NCBI RefSeq assembly: GCF_001895925.1
Contig: NZ_MPPI01000002.1
Coordinates: 46,524-91,796, forward strand
Reading direction: 5' to 3'
Length of the DNA stretch: 45,273 nt
Source: Phormidesmis priestleyi ULC007
GTDB taxonomy: Bacteria; Cyanobacteriota; Cyanobacteriia; Leptolyngbyales; Leptolyngbyaceae
This document shows positions 1-45,273 of the stretch, piece by piece. Numbering within the stretch: the first letter of the stretch is position 1; each line of letters starts with the position of its first letter. Below the pieces are notes generated by a model. That model was not told the origin of the DNA, did not search any database, and saw nothing but the letters and a program-made list of their open reading frames with translations. The position numbers and the translations under genes were made by a program.

Positions 1-1093
1 TTGATTTGCCTGCGCCGTTGGGCCCGAGAAAGGCAATACGATCGCCCCGCTCAATCAGCAAATCGGCTCCTAAAAACAGAATCTTATCTCCGTAAGTGTG
101 AACAAGGTTGTCAATCATGACCACTTCTCGCCCGCTACGAGGGGCGGGAGGAAAACGAAAATGCAGCCCTCGCATATCACTATCAGGAGCCTCAATGCGC
201 TCGATCTTGTCCAGTTGTTTTTCGCGGCTCTTTGCCTGGGTGCTGCGAGTGGCACTGGCCCGGAAGCGATCGACAAAGGTTTGTTGTTTCTCCAATTCTT
301 TTTGCTGACGCTCAAAAGCACTCATCTGGGCATCGCGCTGTTCTTGCTTTTGCTGCAAGTAGGCGGAGTAGTTGCCGAGATAAGTTGTTGAAATACCGCG
401 CTCGGTTTCAACAATTTGGGTGCAGAGACGATCGAGAAATTCGCGGTCATGAGAGACGATGACCATTGGGGTTGACAGCCCTTTGAGATAAGTTTCTAAC
501 CACTCGATCGTTTCTAAATCTAAGTGGTTGGTCGGCTCATCGAGCAGCAGCAAATCGGGCTTTTGCAGCAAAATCTTGCCTAAACTCATTCGCATTTGCC
601 AGCCGCCGCTAAAGGCACTGACTAAGCGATCGCCATCTTCGATCTCAAAGCCCAACTCTGGCATAATCTTTTCAATTCGAGCGTCTAAGCCGTAGCCGTC
701 CATGCCTTCAAAGCGCCGTTGGAGCTTGTCCATTTTGTGGATCAGCTTGTCTAACTCTTGAGGATTCGCGGTCTCCATATCACGATGCACTTGAGTTAGC
801 GCGTCGTGAACGTCATTTGCCTCTCCAAACGCTCGCCAAAACTCTTCTCTGACTGTGCGCGTCGGATCGACTTCAAATTCTTGCGTTAAGTAAGCGATAT
901 GCAAACTTGAAGGACGAATCACTTCTCCCGTAGTCGGCTCCATTTCGCCTGCTACGATTTTAAGCTGGGTCGATTTTCCTGCCCCGTTTACGCCGACCAA
1001 ACCAATCCGATCGCCAACTTTGACCTCCCAGTTGATGTCTTTCAACACTTCGCCAGTCGGATAGATTTTGCTGACGTGTTCGAGTCGCAACAT
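1..1093 (-). CDS. ABC-F family ATP-binding protein (3' part cut by window edge)
   Basis: Reading leftwards from the ATG at 1091-1093 gives 364 open codons that run off the window. The first ATPase domain is complete: Walker A GVNGAGKST at residues 34-42, a signature reading FSGGWQMR, and Walker B LLLLDEPTNHLD. A charged linker follows (QQKQEQRDAQ, then FVDRFRASATRSTQAKSREKQ), and the second nucleotide-binding domain begins, with its own Walker A at the edge (GPNGAGKS). Two ATPase domains with no membrane segment and this linker define the ABC-F family, cytosolic ATPases that act on ribosomes. The linker and order resemble the Uup/EttA/YfmR group; which member cannot be decided from a partial sequence. 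The start directly follows a purine-rich stretch (GGAGCCTCCCTC is seen upstream), and no better upstream start is visible. Confidence 0.93.
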   Translation of the reverse strand, partial: MLRLEHVSKIYPTGEVLKDINWEVKVGDRIGLVGVNGAGKSTQLKIVAGEMEPTTGEVIRPSSLHIAYLTQEFEVDPTRTVREEFWRAFGEANDVHDALTQVHRDMETANPQELDKLIHKMDKLQRRFEGMDGYGLDARIEKIMPELGFEIEDGDRLVSAFSGGWQMRMSLGKILLQKPDLLLLDEPTNHLDLETIEWLETYLKGLSTPMVIVSHDREFLDRLCTQIVETERGISTTYLGNYSAYLQQKQEQRDAQMSAFERQQKELEKQQTFVDRFRASATRSTQAKSREKQLDKIERIEAPDSDMRGLHFRFPPAPRSGREVVMIDNLVHTYGDKILFLGADLLIERGDRIAFLGPNGAGKS

Positions 1094-1216
1094 GAGGGAG
1101 GCTCCAGAGAATCGGTTGAGAATTGTAAAATCGTAACTAAATCTTAACAAAAGCTGGCTCGATCGAACGGGATTTGGTTAGGCGGATTTCATCAATTTGT
1201 GATCCTCTAATCAGAA

Positions 1217-1262
1217 ATCGTGGATTGTTTGCAGGGGCAATGGACACGGCAGTGCCATGTCC
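1217..1262. repeat. Dispersed hairpin repeat, copy 1 (variant with compensatory change)
   Basis: The core at 1242-1262 has arms GGACACGGCA and TGCCATGTCC around a single G. Relative to the other four copies, both the third base and its partner differ (G-C has become A-T), so the stem is kept. The left flank ATCGTGGATT at 1217-1226 matches the left end of the full-length copy at 29557-29638; the right end is absent. It lies downstream of the ATPase gene ending at 1291 and upstream of the ABC-F gene. Confidence 0.75.
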
Positions 1263-1290
1263 GTACGGAGGATTGGTTGGTTTATGGTTT

Positions 1291-2583
1291 TTAGAGGTCT
1301 GATTCTTCGGTGATCGCGAAGAAATCTGTCTGTTCTTGCAAGGAGGCTTCGAGCAAATCTGTCGCGCCTAGGTTGACGTTTTCGTGATAGAGATAGGCGA
1401 TATCCAACGCTTCTAAAGTTGCCCGGATGTGGGTGCGAATGGGTTGACTCCCGATCGCTCGAATCAAGTCAGAAACTTCTAGTTTGGCATTCCAAGCATA
1501 TGCCACGCCGTGAAGTTTGACCAAGCGATCGAGCAGTTGAATTAAGTTACCAGTTTCTAAGGGGCGAATGGTGGGACAGGTAGATCCGATCGCGGTTTCA
1601 AAAAAGTTTTGCATCACCTGCCCAGCATCGGCGCCAAATTTTTCGATCGCCAACTCAGGAATTTGACTGCGATCGTTTTTAGCGCTTGGTGTGCTGGTGC
1701 CACTAAACCAGACATCGTTTCGCAAACTGGAGGCGACAACCCCAAAGGTGTAGATCGGGTAGGGATTCTCACAGAATAATTCTTGATCCCCATCTCGACG
1801 CACGGGACGATCTGACCAGTTTAATAGCCAATTGAGGTTGCGATATGCCTGAAGCCGTCCGACTTTGCCCAGTCGTCCAATTAGCTCGACTTCATCCAGC
1901 AACAGCACCCAGCCTTTATAGCCACATAGGGCGATCGCGTCTGCCATCACGCCAAAATAAGCGCTTCCATGCTGCGTGGTGCGAAAGTTCATTTCAAATT
2001 TGGGCAGCGACTCGCCCCGGCAGTTGCGATGAATGCGCTTCAGTTCGGGGCTGGTAATCCGCGTTCCCATCAAATCGCCGTAAAGAAGATCTTGTTCTTC
2101 GCCAGACGTGAAAAAATAGTCTTCTAAAACGATTTCTGGGAGAGGATGACTGTAGCGATCGCGATCAGCCAGTGGGCTATTGAGCAAATCTCCTGCTTTT
2201 TTAGCGCTCAAAGCTTTAGTCAGTCCTGCCATTTTAGAATCAGGGGTACGAAGCACCGAGGCAACTCGTCCATAAAAGTTGAGCAGGTGATGACAAGACA
2301 CCTCGCGGCTGAGAGAAACTCGACTGACAGCAAATCCTAGATCCAGTGCGACGTGTTCAACAGTGGTCAGAGCATGAGTTTTGCCTTGCCCATAAGGGCC
2401 CCACGCTAGCCGTCCATCGGGGCGCTTACCCTGAGAGAACTGCTCTAAATCTTGCCGAATCAGGTCGGTCAGCGATTCTCGCAAATCGGGCAATTCTCTA
2501 GTTGAAGTGCGGGTGGGAATTCCAGCGCGGAGAGATTCGACAACGGCGATCGATTTTCTGCGATTAGCGTCATATCGTTCCAT
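1291..2583 (-). CDS. BrxC/BrxD-like (DUF2791-type) P-loop ATPase, third gene of ATPase trio
   Basis: A 430-residue soluble protein. Walker A is GPYGQGKT at residues 62-69 followed by H70, and Walker B is WVLLLDEVELIG near residue 226. The GKTH after the P-loop, the Walker B continuing into DEVE, and the C-terminal helical region resemble the family of BREX ATP-binding proteins BrxC/BrxD (DUF2791), which is also found in Shango systems. These proteins power multi-protein anti-phage complexes, but a role here is inference. The start is supported by GAGG nine bases upstream of the ATG at 2583. It lies 38 bases after the preceding ATPase gene on the same strand, so the two are probably cotranscribed. 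No helicase, PglZ phosphatase, methyltransferase or TerB protein of the known systems is adjacent. Confidence 0.75.
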   Translation of the reverse strand: MERYDANRRKSIAVVESLRAGIPTRTSTRELPDLRESLTDLIRQDLEQFSQGKRPDGRLAWGPYGQGKTHALTTVEHVALDLGFAVSRVSLSREVSCHHLLNFYGRVASVLRTPDSKMAGLTKALSAKKAGDLLNSPLADRDRYSHPLPEIVLEDYFFTSGEEQDLLYGDLMGTRITSPELKRIHRNCRGESLPKFEMNFRTTQHGSAYFGVMADAIALCGYKGWVLLLDEVELIGRLGKVGRLQAYRNLNWLLNWSDRPVRRDGDQELFCENPYPIYTFGVVASSLRNDVWFSGTSTPSAKNDRSQIPELAIEKFGADAGQVMQNFFETAIGSTCPTIRPLETGNLIQLLDRLVKLHGVAYAWNAKLEVSDLIRAIGSQPIRTHIRATLEALDIAYLYHENVNLGATDLLEASLQEQTDFFAITEESDL

Positions 2584-2620
2584 TGCATCTACCTCAAAGA
2601 TTTTGAATTTTGGACTCGGT

Positions 2621-3802
2621 TCATCCGTCGCTGAGTGCCATTAAAGTTGCACCAATTACGCTGGCTCGAAGTTGACTTTGTTCATCTAAAGTGGGGAGAT
2701 CGCGATCGACCACCTGAAATCCCGCTTCTTGAAATAATCGCCGCAGTCTCATCTGCACCTGTTCGGGAAAGCTTTTGCCGTTAGCCACCAGATGACTGTC
2801 GATGTCTACAATGTCTGACAGGGGATTAAATTTGTCGATCGGCAGCAAGCCAGTTTGTAATCGCATCCACAGTGCCTCGTAGCTTTTAAAGCCCCGACGA
2901 TCGTCTTCAATCATTTCGCGCCGACCTGCCAGCAGCAGCAGAAAATGATCGAGCAGTTCTACATCATCAATGATTTGGCGGAACAGTTCGCAGGTGTCTT
3001 TGATGGCGTTGGCAGTGTATCGGAAGCGGCGAGTTTCAGGATGGCGTTCGGTCATGACTTCTAGATCGTCGATCGCGACCACTAGCCCAGTCATTCCTGC
3101 CAGATGCAGCAGCCGAATCAAGGAGTTTAACCAGTATCGAGCGTTCGGTTTTTGCAGCCGTTCATAGAGTAGGGTAGATTGCTTTTGGTAGCGCTCTAGT
3201 TTCTCGCCAGACAGCCACTTCAACGCGAGTCGGATGCTGTCTTCGTTGCCACTGATCAGCCGATTGTTGATCACACCGTAAGCAAATGCCCGAAACGACG
3301 ACCCAAAATCAACATCTCTGAGCGTCAACCCGATCGCTTTTTTGATCTCATGCACTGCCAAATCACGGGTCAGTCCTTGATCTTCAATCAGCAGAGACAG
3401 AATTCGATCGCTGTCGTCATATTGCCCATAGCCCAGTTTTTTGGTGACGAGTTGACACAGCCCACTCACCAAGCGCTCTTTGTCGAGTTGTTGAACGATC
3501 GCCCGATAAAACCCTGTCAAATCATTCAAGCGATATTCTCGTGCTGAGAGATAAACGGTTTGGTAATCTCTAGCTTGGGCATCTTGCAGCCCACAGCGCA
3601 AGAGATGAGTTTTTCCCGTTCCTACACCGCCCACCAAAACTTTGACTTTGCTGCCGCCATCGGCAATGTAGTTGGTTAGATAGTGTTTGTGCAGATAGTC
3701 GAGCCAGCGATCGCGCCCCAGCGTCATCCCGATCAGAAGTTCCTGGCTCACCGGAGGCTGACCCGACAGCAATGCCTCGATATCCAGTTCGTCAATCTGC
3801 AT
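2621..3802 (-). CDS. P-loop ATPase, BrxC/BrxD-like, second gene of ATPase trio
   Basis: A 393-residue soluble protein with Walker A GGVGTGKT at residues 58-65, again followed by H, and Walker B GLVVAIDDLEVM about residues 235-246. A sensor-like stretch LLLLAGRREMI follows. It shares the P-loop style and length class of the next gene (1291-2583) but is clearly diverged from it, so the two probably form an unequal ATPase pair rather than a recent duplication. The start ATG at 3802 has GAGG six bases upstream and follows the preceding gene's stop codon by nine bases, which indicates tight coupling. Family assignment to the BREX-type ATPases is from motif resemblance only; a general AAA/STAND ATPase is the alternative. 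Confidence 0.72.
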   Translation of the reverse strand: MQIDELDIEALLSGQPPVSQELLIGMTLGRDRWLDYLHKHYLTNYIADGGSKVKVLVGGVGTGKTHLLRCGLQDAQARDYQTVYLSAREYRLNDLTGFYRAIVQQLDKERLVSGLCQLVTKKLGYGQYDDSDRILSLLIEDQGLTRDLAVHEIKKAIGLTLRDVDFGSSFRAFAYGVINNRLISGNEDSIRLALKWLSGEKLERYQKQSTLLYERLQKPNARYWLNSLIRLLHLAGMTGLVVAIDDLEVMTERHPETRRFRYTANAIKDTCELFRQIIDDVELLDHFLLLLAGRREMIEDDRRGFKSYEALWMRLQTGLLPIDKFNPLSDIVDIDSHLVANGKSFPEQVQMRLRRLFQEAGFQVVDRDLPTLDEQSQLRASVIGATLMALSDG

Positions 3803-3811
3803 GGGTAGCCT

Positions 3812-4717
3812 CTATCCCTCTTCAACTAGATGAATTGCCAAGGTGCTGACTCGACTTTCTTGCCCCTGACTGTTGACGAGCAAAAAACTACTTGACTGGT
3901 TACGAGAGGGTTCTAGCGCAAACTGATAGCGATCGTAGCGAATTTCAGTCTGTTCTTTTAGCCGCGCCAAATCGTAGGTAAACAGCGGCTCAGGATAATC
4001 TTGTTTGGTGGATTGCTTCAGCGTCAAGAGGCGATAAATGTCTTTGAGCGGCACAGACTGCCCCCAAACGACCTCCTCTTTTTGCAGCATCAGCCGATTC
4101 AACATTTCATAAGTGCTGAGTAGCTCTCGACAAAAGCGCAAAGCATCGAACTTGCTGTCAATCACCCGCCGATATTGTCCCTCGACCCAGGGTGCTAACT
4201 GTTCAGGTGCAAACGCTTTGATCTGCTGCGATCGTCGCCCCATGCTCAACCGCACCACGCCTTGCTCACGACTAAACGTCAGCTTAAAGGGGGGAAACTC
4301 GTAGTTAGGAAACTCACCTCTGACTGGAATTCCAACAGCTTTGAGAGCATTCTCTAACTCGGTTGGGTAATCATTAGACGAGACAAAATCTTGATCGGCT
4401 TGCAGCGCCTCGCGAATCACAGTTTGTTGTTCGAGCCAGCGATCGCTCAGTTTGCCGAGTTCTTCTGTCAACACCTCTAGCGTTTGAGTCGAGGTTTTAA
4501 AATCCCATTCTTTACGAGATTTCTTGACCGCCGCCCACACTTTGATCAGGCGTTTTAAAGCGGTGTCAATCTCGCTTAAAGCAACTTTTTCTGATGCACT
4601 GTCCGACGATTCCATAACTTGAGACAGGTAGAAAATTGAATTCTCCTCATCGTATCTCACAGGTGGACTGCTAGAACTACTGGACAATACTAAAAGACCC
4701 GGTTGCACTAACCACAT
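3812..4717 (-). CDS. Unknown helical/coiled-coil protein, first gene of ATPase trio
   Basis: About 301 residues, not recognised. The N-terminal third is a low-complexity serine run followed by charged helices (for example ALKRLIKVWAAVKKSRKEW). The middle holds a basic, strand-like stretch with PPFKLTFSREQGVVRLSMGRRS, and the C-terminal part is again helical and then strand-rich. There is no signal peptide and no metal or nucleotide site. The start is uncertain: ATG at 4717 is used here, but TTG at 4738 and ATG at 4615 are possible and none has a good ribosome site. It sits nine bases before the first ATPase gene, so it is likely the partner or adaptor subunit of that pair. It begins 70 bases after the cytochrome gene on the same strand. 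Confidence 0.7.
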   Translation of the reverse strand: MWLVQPGLLVLSSSSSSPPVRYDEENSIFYLSQVMESSDSASEKVALSEIDTALKRLIKVWAAVKKSRKEWDFKTSTQTLEVLTEELGKLSDRWLEQQTVIREALQADQDFVSSNDYPTELENALKAVGIPVRGEFPNYEFPPFKLTFSREQGVVRLSMGRRSQQIKAFAPEQLAPWVEGQYRRVIDSKFDALRFCRELLSTYEMLNRLMLQKEEVVWGQSVPLKDIYRLLTLKQSTKQDYPEPLFTYDLARLKEQTEIRYDRYQFALEPSRNQSSSFLLVNSQGQESRVSTLAIHLVEEG

Positions 4718-4786
4718 CAGAGTGACTGATTGAGTCAAAAGAGGACTAGCGGCGGGTGAACCGGGTGGGTTGGTGACGGCTTGACC

Positions 4787-6826
4787 CTAAAAGCTTCCTG
4801 GGTTGTCGTCAAGTGCCATCAAGAAATTGACGAGATCGTTTTGCTGAGAGGTCGAGAACCCGGCTGACGAATCGACATAGAATTCATGACCTGTGCCATC
4901 AAGATTGCTTAACTGGAGAGCCGGATTCGCTTGGTTAGTAGCAATGACTTGGGCACGGAGGGTGCGATCGAGCAGTGCCCGCAAACTATCTGCTGCATCT
5001 GCCGGAATCGCCCGACTGAGCGTGCCTGAGAGTCCCAATCCCGTAGGGTCAGCAATCCCAAAACTGCCATCTGCTCCAACTTGTAGCGCCCCTTTACGAA
5101 CGGCAACTCCGCCATCATGTAGGTAGGGTGCCGTCAGGTAGAGTCCTCGAAGCGACGGCGTTTTGTAGCCACCGTCTGGAAGCAACCCTTTGGGCAGCGT
5201 AGTCGGCGTGTCAGAAATTCCCGCGGTTGGCACGTCGATGACTTCGGCATTGCCTGAAATCGGCACCGAGGTATTCAACGTGTAGATTTTGGGCGGAACG
5301 AGCAACTCATTTTGGGCAAGGCGCGACTCAGCGCGGGCGCGATTGGTTTTGATCTCAGCGATCGGGTGAATCTTGTTATCCGTAAAATATGGTGCTTTAT
5401 GGCAGGCAAGACACTGGGCTTGTTCAAAAACTTGGGCACCGCGATCGACCGAGCCGCTCTGCAAAGCTTGCTGATTTTGAAGCGTTTGGTTAGGAGGCGG
5501 CACCAAACTGTTTTGCCATGCAGCCATCGCATTTGCCGCAAACAAGAACGGACCACTGGCAATATCTAACTTATATGTATTGGGACTGAAAATCAGACCG
5601 TTGTAAGTAAACAGCGATAGTTTGAGATTGGGATAGCTCCCCACACCCGGAGCCGCAATCTGATCTTCAAGTTCGGCTTTCGCGGGGTCTGGCGCTACCT
5701 TTCTCAGCCAATCGGAGGGCTTAACAGGCGAACCTTCGGGCAACCGAATTTTGGGGTCAGCCGCATTTTGCAGAACAGTGCCTAGGTAGACTTCGCGATC
5801 GAGTCCCAGGGTTTCTGCACTTCTTTGCGCCGCCGCCAGCAAATTAATCTCGGACGAGTGAACGCCATTATTAACGGAACTCAGCCCCCCAAATGGCCCC
5901 ACCGCAAACTCTCCGCCCGACGTATAGGGACCCGACTGGAAGGTAAACACCGTCGGAATTTGAGTCGTATTATCAATGCCGTCAGGCGAACTCTCAAAGT
6001 GACCATAAGGAACTGCCAACACCGCATTATCAAACGCCTGTTCAAACTTTTGGGGATCGGGAAGCTTCACAAGCTGACCTGCACTGTCAAGGATGGTCTT
6101 ACCATTGCCCTGATACTGTGGGTCAAGCGGATTGAACTTCAGACGGGCAAACCCGGCGGCTGAGTTGGGAGCCAGCGCGATTAATAAAGGAATACCAAGA
6201 TCGCCGTTAGGAACTCCCTTGAGGCGATCGCCTTTGGGTGAAAGTGCTACATGACACACTGCACAGGTTAGGTTGCCGTCCAGTTTGAGTCCGATCGGCA
6301 ACACTCCCCCGCGAGGCACGTCTAGCCCAGTACTAACGGTGGTTCCTTTGGGAAAAGTTTGACTTCCTAGCGTAATGTTCTTCTGAAGCACAATTTTTAG
6401 ATTGCTGGTGGGTTGTCCTCCTAACTTGAGAATCGCCACGGTAAATTCTGGCAAAACTTTGGCGATGCCTTGCCCAAAACCAAACACTTTCTGCAAACCA
6501 AAACTATCGCCAATTTTGCGATCGAGAAAGATTTTCTCTCCTCTATCGATGAGTGGTTGAGTGATTTTTACCGCCCCAATTCGAGCATAAGAGGTTGAAC
6601 TGTTGGGGTTCAGCCCTTTTTCGCGAACCAGATTAGCCGCTTCTTGAGCCGTCAACGATCGCCCAAAATAATCATAGGAACCGATTGGCTGAATTGGCGC
6701 AGGGGCAAGCAACGGTGAAGTGGCGATCGAGGCACTTGGCTTCATCAAAAGGTTGGATAACAGAAGCGCCAAAAAGCTGACCAAAAGGCTAAGGAAAAAG
6801 AGAAAAATTGTCCGACGATGACGCAT
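4787..6826 (-). CDS. Di-haem cytochrome c peroxidase-like protein, membrane anchored
   Basis: A 679-residue protein that starts with a positively charged stretch and a hydrophobic segment (residues 7-28), either a signal anchor or an uncleaved signal, placing it on the periplasmic or lumenal side. Two haem c sites are seen: CAVCH at 188-192 and CLACH at 472-476. Near the end, GGYKTPSLRGLYLTAPYLHDGG is typical of the second haem domain of bacterial cytochrome c peroxidase/MauG relatives. It is longer than classical CcpA enzymes (about 330 residues), with a large insert between the haems. Strong AGGAG precedes the ATG at 6826. The substrate is unknown; peroxide reduction or an electron-transfer role are both possible. 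A direct repeat upstream (6846-6891) may regulate it. Confidence 0.8.
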   Translation of the reverse strand: MRHRRTIFLFFLSLLVSFLALLLSNLLMKPSASIATSPLLAPAPIQPIGSYDYFGRSLTAQEAANLVREKGLNPNSSTSYARIGAVKITQPLIDRGEKIFLDRKIGDSFGLQKVFGFGQGIAKVLPEFTVAILKLGGQPTSNLKIVLQKNITLGSQTFPKGTTVSTGLDVPRGGVLPIGLKLDGNLTCAVCHVALSPKGDRLKGVPNGDLGIPLLIALAPNSAAGFARLKFNPLDPQYQGNGKTILDSAGQLVKLPDPQKFEQAFDNAVLAVPYGHFESSPDGIDNTTQIPTVFTFQSGPYTSGGEFAVGPFGGLSSVNNGVHSSEINLLAAAQRSAETLGLDREVYLGTVLQNAADPKIRLPEGSPVKPSDWLRKVAPDPAKAELEDQIAAPGVGSYPNLKLSLFTYNGLIFSPNTYKLDIASGPFLFAANAMAAWQNSLVPPPNQTLQNQQALQSGSVDRGAQVFEQAQCLACHKAPYFTDNKIHPIAEIKTNRARAESRLAQNELLVPPKIYTLNTSVPISGNAEVIDVPTAGISDTPTTLPKGLLPDGGYKTPSLRGLYLTAPYLHDGGVAVRKGALQVGADGSFGIADPTGLGLSGTLSRAIPADAADSLRALLDRTLRAQVIATNQANPALQLSNLDGTGHEFYVDSSAGFSTSQQNDLVNFLMALDDNPGSF

Positions 6827-7418
6827 AAGGTTCTCCTACTCAAATTTGATTCAACGGTTCGCAAAAGCTGACCTCTCGTTGATTCAACGGTGCCTCATTC
6901 AAAGAATTGCCAATTGAATGCTTTTGCGTCTGTGAATTTTATTTTTAAGATTTGTAAAACTTACTTCGAGCGAATTCTAAGTAGATGCCTGCTGCGATCG
7001 CTCACCCTATAAAAATGTTGCGATCTCTCTCCGAGTCTTTTAGAGACAAGTCTTTTAGAGCATTATCGAGATCATGACTAGGCGAAAGGTTGCACCCGTT
7101 TTACAGTTCTTCTTTGCCAAATGACTATGCAGTATTACTCAGCTTGAGAGGGCTGTAATAACCTTCTTGTTCAATATTCTCTACGTAAATCCGTCTGATA
7201 TTTATAAAGTTTTAATTCTGACAAATTTATTGAGAAATAGTCTCAGCTAATAGAAGAAACCTTCTCAAGCCAGGAACCATTATTCATATTCCTTAACACA
7301 AGTTATTCACGGGAGAAGACATTGCTACTTTAATAATAGATAAACAGATGTCTGAAGTGCTGACTATATCTCACTGCGCCTTTGTTTGAACGAGTTATTT
7401 CTTCATGAGAATTCTTTT
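6827..7418. other. Gene-free AT-rich intergenic region
   Basis: About 590 bases between the divergent cytochrome gene and the small secreted-protein gene. No convincing open frame or RNA gene is seen. It contains the direct repeat TTGATTCAACGGT at 6846-6858 and 6879-6891, and a tandem-like pair GTCTTTTAGAG at about 7035-7060. It is presumably a divergent promoter region. Confidence 0.5.
6846..6891. promoter_or_regulatory. 13-bp direct repeat upstream of cytochrome gene
   Basis: TTGATTCAACGGT occurs at 6846-6858 and again at 6879-6891, a period of 33 bases or about three helical turns, 20-65 bases upstream of the cytochrome start codon. Equal spacing on one face of the helix fits a regulator binding as a pair of dimers, but no known box is recognised. 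TTGA(T)TCAA is itself partly palindromic. Confidence 0.35.
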
Positions 7419-7859
7419 ATGAAACTTACGATCGCTCTCATCGCAGCATTTTGTTTCTTCCTGCTATCTATCCCTGCTGTTTTGGCTCAAGAAGCTGATT
7501 ACCCCTGTTACTTTCAAAGTTCAAATCACGGAATTGTCGATCTTTCTAAATTGTGTGGTCAGTCTGTTTCCCCGCCCTTATCTTCAGATGCGGCATTTTT
7601 GAGCAGCTTTCAGAAGTTGGCAAGCGGATATCCAACACCAGTGAGCCAAGCGCTAAATCAGTACATTGGGCAAAATCAAGCAAGCGCGATCGCCGCCGCC
7701 AAAAGCACTTGTCGAGTCATCAAGTTGAGAGGCGCTTCTGCCCAAGAAACCCGCAAAAGAGCGCTGATGTCCTACGATGCTGCTCCCAGTGCCCAAGCCA
7801 AACAGCAGATCACCTCAAGCTTGGCAGTGACCCACTATTGCCCCGAATTGGGAGGATAG
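7419..7859 (+). CDS. Small secreted protein of unknown function
   Basis: 146 residues from the ATG at 7419, with a clear signal peptide: MKLT, then a hydrophobic core, ending at VLAQ-EA around residue 22-24. An upstream TTG (7386) would add 11 residues in front of the signal and is less likely. The mature protein has cysteines at CYF, LCG, TCR and near the end (HYCPEL), probably oxidised in the periplasm. The C-terminal half is alanine-rich helix. The ending loosely resembles DUF732 proteins, but that is a weak impression. It stands alone, facing the DUF952 gene tail to tail. Confidence 0.7.
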   Translation: MKLTIALIAAFCFFLLSIPAVLAQEADYPCYFQSSNHGIVDLSKLCGQSVSPPLSSDAAFLSSFQKLASGYPTPVSQALNQYIGQNQASAIAAAKSTCRVIKLRGASAQETRKRALMSYDAAPSAQAKQQITSSLAVTHYCPELGG

Positions 7860-7893
7860 CTTTAAGCACGGTCTCGCCTCACGCTGCTTTGAC

Positions 7894-8235
7894 TCAAACC
7901 TTCATTTCTGGCAGTTCAAACAGCCCATTTTTTCCGGGTGCAAAATTCAGAATGTCTACCACTGCATCCAGGTTCAGCACGCCATAAAGGTGAGGAAATT
8001 GTTCGCCGTTTTCAATCGTTTCGTATTTAATTTCGGCTTGAACTCTAGCAGCATCAATGCACAACAGCACCAGCGAGGGTTGGGCGCGGTAGAACGAATC
8101 TGCCACCCAAACGACTTGTTCACGTCTGGAGCAGTGAATAAAGCCTTCAGATTCTAAGGAATCACAGCGGTAAAACCCTTGCTGCTGCGCCTGTTGCCAC
8201 TGGTCTTTGTGCGTGATGTGGAAAATTAGACTCAT
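7894..8235 (-). CDS. DUF952 family protein
   Basis: 113 residues, soluble. It starts SLIFHITHKDQW and contains GFIHCSRREQV and KYETIENGEQFPHLYGVLNLDAV. These are the conserved blocks of DUF952, a small family of unknown biochemical function, widespread in bacteria, with a fold related to ADP-ribosylation-type enzymes. The length is normal for the family. The start at 8235 is the only in-frame ATG before the conserved N-terminus. It is followed by no same-strand gene and probably has its own promoter. Confidence 0.85.
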   Translation of the reverse strand: MSLIFHITHKDQWQQAQQQGFYRCDSLESEGFIHCSRREQVVWVADSFYRAQPSLVLLCIDAARVQAEIKYETIENGEQFPHLYGVLNLDAVVDILNFAPGKNGLFELPEMKV

Positions 8236-8297
8236 GGCGACGATGAGAGGGGTTTTCTACTGATTACAGCTAATTAACTTCGCTTAGATTCCTGTTT

Positions 8298-8327
8298 GTG
8301 AGAGAAAGGGTCTGGGACCCCTCTCAC
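8298..8327. repeat. Inverted repeat downstream of VOC gene
   Basis: GTGAGA and GGGTC on the left pair with GACCC and TCTCAC on the right, with a small bulge on each side and a three-base loop. It begins 14 bases after the VOC stop codon, so it could stabilise or end that transcript. There is no U-tract on the minus strand, so it is not a typical intrinsic terminator. Confidence 0.45.
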
Positions 8328-8340
8328 TTCATCAAAAAAT

Positions 8341-8799
8341 TCATTCAGCATTGCAGCGAATTTCAATCAAAAAACCATCCGGGTCATAGAAGTAAATGCC
8401 TCTGCCCGTCGGACGGCTAACCGGGCCGTGATCGATGAGAATCTGATTTTGCTGAAGGACTTCAACCGCCTGATCAAAAAACTGAGGCGCAATATCAAAG
8501 GCGAGATGATTGGCACGAGTAAACTGCTGCTTCGGGTCAGCATTAGGCGGAGACAAATCGGGTTCCCAAAACAAATCGAGAATCGTGTCATCAGGCGTTC
8601 TAAAGTTTGCCACTTTTCCGGCGGCGACTTCTGCTTTCAAGGTTTCGGGCACCTCCGCCCCAGTCAACTCATAAAGTCCCAAAATTTTGCCGTAGAAGTG
8701 ACGTGACCTTTGCATCTCTTTCACATTAATTGCAAAGTGATGAACACGACGCAAATAACCTAACGGTAAAGCCGTAGTAACAGGAGAACTGGAGATCAT
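8341..8799 (-). CDS. VOC family (glyoxalase/dioxygenase fold) protein
   Basis: 152 residues in a single vicinal-oxygen-chelate unit: LRRVHHFAINVKEMQRSRHFYGKILGLYEL at the start, NHLAFDIAPQFFDQAV in the middle, and GRGIYFYDPDGFLIEIRCN at the end. Metal ligands are likely H20 or H21, the H of NHLAFD and the final E of FLIEIR. Members include glyoxalase I, dioxygenases and antibiotic-binding proteins; the substrate cannot be told. Start ATG at 8799. Neighbouring genes give no pathway clue. Confidence 0.85.
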   Translation of the reverse strand: MISSSPVTTALPLGYLRRVHHFAINVKEMQRSRHFYGKILGLYELTGAEVPETLKAEVAAGKVANFRTPDDTILDLFWEPDLSPPNADPKQQFTRANHLAFDIAPQFFDQAVEVLQQNQILIDHGPVSRPTGRGIYFYDPDGFLIEIRCNAE

Positions 8800-8853
8800 A
8801 AAAGTTTTAACGCTAATTACTTTCTTTTTTAGCGCGAGATGTGGATAACCTTA

Positions 8854-10014
8854 TCACTTTTCTAAAATTGCTTTCAGACCTTGCACTAATCGTCCGATGC
8901 CGACGATCGCCGTTTCTTTCGGCAAAGCCCCATACGCAACTCGCAAATAACAGCCTGACTCTAAGCCAAACGTCGAACCTGGAAGGGTGGCAACGCCATG
9001 TTCACGAATTAAACGTTCTACCAGTTCCATTGAGGTTAAATCAGTGTGGACTTTGATTAGAAAATAAAACGCACCCTTTGCAGGAGGAACGGTACAAAGA
9101 TCAGGAATCCGATCGAGTTCTTGCAAGACAATCTCACGCACTTGAGCGATCGCGGCTAACTTCTCTCGACAAAATTCTGCCCCAGCTTCCAACGCTCCCA
9201 GTGCGGCATATTGCGAGATTACGGGAGGACAAATGACGATCGTGTCTTGAATTTTTCTCACCGATTCTGATAAATGTTTGGGCAAAACCATGTAGCCAAT
9301 GCGCCAACTGGCAAACCCATAAGCTTTTGAAAGGGTGTAAATCGAAATCGTGTGCTTGCCGCTATCAGGAATCGACCCCGGCGAAAAGTGAGCAGCCCCA
9401 TAAGTGAAGGATTCATAAGCTTCATCGCTGATGTGATAGAGATTGTGCGATCGACAAATCTCATTCACCTCGCGCAAAGCCGCCTCTGAGTAAACCGCCC
9501 CCGTCGGATTGTTAGGCGAAACTGTCACGATCGCACGAGTCTTAGCTGTAATTGCTTGGCGAATCGCATCAGGCTGAAGCTGATAAGTTTCATCAGTCGG
9601 CACCAAAACTGCCCGACCGCTTGCCATGACGATCGCCATCTCGTGATTGAAGTAATAGGGCGTTTGCAGAATGATTTCATCGCCCGGATCGGTGATGGCC
9701 AGAACGGCATTCATAAATGCCATATTGCTTCCGGCGGTGACGACAATTCGGCTGTAGGGATCAAGATTAATTTGGTTTTCAGTGGCCAGTTTGTGAGCGA
9801 TCGCGCTTTGCAATTCTGCAATTCCCTCGACAGCTTGATAAGCGTGATTGGTAGACTGACTCAAAAATTGAGTAATTTGCGCGATCGCCTGCGGTGGCGG
9901 TGAGTAACCAACGATCCCCTGTCCGAGAGAAATGGTACCGGGGCAACTACGTATCAATGCTCCCACCACTGGGATGATCGGTAGCTGGACGGCTTGCATA
10001 CGAAAAGCATTCAT
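8854..10014 (-). CDS. PLP-dependent class I/II aminotransferase
   Basis: 386 residues with the fold-type I aminotransferase pattern: ISLGQGIVGYSPPP near the N-terminus, NAYQ-type substrate loop (NHAYQAVEGIAEL), TAGSNMAF, SPNNPTGAVYS, SDEAYESF, and the PLP-lysine motif SIYTLSKAYGFASWRIGY with K in LSKAYG. A final arginine for the substrate carboxylate is in GCYLRVAYG. It belongs with the aspartate/aromatic aminotransferase group; the exact amino acid cannot be assigned. Start ATG 10014. It is divergent from the RlpA gene across about 220 bases that look like an ordinary promoter region. Confidence 0.88.
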   Translation of the reverse strand: MNAFRMQAVQLPIIPVVGALIRSCPGTISLGQGIVGYSPPPQAIAQITQFLSQSTNHAYQAVEGIAELQSAIAHKLATENQINLDPYSRIVVTAGSNMAFMNAVLAITDPGDEIILQTPYYFNHEMAIVMASGRAVLVPTDETYQLQPDAIRQAITAKTRAIVTVSPNNPTGAVYSEAALREVNEICRSHNLYHISDEAYESFTYGAAHFSPGSIPDSGKHTISIYTLSKAYGFASWRIGYMVLPKHLSESVRKIQDTIVICPPVISQYAALGALEAGAEFCREKLAAIAQVREIVLQELDRIPDLCTVPPAKGAFYFLIKVHTDLTSMELVERLIREHGVATLPGSTFGLESGCYLRVAYGALPKETAIVGIGRLVQGLKAILEK

Positions 10015-10235
10015 CAGTTTTGCAATTTGAACTCATTTCAACCCTCATCTTAGGGCTGAAATTTGATACCAAAAAATTTGTGCTTAAAGTCTAAAACTTA
10101 AAGATTAAAATCGGGGATCAAACATTCTAACCAGGAAAAACTACTTTACTTAGGATAGATATTTTTGCTTTACAAAAACTTTATACTGTTGCACAGTCAA
10201 TTGTATCTACTACTACAAATCAGATCTAAATACTC

Positions 10236-11459
10236 ATGTCAATTTTTGGACTTGTTTGGGTAGCCTCCTGGTTTGGCTCCTTTTCGTCGCTGACAGAAAA
10301 AGTGTTAGAAGCGCCTCGATACCTGTCACACGTTTTCTTCAGCCAGCAATCTTTGACCCCTGACGATTCCTCTAACGAATCTAAACTTGTGTCTCAAAGT
10401 ATTACGTCGTCTTCGATTGAGAGACTGAATTCAAGGTTTAGCTTGATCAGCGATCGCGTCAGCCAACCCACATCAACCACTGTTTGGTTAGGCGCGATCG
10501 AAACGCTTTTGTTGACTCCTGCCTTTCAGCCAACGAACTACTCTCTAGCGTTGAGTCATTCTGATGGTTATTCCATTGCTCTCAACGAAACCACGGCTAG
10601 TCAACCCCACGGGAACCCCCTCAATTATTTGTTAGGAGTGGTGCAAAGCTTTTTCTGGGCAGTTCCGCCTGGCATCGCAGCGACCGATTTTGCAAATCCG
10701 ATTCCTGCTGTGGTGGTGATTCAGTCAAGTAACAACTCGGTAAGCCAGATCAATTATTGGAGATGTGCCGCTTGGCAAGAACGCCCCCCATCGCAGTCTG
10801 CATTGGGGGTTTTTCAGATCTGGGTGAAGGGATGTTTGGTGGCAGAAATCACGGATCAATCCACTGCTGACAAAGTTGCAGAGAGTCTAACCCGTTTGCT
10901 AGAGAATCCTGATCTGGATGCGTCGCAACTGACTCCTGCTTTTGAGCAAGATATGCCGATCGTTAAACTCGGCGATTGCGTGGTGTTGAGGTTTGATCGC
11001 GACCTTGCAGATCAGTTCGATCGTCCTGTTGAGCTAGTGGCAATTGATTGGGTTAACAATTTGCGAATCGCTTTGGGGCAACAACCCATTTCGATGGCAG
11101 ATGCTCAAGTGAAAATGCACAGTTTGCAAGATACTGGCAGCAGCATTGGTGGACTCGCCTCCTGGTATGGCCCTTATTTTCACGGGCGACAAACGGCAAC
11201 GGGTGAGATTTTTGACCAAAACGAGTTGACAGCCGCCCATCCTTCTCTTCCGTTCGGGACTTTTCTAAAAGTGACCAACTTACTCAACGGACAGAGTGTC
11301 GTCGTGCGAGTCAACGATCGCGGCCCTTATTTTGACAATCGCATTTTAGACCTATCTAACCGAGCAGCTCACTGTATTGGCAGTGAAGATAAAGGGGTCG
11401 TGCCGATCGAGGCCGAAATTATGCTGCCGACAACGAGTCAGGAAGTCGCAAGACTCTAA
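10236..11459 (+). CDS. rlpA: RlpA-like protein with C-terminal double-psi beta-barrel
   Basis: 407 residues. The C-terminal domain (about 305-395) has GLASWYGPYFHGRQTATGE, LPFGTFLKVTN and VVVRVNDRGPY, the conserved blocks of RlpA, a lytic transglycosylase-type domain acting on septal peptidoglycan. The first 15 residues are hydrophobic but a standard signal peptide is not obvious. Residues 50-300 form a long region without recognised motifs, as in other cyanobacterial RlpA proteins. Its last four bases overlap the tail of the convergent Crp/Fnr gene (11456-11459). Confidence 0.88.
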   Translation: MSIFGLVWVASWFGSFSSLTEKVLEAPRYLSHVFFSQQSLTPDDSSNESKLVSQSITSSSIERLNSRFSLISDRVSQPTSTTVWLGAIETLLLTPAFQPTNYSLALSHSDGYSIALNETTASQPHGNPLNYLLGVVQSFFWAVPPGIAATDFANPIPAVVVIQSSNNSVSQINYWRCAAWQERPPSQSALGVFQIWVKGCLVAEITDQSTADKVAESLTRLLENPDLDASQLTPAFEQDMPIVKLGDCVVLRFDRDLADQFDRPVELVAIDWVNNLRIALGQQPISMADAQVKMHSLQDTGSSIGGLASWYGPYFHGRQTATGEIFDQNELTAAHPSLPFGTFLKVTNLLNGQSVVVRVNDRGPYFDNRILDLSNRAAHCIGSEDKGVVPIEAEIMLPTTSQEVARL

Positions 11460-12088
11460 ACAGCGATGTCAAACGGCAAAATAATGTGGCGACTGGAGTC
11501 GATCGTCAGCCATCCTTCTTCGCGCAACTGTCCGAGTAGTCGGGTAATGGTGACGCGAGTCGTGCCGATCGCGTTTGCTAAATGCTGATGGGTCAGCCGC
11601 ACGTTGAGCCGCATTCCGGTTTTCACGGGTTGCCCAACTTCGTGCTGAAGCAGGATGAGTAATTGCCTTAGCCGATCTTCTACCCGGCGGCACCCCGCTA
11701 ACGCCAGAAAAGCTTCTGACTGCTGTAATCGGCGACTCAAATGACGAAAAATCTCTTGAGATAGTAGAGGAGACTGCTCAATATCGACCATGCTGACCCC
11801 CATCAAATCGACATCAGTCAGGGCGATCGCTTGATAGGGGTTGATATAAGTTAGGGGCAAACCAAACGGCATGGAGCCACTTACCAAACCCAGCAGTGCC
11901 TCGTCTCCGGTTGGATAAAGCGTACTGAGCAAAACGACTCCCCGACAAACCACCCAAATCTCGTGGGGATACATTTGAATTTGCTGACCACTGCGATAAG
12001 GATGCAAAGTGCGTCCTTGATAGCGCTGTTCTAGAATTTGACGCAAATCAGAGGGATGGGAAGCTTCTGAAGCAAAAGATTGGATCAT
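11456..12088 (-). CDS. Crp/Fnr family transcriptional regulator
   Basis: 210 residues: an N-terminal cyclic-nucleotide-binding-type beta roll (about 20-115), a dimer helix (SRRLQQSEAFLALAGCRRVEDRL), and a C-terminal winged helix with RLTHQHLANAIGTTRVTITRLLGQLREEGWL. The recognition helix TTRVTITRLLGQL matches the Crp/Fnr pattern. The effector site lacks the conserved cAMP-binding arginine/glutamate block that can be read in true Crp, and no Fnr iron-sulfur cysteines are present. It is not NtcA by sequence. The target genes are unknown. Confidence 0.87.
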   Translation of the reverse strand: MIQSFASEASHPSDLRQILEQRYQGRTLHPYRSGQQIQMYPHEIWVVCRGVVLLSTLYPTGDEALLGLVSGSMPFGLPLTYINPYQAIALTDVDLMGVSMVDIEQSPLLSQEIFRHLSRRLQQSEAFLALAGCRRVEDRLRQLLILLQHEVGQPVKTGMRLNVRLTHQHLANAIGTTRVTITRLLGQLREEGWLTIDSSRHIILPFDIAV

Positions 12089-12284
12089 GGGAAATCATGA
12101 TGGTCTAGCGAATCCTCGGATTCACTCTAAAGCCTGAACCTCAAGGGAAGGTAATTTGCAGGTTGGGATCTGGTTAAGCTTTGGGTGAAACTTGTGAGGT
12201 TTGAGTAGAGTCACATCGTGCAAAAATCAAAAAGTTTCTTCGTCTTGCAGGCTCCTCAACCTCGCTACAATAACTAAGAAGCAA

Positions 12285-12914
12285 ATGAGGGCAGACTTGC
12301 AGGTGACTCAGGATAGAGCAACTCCCAATAGCGACGGACAAGTGCCTGATCAGAAGGCAGTTTCTTCTAGCTACTATACTTTGCTAGGGTTACATCCTTC
12401 AGCATCGGTGCAAGATATTCGACAGGCTTATCGCGAGTTAAGCAAGCTTTATCACCCAGATATCACGCAGTTGCCAGCCCCGATCGCGACTCAAAAGTTT
12501 CAGCAACTCAATGAGGCTTATGCAACGTTGAGCAACCCCGATCGCAAAACTGCTTACGATTTAAAGATTGGATATTCACGCGTTGTCGTGGTTCAACCTC
12601 TGCCGAGTCTCAATCGTCCTCAGCCTAAACCCGCCAACTCTTCGGCATATATCGATGCCACCGATCGTCCGCTCTCACCGGGCGAGATGTTTGCCCTGTT
12701 TATTTTAGGGCTAACTTTTTTAGCGTGTTTGCTATTGGCAATCACGATCGGGTTTACTAGAGGTGAATCTGCTTTTCAACCGATCACCGCAGACGTTCCC
12801 ATTCTGCAAGAAACCGTGCCTGATCTGGAATCCTCTTCAGCAAGCTCGACAGCGACAGTTACCCCTGTGATTCCGGCTCCATCCGACTCGATCGATTTAT
12901 CCAATCCTACCTAA
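12285..12914 (+). CDS. J-domain protein with C-terminal membrane segment
   Basis: About 209 residues from ATG 12285 (a TTG at 12201 would lengthen it, but the region before 12285 is not conserved-looking). The J domain, YYTLLGLHPSASVQDIRQAYRELSKLYHPDITQL, carries the HPD motif needed to stimulate Hsp70 ATPase; QLNEAYATLSNPDRKTAYD completes it. A hydrophobic segment FALFILGLTFLACLLLAITIGF anchors it in a membrane, with a Ser/Thr/Pro-rich tail. A DUF3143 gene follows after 14 bases, a pairing that recurs in cyanobacteria. The likely job is to recruit DnaK to a membrane client. Confidence 0.85.
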   Translation: MRADLQVTQDRATPNSDGQVPDQKAVSSSYYTLLGLHPSASVQDIRQAYRELSKLYHPDITQLPAPIATQKFQQLNEAYATLSNPDRKTAYDLKIGYSRVVVVQPLPSLNRPQPKPANSSAYIDATDRPLSPGEMFALFILGLTFLACLLLAITIGFTRGESAFQPITADVPILQETVPDLESSSASSTATVTPVIPAPSDSIDLSNPT

Positions 12915-12928
12915 AGATTAAAGACTGC

Positions 12929-13195
12929 ATGACTTTGCCCTCTGCTGATACGCCTTTATATAATCATCCGCTGCCTCAGATCGAGTCGTGGCTCACTCAA
13001 CACGGGTGCCAACAAGATTCAGAAGATGTTCACTGCTGGCTGATTGAGAAACTTGAGTGGCGCGCCGAACTTTGCCTGGATGTTGATCAAATTAACATCC
13101 GCTACATTCAAGACGACGGACCCGACATTCAGCGATCGTTTAAATATTCTCTCAGTCGCCAAGACCTTGAAGACGCGATCTTTGCAGGGCCTTAA
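12929..13195 (+). CDS. DUF3143 family protein
   Basis: 88 residues, soluble and acidic. The blocks LPSADTPLYNHPLPQIESWL, HCWLIEKLEWRAELCLDVD and RSFKYSLSRQDLEDAIFAGP match the small cyanobacterial family DUF3143, whose function is not known. It follows the J-domain gene by 14 bases and is presumably cotranscribed, suggesting a shared chaperone-related role (inference). Its stop codon is only six bases from the end of the convergent methyltransferase gene, so the restriction-modification block joins right at its 3' end. Confidence 0.85.
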   Translation: MTLPSADTPLYNHPLPQIESWLTQHGCQQDSEDVHCWLIEKLEWRAELCLDVDQINIRYIQDDGPDIQRSFKYSLSRQDLEDAIFAGP

Positions 13196-13200
13196 TTGAG

Positions 13201-14148
13201 TTAGACGCTAAAGAGTTCTAACTGCTGAATAGCTTCTGATATCGGTAAACCCCTCTTCTTGGCTTCAACATATTGAAGAACACACTCGGCGATATACTTG
13301 CCAAGATTTACAGGAACAGCATTGCCGATCATTTGTTCCATACAAGTTTTAGACCCAAACCATTTGAAGCTTTCTGGGAAAGTCTGGATATAGCTTCTTT
13401 CTAGAGTCGTCAGGGGTCGAATATTGTCACTTGGTTCACAGCGATCGCCCTCATGTTTCTTATACCCTTTGGGCAAAGGTCTGTTGACACCTCGAATCGT
13501 TGGGCTTGGTTCATGTACACTAAAAATTCCCCTTCTTGCATAGCTTCTAGGGTGTCTGTAATAATAGTTAAGGTCTAACTTTTCACCCATATAATCAAAT
13601 ATTGTCATGGGATTATCAGACTTATCTCTAATAAGATACTCGTCTAAAAATCCATCCTCTGAATGTAGATGTCCAATCAAAATAAATCTTTTTCTAGTTT
13701 GAGGAACTCCACAATAGCTGGCATCTAAAACGGTAGAACTTAATCCATAGCTGCCTGCTCTAAAAAGTGAAATTGCTTCTTGTAAAACACGGCTCTTTCT
13801 AATCCGTTCTACATTCTCCATCAGAAACCATTCGGGCTTCACTTCCGAAATAATTCGTGCATAGGAAATCGTTAAATCTGCTCGACCTAGAGTTTCATCT
13901 CTCTTCCCAGCGCTTGAAAAATCCTGGCACGGGGGGCCACCGATAACCATATCTGGTTCCCACTTTTTAAGAATCTTTAAATCTTCAAGGTTTGAAAGAT
14001 CGGTTTGAAAAATAGGGTGATCAAAGTTCGCTGCATAAATATCACAAGCTTCTTTCCAGTTATCAAAAGCTGCAACGACTTCAAAGCCAGCTTTTTGAAA
14101 CCCCATTGAAAGACCGCCACAACCCGCAAACAAGTCAATCACTCTCAT
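13201..14148 (-). CDS. C5-cytosine DNA methyltransferase (type II R-M)
   Basis: 315 residues from ATG 14148, which begins exactly at the conserved motif I VIDLFAGCGGLSMGF. Motif IV is GGPPCQDFSSAG with catalytic C74; motif VI is ENVERI at 111-116; motif VIII is QTRKRFILIG; the target recognition region lies between about 180 and 260; motifs IX-X are near the end, with MIGNAVPVNLGKYIAE. It transfers a methyl group from S-adenosylmethionine to cytosine C5 to protect DNA from the nuclease encoded just upstream (14-base gap). A longer start (ATG 14205) would overlap the nuclease gene. The region is visibly AT-richer and poorer in HIP1 sites than its surroundings, suggesting transfer. Confidence 0.92.
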   Translation of the reverse strand: MRVIDLFAGCGGLSMGFQKAGFEVVAAFDNWKEACDIYAANFDHPIFQTDLSNLEDLKILKKWEPDMVIGGPPCQDFSSAGKRDETLGRADLTISYARIISEVKPEWFLMENVERIRKSRVLQEAISLFRAGSYGLSSTVLDASYCGVPQTRKRFILIGHLHSEDGFLDEYLIRDKSDNPMTIFDYMGEKLDLNYYYRHPRSYARRGIFSVHEPSPTIRGVNRPLPKGYKKHEGDRCEPSDNIRPLTTLERSYIQTFPESFKWFGSKTCMEQMIGNAVPVNLGKYIAECVLQYVEAKKRGLPISEAIQQLELFSV

Positions 14149-14161
14149 TTTTTCGTGCAGT

Positions 14162-15244
14162 TTAGATAGGCTCAAAAATTTCTGGCGAGTTGAAGATAAT
14201 CGCATCAAATCGCCGCTCAGGACTCAAGAGGTTTTGTCCACCGCCAAGAATGATTTCTTTAATTTGCTGCTTGGTAATTCTTGGCTTTGTTAAAATTTCA
14301 CTCCGCATATATGGATATGTGACCTTACCGCTTACAGCAAATGCCTTGTCGTTCTTGGTGTCATACGACAACTCGTCAATGACGCGTCTATGGTCTATTT
14401 GACCGTTTAGACTAAAATCATAGAGCATTTTAAAGAGCCAGACGGCTGTTCTGACTTGACGGGTTATCGTTCTCAATGCAATAAGTTCTCTTCTTGCCAC
14501 ATCAAGAAACAGTTGGGTAAAAGCAAGATTGCTCCAAACGAACACATCTAAGCAATTCTCAGAAAGCTTGGGGCTTTTTCCCTCTGTTTTCCATATTGGC
14601 TGCATCACTAAAGGCTCCTGCTTATCTAAGATAGACAAAATTATTCTGTCAATTGCTTCTCTCATCTTAAATACAGAAGAACGAATATGTATCCCCTCTT
14701 GCCAATCTTCGATCGCTTCAAATCCTTCGCCAATTAGGGCTATTAAATCACTTAAATTATCTCGAAAATGTATCGCAATACTACAGGCTAAGTAGACGAT
14801 GGTATCAGGTCTAATTACTAGTTCACAGCCAAATTTATCTTCTGCTAAATCACAGGTTGAATTATCTGGAAGGGCTGTCAGCTTTATTTCAATTCCCTTT
14901 AAACAGAGTCTGTTGTTTCTACTTAACGTCACTAAATCAACTCTTGGAAAGTTTCCTATAACAAGCTGTTGAAACGGAACATAAGGACTTTCAAAAGAAT
15001 AGAAGATATCTTCAGAAATTGGGTTGGCTCCGTAAAGCTCTGCTGTACTGATACTACTGTGATAAATTTGCAGACTTTTATTAAGTTTCAAGTACACGTT
15101 TTCCAATCCTTGATGCTCAAGGAAAGCAGCTAATGATGCTGGAAAAGATGAATTAAATTGATTTTTACCCCAATTCTCCTTACTTGCAAAATTGCGATTT
15201 GAATGTTTAATTCCAAAAAGACTAGGTTCCTGATGATAAGGCAT
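14162..15244 (-). CDS. Type II restriction endonuclease, HindVP-like
   Basis: About 360 residues. A PD-(D/E)XK-type site is readable: NFPRVD then, about 15 residues later, GIEIKLTALPDNST (D110, E126, K128 counted from ATG 15265). EIKLTALPD with this spacing is what I recall for the HindVP family of type II enzymes (sites such as GRCGYC), but the target cannot be derived by eye. ATG at 15244 has GGAG eight bases upstream and is preferred over ATG 15265, which lacks one. It is transcribed before its methyltransferase, an order that normally requires delayed or dampened nuclease expression. Its upstream flank is a broken uppS. Confidence 0.75.
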   Translation of the reverse strand: MPYHQEPSLFGIKHSNRNFASKENWGKNQFNSSFPASLAAFLEHQGLENVYLKLNKSLQIYHSSISTAELYGANPISEDIFYSFESPYVPFQQLVIGNFPRVDLVTLSRNNRLCLKGIEIKLTALPDNSTCDLAEDKFGCELVIRPDTIVYLACSIAIHFRDNLSDLIALIGEGFEAIEDWQEGIHIRSSVFKMREAIDRIILSILDKQEPLVMQPIWKTEGKSPKLSENCLDVFVWSNLAFTQLFLDVARRELIALRTITRQVRTAVWLFKMLYDFSLNGQIDHRRVIDELSYDTKNDKAFAVSGKVTYPYMRSEILTKPRITKQQIKEIILGGGQNLLSPERRFDAIIFNSPEIFEPI

Positions 15245-15347
15245 TTCAAGGTCTCCATAGCTCATTTAATGCGCTTGGTTTTAGGCTTACGCCTTGAAGA
15301 TTTAAGCACAAAATCTACATCAAAGGGGCATTCCTTGATTTCTTACT

Positions 15348-15519
15348 AAACTCGCGACGATCGAAGTCGGGCCACAACGTATCGGTCACATCAATACAGA
15401 CTTTCGTCAATGTCTTCGGGTTGCACAAGTCCCTGCTGAACTTGAATCGCGATCGCTCGACACGCCCTTAAAATTTCTTGCCGCCCGCCATAATTTGTGG
15501 CAACCGCGAAGCAAATTCC
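15348..15519 (-). pseudogene. Remnant of uppS (undecaprenyl diphosphate synthase)
   Basis: On the minus strand, 15519 to about 15391 encodes [18 protein letters not shown] then [21 protein letters not shown] and a TGA at 15391-15393. In another frame directly after it comes VTDTLWPDFDRREF. These are the middle (NYGGR.EI) and C-terminal (DTLWPDF) blocks of UppS/isoprenyl transferase. In intact enzymes about 45 residues containing the catalytic RTGGE region lie between them; here they are deleted and the frame is broken. The whole N-terminal half is also missing. The remnant sits about 80 bases upstream of the restriction endonuclease gene. Confidence 0.85.
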
Positions 15520-15592
15520 TGAGTAACAATGCCCGGATCGAGGGAACGTGGCGAGAAGGTCGATTTGAGATGCAGACTAGCCAAAGTAAATT

Positions 15593-16063
15593 CTAATCAA
15601 TCAAGTTCCAATGAGCGAAAGTGGCGGCTTGACCACAGCACTGATGATTTTCGTCTAGCACATCCCAGAGAATTACGTCTTCGATCGAAAAGCGTTGCCC
15701 CATGCTAGAGATACGAATACCCCGGTAGTTGTCGATGTAGCCTCTGATCTTGGCTTCTGATAAGAGCCGATCGCGCTCTGTCTGCTCTATTGGCTCTGCC
15801 GATCGTCGAGAAGGCAATCTCGTGAAAGTCTTCCAATCAAATCCCCATAGATTCAGAGCTTGAGCATTGCCATAGTTAAAGATCGGATCGGCTTCAGTTC
15901 CGTGAGAAACGACGACAAAGGAAGCCTCAAAGAGCGATCGTGCCTGTTCTTCAGCAGAACTCGCGATCGCAATCAGCGGTTTTTTTGTCCAATATTGAAA
16001 GCTGTTGATCAATCGTTGACTGTGTTGAATCACAGCTTCTTGCTGCCAAGGATGGTCGGTCAT
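15593..16063 (-). CDS. MEKHL domain protein
   Basis: 156 residues. The middle reads FNYGNAQALNLWGFDWKTF, then LPSRRSAEP, RDRLL, GYIDNYRGIRISSMGQRF, the pattern of the MEKHL domain, a PAS-related fold found in plants and cyanobacteria whose ligand is not known. The start overlaps the stop of the preceding DCC gene by four bases (16060-16063), so the two are translationally coupled. Its stop lies next to the uppS remnant. Confidence 0.85.
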   Translation of the reverse strand: MTDHPWQQEAVIQHSQRLINSFQYWTKKPLIAIASSAEEQARSLFEASFVVVSHGTEADPIFNYGNAQALNLWGFDWKTFTRLPSRRSAEPIEQTERDRLLSEAKIRGYIDNYRGIRISSMGQRFSIEDVILWDVLDENHQCCGQAATFAHWNLID

Positions 16064-16479
16064 TTAGAGAAATAGTTTTCACAAGCGGTGTCACAGGCGG
16101 GATAGGCAGTTTGATAAGTGTTGAGTCGCCGCCCAAACAGACTATATCGATTGTCTCGGACTTGTTCATAAACGCGATCGCCCATCCATTTCACGCCTGG
16201 CAAAGTTCGATAAGCGGTCACAAACAACTCTCCAAAAGGTAAGATGCGACCAATTTCTTCGGCGGCGCTGCTGCCTTGCCATCGGCGATCGAGATGGTCA
16301 TTATCGATTAGAATCATTCCCATTTCGCAATCTTGAGCCGTGATTTTGTAGCGATCGAGTCCCGCCTGGTCTTGCATGGGGAGATATTGGAAGCGATCGC
16401 CCTTGTCTAAGGTTTCGAGCAGTTGCACCAGATTTGAGCAGAGATTGCACTGTCCGTCGTAGATCACTGTGTAAGTCAT
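16060..16479 (-). CDS. DCC family thiol-disulfide oxidoreductase-like protein (DUF393)
   Basis: 139 residues, thioredoxin-like. It starts TYTVIYDGQCNLCSNLVQLL with the diagnostic DGxCxxC motif (C11 and C14), continues with RFQYLPMQDQAG and ends with GELFVTAYRTLPGV and a cysteine pair CDTACEN. The family is predicted to act in thiol-disulfide exchange, but no substrate is established for this branch. It is the first gene of a two-gene unit with the MEKHL protein and lies 28 bases downstream of murJ on the same strand. Confidence 0.87.
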   Translation of the reverse strand: MTYTVIYDGQCNLCSNLVQLLETLDKGDRFQYLPMQDQAGLDRYKITAQDCEMGMILIDNDHLDRRWQGSSAAEEIGRILPFGELFVTAYRTLPGVKWMGDRVYEQVRDNRYSLFGRRLNTYQTAYPACDTACENYFSK

Positions 16480-16507
16480 TCGGTCACGAGAAAAATCTAG
16501 TTCTCTT

Positions 16508-18130
16508 CTACTTTACAAAACGCTGACGGATGCGACCGACGAACATGTCAACTTCGGGTAGTTTGAGGCGACTGGCGATCAGGGCAAAAACGCCCAATCC
16601 AGTCAGAGCAGATAGGCTAAGTTGTCCGATCAGAATCAGTAAACCGTTCGTTCCTAGAAAGTGTTCAGAAGCAAGAAGAGTGCCCCAGCTAGCAAGACCC
16701 GCAAAGACACTTGCGATCGCTAATCCGACCAATGGCAGTGCCCATTCTTTCAACGGTAACCCGTTTAACTTGCGATCGAGAAACCACAACAGCGCAATCA
16801 TTGAAATCACATTCACAGACACCGTTGCCAAGACCAACCCCGGTAAGCCGAGCGGTTTAATCAAAATAAAGTCAAAAAGAGCGTTGAGAAAAATGCTCAC
16901 AATGCTGATGCGAAAGGGTGTATCTCCGTCTCCTAGCGCGTAGAAGACGCGAACCAAGACATCTCGACCGAGATAGACAAACATGCCGATCGCATACGCC
17001 ATCAAAACAACCGCCACCAAATCAGAATCGCTCTGCTGAAATTCACCCCGCTCGTAAACGACTCGCACGATCGGGTTTGCCAACGTAATAATCAGGGCAC
17101 TCATCGGCAACATGGCGATCGCCGTCAACAGCAACCCTTGCCGAATCCGCATTTTCAATTCTGGCCAATCTCTGGGGTCTGCCAATCGAGAAAACACGGG
17201 CAAAAACGGCACCAAAATCACGTTTGAGAGAATGCCCAAAGGAGTCTGCACCAAAAGATTTGCGTAGTCTAGTGCCGAAACCGCTGCCCCCGGATTGGGT
17301 AAAAACGAGGTAAAAAACATATCCGTGTAGACGTTAATTTGCAGCATTCCAGACGCAAACAGGGCAGGAGCCATGACATTCATCACGTCCTTTACGCCCG
17401 GATGCTTGAAGTCAAACCCTAAACGCAGCCGACTCAACCCCGCTTTGTGCTGTGCCCAAACCTGAACCAGCCACTGCAAAATCGTCCCAATGAGCGCCGC
17501 CCACGCTAAGACAATGCCTCCAAGCGCTGCATATTCAGGTTCTCCAATCTTTGGCCCTAGCGTCAGCGCGAGGGCACCCACGCCTGCGATGATCGTCACA
17601 CTTGACAACAAAGGACTCACCGACGGCAACCAATATAAGTCTGCGGCGTTTAGCGTTCCAAACCCGATGCCGATCATGCCTGCAAACCAGACGATCGGAG
17701 CCATAATTCGCAGTTGCTGAATGGCAATCTCTCGAATTTCTAGCCCGTGCGCGGTTTGGTGCAGTCCCGGTGCGATCAGGTCAATGCACTGAGGGGCAAG
17801 CGCCATCAAAGCCAGGGTGATCACAACCAAAACGCCTCCGACCAGCGTCGAAACCGTTTCTACCAAAGGTGCCGATTCTGCTTTATCTCGTTTGGCAAGT
17901 GCGCTGACCATCGCACTGTGAAACGGCCCATTAATTCCGCCTAGCAGGATCAAGAAAAAGCCTGGAATGATACTGGAATATTGGTAGGCACCGTAAGCCG
18001 CTTTTGTGCCAAAGGCAGCCGCGATCGCGACTTGGCGCACCAATCCAAAAACTTTGCTAATCAGAGTGGCGATCGCCACAATTCCAGCAATACCTGCCAG
18101 GGAGCGAGAAGACTTGGGCGATTCAGACAC
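16508..18130 (-). CDS. murJ: Lipid II flippase MurJ
   Basis: 540 residues with about 14 hydrophobic segments. The N-terminus SLAGIAGIVAIATLISKVFGLVRQVAIAAAFG carries the conserved arginine of the MurJ/MviN family, and the loop SGMLQINVYTDMFFTSFLPNPGAVSALDYANLL-like region is typical. It flips undecaprenyl-linked peptidoglycan precursor across the inner membrane. The length is normal. It is the first gene of a minus-strand run with DCC and MEKHL genes. It is worth noting that the nearby uppS remnant belongs to the same lipid-carrier pathway. Confidence 0.93.
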   Translation of the reverse strand: MSESPKSSRSLAGIAGIVAIATLISKVFGLVRQVAIAAAFGTKAAYGAYQYSSIIPGFFLILLGGINGPFHSAMVSALAKRDKAESAPLVETVSTLVGGVLVVITLALMALAPQCIDLIAPGLHQTAHGLEIREIAIQQLRIMAPIVWFAGMIGIGFGTLNAADLYWLPSVSPLLSSVTIIAGVGALALTLGPKIGEPEYAALGGIVLAWAALIGTILQWLVQVWAQHKAGLSRLRLGFDFKHPGVKDVMNVMAPALFASGMLQINVYTDMFFTSFLPNPGAAVSALDYANLLVQTPLGILSNVILVPFLPVFSRLADPRDWPELKMRIRQGLLLTAIAMLPMSALIITLANPIVRVVYERGEFQQSDSDLVAVVLMAYAIGMFVYLGRDVLVRVFYALGDGDTPFRISIVSIFLNALFDFILIKPLGLPGLVLATVSVNVISMIALLWFLDRKLNGLPLKEWALPLVGLAIASVFAGLASWGTLLASEHFLGTNGLLILIGQLSLSALTGLGVFALIASRLKLPEVDMFVGRIRQRFVK

Positions 18131-18257
18131 GAGCGAGTGAGGGATAAATGGCTTCCATTCATTTAATCATCTTTGGTCGGGCATAAAAGGAGACAAGCAG
18201 GCAGAGAAGGAAGCGAGAATAGAATAGCTTTGAGAGTTTAGGAGCGCAAAGACAGTA

Positions 18258-19418
18258 GTGAAGCACCACGTTTTTTCTTGGGTTTTGAGATTGATCACGA
18301 TCGCATTGCTGACTTTGTTAACGGCTTGCAATTTGCCGCAAGTCAGTGCAGAAGATCGGCTATTTTTGCCGCTGTCACTGGAGTTTTCGGGAGCCTACAC
18401 CCTTCCTAAAACCACAGTTAAAGAGACGCTGGTTGGCGGGTTATCGGGATTGACGTACGATCGCAAACAAAATCTTTTCTATGCGGTTTCAGATGATCGT
18501 AGCGATCGTGCCCCCGCTCGTTTCTACACGCTCAAGCTAGAACTCGATTCCACTCATTCCACGATCGCCGAAGTGGTTGTAAAGGATGTCACGATTCTCA
18601 AGCAAGAAGACGGACAGCCTTTTGGAAAGAACACGATCGATCCAGAAGGAATCGCTCTTTCGTCAAGAGACTCGGTTTTTATCTCTAGTGAGGGAGTTAT
18701 TCACGATGGAGTGCTGCCTTTTATCGGAGAATTCGACCTTAAAACAGGACAACTGCGGCGCAAACTTCCCATACCCGAAGCGTTTTTGCCCGATCCCGAC
18801 CATCCACTTCAGCCGCGAGGCGTGCAAGATAATCTGGCGTTTGAGTCGTTGACGCTCAATGCACAAGCAGCCAGCATGAAAGGCTCAGAGCCATTTCGAC
18901 TGTTTACTGCAACCGAGTCTTCACTGGCACAAGATCAAGATTTGTCAGATTTAAAGCAAGGGGCAAAAAATCGCTTCCTACACTATTTAATTGAGAACGA
19001 TCGTGCCACTCTGATTTCAGAACATCTCTATCAGCTAGATCCCAAACCCGCTTACGCCTTTGATCAAGGACTCTGCGAAATGCTGGCGATCGACCAAGCA
19101 GGGCACTTTCTCAGCTTAGAGCGATCGTTTGGGATGCAAGGCTTCCAAATCAAAATTTTTCAAGCAGCGAGCGGAGGAGCGACCGATATTTCGACGATCG
19201 AAAGTTTGCGCGGCTCAAAAAGTATCGCGCCTATTAGAAAAAGATTGGTGATGGACTTAAACGATTTAGACCTTTCGTTAGATAATCTGGAAGGAATGAC
19301 GCTCGGCCCTCTTTTCCCAGATGGTTCTCAAAGCCTCGTGATTGTTAGCGATGATAATTTTAATAACCTCACGCAGGTTACCCAATTTTTGCTCTTTAAA
19401 CTAAACGGAAAGCGGTAA
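18258..19418 (+). CDS. Phytase-like/esterase-like lipoprotein
   Basis: 386 residues starting at GTG 18258, with GGAG about a dozen bases upstream. The N-terminus is a lipoprotein signal ending LLTLLTAC, with C24 as the lipidated cysteine. The mature part is the phytase-like beta-propeller family: GGLSGLTYDRKQNLFYAVSDD, IDPEGIAL, SLERSF and NLEGMTLGP recur in order. Such proteins bind or hydrolyse phosphoesters outside the cytoplasm; the substrate is unknown. It stands alone, with a dispersed hairpin repeat 54 bases after its stop. Confidence 0.85.
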   Translation: MKHHVFSWVLRLITIALLTLLTACNLPQVSAEDRLFLPLSLEFSGAYTLPKTTVKETLVGGLSGLTYDRKQNLFYAVSDDRSDRAPARFYTLKLELDSTHSTIAEVVVKDVTILKQEDGQPFGKNTIDPEGIALSSRDSVFISSEGVIHDGVLPFIGEFDLKTGQLRRKLPIPEAFLPDPDHPLQPRGVQDNLAFESLTLNAQAASMKGSEPFRLFTATESSLAQDQDLSDLKQGAKNRFLHYLIENDRATLISEHLYQLDPKPAYAFDQGLCEMLAIDQAGHFLSLERSFGMQGFQIKIFQAASGGATDISTIESLRGSKSIAPIRKRLVMDLNDLDLSLDNLEGMTLGPLFPDGSQSLVIVSDDNFNNLTQVTQFLLFKLNGKR

Positions 19419-19431
19419 TTTCAAGTCTTAG

Positions 19432-19508
19432 GGTCGTAGATTAAATGATATCCGTCACTCGCAACGCTAATGGGCACGGCAGTGCCATGCCCTTACAAAT
19501 TCACGATT
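19432..19508. repeat. Dispersed hairpin repeat, copy 2 (near full length)
   Basis: The core at 19472-19492 has arms GGGCACGGCA and TGCCATGCCC around one G. The left end GGTCGTAGATTAAAT (19432-19446) and right end AAATTCACGATTC resemble the terminal inverted repeats of the copy at 29557-29638. It lies between the phytase-like and bilin lyase genes. Confidence 0.75.
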
Positions 19509-19572
19509 CTTAGAATATTTGTCAGACGCTTTCGACCTTCCTACCCTGTTATTTAGCAACCCGATTTGATTC

Positions 19573-20163
19573 ATGAGCCATTCCACCGACATTGCCTCTC
19601 TGCTTCGCCTAATGTCAGCCGATTTTAGCAATCAAGAACAAGCGTTTGAAAATCCGCCCTTTTACGCTCACATTCGTGTTTGCATGCGTCCTTTGCCGAT
19701 CGAGCTACTGTCGGAACCCAGTCTTTTTCTAGAACAAGCTCACGACTATACGCTCAACGACCCTTATCGGATACGTGTCCTAAAATTCGTCGAAAAAGAT
19801 GGATACATTGAAATTGAGCATTACCAGGTTCGCGACGAAGCCAAATTTTATGGTGCGGCCCGCGATATCAATCTTCTGCAAACCCTAACGATCGACCAGC
19901 TTGAGAAAATGTCTGGCTGTAGCATGATCGTCGAATGGACAGGGCAAAGCTTTAAAGGACGAGTTGAGCCAGGAAAAGCGTGTCTCATCGTCCGTAAAGG
20001 TCAGAGCACTTATCTAGACAGCGAATTTGAGATAGACGACCAAAGATTGATCAGCCTTGATCGCGGCAGAGATCCCGAAACTGATGAACTAGTTTGGGGT
20101 TCTGTAGCCGGGCCGTTCCATTTTGTGCGCCGAGCAAGCTTCGCGGATGAAGTGAAAGCTTAG
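19573..20163 (+). CDS. CpcT/CpeT family chromophore lyase
   Basis: 196 residues. The sequence matches the CpcT/CpeT lyase family: DIASLLRLMSADFSNQEQAFENPPFYAHIRV at the start, YRIRVLKF, the CSMIVEW strand, and RGRDPETDELVWGSVAGPFHF at the end. These lyases attach phycocyanobilin (CpcT, beta Cys-153 of phycocyanin) or phycoerythrobilin (CpeT) to phycobiliproteins in the cytoplasm. Which phycobiliprotein it serves is not decidable, and no phycobilisome genes are nearby. The length is normal. Confidence 0.88.
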   Translation: MSHSTDIASLLRLMSADFSNQEQAFENPPFYAHIRVCMRPLPIELLSEPSLFLEQAHDYTLNDPYRIRVLKFVEKDGYIEIEHYQVRDEAKFYGAARDINLLQTLTIDQLEKMSGCSMIVEWTGQSFKGRVEPGKACLIVRKGQSTYLDSEFEIDDQRLISLDRGRDPETDELVWGSVAGPFHFVRRASFADEVKA

Positions 20164-20203
20164 GAGGGTGAATTAGATAATATCGGTTCCTTGCAATGTC
20201 AAT

Positions 20204-20224
20204 GGGCACGGCAGTGCCATGCCC
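20204..20224. repeat. Dispersed hairpin repeat, copy 3 (core)
   Basis: Same 21-base core as the other copies (arms GGGCACGGCA and TGCCATGCCC), preceded by CAAT as in copies 1 and 4. The outer ends are degenerate. It sits 40 bases after the bilin lyase stop and about 106 bases before sqdB. Confidence 0.75.
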
Positions 20225-20318
20225 ATCCACAGATTCGAGTCTTAATCTGGATCTCAATTCGCAAAACTCCTATCCCACAGCGTCACCAAACCTGGTAAAT
20301 TTGGCAAAGTATTCGTGA

Positions 20319-21482
<1,164 letters not shown>

Positions 21483-21501
21483 GTTACCCAATCAGTTGAG
21501 T

Positions 21502-21786
21502 ATGAATCGAACTCTGGTTTTGCTAACACTCACGATCGCACCAGGCTTAGGTGCCATTATACTCAGTGCCTTCTTTCTGTTTTCCGAATGGGCAGCGCTA
21601 GATAAGAGCTATCAAAACTATGCAAAACTGGCAGCAACAAACGCAAGTGTGAAAGAGCTAGCGATCGCAGAGTCAGCAGAAATGCGACATCGGCTCAATT
21701 GTTTTGCTGAAGGGATTGGTGTTTTGTTAGGAGGTGTAATCTTCGCGATCGGAGTTCATGGAATCTGTACGCTTCCTAAAAATTGA
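21502..21786 (+). CDS. Small two-helix membrane protein between sqdB and sqdX
   Basis: About 94 residues from ATG 21502 (a TTG at 21496 is two codons earlier). Two hydrophobic segments are separated by a soluble helical stretch: LVLLTLTIAPGLGAIILSAF near the start, and GIGVLLGGVIFAIGVHGI near the end. No family was recognised. It begins 19 bases after the sqdB stop and ends 41 bases before sqdX, so it is probably part of the sulfolipid transcript. A membrane role alongside SqdX is inference. Confidence 0.75.
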   Translation: MNRTLVLLTLTIAPGLGAIILSAFFLFSEWAALDKSYQNYAKLAATNASVKELAIAESAEMRHRLNCFAEGIGVLLGGVIFAIGVHGICTLPKN

Positions 21787-21827
21787 TTATCTTTGCGTAA
21801 CCTTTCATACCCTTCACTTCCCTGTTT

Positions 21828-22961
21828 ATGCGAATCGCTCTATTCACTGAGACGTTTCTACCCAAAGTTGACGGCATTGTGACTCGATTGCGTCATACCG
21901 TTGACCATCTTCAACGCTTGGGAGATCAAGTCCTGATTTTCTCTCCCGACGGTGGACTAACCGAGCATAAAGGAGCCAAAATCTATGGGGTATCTGGGTT
22001 TCCACTGCCAATGTATCCAGAGTTAAAGCTAGCGCTGCCTCGCCCCGCGATCGGAGAAGAACTTTCGCGCTTTAAACCCGATATTATTCACGTCGTTAAT
22101 CCTGCCATTCTCGGTCTAGCTGGGTTGTTTTATGGCAAAACTCTCAACATTCCGATCGTCGCCTCTTATCACACTCACCTCCCCGAATATCTTCAGCACT
22201 ATGGGTTAGGAGCCTTAGAAGGGCTGCTTTGGGAGTTACTCAAAGCGGGGCACAATCAGGCAGAGCTAAATCTGTGTACCTCAACCGTAATGGTGCAAAC
22301 CCTCACTGATCATGGAATCGAGCGAGTTGATTTGTGGCAGCGCGGCGTTGACACTGAAACGTTTCAGCCCGATCTCGCTAGCCTAGAAATGCGAAATCGG
22401 CTAAGTCAGGGACACCCAGAAGATCCGCTATTGCTCTATGTGGGTCGCCTCGGTGCCGAAAAAGAAATCGATCGCATCAAGCCAATCCTAGAAGCCATTC
22501 CCAACGCTAGACTGGCACTCGTGGGTGACGGGCCAAATCGTCAAACCTTAGAAAAATATTTTGCAGAAACCCGCACTCATTTTGTGGGCTATCTGGGCGG
22601 TCAAGAATTAGCGTCTGCCTTTGCCTCTGCTGATGCGTTTGTCTTCCCTTCACGAACTGAAACGCTGGGGTTAGTTTTGTTAGAAGCGATGGCGGCAGGG
22701 TGCCCAGTGGTGGCGGCTCGATCGGGCGGCATTCCTGACATTGTAGAAGATGGGGTCAACGGCTATTTATTTGATCCAACTGACGACTGGGGCGCGATCG
22801 CAGCAACCCAACGCCTTCTATCTAGTCAAGAAGAACGCGAAACTCTGCGTCGCAATGCCCGCCAAGAAGCCGAACGCTGGAGTTGGGCAGCCGCGACCCG
22901 TCAACTACAAAGTTATTATCGACGGGTGGTTGCTAGACGACCGCTCTCGATCGCAACATGA
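21828..22961 (+). CDS. sqdX: Sulfoquinovosyltransferase SqdX
   Basis: 377 residues, GT-B fold, family GT4. The N-terminus RIALFTETFLPKVDGIVTRL and the acceptor-side SYHTHLPEYLQHYGLG are typical of SqdX. The C-terminal domain has FPSRTETLGLVLLEAMAAGCPVVAARSGG with the E-x7-E motif that binds the nucleotide sugar. It transfers sulfoquinovose from UDP-sulfoquinovose to diacylglycerol at the membrane, completing SQDG. It sits with sqdB as in most cyanobacteria. Confidence 0.94.
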   Translation: MRIALFTETFLPKVDGIVTRLRHTVDHLQRLGDQVLIFSPDGGLTEHKGAKIYGVSGFPLPMYPELKLALPRPAIGEELSRFKPDIIHVVNPAILGLAGLFYGKTLNIPIVASYHTHLPEYLQHYGLGALEGLLWELLKAGHNQAELNLCTSTVMVQTLTDHGIERVDLWQRGVDTETFQPDLASLEMRNRLSQGHPEDPLLLYVGRLGAEKEIDRIKPILEAIPNARLALVGDGPNRQTLEKYFAETRTHFVGYLGGQELASAFASADAFVFPSRTETLGLVLLEAMAAGCPVVAARSGGIPDIVEDGVNGYLFDPTDDWGAIAATQRLLSSQEERETLRRNARQEAERWSWAAATRQLQSYYRRVVARRPLSIAT

Positions 22962-22993
22962 CATCTGTAGCCTAAGCGACTCAACCATTCTGT

Positions 22994-23254
22994 TTAGATA
23001 GCTGCATCTCCACCTTCTTGAGTCGGAGTGCTGCCGATGCCAAGCTGCTTCTTGCTTCTCTTGAGTTGTTTCCAAAGAGATTTAATTTCTCGATAAGACT
23101 CTTCGGGGGTCAGCTTGCCGCCAGTCTCTAAGCAGCAAATATAGGTAATGCGCTGAGAAAACTCCTGTAAGTTTGCATTAAAAACTAGGTTCTCAGGCTT
23201 AACCTCACCCCGATAGCGGCTGCGGGGATGCAAAAAGTCGAATTGATTAGCCAT
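22994..23254 (-). CDS. Small conserved cyanobacterial protein
   Basis: 86 residues starting after a good GGAG site at ATG 23254. It begins NQFDFLHPRSRYRGEVKPENLVFNANLQEF and continues with QRITYICCLETGGKLTPEESY and WKQLKRSKKQL, a helical, basic-ended protein. I recall this sequence type as a small cyanobacterial family (DUF7219-like), but the name is uncertain and no function is known. It is convergent with sqdX and has its own promoter region (23255-23466). Confidence 0.75.
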   Translation of the reverse strand: MANQFDFLHPRSRYRGEVKPENLVFNANLQEFSQRITYICCLETGGKLTPEESYREIKSLWKQLKRSKKQLGIGSTPTQEGGDAAI

Positions 23255-23466
23255 TTTTTATCTCCTTATTAAAAAGCGTCCTTGTACAGAGCATCGCCGT
23301 CTGTGCTTTCCTCTAGCGTTGGGGAACTTTGCAGAACTTCTGACTTCTAGAAATCTCGCCGCTCGATCGCAGAGACTCTTAGCAACTCATAAGAAACGTT
23401 CCTATCTTAACGACTAGTTAACCAAATGTTAATGTGATTAAGAAAGATTGTTAGTATTCGATTTGA

Positions 23467-24192
23467 CTAACGCAGTTCTCGCACATCTGCCAAAGCATCT
23501 CGCCGCAGTCGTTCAGCAATTCTAAATAGCTCCTGTCCTGTATGGAGATGACGATCGTCGTAATTATTGGTGAAATATTCTAGCTCTTCGATGCCATCAG
23601 AGACTTGATTGAGGCAATGGTAGAGATTGGCAGCAGCCTTTGCTGCGATTGGAGGATTAGGCAAAGAACGCAAAACCGTCTGAGCTTTGCTCAGGGCTTT
23701 GTGACAATCTTCAATATATGCCTGAAATGCCTCCATCAACCGATCGTCAAACGGGTCAGCAGAAAGTTCTTTCATTTGAGCCTTAAAAGGGCGCAAAATC
23801 AGATTTATCTGTCGATTGATTGGCGTGTAAACTCGATTCAGCCATAGCTTAAGCTGACTATCAACATCTTGTTCGGCTTGGCGCTGCTGACGATAGAATT
23901 CTTGGGCGGCTGCGGTGCGCTTTTGGCGATCGCTGGCGCTCTCACCCACAACCTCTTCTGCTTCTAGGTCTAGCGCATATTGAAGCTGATAGTCATAAGA
24001 GCGGCGACTTTGCGGATCACCCAACACTTCATAAGCTTGATTAATTCGAGTAATCTTGTCGTGGTTTGCGGCTTCTTGATTGACATCTGGGTGAAACCGC
24101 TTTGCCATCCGCCGATAGGCTTTCTTAATCTCCGCTTGAGATGCGTTTGGCTCAACGTCTAACGTTTGATAATAACTAGATGGATGTGGCAT
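23467..24192 (-). CDS. DnaJ-domain protein
   Basis: 241 residues. The N-terminal J domain (about 5-70) reads YYQTLDVEPNASQAEIKKAYRRMAKRFHPDVN with the HPD motif, followed by RINQAYEVLGDPQSRRSYDY. There is no Gly/Phe region, zinc-finger or DnaJ C-terminal client domain, so it is a J-only (type III) protein. The rest is helical and charged with no membrane segment. It would direct DnaK to a specific client; the client is unknown. A second J protein is at 12285-12914, but the two share only the J domain. Confidence 0.87.
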   Translation of the reverse strand: MPHPSSYYQTLDVEPNASQAEIKKAYRRMAKRFHPDVNQEAANHDKITRINQAYEVLGDPQSRRSYDYQLQYALDLEAEEVVGESASDRQKRTAAAQEFYRQQRQAEQDVDSQLKLWLNRVYTPINRQINLILRPFKAQMKELSADPFDDRLMEAFQAYIEDCHKALSKAQTVLRSLPNPPIAAKAAANLYHCLNQVSDGIEELEYFTNNYDDRHLHTGQELFRIAERLRRDALADVRELR

Positions 24193-24270
24193 GGTGCCAT
24201 TTTAAAGGGATGAGGGGTCAAGGGTGAAGAGTAAGCAGTAAAAAACTTCCCATTCAACCTTCACTCTTCC

Positions 24271-25230
24271 TTAACCTTCTCTAGACATCGCGAGTTCTGG
24301 GTCTTGAAAAAGGGCAGTGCTGAGATAACGCTCACCAAAGCTGGGTTGAATCATCACGATCAGCTTGCCTGCATTTTCGGGACGTTTGCCGACTACGATC
24401 GCGGCTTTCAACGCGGCTCCGCTAGAGATCCCAGAAAGCAACCCTTCTTCGCGGGCAAGGCGACGACCATAAGCGATCGCATCATCGTCGCTAACGGCAA
24501 TCACTTCATCGATTAAGCTCACGTTTAAAACTGGAGGAATAAAGCCCGCACCGATGCCTTGAATTTTGTGAGCACCCGGACGACCACCTGACAAAACGGG
24601 GCTAGTAGCAGGTTCAACTGCGATCGCCTGAAATGAGGGCTTGCGCTGTTTTAACACCTCTGCAACGCCCGTAATAGTGCCACCCGTGCCAATGCCCGCG
24701 ACCACAAAATCGACCTGTCCGTTGGTGTCTTGCCAAATCTCCTCGGCGGTGGTTTCCCGATGCACTTGCGGGTTAGCTGGGTTGCGAAACTGTTGCAGCA
24801 TATAGGCATGAGGCGTTGAGTCTACAATTTTTTGCGCTCGTTGAATGCAGCCCGCCATTCCCTCAATGCCAGGGGTTAGCTCTAGTTCGGCTCCATAGGC
24901 ACGCAGCATCGCTCGTCGCTCAGAACTCATGGTTTCAGGCATGGTTAAGATCAAGCGATAGCCTTTGGCTGCTGCCGCCATCGCTAGGGCAATTCCAGTA
25001 TTTCCTGAAGTTGGCTCTACCAAAACCGTTTTTTCTGGTTGGATCAAGCCTTCGCGCTCTGCGGCATTGATCATGCTGATGCCGATGCGGTCTTTCACCG
25101 AAGCAGAGGGATTCATGCCCTCTAGCTTGACCACAATTTGGGCGACACAGCCATCGGCTTGCGGAATTCGGTTTAGCTGCACTAGAGGAGTGCGACCGAT
25201 CAGTTCAGTTACATTTTGGGCAATACGCAT
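24271..25230 (-). CDS. cysK: Cysteine synthase A (O-acetylserine sulfhydrylase)
   Basis: 319 residues, PLP enzyme. The PLP lysine is K46 in [11 protein letters not shown], the phosphate-binding loop SGNTG is at 75-79, and [11 protein letters not shown] follows. It joins O-acetylserine and sulfide to make cysteine in the cytoplasm. It follows the Rrf2 regulator gene by 12 bases on the same strand, implying an rrf2-cysK operon. The sequence is complete and typical in length. Confidence 0.94.
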
Positions 25231-25242
25231 GGCGAGAAGAGG

Positions 25243-25698
25243 TTAGATGTAATACATAAAATCGAGTTGCTGTCGAGAGTCGCGACGATCGCGCAAATCT
25301 TGCAAAGTATATTTTTGCAGAATTTCATTTGCGGCGTGATGGGCTTCTTGCCAGATCTCAAGAATAACGGCACCTTCTACCGTTTTATCATTTTGGGTGT
25401 CGTTGTCTTGATCTTTGGGTTGATTTTCTAACCCATCTAGACAAATGATCACATCTAAAATATTGATCTTCCAAGGTTCGCGGGCTAACGTGTAGCCGCC
25501 TTTTGCCCCGCGCTGAGAGCGAATGATGCCGCCGCGTCTGAGAGTTGCCAGCAGTTGTTCTAGATAGCGATCGGGAATGTTTTGTTGAGCTGCAATCTGC
25601 CGAATTTGCAAGGGTTCGCCCGTGTCATAATGAGCCGCCAGTTCTATCAATGCTAGAAGGGCGTACTCGCTCTTACAAGAAAGTTCCACGGATAACAT
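25243..25698 (-). CDS. Rrf2 family transcriptional regulator
   Basis: 151 residues from ATG 25698. A winged-helix domain reads MLSVELSCKSEYALLALIEL at the start, QIRQIAAQQNIPDRYLEQLLATLRRGGIIRSQRGAKGGYTLA, then the dimer helix. The three clustered cysteines that hold the Fe-S cluster in IscR are missing (only ICLDG has one), so it looks more like CymR. In Bacillus, CymR controls cysteine genes and is bound by CysK. A GTG start at 25761 would extend it through a likely promoter and is rejected. It is the first gene of a probable operon with cysK. Confidence 0.87.
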   Translation of the reverse strand: MLSVELSCKSEYALLALIELAAHYDTGEPLQIRQIAAQQNIPDRYLEQLLATLRRGGIIRSQRGAKGGYTLAREPWKINILDVIICLDGLENQPKDQDNDTQNDKTVEGAVILEIWQEAHHAANEILQKYTLQDLRDRRDSRQQLDFMYYI

Positions 25699-25741
25699 CA
25701 CAGGGTAGGAGAGCGGTTCTGTTGGCAAGACCAACTCTTTT

Positions 25742-25751
25742 AGTATACCCC
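25742..25751 (-). promoter_or_regulatory. Candidate promoter/operator GGGGTATACT before rrf2-cysK
   Basis: On the minus strand GGGGTATACT lies 44 bases before the ATG at 25698; TATACT resembles a -10 element. The same ten bases occur before the porin gene (27717-27726), also on the minus strand. CCCC and GGGG stretches around it form an imperfect inverted repeat. If it is a -10, the GTG start at 25761 is excluded. Confidence 0.35.
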
Positions 25752-25787
25752 GGTTTTCCACTGGGGTTTAGTAGATTTGTCAACACC

Positions 25788-25814
25788 AAAAAAGCCCCGC
25801 ACGAGGCAGGGCTT
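25788..25814 (-). terminator. Intrinsic terminator of the porin gene
   Basis: On the minus strand the RNA would fold AAGCCCTGC (stem) CTCGT (loop) GCGGGGCTT (stem, one G-U pair) followed by a run of T. It starts 24 bases after the porin stop codon at 25838. This is a standard Rho-independent terminator. Confidence 0.88.
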
Positions 25815-25837
25815 AAAATTCAGCTTAACTAAGAGGC

Positions 25838-27601
25838 TTAGAAAGTGAAGGTCGTCCGAACAGTGCCGACGTAAACAGTATCGTTGACGCTATTGTGTTC
25901 TGGGTTAAAAATCACAATAATGCCAGGCGTAATCGAGATGTTGTTGCTCACCTGATAGCGATATAGACCTTCGAGGTGGAAAGAGGTGTCCCGGTCTCTA
26001 AAAGCGCCTCCAAGACTATTGCTTGTCACTTTAGGAGGCTGACCAAAAACAATCCCTGCTAAGTTGCCCTTCTTACCCAGGTCGGGGAAGGCAAGCGTGA
26101 CTGCCCAGTTCCAGATATCGGCATCTGCATTAGCGGTTCGGCTTTCCAGGCGAGCTGTAGTGTAGCCCCCCCAAGCTGCTAACGTGAAGCCAGGAGTGAG
26201 ACGGATAGAACCTTCTATACCAAACTGATCAGTAGAGGTTGCAGCGTTACCAAAGGGTTGGCTTGCCAAGAGGCTGCCAGTGCCACTGCTGACGTTAACG
26301 TTGCCGCCACGATCGTAGCCCCGAACGTAGGTTAGACCTAAGTCAATAGTTGAACTTGGTTTAAACGCGATTTGAGCCAGAGCAGCGTTAGAACCGTTAA
26401 GCAACCCATTGGCATTGGTTGGGTTAGACGCGTTGTCAGCAAGGTAGCCCAAAGACACGGTGAGCGCTTGGCTGAGAGGATAGTTTAAGGTCACACCCGC
26501 ACCACTAGCGCTGTTGCTATTGCCTTGGCGATAGATGGGGTTAAACCGACCAAAGCGAGAGATCGTGCCCTGCCCATCACTGGCAAGTAGCGGGTTAAAG
26601 TTGGGAACGTTGTTGTAGAACTCACCGCCGATCGCGTCAATTGTCACGGTTCCAGCACCGATCGGGAAGCGATAGAAGAGCTTGTCTACAGAGAGCGAGT
26701 TGTTAGCAGGCGTACCAGAAGGACTGCTGCCCTCATAGGAGAGCCGCGCCATGTTGGTGCCCGTAGCATCTGCAAAAGCGGTAATGTTGCGAGCTTGTAG
26801 ACGAGTCAACAAGCTGTCTTTGCCAGTGAAACTGGTCGCAAAGCTAAGACGAACCCGATCGCTAAAGGTTTGGTTTTCATCAACGTTCCTACGAGCGGCG
26901 GCATTTGCGGCATCTCTGGCTGCACCTGGCGGAAAGGTGTTATCAATCTGTCTTTGTGTAAAAGAACCGATCGCTTTAGAATCACCCAAAGCACCAGAGA
27001 ATGAGAAAATTGCTTCCCCTCTGAGCTTGGTGGTGGTCGAGAATTGCTGCTTTTCAAGGGTAGTGGCGCGAGCTTCGAGCGCATCGACGCGACCGCGCAG
27101 GGTAGCTAATTCAGCCGCAAACTCTTCTTGCAGTCTTTGCAGGGTTACCAGGTCTTCTTTCTTAACCAGGTCAGCCGTTGCTGCCGCAATTAACTCATTG
27201 ACGCGATCGAGACAGGCATTTAAGCCAGCCGCAAACTCAAAGCGAGTCAGAGCGCGGTTGCCGCGAAAAGTTTTGTCGGGATAGCCGACGATGCAGCCGT
27301 AGCGCTCAACCAAAGATTGAAGCGCCTGAAACGCCCAGTCAGTCGGACGCACGTCAGACAGTTGCGAAACTGAGGTAACTTGGCTGATTTCGGCGTTATC
27401 TGCGCCTTCGCTGCCGTAAGCTTTTACTGGGTCGAGGGAGGTATCGCTGGTCTCAGCAGTCGCTGCTTGAGCGACTTCGACAGACTTGGGTGCATCAGCA
27501 GCACTGGCAACGCCAGCCGTGACGATCGCAGCAGAAACAGTGAGAGTAGCACTCAAAAGTGCTGGGGTCGCAAGTAGCGACTTCCACAAAATGTTTTTCA
27601 T
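25838..27601 (-). CDS. SLH-domain OprB-like porin (iron uptake porin type)
   Basis: 587 residues from ATG 27601, which has GGAAG five bases upstream (the earlier frame start at 27643 is not supported). A signal peptide (MKNILWKSLL...GVASAADA) is followed by an SLH domain with LSDVRPTDWAFQALQSLVER and GCIVGYPDKTFRGNRALTRFEFAAGL, then a coiled coil (LQRLQEEFAAELATLRGRVDALEAR), then a beta-barrel ending in phenylalanine (VRTTFTF). This is the layout of cyanobacterial outer-membrane porins, some of them iron-related. The SLH part would tie the barrel to the cell wall. Iron specificity is not visible in the sequence. Confidence 0.92.
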   Translation of the reverse strand: MKNILWKSLLATPALLSATLTVSAAIVTAGVASAADAPKSVEVAQAATAETSDTSLDPVKAYGSEGADNAEISQVTSVSQLSDVRPTDWAFQALQSLVERYGCIVGYPDKTFRGNRALTRFEFAAGLNACLDRVNELIAAATADLVKKEDLVTLQRLQEEFAAELATLRGRVDALEARATTLEKQQFSTTTKLRGEAIFSFSGALGDSKAIGSFTQRQIDNTFPPGAARDAANAAARRNVDENQTFSDRVRLSFATSFTGKDSLLTRLQARNITAFADATGTNMARLSYEGSSPSGTPANNSLSVDKLFYRFPIGAGTVTIDAIGGEFYNNVPNFNPLLASDGQGTISRFGRFNPIYRQGNSNSASGAGVTLNYPLSQALTVSLGYLADNASNPTNANGLLNGSNAALAQIAFKPSSTIDLGLTYVRGYDRGGNVNVSSGTGSLLASQPFGNAATSTDQFGIEGSIRLTPGFTLAAWGGYTTARLESRTANADADIWNWAVTLAFPDLGKKGNLAGIVFGQPPKVTSNSLGGAFRDRDTSFHLEGLYRYQVSNNISITPGIIVIFNPEHNSVNDTVYVGTVRTTFTF

Positions 27602-27972
27602 GATCACTTCCGTATTCACACCGTAGATTGAGAAGACTCGCAATTCTTTGGACTACAACAATAGTATCTAGAGAGATTCCAGATCTGACTGAAGAGTTTT
27701 TCAGGGAGTCTTCAACAGTATACCCCAGTACAGTTTTTGATCTCTATCGGGGTCAAAACTTTTGAAGGAGTCTGGGACTTGCTTTGAGCAGTTTTTGCAA
27801 TCTATGGTGTGGTTTAAAATACAAAATAAATTTGTCACATCTTTAACTTCTTAACCTCAGTCAACAAGTTCTTTAACTTTGATCATTGAAGATCCTAAGC
27901 CCACGGTAGATGTTGAGCTAGGTGGGTATCCGAGTACGATCGCGCATAGCAGAGTTACATAGGCGAGAAATT
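27602..27972. other. Divergent intergenic region between porin and metallophosphatase
   Basis: About 370 bases without a gene. It holds the porin leader, the GGGGTATACT candidate element at 27717-27726, and an AT-rich stretch (about 27820-27890) preceding the metallophosphatase gene. No RNA gene or Fur box was seen. Confidence 0.45.
27717..27726 (-). promoter_or_regulatory. Candidate promoter/operator GGGGTATACT before porin gene
   Basis: Identical to the ten bases before rrf2-cysK (25742-25751) and in the same orientation. Both are preceded by a TTGAC about 28-30 bases further upstream. It could be a shared regulator site overlapping a -10 element rather than a simple promoter. Confidence 0.3.
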
Positions 27973-29538
27973 ATGCAGTTTGTGTCTGATCCCTCGATCG
28001 CGGTCAAGATCCAGAAAATGGAGGAGCGAGTGCGGTGGCAAGCGGGTGAGATCGTCGATCGAGGAATTGATCAGACGCGGCTCGTCTTAGCAGACGGGCA
28101 AGAAGACACTCCAGAATTTTCGTTTTTGGTGATTGGCGATAGCGGCTCTGGGCAGCATCGGGGTCACAGTCCACAACGGCAAATTGCCAAGCAGATGCTC
28201 GACCATCGGCAAGATTCGCGCTTTATTTTGCACACGGGCGATGTGATTTATCTGGTTGGCTCTAGCGAGTTTTATCTCAAAAATTTCATCAAGCCCTATC
28301 GAGAATTCATCGTTGGAGGTGAACACTACAACCGAATTTCTCATGATCAAATGGTGTTTAATCTGCCATTTTTAGTGGTGCCAGGAAATCATGATTACTA
28401 TGACCTTCCATTTGCTTATGGGTTGGCAATTCAGCTAACCTATCCCATTCGACGACTGCTGCAATCGCGCCTAGATTTTGATATCGGTTGGCACGGTTCG
28501 TTTCAGGGCAAAGCTTATGCTCAGGCGTTTTTAGATGGGTTGCGATCGATCGAGATGCGCGGCGGGTTAGGAAACCATCTCGATCGTCACTACACCGCTG
28601 AGACAGACACGGGGCGATGTTTGCGCTATGAGCCTGGAAAATTTACGCGGCTGCCCAATCGTTATTACACCTTTCGCAGTGGTGGGGTTGATTTCTTTGC
28701 GCTAGACTCCAACACGTTTAACGCGCCTGCACCGTTGCCCAAAACATCTGAGGGGCACGCTTATCGTCAGACTTTAGAAACCCGATATGCAGCCGTAGAG
28801 CTAGAAATGCAGCAAATGCTGGAGCGATCGGGAAAACTGAATCCCAACCAACCTCAAGATGCTGAACAAATGGATGATATTCGGGCCAAATTAGAGCAGC
28901 TTGAGGAAGTTCAGCGAGACATTTATAAGCAACTCAATGTAGACGAGAACACTGTGGCAGATGTCGCACAGTTGGAATGGTTGCGCGATCGGCTGATTCA
29001 ATCTTGGAGAACGGCAGGCGTAAGAGGCAGAGTCCTGTTTTTTCACCATCCGCCTTATGTGACTGAGGCGACTAAATGGCAACAAGCACAAACGTTAGCG
29101 GTGCGGCGAAGAGTGCGGCAAGTCTTGGACGAAGTGGCTCAAGAAGTCGGCAATTTAACAAAAGGACGAGCGATCATCGATCTTGTTCTCAATGGTCACG
29201 CTCACTGCTTAGAATATTTGCGAACCACTGACACGGGTCATGCCGATGCCAACACTAATTGGATCGTGTGCGGCGGCAGTGGTTATAGTTTGCGCCGTCA
29301 AAGAGTTGAAGGAGCAGAGTTGACCGAATCGTTGGATGGAAGAGAAGAGACTCTGGTCGCAAAGTCACAGCTATTTATTGGGCGCGAGGGCAGAGGCTCT
29401 CAAAAGCACCGACCTTACTCATTTTTGCGAATCGACGTGCAGGCAGGCGAGCCTGTGAAGTTTGTGATTCGTCCGTTTGTGTCGGAATGGTTTCAGGGAA
29501 AGTGGCACGATCGGGCGTTGCCAGAGTTTGTGATTTAG
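27973..29538 (+). CDS. Calcineurin-like metallophosphatase
   Basis: About 521 residues from ATG 27973 (AGGCGAG lies six bases upstream; a GTG at 27922 is less likely). The metal-binding series of the calcineurin phosphoesterase fold is complete: GDSGSG, HTGDVIY, VPGNHDYYD, FFHHPPYVTE and LNGHAHCLEY. An insertion of coiled-coil type (about residues 290-340, LEQLEEVQRDIYKQL) lies within the domain. No signal peptide is apparent, so it is probably cytoplasmic. The substrate could be a phosphomonoester or a nucleotide; not decidable. Confidence 0.88.
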   Translation: MQFVSDPSIAVKIQKMEERVRWQAGEIVDRGIDQTRLVLADGQEDTPEFSFLVIGDSGSGQHRGHSPQRQIAKQMLDHRQDSRFILHTGDVIYLVGSSEFYLKNFIKPYREFIVGGEHYNRISHDQMVFNLPFLVVPGNHDYYDLPFAYGLAIQLTYPIRRLLQSRLDFDIGWHGSFQGKAYAQAFLDGLRSIEMRGGLGNHLDRHYTAETDTGRCLRYEPGKFTRLPNRYYTFRSGGVDFFALDSNTFNAPAPLPKTSEGHAYRQTLETRYAAVELEMQQMLERSGKLNPNQPQDAEQMDDIRAKLEQLEEVQRDIYKQLNVDENTVADVAQLEWLRDRLIQSWRTAGVRGRVLFFHHPPYVTEATKWQQAQTLAVRRRVRQVLDEVAQEVGNLTKGRAIIDLVLNGHAHCLEYLRTTDTGHADANTNWIVCGGSGYSLRRQRVEGAELTESLDGREETLVAKSQLFIGREGRGSQKHRPYSFLRIDVQAGEPVKFVIRPFVSEWFQGKWHDRALPEFVI

Positions 29539-29556
29539 AACGAAATGAATTCTGGC

Positions 29557-29638
29557 GATCGTGGATTAAATCGTGTGGGTTAGCATAATCAATGGGCACG
29601 GCAGTGCCATGCCCTACGCGTTTATTTAATTCACGATC
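29557..29638. mobile_element. MITE-like element, full-length copy 4 of the hairpin repeat
   Basis: 82 bases with 15-base terminal inverted repeats: GATCGTGGATTAAAT at 29557-29571 and, at 29624-29638, ATTTAATTCACGATC, whose reverse complement differs at one position. The core hairpin (GGGCACGGCA / TGCCATGCCC) is at 29594-29614. No coding capacity. It lies between the metallophosphatase and RecQ genes, which converge here; its right end is two bases from the recQ stop codon. Absence of a target-site duplication means mobility is inferred only. Confidence 0.7.
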
Positions 29639-29639
29639 C

Positions 29640-31289
29640 CTAGTTAATGTCGGCTCGACGTAAAAGACCTCGCAGCACAGCAGTCATTGTGCTTAACGTT
29701 TTGTAGCCAACTTCCTCAAACAAAATGACAACCTTATCGGCTTCATAGCGCATCACAGTGCCTTCACCCCAGGATTTGTGAATCACCTGGCTGTTGATTG
29801 GATAGGGCTTCAGCCCATCTTTGCTGGCAGCGATTCCTGCTTTGCAGTTGTCGCAATGACCACACGCCCGATCAACTTGTTCTCCAAAATAATTGAGTAA
29901 GTATTTGCGACGACAATCTCGCACCTCTGCATAGCCTCGCATCATTTCCAAGCGCGATCGCTCAACTTTGGTGTTGCGTTCTTGGGCTTGCAGCATATCA
30001 GCCGTTGCTTTATGAAGATCGGGGCTATTTTTTGCAGCGATTACCTCGCCAGTCGGCAGCATTTCGACGACTCCTACGCTTTGCAACTGGTTGAGCATTT
30101 TCTTGAGCTTAGACTTTGATAAATCGGTGAGTTCTTGCAGGCGCTTAAGCTCGATCGCAGTCGCCTGACTTTGCACCGTTTGAGCAACGCGCTCGATTTG
30201 CTGGGCATCAAGTTTGCCGCTACCAGAAAAGAATCGCCGCAGATTCAAGTCTTTAGGCACATAGAACAAAATGGTTTTTGCAGGGTTGTCATCGCGCCCC
30301 GCCCGTCCGATTTCTTGATAATGAGAGTCGATAGAATCGCTAATGTTGTAGTGAAATACAAAGCGAACGTTCCGCTTGTTCACTCCCATTCCAAAGGCAG
30401 TAGTCGCTACGATCACGTCTGCTTGATCATTCATGAATGTATCTTGTGCCTGTTCCCGTTCTTTGGGTTTCAGTCCAGCATGATAAGCAATGGCGTTAAT
30501 TCCTTCTGCTTTTAGCAATTCTGCAATTCGCTCAGTGACTTTGCGAGTGGCAGCATACACGATTCCGGGTTTCTCTGCGTGTTTGACTCGATTGATAAAC
30601 ACCTCACGCTTTTCGTCATCATCTCCAAATCGCTCAACCGCCAGCCAGATGTTAGGGCGATCGAACCCACGGACTAAAATTTGCGGGTCGCGCATCGCCA
30701 GTCGTCGAACGATTTCTTCTCGCACGGGGGGAGATGCTGTCGCTGTCAGTGCCAAAATTGGAGGATGACCTAGCGAGTCAATAATCGTGCCTAAGCGCAA
30801 ATAATCAGGACGAAAATCATGTCCCCATTCGCTGATGCAGTGCGCTTCATCGACGACAAATAGCGATGGTTTTGTGGTTTTCAACCGCTCGATCGTATCG
30901 GGGTTGTTAAACTGTTCGGGTGCTAAGAAGAGATATTCAAGTTTGCCTTCTGCCCACTGCTCAAAGATTTCAGTTCGCTGATGGGGGTTAATCGTGGAGT
31001 TAACCACTGCTGCTACACCCACATCTTGATGATCGATCATGCCGACCTGATCGTGTTGAAGTGCCAGAAGGGGTGAAATAACTACAGTGGCTCCTGGAAT
31101 TTGAGACGCTGCTAGTTTATAGATCGCTGATTTTCCTGAGCCTGTGGGCATGACAGCAAGCGTGTCTCTGCCTTCTAAAACCGATCGCACTGCCGTTTCT
31201 TGACCAGGACGCAGGTCGTTAAAGCCGAGTCGATCGTGAGCAATCTTCTGAAGAGAGGGTGTCTGCTTGGGAGTCTTTGTCATACCCAT
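29640..31289 (-). CDS. recQ: RecQ family ATP-dependent DNA helicase
   Basis: About 549 residues. Walker A is AVMPTGSGKSAIY, motif II DEAHCISEWGHDFRPDY, motif III ALTATA, and motif VI QEIGRAGRD. The RecQ C-terminal zinc site CRRKYLLNYFGEQVDRACGHCDNC is present. An HRDC domain is missing; the tail after about residue 505 looks like a small strand-rich domain (HKSWGEGTVMRYEADKVVILF). It unwinds DNA 3' to 5' during recombination and repair. Starts at 31289 or 31283 are possible; a longer frame to 31325 would begin inside a dispersed repeat and is rejected. Confidence 0.9.
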   Translation of the reverse strand: MGMTKTPKQTPSLQKIAHDRLGFNDLRPGQETAVRSVLEGRDTLAVMPTGSGKSAIYKLAASQIPGATVVISPLLALQHDQVGMIDHQDVGVAAVVNSTINPHQRTEIFEQWAEGKLEYLFLAPEQFNNPDTIERLKTTKPSLFVVDEAHCISEWGHDFRPDYLRLGTIIDSLGHPPILALTATASPPVREEIVRRLAMRDPQILVRGFDRPNIWLAVERFGDDDEKREVFINRVKHAEKPGIVYAATRKVTERIAELLKAEGINAIAYHAGLKPKEREQAQDTFMNDQADVIVATTAFGMGVNKRNVRFVFHYNISDSIDSHYQEIGRAGRDDNPAKTILFYVPKDLNLRRFFSGSGKLDAQQIERVAQTVQSQATAIELKRLQELTDLSKSKLKKMLNQLQSVGVVEMLPTGEVIAAKNSPDLHKATADMLQAQERNTKVERSRLEMMRGYAEVRDCRRKYLLNYFGEQVDRACGHCDNCKAGIAASKDGLKPYPINSQVIHKSWGEGTVMRYEADKVVILFEEVGYKTLSTMTAVLRGLLRRADIN

Positions 31290-31319
31290 TTGATTTGTGA
31301 ATGTGGCAGATCCGCATGA

Positions 31320-31340
31320 GGGCACGGCAGTGCCATGCCC
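31320..31340. repeat. Dispersed hairpin repeat, copy 5 (core)
   Basis: Same 21-base core as copies 2-4, followed by GTACGG as in copy 1 (there CGTACGG). It lies between the recQ start and the stop of the SDR gene, and creates an artificial upstream extension of the recQ frame. Confidence 0.75.
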
Positions 31341-31364
31341 GTACGGGTTCTCTTGCGATCAGTT

Positions 31365-32378
31365 TTAGCGATCGCCCAATCCGCCTAGCAGGGCAGCTAC
31401 GCCCAAGGCAGCGACCGCAAATGCGCCGATCGCTAACGCTGGGCCCTTGTCCAGCATGTCAGTAATGCTAGGAATTTCTAACTGATCGAAATCACCATTC
31501 ACTTTGTCATAGCCTTGAATCGGCTCATACAAGTTATTGGGATCATCTTCAGACTTAGGCTCATCAGTTTTTTGGAATGGGAAGGCGATCGCTAACAGCA
31601 ATAGATCGACGAGTCCTGGTGAAATTCTTTGGGCGATATCTAGAATGCGACCGACATCACTGACGATATAGTCACGAACCGGATGTTCTGCTGCATAAAG
31701 AATGGCATCTGTGACCAAACTTGCACTATAGTAAGGCGGAACTCCTGTTGGTTTTACACCTAGTTTAGTTTTGCCTTTGTTATAGAACGGTGTATTGATC
31801 ACACCTGGCATAATGTTTGTGACACTGATTGGATAGCCTTCGTTTTTGAGTTCGAGCCGCATTGCGTCAATAAACCCGATCGAGCCATGTTTAGCAGCCG
31901 AATAAGCACTTTGATAAGGCAGCGATCGTCGTCCCTCTAGGGAAGTAATGTGAATTAACGCGCCTCGTCCTTCTCGCTTCAAATGAGGCAAGGCTACCAT
32001 TGCGCCATAAACCTGTCCCATTAAGGTGACATCAATGACGCGTCTGAATTCTTCGGGGGTCACATTGTCAAAGGTGGCAAACACACTCGTTGCCGCGAGA
32101 TGAACCCAGGTATCCAGCCGCCCAAAGTGCTCAACGGTTTTCTCTGCGATCGCTTTAACTTGCTCAAAATCAGCGACATCGGCAGGAACCGCGATCGCGG
32201 TTCCTCCCATAGCAGAAATTTCTTCAACTAAGGTGGCTAATCCTTCTTTGCTGCGGGCAGACACCACTACTTTTGCGCCTTTTTTAGCAAACCTTAAGGC
32301 CGTGTCTCTGCCAATTCCGCTTGAGGCTCCCACGACAACAACAACTTGTTGATCAATTGATTTTAAGTTCATTTTCAT
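31365..32378 (-). CDS. Short-chain dehydrogenase with C-terminal membrane tail
   Basis: 337 residues. The NAD(P)-binding loop is VVGASSGIG (about 15-23), with catalytic S146, Y159 and K163 (YSAAK), classical SDR. The C-terminal 35 residues after a charged linker form a hydrophobic, alanine/glycine-rich helix (ALAIGAFAVAALGVAALLGG), an unusual tail for an SDR that could anchor it. Substrate unknown. It lies in the stress-type island, 75 bases after the DUF6335 gene on the same strand. Confidence 0.88.
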   Translation of the reverse strand: MKMNLKSIDQQVVVVVGASSGIGRDTALRFAKKGAKVVVSARSKEGLATLVEEISAMGGTAIAVPADVADFEQVKAIAEKTVEHFGRLDTWVHLAATSVFATFDNVTPEEFRRVIDVTLMGQVYGAMVALPHLKREGRGALIHITSLEGRRSLPYQSAYSAAKHGSIGFIDAMRLELKNEGYPISVTNIMPGVINTPFYNKGKTKLGVKPTGVPPYYSASLVTDAILYAAEHPVRDYIVSDVGRILDIAQRISPGLVDLLLLAIAFPFQKTDEPKSEDDPNNLYEPIQGYDKVNGDFDQLEIPSITDMLDKGPALAIGAFAVAALGVAALLGGLGDR

Positions 32379-32453
32379 CCTTTATCTTTGGTGGTTTATC
32401 AGTTGTCATTGAGTAGCTGATTTCGTAATCGAGCAATTATAAGCAAGGCTAGG

Positions 32454-32966
32454 TTAAAGAATTTCTTCTTCCTCTTCTAACGCTTTGCGATCGTCATAAT
32501 CGTCTGATGACTTTGGCTCTAGCTCCCAGCGTCGATCGTCGCGTTGTTCTAAAATTTCATTAGTGTGCAGATAGTTGAAATCATTCATTTCCAGACCAAC
32601 TGCTTTACCCAAATCATCCACAATATCCATATCAGGCGTGTTGACGGTGCCACCTACCGACTCGTCACCATCTGCATTAGCTTGCTCATAGTCAGCATCA
32701 ATATCACCGCCCGTTAAGTCGGGGGTTGCTTCGTTGAGATCGTGCATTCGATCGCGCATGGTTCGCCCGCCGATGCTAAAACCCGGCACATCGTGAACGC
32801 CCGTCCCGTAAGACTCTGTGACCTCTTGCGGTACGTCATCGTCAGCAATTTCTTCGTCGCTCTCTGGCTCTTCTAGCCGTTCAAGATTGCCGCCAAGATT
32901 GTGAACCGCTGACTCAAGATCATCGCGATCGGTGGGGCTAGCTTCGGCAAATTCTGCGTCAGACAT
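32454..32966 (-). CDS. DUF6335 family acidic protein
   Basis: 170 residues, very acidic, with no membrane segment. The conserved part reads GTGVHDVPGFSIGGRTMRDRMHDLNEATPDLTGGDIDADYEQA, then VGGTVNTPDMDIVDDLGKAVGLEM and LHTNEILEQRDDRRWELEP, which I recall as the cyanobacterial DUF6335 family. Function unknown; it is repeatedly seen with stress genes, which fits this neighbourhood. A strong GGAGG precedes ATG 32966. It diverges from the DJ-1/PfpI fusion gene. Confidence 0.82.
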   Translation of the reverse strand: MSDAEFAEASPTDRDDLESAVHNLGGNLERLEEPESDEEIADDDVPQEVTESYGTGVHDVPGFSIGGRTMRDRMHDLNEATPDLTGGDIDADYEQANADGDESVGGTVNTPDMDIVDDLGKAVGLEMNDFNYLHTNEILEQRDDRRWELEPKSSDDYDDRKALEEEEEIL

Positions 32967-33073
32967 GATGATTCCTCCAAAACTATCCGCTTATGACTGC
33001 ACGTTAACGAATTTCAAAATTTACGCAAATCTTCAATTAGGTAGATCGCCAGTGATTTAAGCCTGAGATCCTT

Positions 33074-33105
33074 CTCTAGGGAGAGACGGGCTTATCTCCC
33101 TAGAG
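33074..33105. repeat. Perfect 11-bp inverted repeat upstream of PfpI fusion gene
   Basis: CTCTAGGGAGA at 33074-33084 and TCTCCCTAGAG at 33095-33105, with a ten-base loop. It lies between two divergent genes, about 125-155 bases from each start. It could be an operator or a hairpin in the leader; no known box matches. Confidence 0.5.
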
Positions 33106-33230
33106 CGAGGAGAGAGATTGGGTTGCAGACATAGGCTTAACAGTGCTTGATAAGGCGAGGTCTGTAGAACAAAGCTCGTCTAAACGGGCCGCTCCATCAA
33201 GGAAGCGTCAGAATGCAAGGAGATGCCGCA

Positions 33231-34334
33231 ATGGTTACGAACGGTCAAACAAGTGATAAGAAACGAGTCGCTATTCTCATTGAGCAAGGCGTAGAAGATT
33301 CAGAATTTCAGATTCCTTATAATGCGTTGAAGAAAGCGGGAGCCAATGTGGTGGTGCTGGGTTCTCGGATGAATGAGGAGTATAAAGGCAAAGAAGGTAA
33401 GCTTTCGATCAAAGCGGATGCGACTACAACGGAATCGATCGCGGCTGATTTTGACGCAGTAATCATTCCCGGTGGCATGGCTCCTGACAAAATGAGAACC
33501 AACATGAAGACGGTTCGTTTTGTGCAAGATGCCTTTACAGGGGGGATTTTAGTCGCTTCGGTTTGCCACGGCCCGCAAGTCCTAATCGAGGGCGATTTGC
33601 TCAAAGGGGTCAGAGCAACTGGCTTTCGCGCCATTCGCAAAGACATGCAAAACGCCGGAGCCGAATTTGTCGATGAGCCGTTAGTCATCGACGACAATCT
33701 GATTACCTCGCGTCGTCCTGGAGATTTGCCAATCTTCACCACTGCAATTTTGACCACTTTAGGATTGTCGGTTGCCGATACGACATTGCCCGATATCAGC
33801 GATGTGGACGCAGGTTGGTGGAAGCTGGGCGAAGAATGGGGCGGGTCTAGCAAGGGCGAAATCGTGAACGCAATTAACACAGCGATCGCAGGTGAGCGCT
33901 ACGGGTTTGAAACCTTTGAACACTACGCTTCAAACGCGCCTGATGAAGCAACACGAGAACTCTTTCAAGAAATTCGGGCAAACAAGTCGCGTCATATTCA
34001 GACCCTTGAATCGCGCCTAAATGTATTGGGCGAAACTCCCTCACTGCAAGCCAATGCAAGCGGTGCTTTTGCAACTTTGAAGACCTTCTTTCAAACCAGT
34101 CAGCAGGATCTTGATATTCTACGACGCGCTCTAGGCGACCTGCAAACGGGCGTTGTCGATGTTTACAACTTGCGAAACAAGCTCACCGATCCGGCTACGG
34201 TCGCCATCTTTGATGCAATGGAGGTCACGCTTGCCAAAGACGAGCAGCGCATCGCTGACCTCTATAAAGCTCGGTTAGTGGGCACGCCAGAGGCTCCTAA
34301 ACCAACCAGCAGACCTGCTGTCAGTGGCGGTTGA
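33231..34334 (+). CDS. DJ-1/PfpI domain fused to ferritin-like helical domain
   Basis: About 367 residues. The N-terminal half is a DJ-1/PfpI domain, with AILIEQGVEDSEF, FDAVIIPGGMAPDKMR and VASVCHGPQVLIEG (nucleophile C112, H113). The C-terminal part (about 205-350) is four long helices with GERYGFETFEHYASNAPDEATRELFQEIRANKSRHIQTLE, a pattern of glutamate and histidine residues as in ferritin-like/DUF2383 proteins. Members of the first type are stress chaperone-deglycases or proteases; the second could bind metal or act as a helical partner. Start ATG 33231 has AAGGAG nine bases upstream, so the frame from 33213 is rejected. Confidence 0.82.
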   Translation: MVTNGQTSDKKRVAILIEQGVEDSEFQIPYNALKKAGANVVVLGSRMNEEYKGKEGKLSIKADATTTESIAADFDAVIIPGGMAPDKMRTNMKTVRFVQDAFTGGILVASVCHGPQVLIEGDLLKGVRATGFRAIRKDMQNAGAEFVDEPLVIDDNLITSRRPGDLPIFTTAILTTLGLSVADTTLPDISDVDAGWWKLGEEWGGSSKGEIVNAINTAIAGERYGFETFEHYASNAPDEATRELFQEIRANKSRHIQTLESRLNVLGETPSLQANASGAFATLKTFFQTSQQDLDILRRALGDLQTGVVDVYNLRNKLTDPATVAIFDAMEVTLAKDEQRIADLYKARLVGTPEAPKPTSRPAVSGG

Positions 34335-34466
34335 GCAGCAACGATTGTGGTTTAGGGACGGGGTTTGATCAAGTGTCCCTAAACAACGAACAGAGAAACG
34401 TTCTATAGAGCGTTCATAGACAACGAACAGATTTGCCATCACACTCATTCCTCTATACAAAACATC

Positions 34467-35174
34467 ATGGAAACAGAATCAGACAAAACTAATCAAAGTC
34501 AATCTCAAGGTGATGCAACTGTTTCTGACACAGAACGCTGGGCATCGATCGTTGGGGGCAGTGCAATGGTGCTAATGGGATTGAAACAGCGATCGCTACG
34601 AGGAATCCTAACAGCGATCGCGGGTGGTAGCCTCGCTTATCACGGCGCAACCACAGATAAAAGCCTTCAAGAAAAAGTAACCGATGCCACGGGTATCAAT
34701 AAAGCGATCAAAGTTGAGAAGACGGTCACGATCAATAGATCTGCTGAAGACCTTTATAACTATTGGCACAACTTTGAGAATCTGCCGACGTTTATGAAAC
34801 ACGTCAAATCAGTGCAGGTGCTCGATCTGCGTCGATCGCATTGGGTCGCAAACGCTCCGATGGGTCAAACGATCGAATGGAATGCCGACCTTATCAACGA
34901 CCAGCCCAATCAACTGATCGCCTGGGCATCTGAGGAGGGTGCAGAGGTGGATAACTCTGGCTTTGTTCGATTCCAACCTGCTCCTGGCGATCGGGGTACT
35001 GAAGTCAAAGTTGTAATGGAATACAACGTACCGGGAGGGATGTTAACAGCCACGATCGCCAAGCTATTTGGTGAAGAACCCGAACAGCAGATCGGCGACG
35101 AATTGCGTCGGTTTAAACAACTGATGGAAACGGGCGAAATTGCTACGACTGAAGGGCAATCAAGGGGTCAATAG
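34467..35174 (+). CDS. SRPBCC (polyketide cyclase-like) protein with DUF2892-type N-terminus
   Basis: 235 residues. The first 85 residues are glycine-rich and hydrophobic in part (WASIVGGSAMVLMGL, GILTAIAGGSLAYHG), as in DUF2892 membrane proteins. Residues about 86-225 are an SRPBCC lipid/ligand-binding domain (VEKTVTINRSAEDLYNYWHNFENLPTFMKHVKSV, WNADLINDQPNQLIAWAS). It may bind a hydrophobic ligand at the membrane. It is 19 bases upstream of the first alcohol dehydrogenase and probably in one operon with it. Confidence 0.82.
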   Translation: METESDKTNQSQSQGDATVSDTERWASIVGGSAMVLMGLKQRSLRGILTAIAGGSLAYHGATTDKSLQEKVTDATGINKAIKVEKTVTINRSAEDLYNYWHNFENLPTFMKHVKSVQVLDLRRSHWVANAPMGQTIEWNADLINDQPNQLIAWASEEGAEVDNSGFVRFQPAPGDRGTEVKVVMEYNVPGGMLTATIAKLFGEEPEQQIGDELRRFKQLMETGEIATTEGQSRGQ

Positions 35175-35193
35175 CTTACAGGAGAAATCTTAA

Positions 35194-36363
35194 ATGAAAG
35201 CCGTTTGCTGGCACGGTACTAACGATGTCAGGGTCGATAACGTTCCTGACCCGACGATTCTCAATCCACGAGATGCCATTCTCAAAGTGACGGCAACGAC
35301 GATTTGTGGATCTGACCTACACATTTACGACGGCTACATTCCCTCAATGGTGCCGGGTGACATTATCGGTCACGAATTCATTGGCGAAATCGTCGAGACA
35401 GGGCGCGAAGTCAAAAAGCTGAAAAGGGGCGATCGCGTTGTTGTTTCTTCGATGGTGAGTTGTGGTCAGTGTCGCTACTGCCAGCATCAAGAGTGGTCAT
35501 TGTGCGACAACTCAAATCCTAAAGGAGCGCTACAAGAGCCACTTTTTGGCTTCAGCACCTCTGGAATTTACGGCTATTCTCACCTGTTCGGCGGTTATGC
35601 AGGAGCACAAGCCGAATATGTGAGAATTCCTTTTGCCGATTATGGTGCGGTCAAAATTCCTGACGGACTCACCGACGAGCAAGCCTTGCCGATCTCTGAT
35701 GCCTTCCCAACTGGGTTTATGGGCGCAGATCTGTGCGACATCAAGCGCGGCGATATTATTGCCGTCTGGGGCTGCGGTCCAGTCGGTCAATTCACGATTC
35801 GCAGTGCTTATATGTTAGGAGCCGAGCGAGTAATCGCCATCGATCGGGTTCCTGAACGCTTAAAGATGGCAAGAGAGCAGAGTGGAGCCGAAACCATCAA
35901 CTACGAAGAAGTGGACGCAGGCGAAGCGCTCAAAGAAATGACCGGAGGACGTGGACCCGATGCCTGCATTGATGCTGTCGGACTCGAAGCTCACGGCATG
36001 GGCTTCATGGGCGCTTATGACGAAGTGAAACAAGCCGTGAAACTGTCTCTCGATCGGCCTCACGTCATTCGTCAAATGATTCTGGCCTGTCGCAAGGGTG
36101 GCACTCTTTCAATCATGGGCGTTTATGCGGGCTTCCTCGACAAAATGCCAATGGGTGCCGCCTTCAACAAAGGCTTGACCTTCAAAATGGGGCAAATGTT
36201 TGGGCAAAAATATATGCCGATGTTGCTCGATCGGGCCGTTAAAGGTGAGATCGATCCCTCGTTTGTGTTTACGCACCAGATGCCCTTAGACCAAGCTAGT
36301 CAGGCCTACGAGACGTTCAAGCACAAAAAAGACAACTGCATCAAAGTTGTGCTGAAACCATAG
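35194..36363 (+). CDS. Zinc-dependent alcohol dehydrogenase, paralog 1
   Basis: 389 residues, medium-chain dehydrogenase. Catalytic zinc ligands are C38, H60 and E61; structural zinc ligands are C90, C93, C96 and C104. The NAD-binding loop is [10 protein letters not shown], followed by IAIDRVPERLKMA. It is similar to glutathione-independent formaldehyde dehydrogenases and other aldehyde/alcohol enzymes, but the substrate is not known. AGGAG precedes ATG 35194. It shares long stretches with the second paralog at 37073-38245 (for example [19 protein letters not shown]), so the two arose by duplication. Confidence 0.9.
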   Translation: MKAVCWHGTNDVRVDNVPDPTILNPRDAILKVTATTICGSDLHIYDGYIPSMVPGDIIGHEFIGEIVETGREVKKLKRGDRVVVSSMVSCGQCRYCQHQEWSLCDNSNPKGALQEPLFGFSTSGIYGYSHLFGGYAGAQAEYVRIPFADYGAVKIPDGLTDEQALPISDAFPTGFMGADLCDIKRGDIIAVWGCGPVGQFTIRSAYMLGAERVIAIDRVPERLKMAREQSGAETINYEEVDAGEALKEMTGGRGPDACIDAVGLEAHGMGFMGAYDEVKQAVKLSLDRPHVIRQMILACRKGGTLSIMGVYAGFLDKMPMGAAFNKGLTFKMGQMFGQKYMPMLLDRAVKGEIDPSFVFTHQMPLDQASQAYETFKHKKDNCIKVVLKP

Positions 36364-36402
36364 TTCATCTTTGCAATTTCCCATTAACTCACTGTGACTC
36401 AA

Positions 36403-36963
36403 ATGATTAAATCTTTAACCACTCTCCTATTTGGCATCTTCTTGTTTGTTGGTCTTTTGTTTAGCAATCCTGCAACGTTTCAAGCGGTGGCAGCCGTCAC
36501 TCCTGATGCAGCCAAACAAGTGATCAAAGAGGCTGATAGCGCTCAAGAAGCCGCTCGAAATCTCAAGGCATTAGATTCTTCAGACATTCTTAAAAATCAT
36601 GGCACCTTAGACCCGACAAAAGACGTTCTAAAAACGAGCGCCCAGGATCGAGTTACTGACCAGCCACAACGCGATCCTTTAATCAGCAGCGCTGAAAATA
36701 GCCTCAAAGAAGCGGTTGAGAATATCAAAGAAAAGCTCAACCTTAATGAGCCGATTCCTGAAAGCACTAAAGAGTTTGGCAGAGAACTGACCGGGAAAGC
36801 GAACGATGCCGCAGACAAAGCTGAAAAGGCTACCGATACGGTCACAGGCAAATCTCGAAAAGTCATTAACGACATCGCCGACAAGTCTAAAGCTGCGGCA
36901 AAAGAAAGCAAGGAAGCGATCGAAAACACATCAAAGCCTGGTTACTACCAGACAGAGCGATAG
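36403..36963 (+). CDS. Secreted amphipathic-helix protein, LEA-like
   Basis: About 186 residues from ATG 36403 (GTG 36394 is three codons earlier). A signal peptide (MIKSLTTLLFGIFLFVGLLF...FQAVA) precedes an alanine, lysine and glutamate-rich region with repeated helical segments (EAADSAQEAARNL-like, AENSLKEAVENIKEKL, GKANDAADKAEKATDTVTGKS, DKSKAAAKESKEAIE), reminiscent of late embryogenesis abundant or apolipoprotein-like proteins. The function is unknown but the composition fits a desiccation or stress role. It is sandwiched between two alcohol dehydrogenase paralogs. Confidence 0.72.
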   Translation: MIKSLTTLLFGIFLFVGLLFSNPATFQAVAAVTPDAAKQVIKEADSAQEAARNLKALDSSDILKNHGTLDPTKDVLKTSAQDRVTDQPQRDPLISSAENSLKEAVENIKEKLNLNEPIPESTKEFGRELTGKANDAADKAEKATDTVTGKSRKVINDIADKSKAAAKESKEAIENTSKPGYYQTER

Positions 36964-36998
36964 ATTGCTAAACCTGACAGATCTCAAATAAACCCTTG

Positions 36999-37042
36999 GT
37001 GGGTAATGGAACGCTGCGATCGCCGCAAAAATCATTACCCAC
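36999..37042. repeat. 10-bp inverted repeat with HIP1 in its loop
   Basis: GTGGGTAATG (36999-37008) and CATTACCCAC (37033-37042) pair perfectly; the 24-base loop contains GCGATCGC. It lies 35 bases after the helical protein's stop and 30 bases before the second dehydrogenase start. It may be a terminator, attenuator or processing hairpin. Confidence 0.5.
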
Positions 37043-37072
37043 AATTCATAAACTCACTAGGAGAACCCTTAA

Positions 37073-38245
37073 ATGAAAGCAGTTTGCTGGCGCGGTGCGA
37101 AAGACGTTCGAGTCGAAAACGTGCCTGACCCCAAAATTCTTAACCCTCGCGATGCCATTGTCAAAATCACCTCAACCGCGATTTGTGGCTCTGATTTGCA
37201 CCTCTATGACGGGTTCATTCCCAGTATGATGTCGGGCGACATTATGGGACACGAGTTTATGGGCGAAATTGTCGAACTCGGTTCCGGTGTCAAGAATTTA
37301 AGCATTGGCGATCGTGTGGTCGTTCCATTCACCATCTCCTGTGGAAACTGTTATAGCTGCAAAACTGCTCAGTGGTCACTCTGCGATAACTCTAACCCCA
37401 ACGCCTTTATGGCAGAAGCGTTATACGGTTATTCAGCCGCCGGGTTATTTGGCTATTCTCACATTTTTGGTGGTTATGCTGGCGGTCAAGCAGAATATGC
37501 CCGCGTTCCCTTTGCAGATGTTGGTTTGTACAAAGTTCCTGAAGGCTTGACTGACGATCAGGTGCTGTTTCTAACTGACATTTTTCCGACGGGTTATATG
37601 GCGGCTGAAAACTGCAATATTAAACCTGGAGACACCGTTGCGATTTGGGGTTGCGGCCCCGTTGGGCAGTTTGCAATTCGCAGCGCTTTTTTACTGGGAG
37701 CCGAACGTGTGATTGCGATCGACCGATTTCCTGACCGCTTAAAAATGGCCAAAGAGCAAGCAGGCGCAACTGAGGTGATCAACTACGAAGAAGTGGATGC
37801 AGGAGAAGCGCTTAAAGAAATGACCGGAGGACGTGGGCCCGATTCTTGTATCGATGCAGTTGGCATGGAAGCTCACGGGACGGGCCCCGATTATCTCTAT
37901 GACCAGGTTAAACAAGCCGTCCGACTAGAGACCGATCGTCCGACTGCATTGAGACAGGTAATGGTCGCTTGCGGCAAAGGGGGCACCGTTTCAATTCCAG
38001 GGGTATATGGAGGCTTTTTGGACAAGATGCCGTTTGGGGCTGCTTTTAACAAAGGTCTAACGATGAAAATGGGACAAACCCACGTTCATAAATACCTTGA
38101 CCCGTTAATGAGACACATTCAGAATGGCGACATTGATCCCTCGTTTGTGATCACGCATCGGATCTCGATCGACGAAGCGCCCCAAGCTTATGAGACCTTT
38201 AAGCACAAAAAAGATAATTGCATTAAGGTTGTAATCAAGCTGTAG
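37073..38245 (+). CDS. Zinc-dependent alcohol dehydrogenase, paralog 2
   Basis: 390 residues with the same plan as paralog 1: catalytic zinc C38, H60, E61; structural zinc C90, C93, C96, C104; NAD loop [10 protein letters not shown]. The two differ throughout but share the AGGAG(A/T) start site and the segment around [19 protein letters not shown]. Substrate unknown. It is followed by an 18-base perfect inverted repeat and the convergent HNH gene. Confidence 0.9.
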
Positions 38246-38282
38246 CGTCATTGAGTAGTTCTCAGCGTTATGCCAAAATTCT

Positions 38283-38328
38283 GTGATGTGGGTGAATCAG
38301 TTCAATTGCGCTGATTCACCCACATCAC
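38283..38328. terminator. 18-bp perfect inverted repeat between convergent genes
   Basis: GTGATGTGGGTGAATCAG at 38283-38300 is fully matched by its reverse complement at 38311-38328, with a ten-base loop. It lies between the ends of the second dehydrogenase (38245) and the HNH gene (38397), so it may end both transcripts. No U-run follows on either strand, so it is not a classical terminator. Confidence 0.5.
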
Positions 38329-38396
38329 TGCGGAGCAATTAACTCTCAGAAAATGCCTAATCGAGTTTGATTGCTCCGTCAAACTTGCTCTGGCAT

Positions 38397-38822
38397 CTAA
38401 ATTGTTGGAGGATGTTCACCCATCTTCACCCACATTCGTCGGACACGAAGCAATTGAGGACGATTCATCTTCAGCACAACAACGGTTGCTCTACCAGTAG
38501 GGGACAATCCAATGATTTCTATCGCTTCCTCATTCCACTTAAAATGGCTGCTCCAAGCTTGTTTCTGAGGATGAAATAATCCAACTTCTTCTTGTGTAAT
38601 CGGATCGGTTGCGGTTTGGCGAATAGCTTTGTAGCGGTTGCAGGATGAGCAGGCTAAACAGAGATTGTCAAAGATGGTCTCTCCACCCTTTGAAACTGGA
38701 ACGATATGTTCAAACTCAAAGGTTGTAACTGTCAGAGATTCAGCAGTCCGGCAGTAAGCACAACAATTTGCAAAACGAGAACGAACTTGACTTTGCAACT
38801 TAACGGAGATATAAGCGCTCAC
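38397..38822 (-). CDS. HNH endonuclease
   Basis: 141 residues starting at GTG 38822, one base after the stop of the preceding gene. The HNH core is readable: CCAYCRT (zinc C21, C24), then FEFEHIVPVSKGGETIFDNL (E38, H39, N53), then CSSCNRYK (zinc C58, C61, N62). It is a single-domain metal-dependent nuclease. It is translated directly behind a Phd-like small protein, as in many cyanobacterial HNH pairs; whether this is a toxin-antitoxin or a homing remnant is open. Confidence 0.88.
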   Translation of the reverse strand: MSAYISVKLQSQVRSRFANCCAYCRTAESLTVTTFEFEHIVPVSKGGETIFDNLCLACSSCNRYKAIRQTATDPITQEEVGLFHPQKQAWSSHFKWNEEAIEIIGLSPTGRATVVVLKMNRPQLLRVRRMWVKMGEHPPTI

Positions 38823-38823
38823 G

Positions 38824-39162
38824 TTATATTGAAACTCCGTAAAGCTGCTTTAGAGTGTATCTAGCTCTGGTTTTCAGAATGTTCAGGTTGTCAACTTGTG
38901 TCAAAAGCAGATCGATTTTTGTATTTGCTTCGGGCGGTAGTTGCCCGTCAGCATTTTGAATGAGCAGTTCACCGAGTTGAACCTGCTCAGTAGAGGCAAG
39001 TTGGCTGTCTGCTAGCGCCTGTAACTCTTCTAGGCTCAAGCCTGTCAAAAGATCTTCATCGGAAGCAGAAATATTAGAAAGGCGATGGTAGGTTTCGAGG
39101 TCTAATAAGACTCCGACTCGCTCGCCTTGCTGATTTGTCACGTATTGCACTGCTTCAGACAT
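38824..39162 (-). CDS. Small Phd/antitoxin-like protein
   Basis: 112 residues. The start SEAVQYVTNQQGERVGVLLDLETYHRLS is like Phd/YefM-type antitoxin N-termini (VTxxQGERVGVLLDLExY). The rest is a leucine-rich helix (LLTGLSLEELQALAD, GELLIQNADG, LLLTQVDNLNILKT). It ends one base before the HNH nuclease start, so the two are coexpressed. It is either the antitoxin of an HNH toxin or a simple accessory protein; the sequence does not decide. Confidence 0.7.
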   Translation of the reverse strand: MSEAVQYVTNQQGERVGVLLDLETYHRLSNISASDEDLLTGLSLEELQALADSQLASTEQVQLGELLIQNADGQLPPEANTKIDLLLTQVDNLNILKTRARYTLKQLYGVSI

Positions 39163-39309
39163 AGTTTTCTTCGTCTACATACGACCTAATCCTAGCCTAG
39201 GCAGGTATCAATGCTATCTTAGGCTTTAGGCGAACACGTTTTTTATCTTACAACTACCAGTCTTTGAGTGTTTTGAGTTATAAAGTTCTGAGACTTGAGG
39301 TGTTGAATT

Positions 39310-39702
39310 TTGACAAGTTACGATGATCTCGATGATGAGCTACAGCAATTGAAAGAAGCACTCTTACATCCTGGAAATCTGCCAGACTCATCAACTTGCA
39401 AAGAATCTCTAAAGTTGGGAACTCAAAGTCTGCAAGAAAGCATCAAAATCTTAGAGAATTTCTGTTCAGACTTTAGAAGTAAATGTCGAGTTAGCATGAG
39501 CAAGGCGACGGCTAGCCACAACAAAGCTCAAGCCGCACTAATCGAGCAGGACATGGCTTCAGTTTTTCAGCATTCGATCGATAAACAGGTTCACATTCGC
39601 CTAGTAGATGCATTGAAAGCAAGGATTGAACAAGTCGAGGCGACTAAAGCATCTTTAGAGCAGCGTCTAGCCAAGTTAGAAACCTTGCTGAAATACTTTT
39701 AA
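39310..39702 (+). CDS. Coiled-coil protein of unknown function
   Basis: 130 residues from TTG 39310, with GAGG about ten bases upstream. The protein is nearly all helix; the C-terminal third (LKARIEQVEATKASLEQRLAKLETLLKYF) is a clear heptad coiled coil. No family recognised. It is divergent from the antitoxin-like gene and followed by an open but start-less frame on the other strand. Confidence 0.6.
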   Translation: MTSYDDLDDELQQLKEALLHPGNLPDSSTCKESLKLGTQSLQESIKILENFCSDFRSKCRVSMSKATASHNKAQAALIEQDMASVFQHSIDKQVHIRLVDALKARIEQVEATKASLEQRLAKLETLLKYF

Positions 39703-40011
39703 TTCTTTGGGGCGTTTCAGGTGATTGACTTAACCAAATAGATGCTAAAGCATCATCGATATTGTCCTCTTCAAACCCAAACTTCTTAGAGAGTTCGTTA
39801 ATGGTCTGAGATTGAATTATTCCCGTTTTCGATCGCTCTAAAGCTGTGGTTAAACGAGTTGCATTAGCAGACGATCGAACAGATAAAGCGTTTCCGAACT
39901 CATTATCAAAAAATTAGGTGTATTGTAACAACTGTACAACACACCTAATAATTCAATAAAATAAAGATCTTATCGCTAGACGAATTAGAAAATAACTCGT
40001 CAACCATCAGC
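39703..40011. other. Gene-poor region with a start-less open frame
   Basis: On the minus strand from about 39906 down, a frame of roughly 70 codons (SANATRLTTALERSKTGII, then NELSKKFGFEEDNIDDAL) reads protein-like but has no start codon and runs into the antisense of the coiled-coil gene. It may be a decayed gene. The right side holds the terminator hairpin of the ChaB-like gene. Confidence 0.3.
39908..39949 (-). terminator. Intrinsic terminator of the ChaB-like gene
   Basis: ATTAGGTGTATTGTA (39913-39927) and TACAACACACCTAAT (39935-39949) form a 15-base stem with one mismatch, loop ACAACTG. On the minus strand the hairpin is followed by six T, 63 bases after the ChaB-like stop codon, the pattern of an intrinsic terminator. 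Confidence 0.85.
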
Positions 40012-40359
40012 CTAGTTAGCGCTAGACTCAACACCCGAACTAATGGTTTGATCACCGGGCTTTTGCTTGCGGTGCCAGCTTCCATCTTGACCGCGCTCAA
40101 AACCCTGCTTGACACTATTCCAAGCAACATTCATGGCAGCTTCCTTACTCAGACCATCTTTTTGAGAGTTTCTAAAGGCGGCTAAGAAGACCTGCTCAGA
40201 ACCGTCCATTAGTTTGTCGGTTACTTCAGCAGGTAGACCTGTGTTTTTCTCATCTACATCGTCTCGTTTTGCAGCTTCTTGATCGAAATCTCGGTTAGAC
40301 ATTGCCTTCTCAGAAGGTTCTCCAATCGGGGCGCCTGTTCCAGTTTGTGTGTCCGTCAT
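40012..40359 (-). CDS. ChaB-like protein
   Basis: 115 residues. The C-terminal part LPAEVTDKLMDGSEQVFLAAFRNSQKDGLSKEAAMNVAWNSVKQGFERGQDGSWHRK follows the ChaB pattern (helix, VAW..VK..., DG.WH). The N-terminal 45 residues are an extra acidic, charged stretch. ChaB is named for a cation transport regulator in E. coli but its function is not firmly known. GGAG precedes ATG 40359. Stress-type neighbours make a stress role likely (inference). Confidence 0.8.
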   Translation of the reverse strand: MTDTQTGTGAPIGEPSEKAMSNRDFDQEAAKRDDVDEKNTGLPAEVTDKLMDGSEQVFLAAFRNSQKDGLSKEAAMNVAWNSVKQGFERGQDGSWHRKQKPGDQTISSGVESSAN

Positions 40360-40464
40360 ATTAATACTCCTAGATTAAAACCTAGAAATAATAGTAGATA
40401 ACCTCACAGTTGAACTCCTCCTCCCAATTGTAGGTTGTGTTACAAAATCACCTCTACCTTGAGA

Positions 40465-41907
40465 TTAGCCCAGCACACAGCCCGATCGCTCAGGCAAATG
40501 CAATTCCAGGTGTTGATCAACCCACTGGAGGTCAGCAGAGCCATACAACAACTTACTTTGGGGCTTTAGGTCGGATTGAGTGAGCGTGAGTTTAGCTGGA
40601 GTTGTTCCTGCATTGACTGCAATCACTAAGTTGTCATCTCCTAAGCTGCGAGCAAATATATAAACTGTTCCTTCAGCGTGAAGAACTTTGTAATCTCCGG
40701 TTCGCAAAGCAGGATGAGCATGACGGAGCGCAATCAGTTGACGGTGACACTCAAAAATCTTGTAATCCCAATCTGCTTCAGACGGAAAGCCCCGACGAGA
40801 ATCAGGATCGAGCGCACCGGGCAACCCAACTTCGTCACCATAATAAATGCTAGGCGCACCTGGGAAGGTCAACAGCACGAGAGTTGCAAGCTCAACACTG
40901 GGGCGATCGCTGCCTGCAATTGACAGCAAACGAGCCGTGTCGTGACTGGCTAACAGGTTGAGTTGAGTCAGTTGAATCTGCCAGTCATAAAGCGCTAAAA
41001 GTGCCTGAATTTTTTCAGCATACTCCGCTGCAAATAAAGGAGGAAAGGGCTTATAGTCTCGACCTTGCACCTGATCGAGATCGACGCGATCGCCCGCCAC
41101 AAACGCGATCGTCGGCCCTGTAAACAGATAGTTCATTACGCCATCAAACTGCGTTCCGTCGAGCCATTCTCGCGAGTCTCCCCACACCTCACCCACGATA
41201 TAGGCTTCGGGATTGACCGCTTTGACGCGATCGCGAAACTCTTGCCAAAATCCCGGCGTTTTGATCTCAAAGGGCACATCCAACCGCCAGCCGTCCACGC
41301 CGAGTTTAATCCAATATTCAGCAATCTCCATGATGTATTCGCGCACTTCAGGATTGTCGTGATTAAACACAGGCAACGCCCGATTGCCATCCCACCCTTC
41401 ATAATTTGCGGGATATTCGCCGTTATAGGCATTGACGGGCCAGTCATGAACTTTGAACCAATCGACCCAAGGCGAATGCGGACCGTTTTCTAACACGTCA
41501 TGAAAAAAGAAAAAGCCGCGACTAGAGTGATTAAATACGCCATCTAAAACGACTTTTATATCGCGTCGATGTGACTCATCCAAAAACTCTTGAAAAGCAG
41601 CATTTCCGCCCAGCATCGGATCGACTTGATAATAATCGTGAGTGTGATAGCGATGATTACTAGCCGATTGAAAAATGGGCGTAAAGTAAATGGCATTGAT
41701 GCCCAAATCTTGAATGTAGTCGAGCTTTTCGATTACGCCCCAAAGATCGCCTCCCTTATAGCCTTGCAGCGTCGGCAGTTCGTGCCAATCTTCCCAGCGA
41801 TCGTGATGATGCAGCCGTTTGCGTAAGGTTTGGCTTTTGGCAAAGCGATCGGGAAATATCTGATAAAAAACCGCGTGTTTAACCCAGTCTGGTGTTTGAA
41901 TCTGCAT
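40465..41907 (-). CDS. GH13 alpha-amylase family glycosidase
   Basis: 480 residues, (beta/alpha)8 barrel plus a short C-terminal domain. Conserved regions: DGVFNHSS, GWRLDVPF with nucleophile D210, VGEVWG with acid/base E240, and LASHDTARL with D323. The start HAVFYQIFPDRFAKS is typical of neopullulanase/cyclomaltodextrinase-type enzymes, but the N-terminal starch-binding domain of those is missing. It would hydrolyse alpha-glucan or maltodextrin, in the cytoplasm, as no signal peptide is present. A degraded second copy of its 5' end is at 42922-42991. Confidence 0.92.
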   Translation of the reverse strand: MQIQTPDWVKHAVFYQIFPDRFAKSQTLRKRLHHHDRWEDWHELPTLQGYKGGDLWGVIEKLDYIQDLGINAIYFTPIFQSASNHRYHTHDYYQVDPMLGGNAAFQEFLDESHRRDIKVVLDGVFNHSSRGFFFFHDVLENGPHSPWVDWFKVHDWPVNAYNGEYPANYEGWDGNRALPVFNHDNPEVREYIMEIAEYWIKLGVDGWRLDVPFEIKTPGFWQEFRDRVKAVNPEAYIVGEVWGDSREWLDGTQFDGVMNYLFTGPTIAFVAGDRVDLDQVQGRDYKPFPPLFAAEYAEKIQALLALYDWQIQLTQLNLLASHDTARLLSIAGSDRPSVELATLVLLTFPGAPSIYYGDEVGLPGALDPDSRRGFPSEADWDYKIFECHRQLIALRHAHPALRTGDYKVLHAEGTVYIFARSLGDDNLVIAVNAGTTPAKLTLTQSDLKPQSKLLYGSADLQWVDQHLELHLPERSGCVLG

Positions 41908-42002
41908 GAGTGTGTTTTTATTCCCTTCAACGCTAGATTACAATCACTTAACAATTTATACAGTCCTACCTCTGGTAGAAAAAGCAGGTTTCAGATGCCA
42001 AA
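41844..42002. repeat. Direct repeat, copy A (amylase 5' end and leader)
   Basis: About 159 bases including the first codons of the amylase and its leader, repeated with high but imperfect similarity at 42930-43086. Shared blocks include the 34 bases from AGCGATCGG onward and CAGTCCTACCTCTGGTAGAA. The repeats flank the GH108 lysozyme gene. Confidence 0.85.
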
Positions 42003-42076
42003 TATTAAATTTTGGACATAAAACTAATCCTCATTTCTCGTGTAGGGCACCATACGCATAGTTTAGGAGTTAAGCC

Positions 42077-42925
42077 ATGCATCTAAAAGATTTGGTTGAA
42101 CATAATGCGGTTGTCAATCTAGCAACGCTGACGAGCGATAAAGAATTGATTATCGATCTGCAAACTCGCTTAAGCGCGATCGGGTTTATGCCAGGAACTG
42201 ACATCAGCACTGCCATTGATGGCGTGTTTGGGGCAGCGACCAAAGATGCGCTCGATCGTTTCTGCAAAGCGGCACATCTCAACAACTCCAGCACAGGCGT
42301 ATTTGGAGCCACCTTTGCTCGAAAACTGATTGATACGCGTCCGCCCGTGATGCCAGTTACGCCCACTCTAGGGGCAAAAAAACAGCCGACTTCTGATGCG
42401 CTGGCAACTGCTCTTAAATTCACCTTGCAATGGGAAGGCGGATATGTGAACCATCCTGATGATCCGGGCGGAGCGACTAATAAGGGCGTGACTCAAAACA
42501 CCTACAACACTTACCGCATCAACAATCGACTGCCGACTCAAGGGGTAGACCGGATTACTGACAAAGAAGTTCATGACATCTATTTTTCAATGTATTGGCA
42601 ACCCTCACAAGCGCCGATCATGGTGTTGCCTTTAGCGATCGTGCATTTCGATACGGCGGTTAATTTTGGAGTGGGAGGCGCGATCGAGTTTCTCCAAGAA
42701 GCCTTGGGCATTAGCGCCGATGGCATCTTTGGCCCAGGCACTCAAAAGGCTCTTTTAGCCCACAACAATGCCCAGACTGCTCAAAAAATTGTTCGGGGTC
42801 GCGTCAATTATCGCAATCAGCGAGTGAATTCTAACCCCAGTCAAGAAGTCTTCTTGGTGGGTTGGCTAAACCGAGATAATGACTTGGGCGGATTTTTGGA
42901 TTCCTCAAATGCTGGCATTGCTTAG
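42077..42925 (+). CDS. GH108 lysozyme (N-acetylmuramidase) with peptidoglycan-binding domains
   Basis: 282 residues. An N-terminal peptidoglycan-binding-like repeat (about 20-85: LQTRLSAIGFMPGTDISTAIDGVFGAATKDAL) is followed by the GH108 catalytic domain with WEGGYVNHPDDPGGATNKG (catalytic E120) and MYWQP, then a C-terminal binding domain (LQEALGISADGIFGPGTQKAL). GH108 enzymes are phage endolysins or bacterial secreted muramidases. No signal peptide is seen. AGGAG is eight bases before ATG 42077. It sits between direct repeats, suggesting it arrived or was moved by recombination. Confidence 0.9.
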   Translation: MHLKDLVEHNAVVNLATLTSDKELIIDLQTRLSAIGFMPGTDISTAIDGVFGAATKDALDRFCKAAHLNNSSTGVFGATFARKLIDTRPPVMPVTPTLGAKKQPTSDALATALKFTLQWEGGYVNHPDDPGGATNKGVTQNTYNTYRINNRLPTQGVDRITDKEVHDIYFSMYWQPSQAPIMVLPLAIVHFDTAVNFGVGGAIEFLQEALGISADGIFGPGTQKALLAHNNAQTAQKIVRGRVNYRNQRVNSNPSQEVFLVGWLNRDNDLGGFLDSSNAGIA

Positions 42926-42991
42926 AGAGAGCGATCGGGAAATATCTGATAAAAAACCGCGTGCTTAACCCAATCTGGTGTGAATTTGCAC
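42922..42991 (-). pseudogene. Truncated, frameshifted copy of the amylase 5' end
   Basis: On the minus strand, GTG at 42991, MQI, then a two-base deletion relative to the amylase, then TPDWVKHAVFYQIFPDR in the amylase frame and TAA five bases on. Homology stops at 42930, five bases from the lysozyme stop. It is the start of a lost paralog, not a working gene. Confidence 0.85.
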
Positions 42992-43086
42992 AAGTACTCT
43001 TCTAGTTCCTTTATCGCTAGGTTACAAGCACTTAACAATTTCTACAGTCCTACCTCTGGTAGAAAAACCAGGTTTCGAGTGCCAAG
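42930..43086. repeat. Direct repeat, copy B
   Basis: Matches copy A (41844-42002) for about 157 bases, with substitutions and small gaps. It begins inside the amylase remnant and extends through the same leader as copy A, ending near GTGCCAA. Both copies have the same orientation. Confidence 0.85.
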
Positions 43087-43150
43087 TTCGGGTGCTAAAT
43101 CCTAGTCTCTTAATTTTGAGCAAACGATCGCTACCCGGAGGAGATATCCA

Positions 43151-43210
43151 ATGAAGATCCTAACCATCCCAAGCGGTCTGGGCTACCCCTCTGATTGCAG
43201 ACTTGCTTGA
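43151..43210 (+). CDS. Short open frame with strong ribosome site (19 residues)
   Basis: ATG 43151 follows GGAGGAG with seven bases between, the best Shine-Dalgarno in the region. The frame encodes MKILTIPSGLGYPSDCRLA and stops at 43208-43210, inside the 3' end of the opposite DUF2254 gene. It may be a leader peptide or the start of a gene lost when the surrounding repeats recombined. No function can be given. Confidence 0.3.
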   Translation: MKILTIPSGLGYPSDCRLA

Positions 43211-44562
43211 TGAGCTTGCTCATCCCATTTGATTGGTGCCGGAGGTCTATTATTTAAAGCACCTAAAACCGTTTGATAGTGCTTTTCGACCTCGCTGCGA
43301 TCGTACTCTTCAGATAACCCTTGGCGACTTCCTCGCAAAATCATCTCTGCATGGTGTTGTAAAACCATTTGTTGTTTTGGCGTTTCCGCATAGGCAGCAA
43401 CGAGGGCGATCGCATCCAGCAATTGCATCATCACCACTGAATCTGACTGCCCATACTGACGAATCTGGGTAAAGGCACGATCAACCAGAAACTCAAACGT
43501 CACAGGCTCTACAATCACCCGTAGAGTGTGATGGTTGTCGTAACGGTAGGGAGAGGGGAAGTCTCGCTGAACCAGTAGACTTAAGCCTGCACCCAGACGG
43601 TCAATACAGCGAATCGCTGTGAAGGGATCATTGATCCCCGGAGAAAGCGCTCGCGAAGCAACTTCTACAAGTTGTTCGATCGGAAAGGCGATATCCTGCT
43701 TTTCGGTGCGTTCTTTACCGACTATAAAGACATCGTTAATCTGCTTCGTTAACTTAGGAGAAACATGCTCCTGTGGGTACACCAGAGCAAGGGGGATTCC
43801 TGGAATTAAATAGCTGCCAGGTCTAACTTTGAGGCACAGCAACACATCTGCTTGACGCGCAATTTTCATTAAGTTCTCATCGTCGATCAGTTGCAGATAG
43901 CCTTTTTTAGTAGCTTTAATGGGAGCCGATCGCTGCTCAAACTGGGTTGGGATTTCTCCAATTTGATGTTGAGTATCCCGTGAACTGTGTCCAATTTGTT
44001 GGGGAAACAGTTGATTGATTGTCCGCTCTAGCTCATCGCTCACGTTGGAAATCACGGAAGAGGCTTGAATAATTGTAGAAGCGTGATGAATAAAATAAAT
44101 CAAAACGAGGGTGCTAAAAATTGCTAACCCCATGCCAACGGTAACGGAAAGCTGCGGCACAAACTTATCAAAGCCTTCGCCTCGAATAGTTCGCAGCACC
44201 AGCAGGCAATAGAGAAACGTGCCAATGAACGTCCCCAGAACGATTTGATTGCCAACATCATGCATGAAATTGCGAAGTAATCGAGGTCCAAAGTTCGATG
44301 ATGCAAGCTGGAGCGCTACGATCGTAATGGAGAACGCTGTTCCTGAAACTGTTGCCATAGCACCTGCGACCGTAGAGAGCATCGATCGCGCCCCATCAGG
44401 GCCGCCTGTGTAAAGCCACCAAAACCCTGGCGATTTGCCCATCCAGTCAACATAGAGCAGAATCAACGCCAGTACTGCCGCAACTCCTGCAATTAAAGTT
44501 GGTAAAAACCAGTAACTTGATTGCAGCGAGTCCCACAGTTTCGTTAACTTCGTGTTTTTCAT
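43183..44562 (-). CDS. DUF2254 membrane protein
   Basis: About 459 residues from ATG 44562, whose first bases overlap the stop of the MscS gene (ATGA, 44559-44562); the longer frame to 44685 is rejected because it would overlap MscS. Transmembrane segments are FLPTLIAGVAAVLALILLYV, MATVSGTAFSITIVALQLAS, ILGTFIGTFLYCLLVL and MGLAIFSTLVLIYFI. The C-terminal soluble part has LVEVASRALSPGINDPFTAIRCIDRLG, a mark of DUF2254, a family of unknown function. Translational coupling to MscS suggests a shared membrane-stress role (inference). Confidence 0.85.
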   Translation of the reverse strand: MKNTKLTKLWDSLQSSYWFLPTLIAGVAAVLALILLYVDWMGKSPGFWWLYTGGPDGARSMLSTVAGAMATVSGTAFSITIVALQLASSNFGPRLLRNFMHDVGNQIVLGTFIGTFLYCLLVLRTIRGEGFDKFVPQLSVTVGMGLAIFSTLVLIYFIHHASTIIQASSVISNVSDELERTINQLFPQQIGHSSRDTQHQIGEIPTQFEQRSAPIKATKKGYLQLIDDENLMKIARQADVLLCLKVRPGSYLIPGIPLALVYPQEHVSPKLTKQINDVFIVGKERTEKQDIAFPIEQLVEVASRALSPGINDPFTAIRCIDRLGAGLSLLVQRDFPSPYRYDNHHTLRVIVEPVTFEFLVDRAFTQIRQYGQSDSVVMMQLLDAIALVAAYAETPKQQMVLQHHAEMILRGSRQGLSEEYDRSEVEKHYQTVLGALNNRPPAPIKWDEQAHQASLQSEG

Positions 44563-45272
44563 GAGTCTTTTGCCGATTCGGTGGGTTGATGCCCATTGCG
44601 TTGCTGCTTTTGTTCTGCAAGGTATCGCAATGCGCCCCCGATGCTTCGAGCTTTTGGAGTGTGCCGATCGTGTCCAGCGGGCCATCCTTCCCGTTGTTGA
44701 GTACGATCGCCGTCGGTTGCTTCGGTTTGATCATGAAACAGAATTTGCCGGGTTGGATAGGGCAGATCAATGCCATTCTCAACGTATAGTTTCTGTTTAA
44801 TGGCGCTCAGTACCTGATCGCGAGACGTTAGGTCATCAATGCGGCGCGGCGGCGCAATCCACCAACGTACTCGGATGTTGACCGCACTTTCGGCAAGCTC
44901 TACGACCAAAACATCGGGTGCAGGATCTTTGAGAACTTCATCCACACTCGCGATCGCTTCGAGCATCAGTCGTTTTGCCTGCTGGATATCGTCTCCATAT
45001 CCGATACCCACATCGTATTCCATCCGCCGATTCTCGAATGCCGTGTTGACCGTGACCGAATTGGTAAAGAGTTCGGAGTTGGGAATCACAATGCGGCGAT
45101 TGTCGTAAGTCTTAATCGTCGTTGCGCGAGTTTCAATCCGTTCAACCGTTCCTTCAAAGCTTTTAAAGACAATTTGATCGTTAATCCGAAATGGCTCCGT
45201 TAACAAAATTAGAATGCCAGATAGAAAATTTTGAAGGATATCGCGAAACGCAAACCCGATCGCAACGCCACT
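44559..45272 (-). CDS. MscS-type mechanosensitive channel (5' part cut by window edge)
   Basis: 238 codons, open to the right edge. The last transmembrane helix and its exit are visible: GVAIGFAFRDILQNFLSG and ILILLTEPFRINDQI, which is the MscS pore helix and beta-domain junction. The beta domain has EGTVERIETRATTIKTYDNRRIVIPNSELFT. The C-terminal domain and a charged tail follow. MscS channels release solutes on osmotic down-shock. The true start is outside the window. The stop overlaps the DUF2254 start by four bases. Confidence 0.9.
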   Translation of the reverse strand, partial: SGVAIGFAFRDILQNFLSGILILLTEPFRINDQIVFKSFEGTVERIETRATTIKTYDNRRIVIPNSELFTNSVTVNTAFENRRMEYDVGIGYGDDIQQAKRLMLEAIASVDEVLKDPAPDVLVVELAESAVNIRVRWWIAPPRRIDDLTSRDQVLSAIKQKLYVENGIDLPYPTRQILFHDQTEATDGDRTQQREGWPAGHDRHTPKARSIGGALRYLAEQKQQRNGHQPTESAKDS

Positions 45273-45273
45273 A

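What the first reader, a model, noticed from the sequence alone, without database searches (positions are those of the whole stretch)
1291..4717. Three-gene unit: unknown coiled-coil protein plus two distinct BrxC/BrxD-like ATPases
The sequence shows three tightly spaced genes on one strand: 9 bases between the first and second, 38 between the second and third. Two are P-loop ATPases with a GKTH motif after the P-loop, as in BREX BrxC/BrxD (DUF2791) and Shango-type ATPases; the first is an unrecognised helical protein. From established knowledge, those defence systems also need a PglZ phosphatase, methyltransferase, Lon-like protein, TerB protein or DEAD helicase, and none is nearby. The inference is that this is a minimal, perhaps unreported, ATPase pair with a dedicated partner. 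It could equally be a remnant or a non-defence DNA or chromosome system.
Basis: partly seen in the sequence, partly recalled or inferred. Interest (0 to 1): 0.7.

Follow-up and report, generated by a model that had tools for sequence, protein, structure and literature searches.

The report
Three-gene paired-ATPase module, likely defence
A cyanobacterial chromosome carries three small genes, two unequal relatives of DNA-replication initiator ATPases plus an unknown partner, that stay together in distant bacteria and often sit beside DNA motors or CRISPR genes, so they look like an undescribed loader module for defence against foreign DNA.

Summary
On the minus strand lie g1 (3812-4615, 267 aa), ATPase A1 (2621-3802) and ATPase A2 (1291-2583). 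Both ATPases are in Pfam BrxC_BrxD but far below the BrxD and SngB subfamilies; g1 matches no curated family. The unit is no remnant. In 59 distinct loci from Cyanobacteria, Firmicutes, Atribacteria, Coprothermobacterota, Cloacimonadota and unplaced bacteria, A1 and A2 are neighbours in 59 of 59; g1 is present in 57 of 59, the exceptions being contig ends. One locus of 59 faces an apparently complete BREX operon; no other flank holds BrxC or PglZ. A2 models as an ORC/Cdc6-type AAA+ fold. A2 keeps its catalytic residues wherever readable; A1 usually lacks the Walker-B glutamate and six A1s lost the P-loop, yet A1 Arg314 is invariant (57 of 57), as expected of a trans arginine finger. In 25 of 59 loci a DNA motor (BrxH-like, BrxL, SNF2, XPB-like) or type I cas operon lies alongside; the window's own clade has none. 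Best reading: an ORC-like A1-A2 heteropair with g1 that loads or triggers interchangeable DNA motors against foreign DNA. Module and asymmetry are well supported; loading and defence are inferred. My literature searches found no description.

The parts
3812..4615 (-). g1: 267-aa partner protein of unknown family; helical hairpin, beta part, winged-helix-like C-terminal part
   Evidence: no match above a curated cut-off
3911..4144 (-). g1 residues 158-235: helix-strand-helix-helix-strand-strand order, read as winged-helix-like (inference from the DSSP string only)
2621..3802 (-). A1: first BrxC/BrxD-family ATPase, 393 aa; P-loop present, Walker-B Glu replaced by Asp246
3608..3631 (-). A1 Walker A, GGVGTGKT (residues 58-65)
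2861..2863 (-). A1 Arg314, Arg in 57 of 57 aligned A1s, candidate trans arginine finger
1291..2583 (-). A2: second BrxC/BrxD-family ATPase, 430 aa; predicted ORC/Cdc6-type fold, catalytic residues complete
2377..2400 (-). A2 Walker A, GPYGQGKT (residues 62-69)
1891..1908 (-). A2 Walker B, VLLLDE (residues 226-231)

Best explanation
The three genes encode one complex. A1 and A2 are ORC/Cdc6-type AAA+ ATPases that pair asymmetrically: A2 binds and hydrolyses ATP, A1 supplies Arg314 as the arginine finger in trans and is otherwise being demoted. g1, with a coiled-coil hairpin and a winged-helix-like end, supplies the DNA or partner contact that ORC/Cdc6 proteins carry in their own C-terminal domain. 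The complex recognises some feature of foreign or abnormal DNA and loads or activates a DNA motor that does the damage. The motor is interchangeable: a BrxH/SngC-like helicase, BrxL, an SNF2 or an XPB-like helicase next door in other lineages, Cas3 in three CRISPR loci; in the window's clade it would be encoded elsewhere in the genome. Shown: the conserved module, the ATPase asymmetry in sequence, the predicted fold of A2, the motor and CRISPR linkage. Inferred: complex formation, DNA recognition, loading, defence.
For: A1-A2 adjacent in 59 of 59 distinct loci, g1 in 57 of 59, reached with g1, A2 or PF10923 as query. A1, A2 and SngB each form one side of a branch. A2 model pLDDT 86; best solved matches are archaeal ORC/Cdc6, Z 16.3, rmsd 3.4, 263 aligned, then TnsC at Z 13.9; the A1 profile matches DnaA by sequence at 3.5e-5. 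A2 Walker-B Asp-Glu in 54 of 54 sequences that have the site; A1 Glu in 7 of 7 deep-clade and 2 of 44 main-clade sequences; P-loop lost in 6 of 56 A1s that cover it, Arg314 kept in 57 of 57. Motor or cas operon alongside in 25 of 59 loci. PMC12839542 (abstract, outline and passages read) classes BrxD as ORC-Cdc6 AAA+ and suggests it loads BrxHI.
Against: No motor is linked in 34 of 59 loci (several are short contigs), including 18 of the 19 loci of the cyanobacterial phylum. Candidate motors in trans are not constant: SngC-like at E<=1e-30 in 22 of 38 cassette genomes, BrxL in 13 of 38; SNF2-DUF3670 is near universal in the phylum (263 of 292) yet absent from G085, G241 and G177, all with the cassette. 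In close relatives of the window the unit sits at the same chromosomal site, and plasmids and phages gave no match to A2, unlike a mobile defence island. The winged helix in g1 has no supporting fold match. A1 was not modelled and no complex could be modelled.
Confidence: 0.55

Rival explanations
1. A non-defence chromosome system: an ORC-like pair with g1 helps DNA repair, replication restart or segregation, using housekeeping helicases.
For: Same chromosomal site in close relatives of the window; no plasmid or phage match to A2; SNF2 and XPB-like helicases are not defence-specific by name.
Against: Patchy: 10 of 292 genomes of the phylum, 17 of 348 including two weak hits, 8 of 124. Lies in or at type I-A, I-B and I-D cas loci in three genomes, beside a BREX operon in L133, near a DruE-like helicase in L021, and beside BrxL or BrxH-like genes in 11 loci.
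Confidence: 0.25
2. The window cassette is self-sufficient: A2-A1-g1 acts on DNA by itself, as a roadblock or filament, without any motor.
For: No linked motor in the window clade and no constant candidate motor elsewhere in those genomes.
Against: Relatives in several other clades have a motor alongside.
Confidence: 0.13
3. A remnant of a BREX or Shango locus that lost its other genes.
For: PF10923 domain in both ATPases; one locus, L133, faces an apparently complete BREX operon.
Against: The same neighbours in 59 loci, with A1 and A2 each a lineage apart from SngB; BrxC matches in the flanks of 1 of 59 loci, PglZ and TerB in none; a separate high-scoring SngB and SngC exist in the window's genome.
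Confidence: 0.02
4. A transposon-targeting ATPase pair of the TnsC/MuB kind.
For: TnsC and MuB are among the structural neighbours of A2 (Z 13.9 and 12.6).
Against: ORC/Cdc6 ranks higher (Z 16.3); no transposase was noticed as a regular neighbour, the one transposase-like ORF, in L075, being read by eye only.
Confidence: 0.03

Closest known systems
BrxD-BrxHI dyad of type 2 BREX
   Same: PF10923 ORC/Cdc6-type ATPase; in six loci a BrxHI/SngC-like helicase lies downstream of the cassette; proposed loader-helicase logic (PMC12839542, passages)
   Different: Two unequal ATPases plus g1; BrxD score 69.4 and 44.5 bits against a cut-off of 350; no PglZ in the flanks
Shango (SngA TerB, SngB ATPase, SngC helicase)
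   Same: SngB is in the same Pfam family; the BrxH-like fourth gene of six loci also resembles SngC
   Different: A1 and A2 score 44.4 and 38.3 bits to SngB against 573 for the genome's own SngB; no TerB relative in the flanks
Archaeal/eukaryotic ORC-Cdc6 with MCM
   Same: Predicted fold of A2; one complete ATP site with an arginine donated by a partner (ORC chemistry recalled, not tested); BrxL is described as an MCM-family ATPase (PMC12839542, passages)
   Different: A separate g1 beside the ATPases; no role in replication known
TnsC / MuB
   Same: Structural neighbours of A2
   Different: No transposition genes noticed as regular neighbours

Membership tests
Pfam PF10923 BrxC_BrxD (domain family) | Score above the curated cut-off of 22.2 bits | tested here: met
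   A1 86.3 bits, A2 64.8 bits
BREX BrxD subfamily | NCBIfam NF033438 cut-off of 350 bits | tested here: not met
   69.4 and 44.5 bits
BREX system | PglZ and BrxC with the ATPase | tested here: not met
   PglZ absent from the window genome and from 25 of 38 cassette genomes at E<=0.001. In the fetched flanks of 59 loci four PglZ queries gave no match and BrxC matched only L133, whose divergent neighbour is an operon with BrxC, PglXI, an SNF2-like helicase and PglZ
Shango | SngB-type ATPase | tested here: not met
   44.4 and 38.3 bits against 573 bits for the SngB on contig C40
Shango | TerB-domain SngA and SngC helicase in the locus | tested here: not met
   TerB_C in the genome only on contig C46, SngC only on C40; the cassette is on C39
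ORC/Cdc6-type AAA+ | ORC/Cdc6-like AAA+ fold | tested here: met
   A2 model, Z 16.3, rmsd 3.4, 263 aligned to A. pernix ORC2; Foldseek alone weak, best E 0.0017; A1 not modelled
ORC/Cdc6-type AAA+ | C-terminal winged helix in the same chain | tested here: inconclusive
   Most ORC alignments of A2 stop before the target's C-terminal part; A2 407-430 is below pLDDT 50
CRISPR-Cas type I accessory | Regular presence in cas loci | tested here: not met
   3 of 59 loci
Anti-phage defence system | Protects against phage | not testable with these tools
   needs experiment

The most novel reading that the evidence does not exclude
An initiator-type loader for immunity: a heteromeric ORC/Cdc6-like complex with its own DNA-contact subunit that serves interchangeable motors, from BrxL and SF2 helicases to Cas3 in CRISPR loci, so that one ancient module targets many defence effectors to DNA.
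Probability: 0.3. Interest if true: 0.87.

Novelty: new variant of a known kind. Interest (0 to 1): 0.72.

Why it matters
BrxD-BrxHI (and, by likeness, SngB-SngC) hint that defence systems reuse the replication logic of an initiator ATPase loading a motor, but for BrxD this is a suggestion (PMC12839542, passages). Here is a compact, widespread three-gene version in which the initiator is an asymmetric pair and the neighbouring motor differs from clade to clade, with natural variants (six A1s without a P-loop) that already separate ATP binding from the arginine-finger role. It makes the loader idea directly testable with three small proteins, and its place in or at three different type I cas loci raises the question whether CRISPR interference or spacer uptake can use such a loader.

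Tried and rejected
Remnant of BREX/Shango: rejected by conservation. SNF2-DUF3670 as the obligatory trans motor, suggested by five Firmicutes loci: rejected, since G085, G241 and G177 have the cassette without it. SngC as obligatory trans motor: rejected, none at E<=1e-30 in 16 of 38 cassette genomes. Pbe system as a known home (the helicase of L136 matches PbeA): the cassette proteins of L136 match no Pbe model. g1 in a curated family: none above cut-off in Pfam, NCBIfam or PADLOC; PHROGs was not searched, and distant relation to BrxA, BrxB or TerB is not excluded. Fold of g1: Foldseek gave nothing at E<=0.001; the VIA-align rows are mostly filled by the helical hairpin with Z under 10, which for helical models can be a common arrangement; the C-terminal part was not folded alone. 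Promoter and terminator scan of 1100-4900: no more sites than in shuffles. Plasmid and phage searches with A2: no match.

Weak points. The enrichment test (motor within two genes 22 of 144, further away 5 of 321) used motors picked from these very loci as queries and does not correct for relatedness, so it is only a guide; it counts L073, L142 and L155 as 'further' because of ORFs in between. Neighbour genes come from longest-ORF calling, rough in GC-rich loci (L017, L018, L021, L164), and most neighbours were not run against a family library. Long branches make deep joins in the trees unsure. The scan finds only genomes that hold one of two exact peptide patterns, so its 31 is no prevalence.
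Full report
1. What is there. On the minus strand the window holds g1 (3812-4615, 267 aa from the ATG shared with relatives; the listed ORF begins at a TTG at 4738), A1 (2621-3802, 393 aa) and A2 (1291-2583, 430 aa), with gaps of 9 and 37 bases. A1 and A2 exceed the Pfam BrxC_BrxD cut-off (86.3 and 64.8 bits; cut-off 22.2) but fall far short of the BrxD equivalog (69.4 and 44.5 bits; cut-off 350) and of the SngB score that a true member reaches (44.4 and 38.3 bits; 573 bits for the SngB of the same genome). g1 has no match above a curated cut-off in Pfam (window copy and five relatives) or NCBIfam (window copy and seven relatives) and none in PADLOC (window copy and seven relatives). Upstream lies a gene with weak di-haem cytochrome matches; downstream one that I read as an ABC-F ATPase (by eye, not run against a library). 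Nine window proteins (the three and six neighbours) were scanned against Pfam and gave no PglZ, methyltransferase, Lon-like or TerB match; the rest of the window was not scanned.

2. The three genes are one conserved module. With g1 as query, 10 of 292 genomes of the phylum have it; with PF10923, the same ten and G177 show both ATPases side by side, and G177 has a weak g1 match (16 bits) in the right place. With an A2 alignment as query, a pattern scan of the species-genome collection gave 31 loci: A1 is next to A2 in 31 of 31 and g1 is present in 29 of 31; the two without it, L069 and L084, end just upstream of or inside A1. With a g1 profile, 17 of 348 genomes of the phylum of Sporomusa match; I dropped two weak partial hits (G362, G374) before counting, which leaves 16 loci in 15 genomes, 13 of them new, and all have A1 and A2. 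In the phylum of a Cloacimonadota genome 8 of 124 match, five loci new, all with both ATPases. One more came from G785 (2 of 14 genomes). Without duplicates (L066 = L017, L067 = L018, three Firmicutes repeats) there are 59 distinct loci: 11 of the phylum survey, 29, 13, 5 and 1. A1-A2 are neighbours in 59 of 59; g1 is present in 57 of 59. Damaged copies are included: A2 is interrupted in L023 and split in two frames in L077, and in L075 an insertion breaks g1 near its end. A1, A2 and SngB each form one side of a branch of a 118-row FastTree tree (86, 91 and 100% local support), so the pair looks ancient and co-inherited, with the caution that some rows have long branches.

3. The two ATPases are unequal. 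A2 was modelled with pLDDT 86. Its best solved matches among the 1000 chains compared are archaeal ORC2 (Z 16.3, rmsd 3.4, 263 aligned) and other Cdc6/Orc1 proteins, then TnsC (Z 13.9); Foldseek alone was weak (best E 0.0017, Drosophila ORC; ClpX ranks close behind). Sequence profiles hint at the initiator/loader class: A1 to DnaA (3.5e-5), A2 only weakly (DnaI 0.11). In 57 loci aligned, A2 keeps the P-loop lysine in 57 of 57 and the Walker-B Asp-Glu in 54 of 54 with the site present. A1 has the Walker-B Glu in 7 of 7 deep-clade sequences but in only 2 of 44 main-clade ones (32 Asp, 6 Asn, 4 Gln), and six A1s (L089, L139, L141, L142, L144, L145) have no P-loop. Yet Arg314 of A1, in a SYxALWxRLQ motif placed where AAA+ arginine fingers lie (recalled), is Arg in 57 of 57, including all six without a P-loop. 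The simplest reading is that A1 completes the ATP site of A2.

4. g1. The model is confident (pLDDT 90.6): helices 2-35 and 39-79 form a hairpin, residues 99-132 a beta part, and helices 158-177, 190-201 and 209-220 with strands 225-227 and 230-235 follow a winged-helix order. This last point is my reading of the DSSP string; no fold match supports it.

5. Neighbours. In 25 of 59 loci a DNA motor or a cas operon lies alongside: a BrxHI/SngC-like helicase downstream in 6 (L024, L154-L158; in L155 one or two ORFs intervene); BrxL in 5 (L081-L084 short form, L135 full length); SNF2 downstream, after a shared 190-aa gene, in 2 (L144, L145); SNF2 divergent in 5 (L062, L071, L072, L073, L080; small ORFs intervene in L073); a ResIII/XPB-like helicase divergent in 4 (L136, L137, L138, L140); type I cas operons in 3: L139 type I-D, between cas3d and cas1 with one small ORF on each side and a 38-copy repeat array; L141 type I-B, after cas3 and, beyond small ORFs, before cas1; L142 type I-A, after cas5 and one small ORF, cas3 further up. 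L133 faces an operon with BrxC, PglXI, an SNF2-like helicase and PglZ, in all likelihood a complete BREX locus, and L021 lies near a DruE-like helicase. Queries for PglZ and a TerB protein found nothing in the fetched flanks of the 59 loci (889 kb), and BrxC and PglXI nothing outside L133. On a tree of 57 concatenated rows the labels need 10 changes with 'none' as a state, and 5, the fewest that six labels allow, without it: motors go with clades. The other 34 loci, among them 18 of the 19 of the cyanobacterial phylum, show no such neighbour; several are short contigs.

6. The window's own genome. It has a separate SngB (573 bits) and SngC (825 bits) on contig C40, TerB_C only on C46, two SNF2-DUF3670 genes, no PglZ and no BrxL. 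None of these candidates is constant across cassette genomes: SngC-like in 22 of 38, BrxL in 13 of 38, DUF3670 missing from G085, G241 and G177. So the motor in the window's clade, if any, is unknown.

7. What is in print. PMC12839542 (abstract, outline and found passages read, not the whole text) classes BrxD as an ORC-Cdc6 AAA+ ATPase, notes the BrxD-BrxHI dyad and suggests helicase loading; the terms three-gene, two AAA, Shango, Cyanobacteria and paralog have no occurrence in its main text. Eleven papers in the library hold the word BrxD (listing only, several unrelated); searches for DUF2791, BrxC-like/BrxD-like terms, SngB/PF10923, Shango with TerB, Shango with BrxHI, BrxL with BrxD, BREX with Cdc6 and PbeABCD gave no title or abstract start that describes this unit; those papers were not opened. 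Subscription papers and preprints are mostly not held, so this is no proof of novelty.

8. Verdict. A real, ancient-looking, and as far as searched undescribed three-gene module: a new variant of the BrxD/SngB kind of ATPase system, working most likely like an ORC-type loader for exchangeable DNA motors in defence. Module and asymmetry: strong. Loading and defence: inference.

Noticed in passing
L014:2896-7863 (own genome, contig C40): A high-scoring SngB and SngC separated by about 1.3 kb with an opposite-strand ORF between; TerB_C was found only on another contig. SngB-like ATPases with full-length PF10923 scores are frequent in the phylum.
   Followed up: partly
L139, L141, L142: The cassette lies in or at type I-D, I-B and I-A cas loci, in two of them between cas3 and cas1, each time with a P-loop-less A1.
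   Followed up: partly
L089:9778-10728 (G177): A1 without P-loop and without the Walker-B Asp in a cyanobacterium; the contig length recalls Synechococcus JA-2-3B'a (recalled, not tested).
   Followed up: partly
L133:9961-18941 and L166:3-8479: HTH gene plus cassette divergent from an operon with BrxC, PglXI, an SNF2-like helicase and PglZ; HTH genes also precede g1 in L060 and L063, with no BrxC match there.
   Followed up: partly
L077:3901-10509: Thermosyntropha cassette (A2 split in two frames) followed by an HSP70-like gene (by eye) and unknown large proteins on the same strand.
   Followed up: no
L144:12399-12980, L145:12358-12918: Similar 190-aa proteins (similarity by eye) between A2 and an SNF2 helicase; the L144 copy has no match in Pfam, PADLOC or NCBIfam.
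   Followed up: partly
L023:5450-7849: In G091 the A2 gene is interrupted by an inserted ORF and the helicase seen in L024 is not found nearby.
   Followed up: partly
L075:6644-8517: An insertion with a transposase-like ORF (by eye) breaks g1 near its end.
   Followed up: no
window 4787-6826: Gene with weak di-haem cytochrome / MauG-like matches directly upstream of g1 on the same strand; no relative of it was found next to the other cassettes compared.
   Followed up: no
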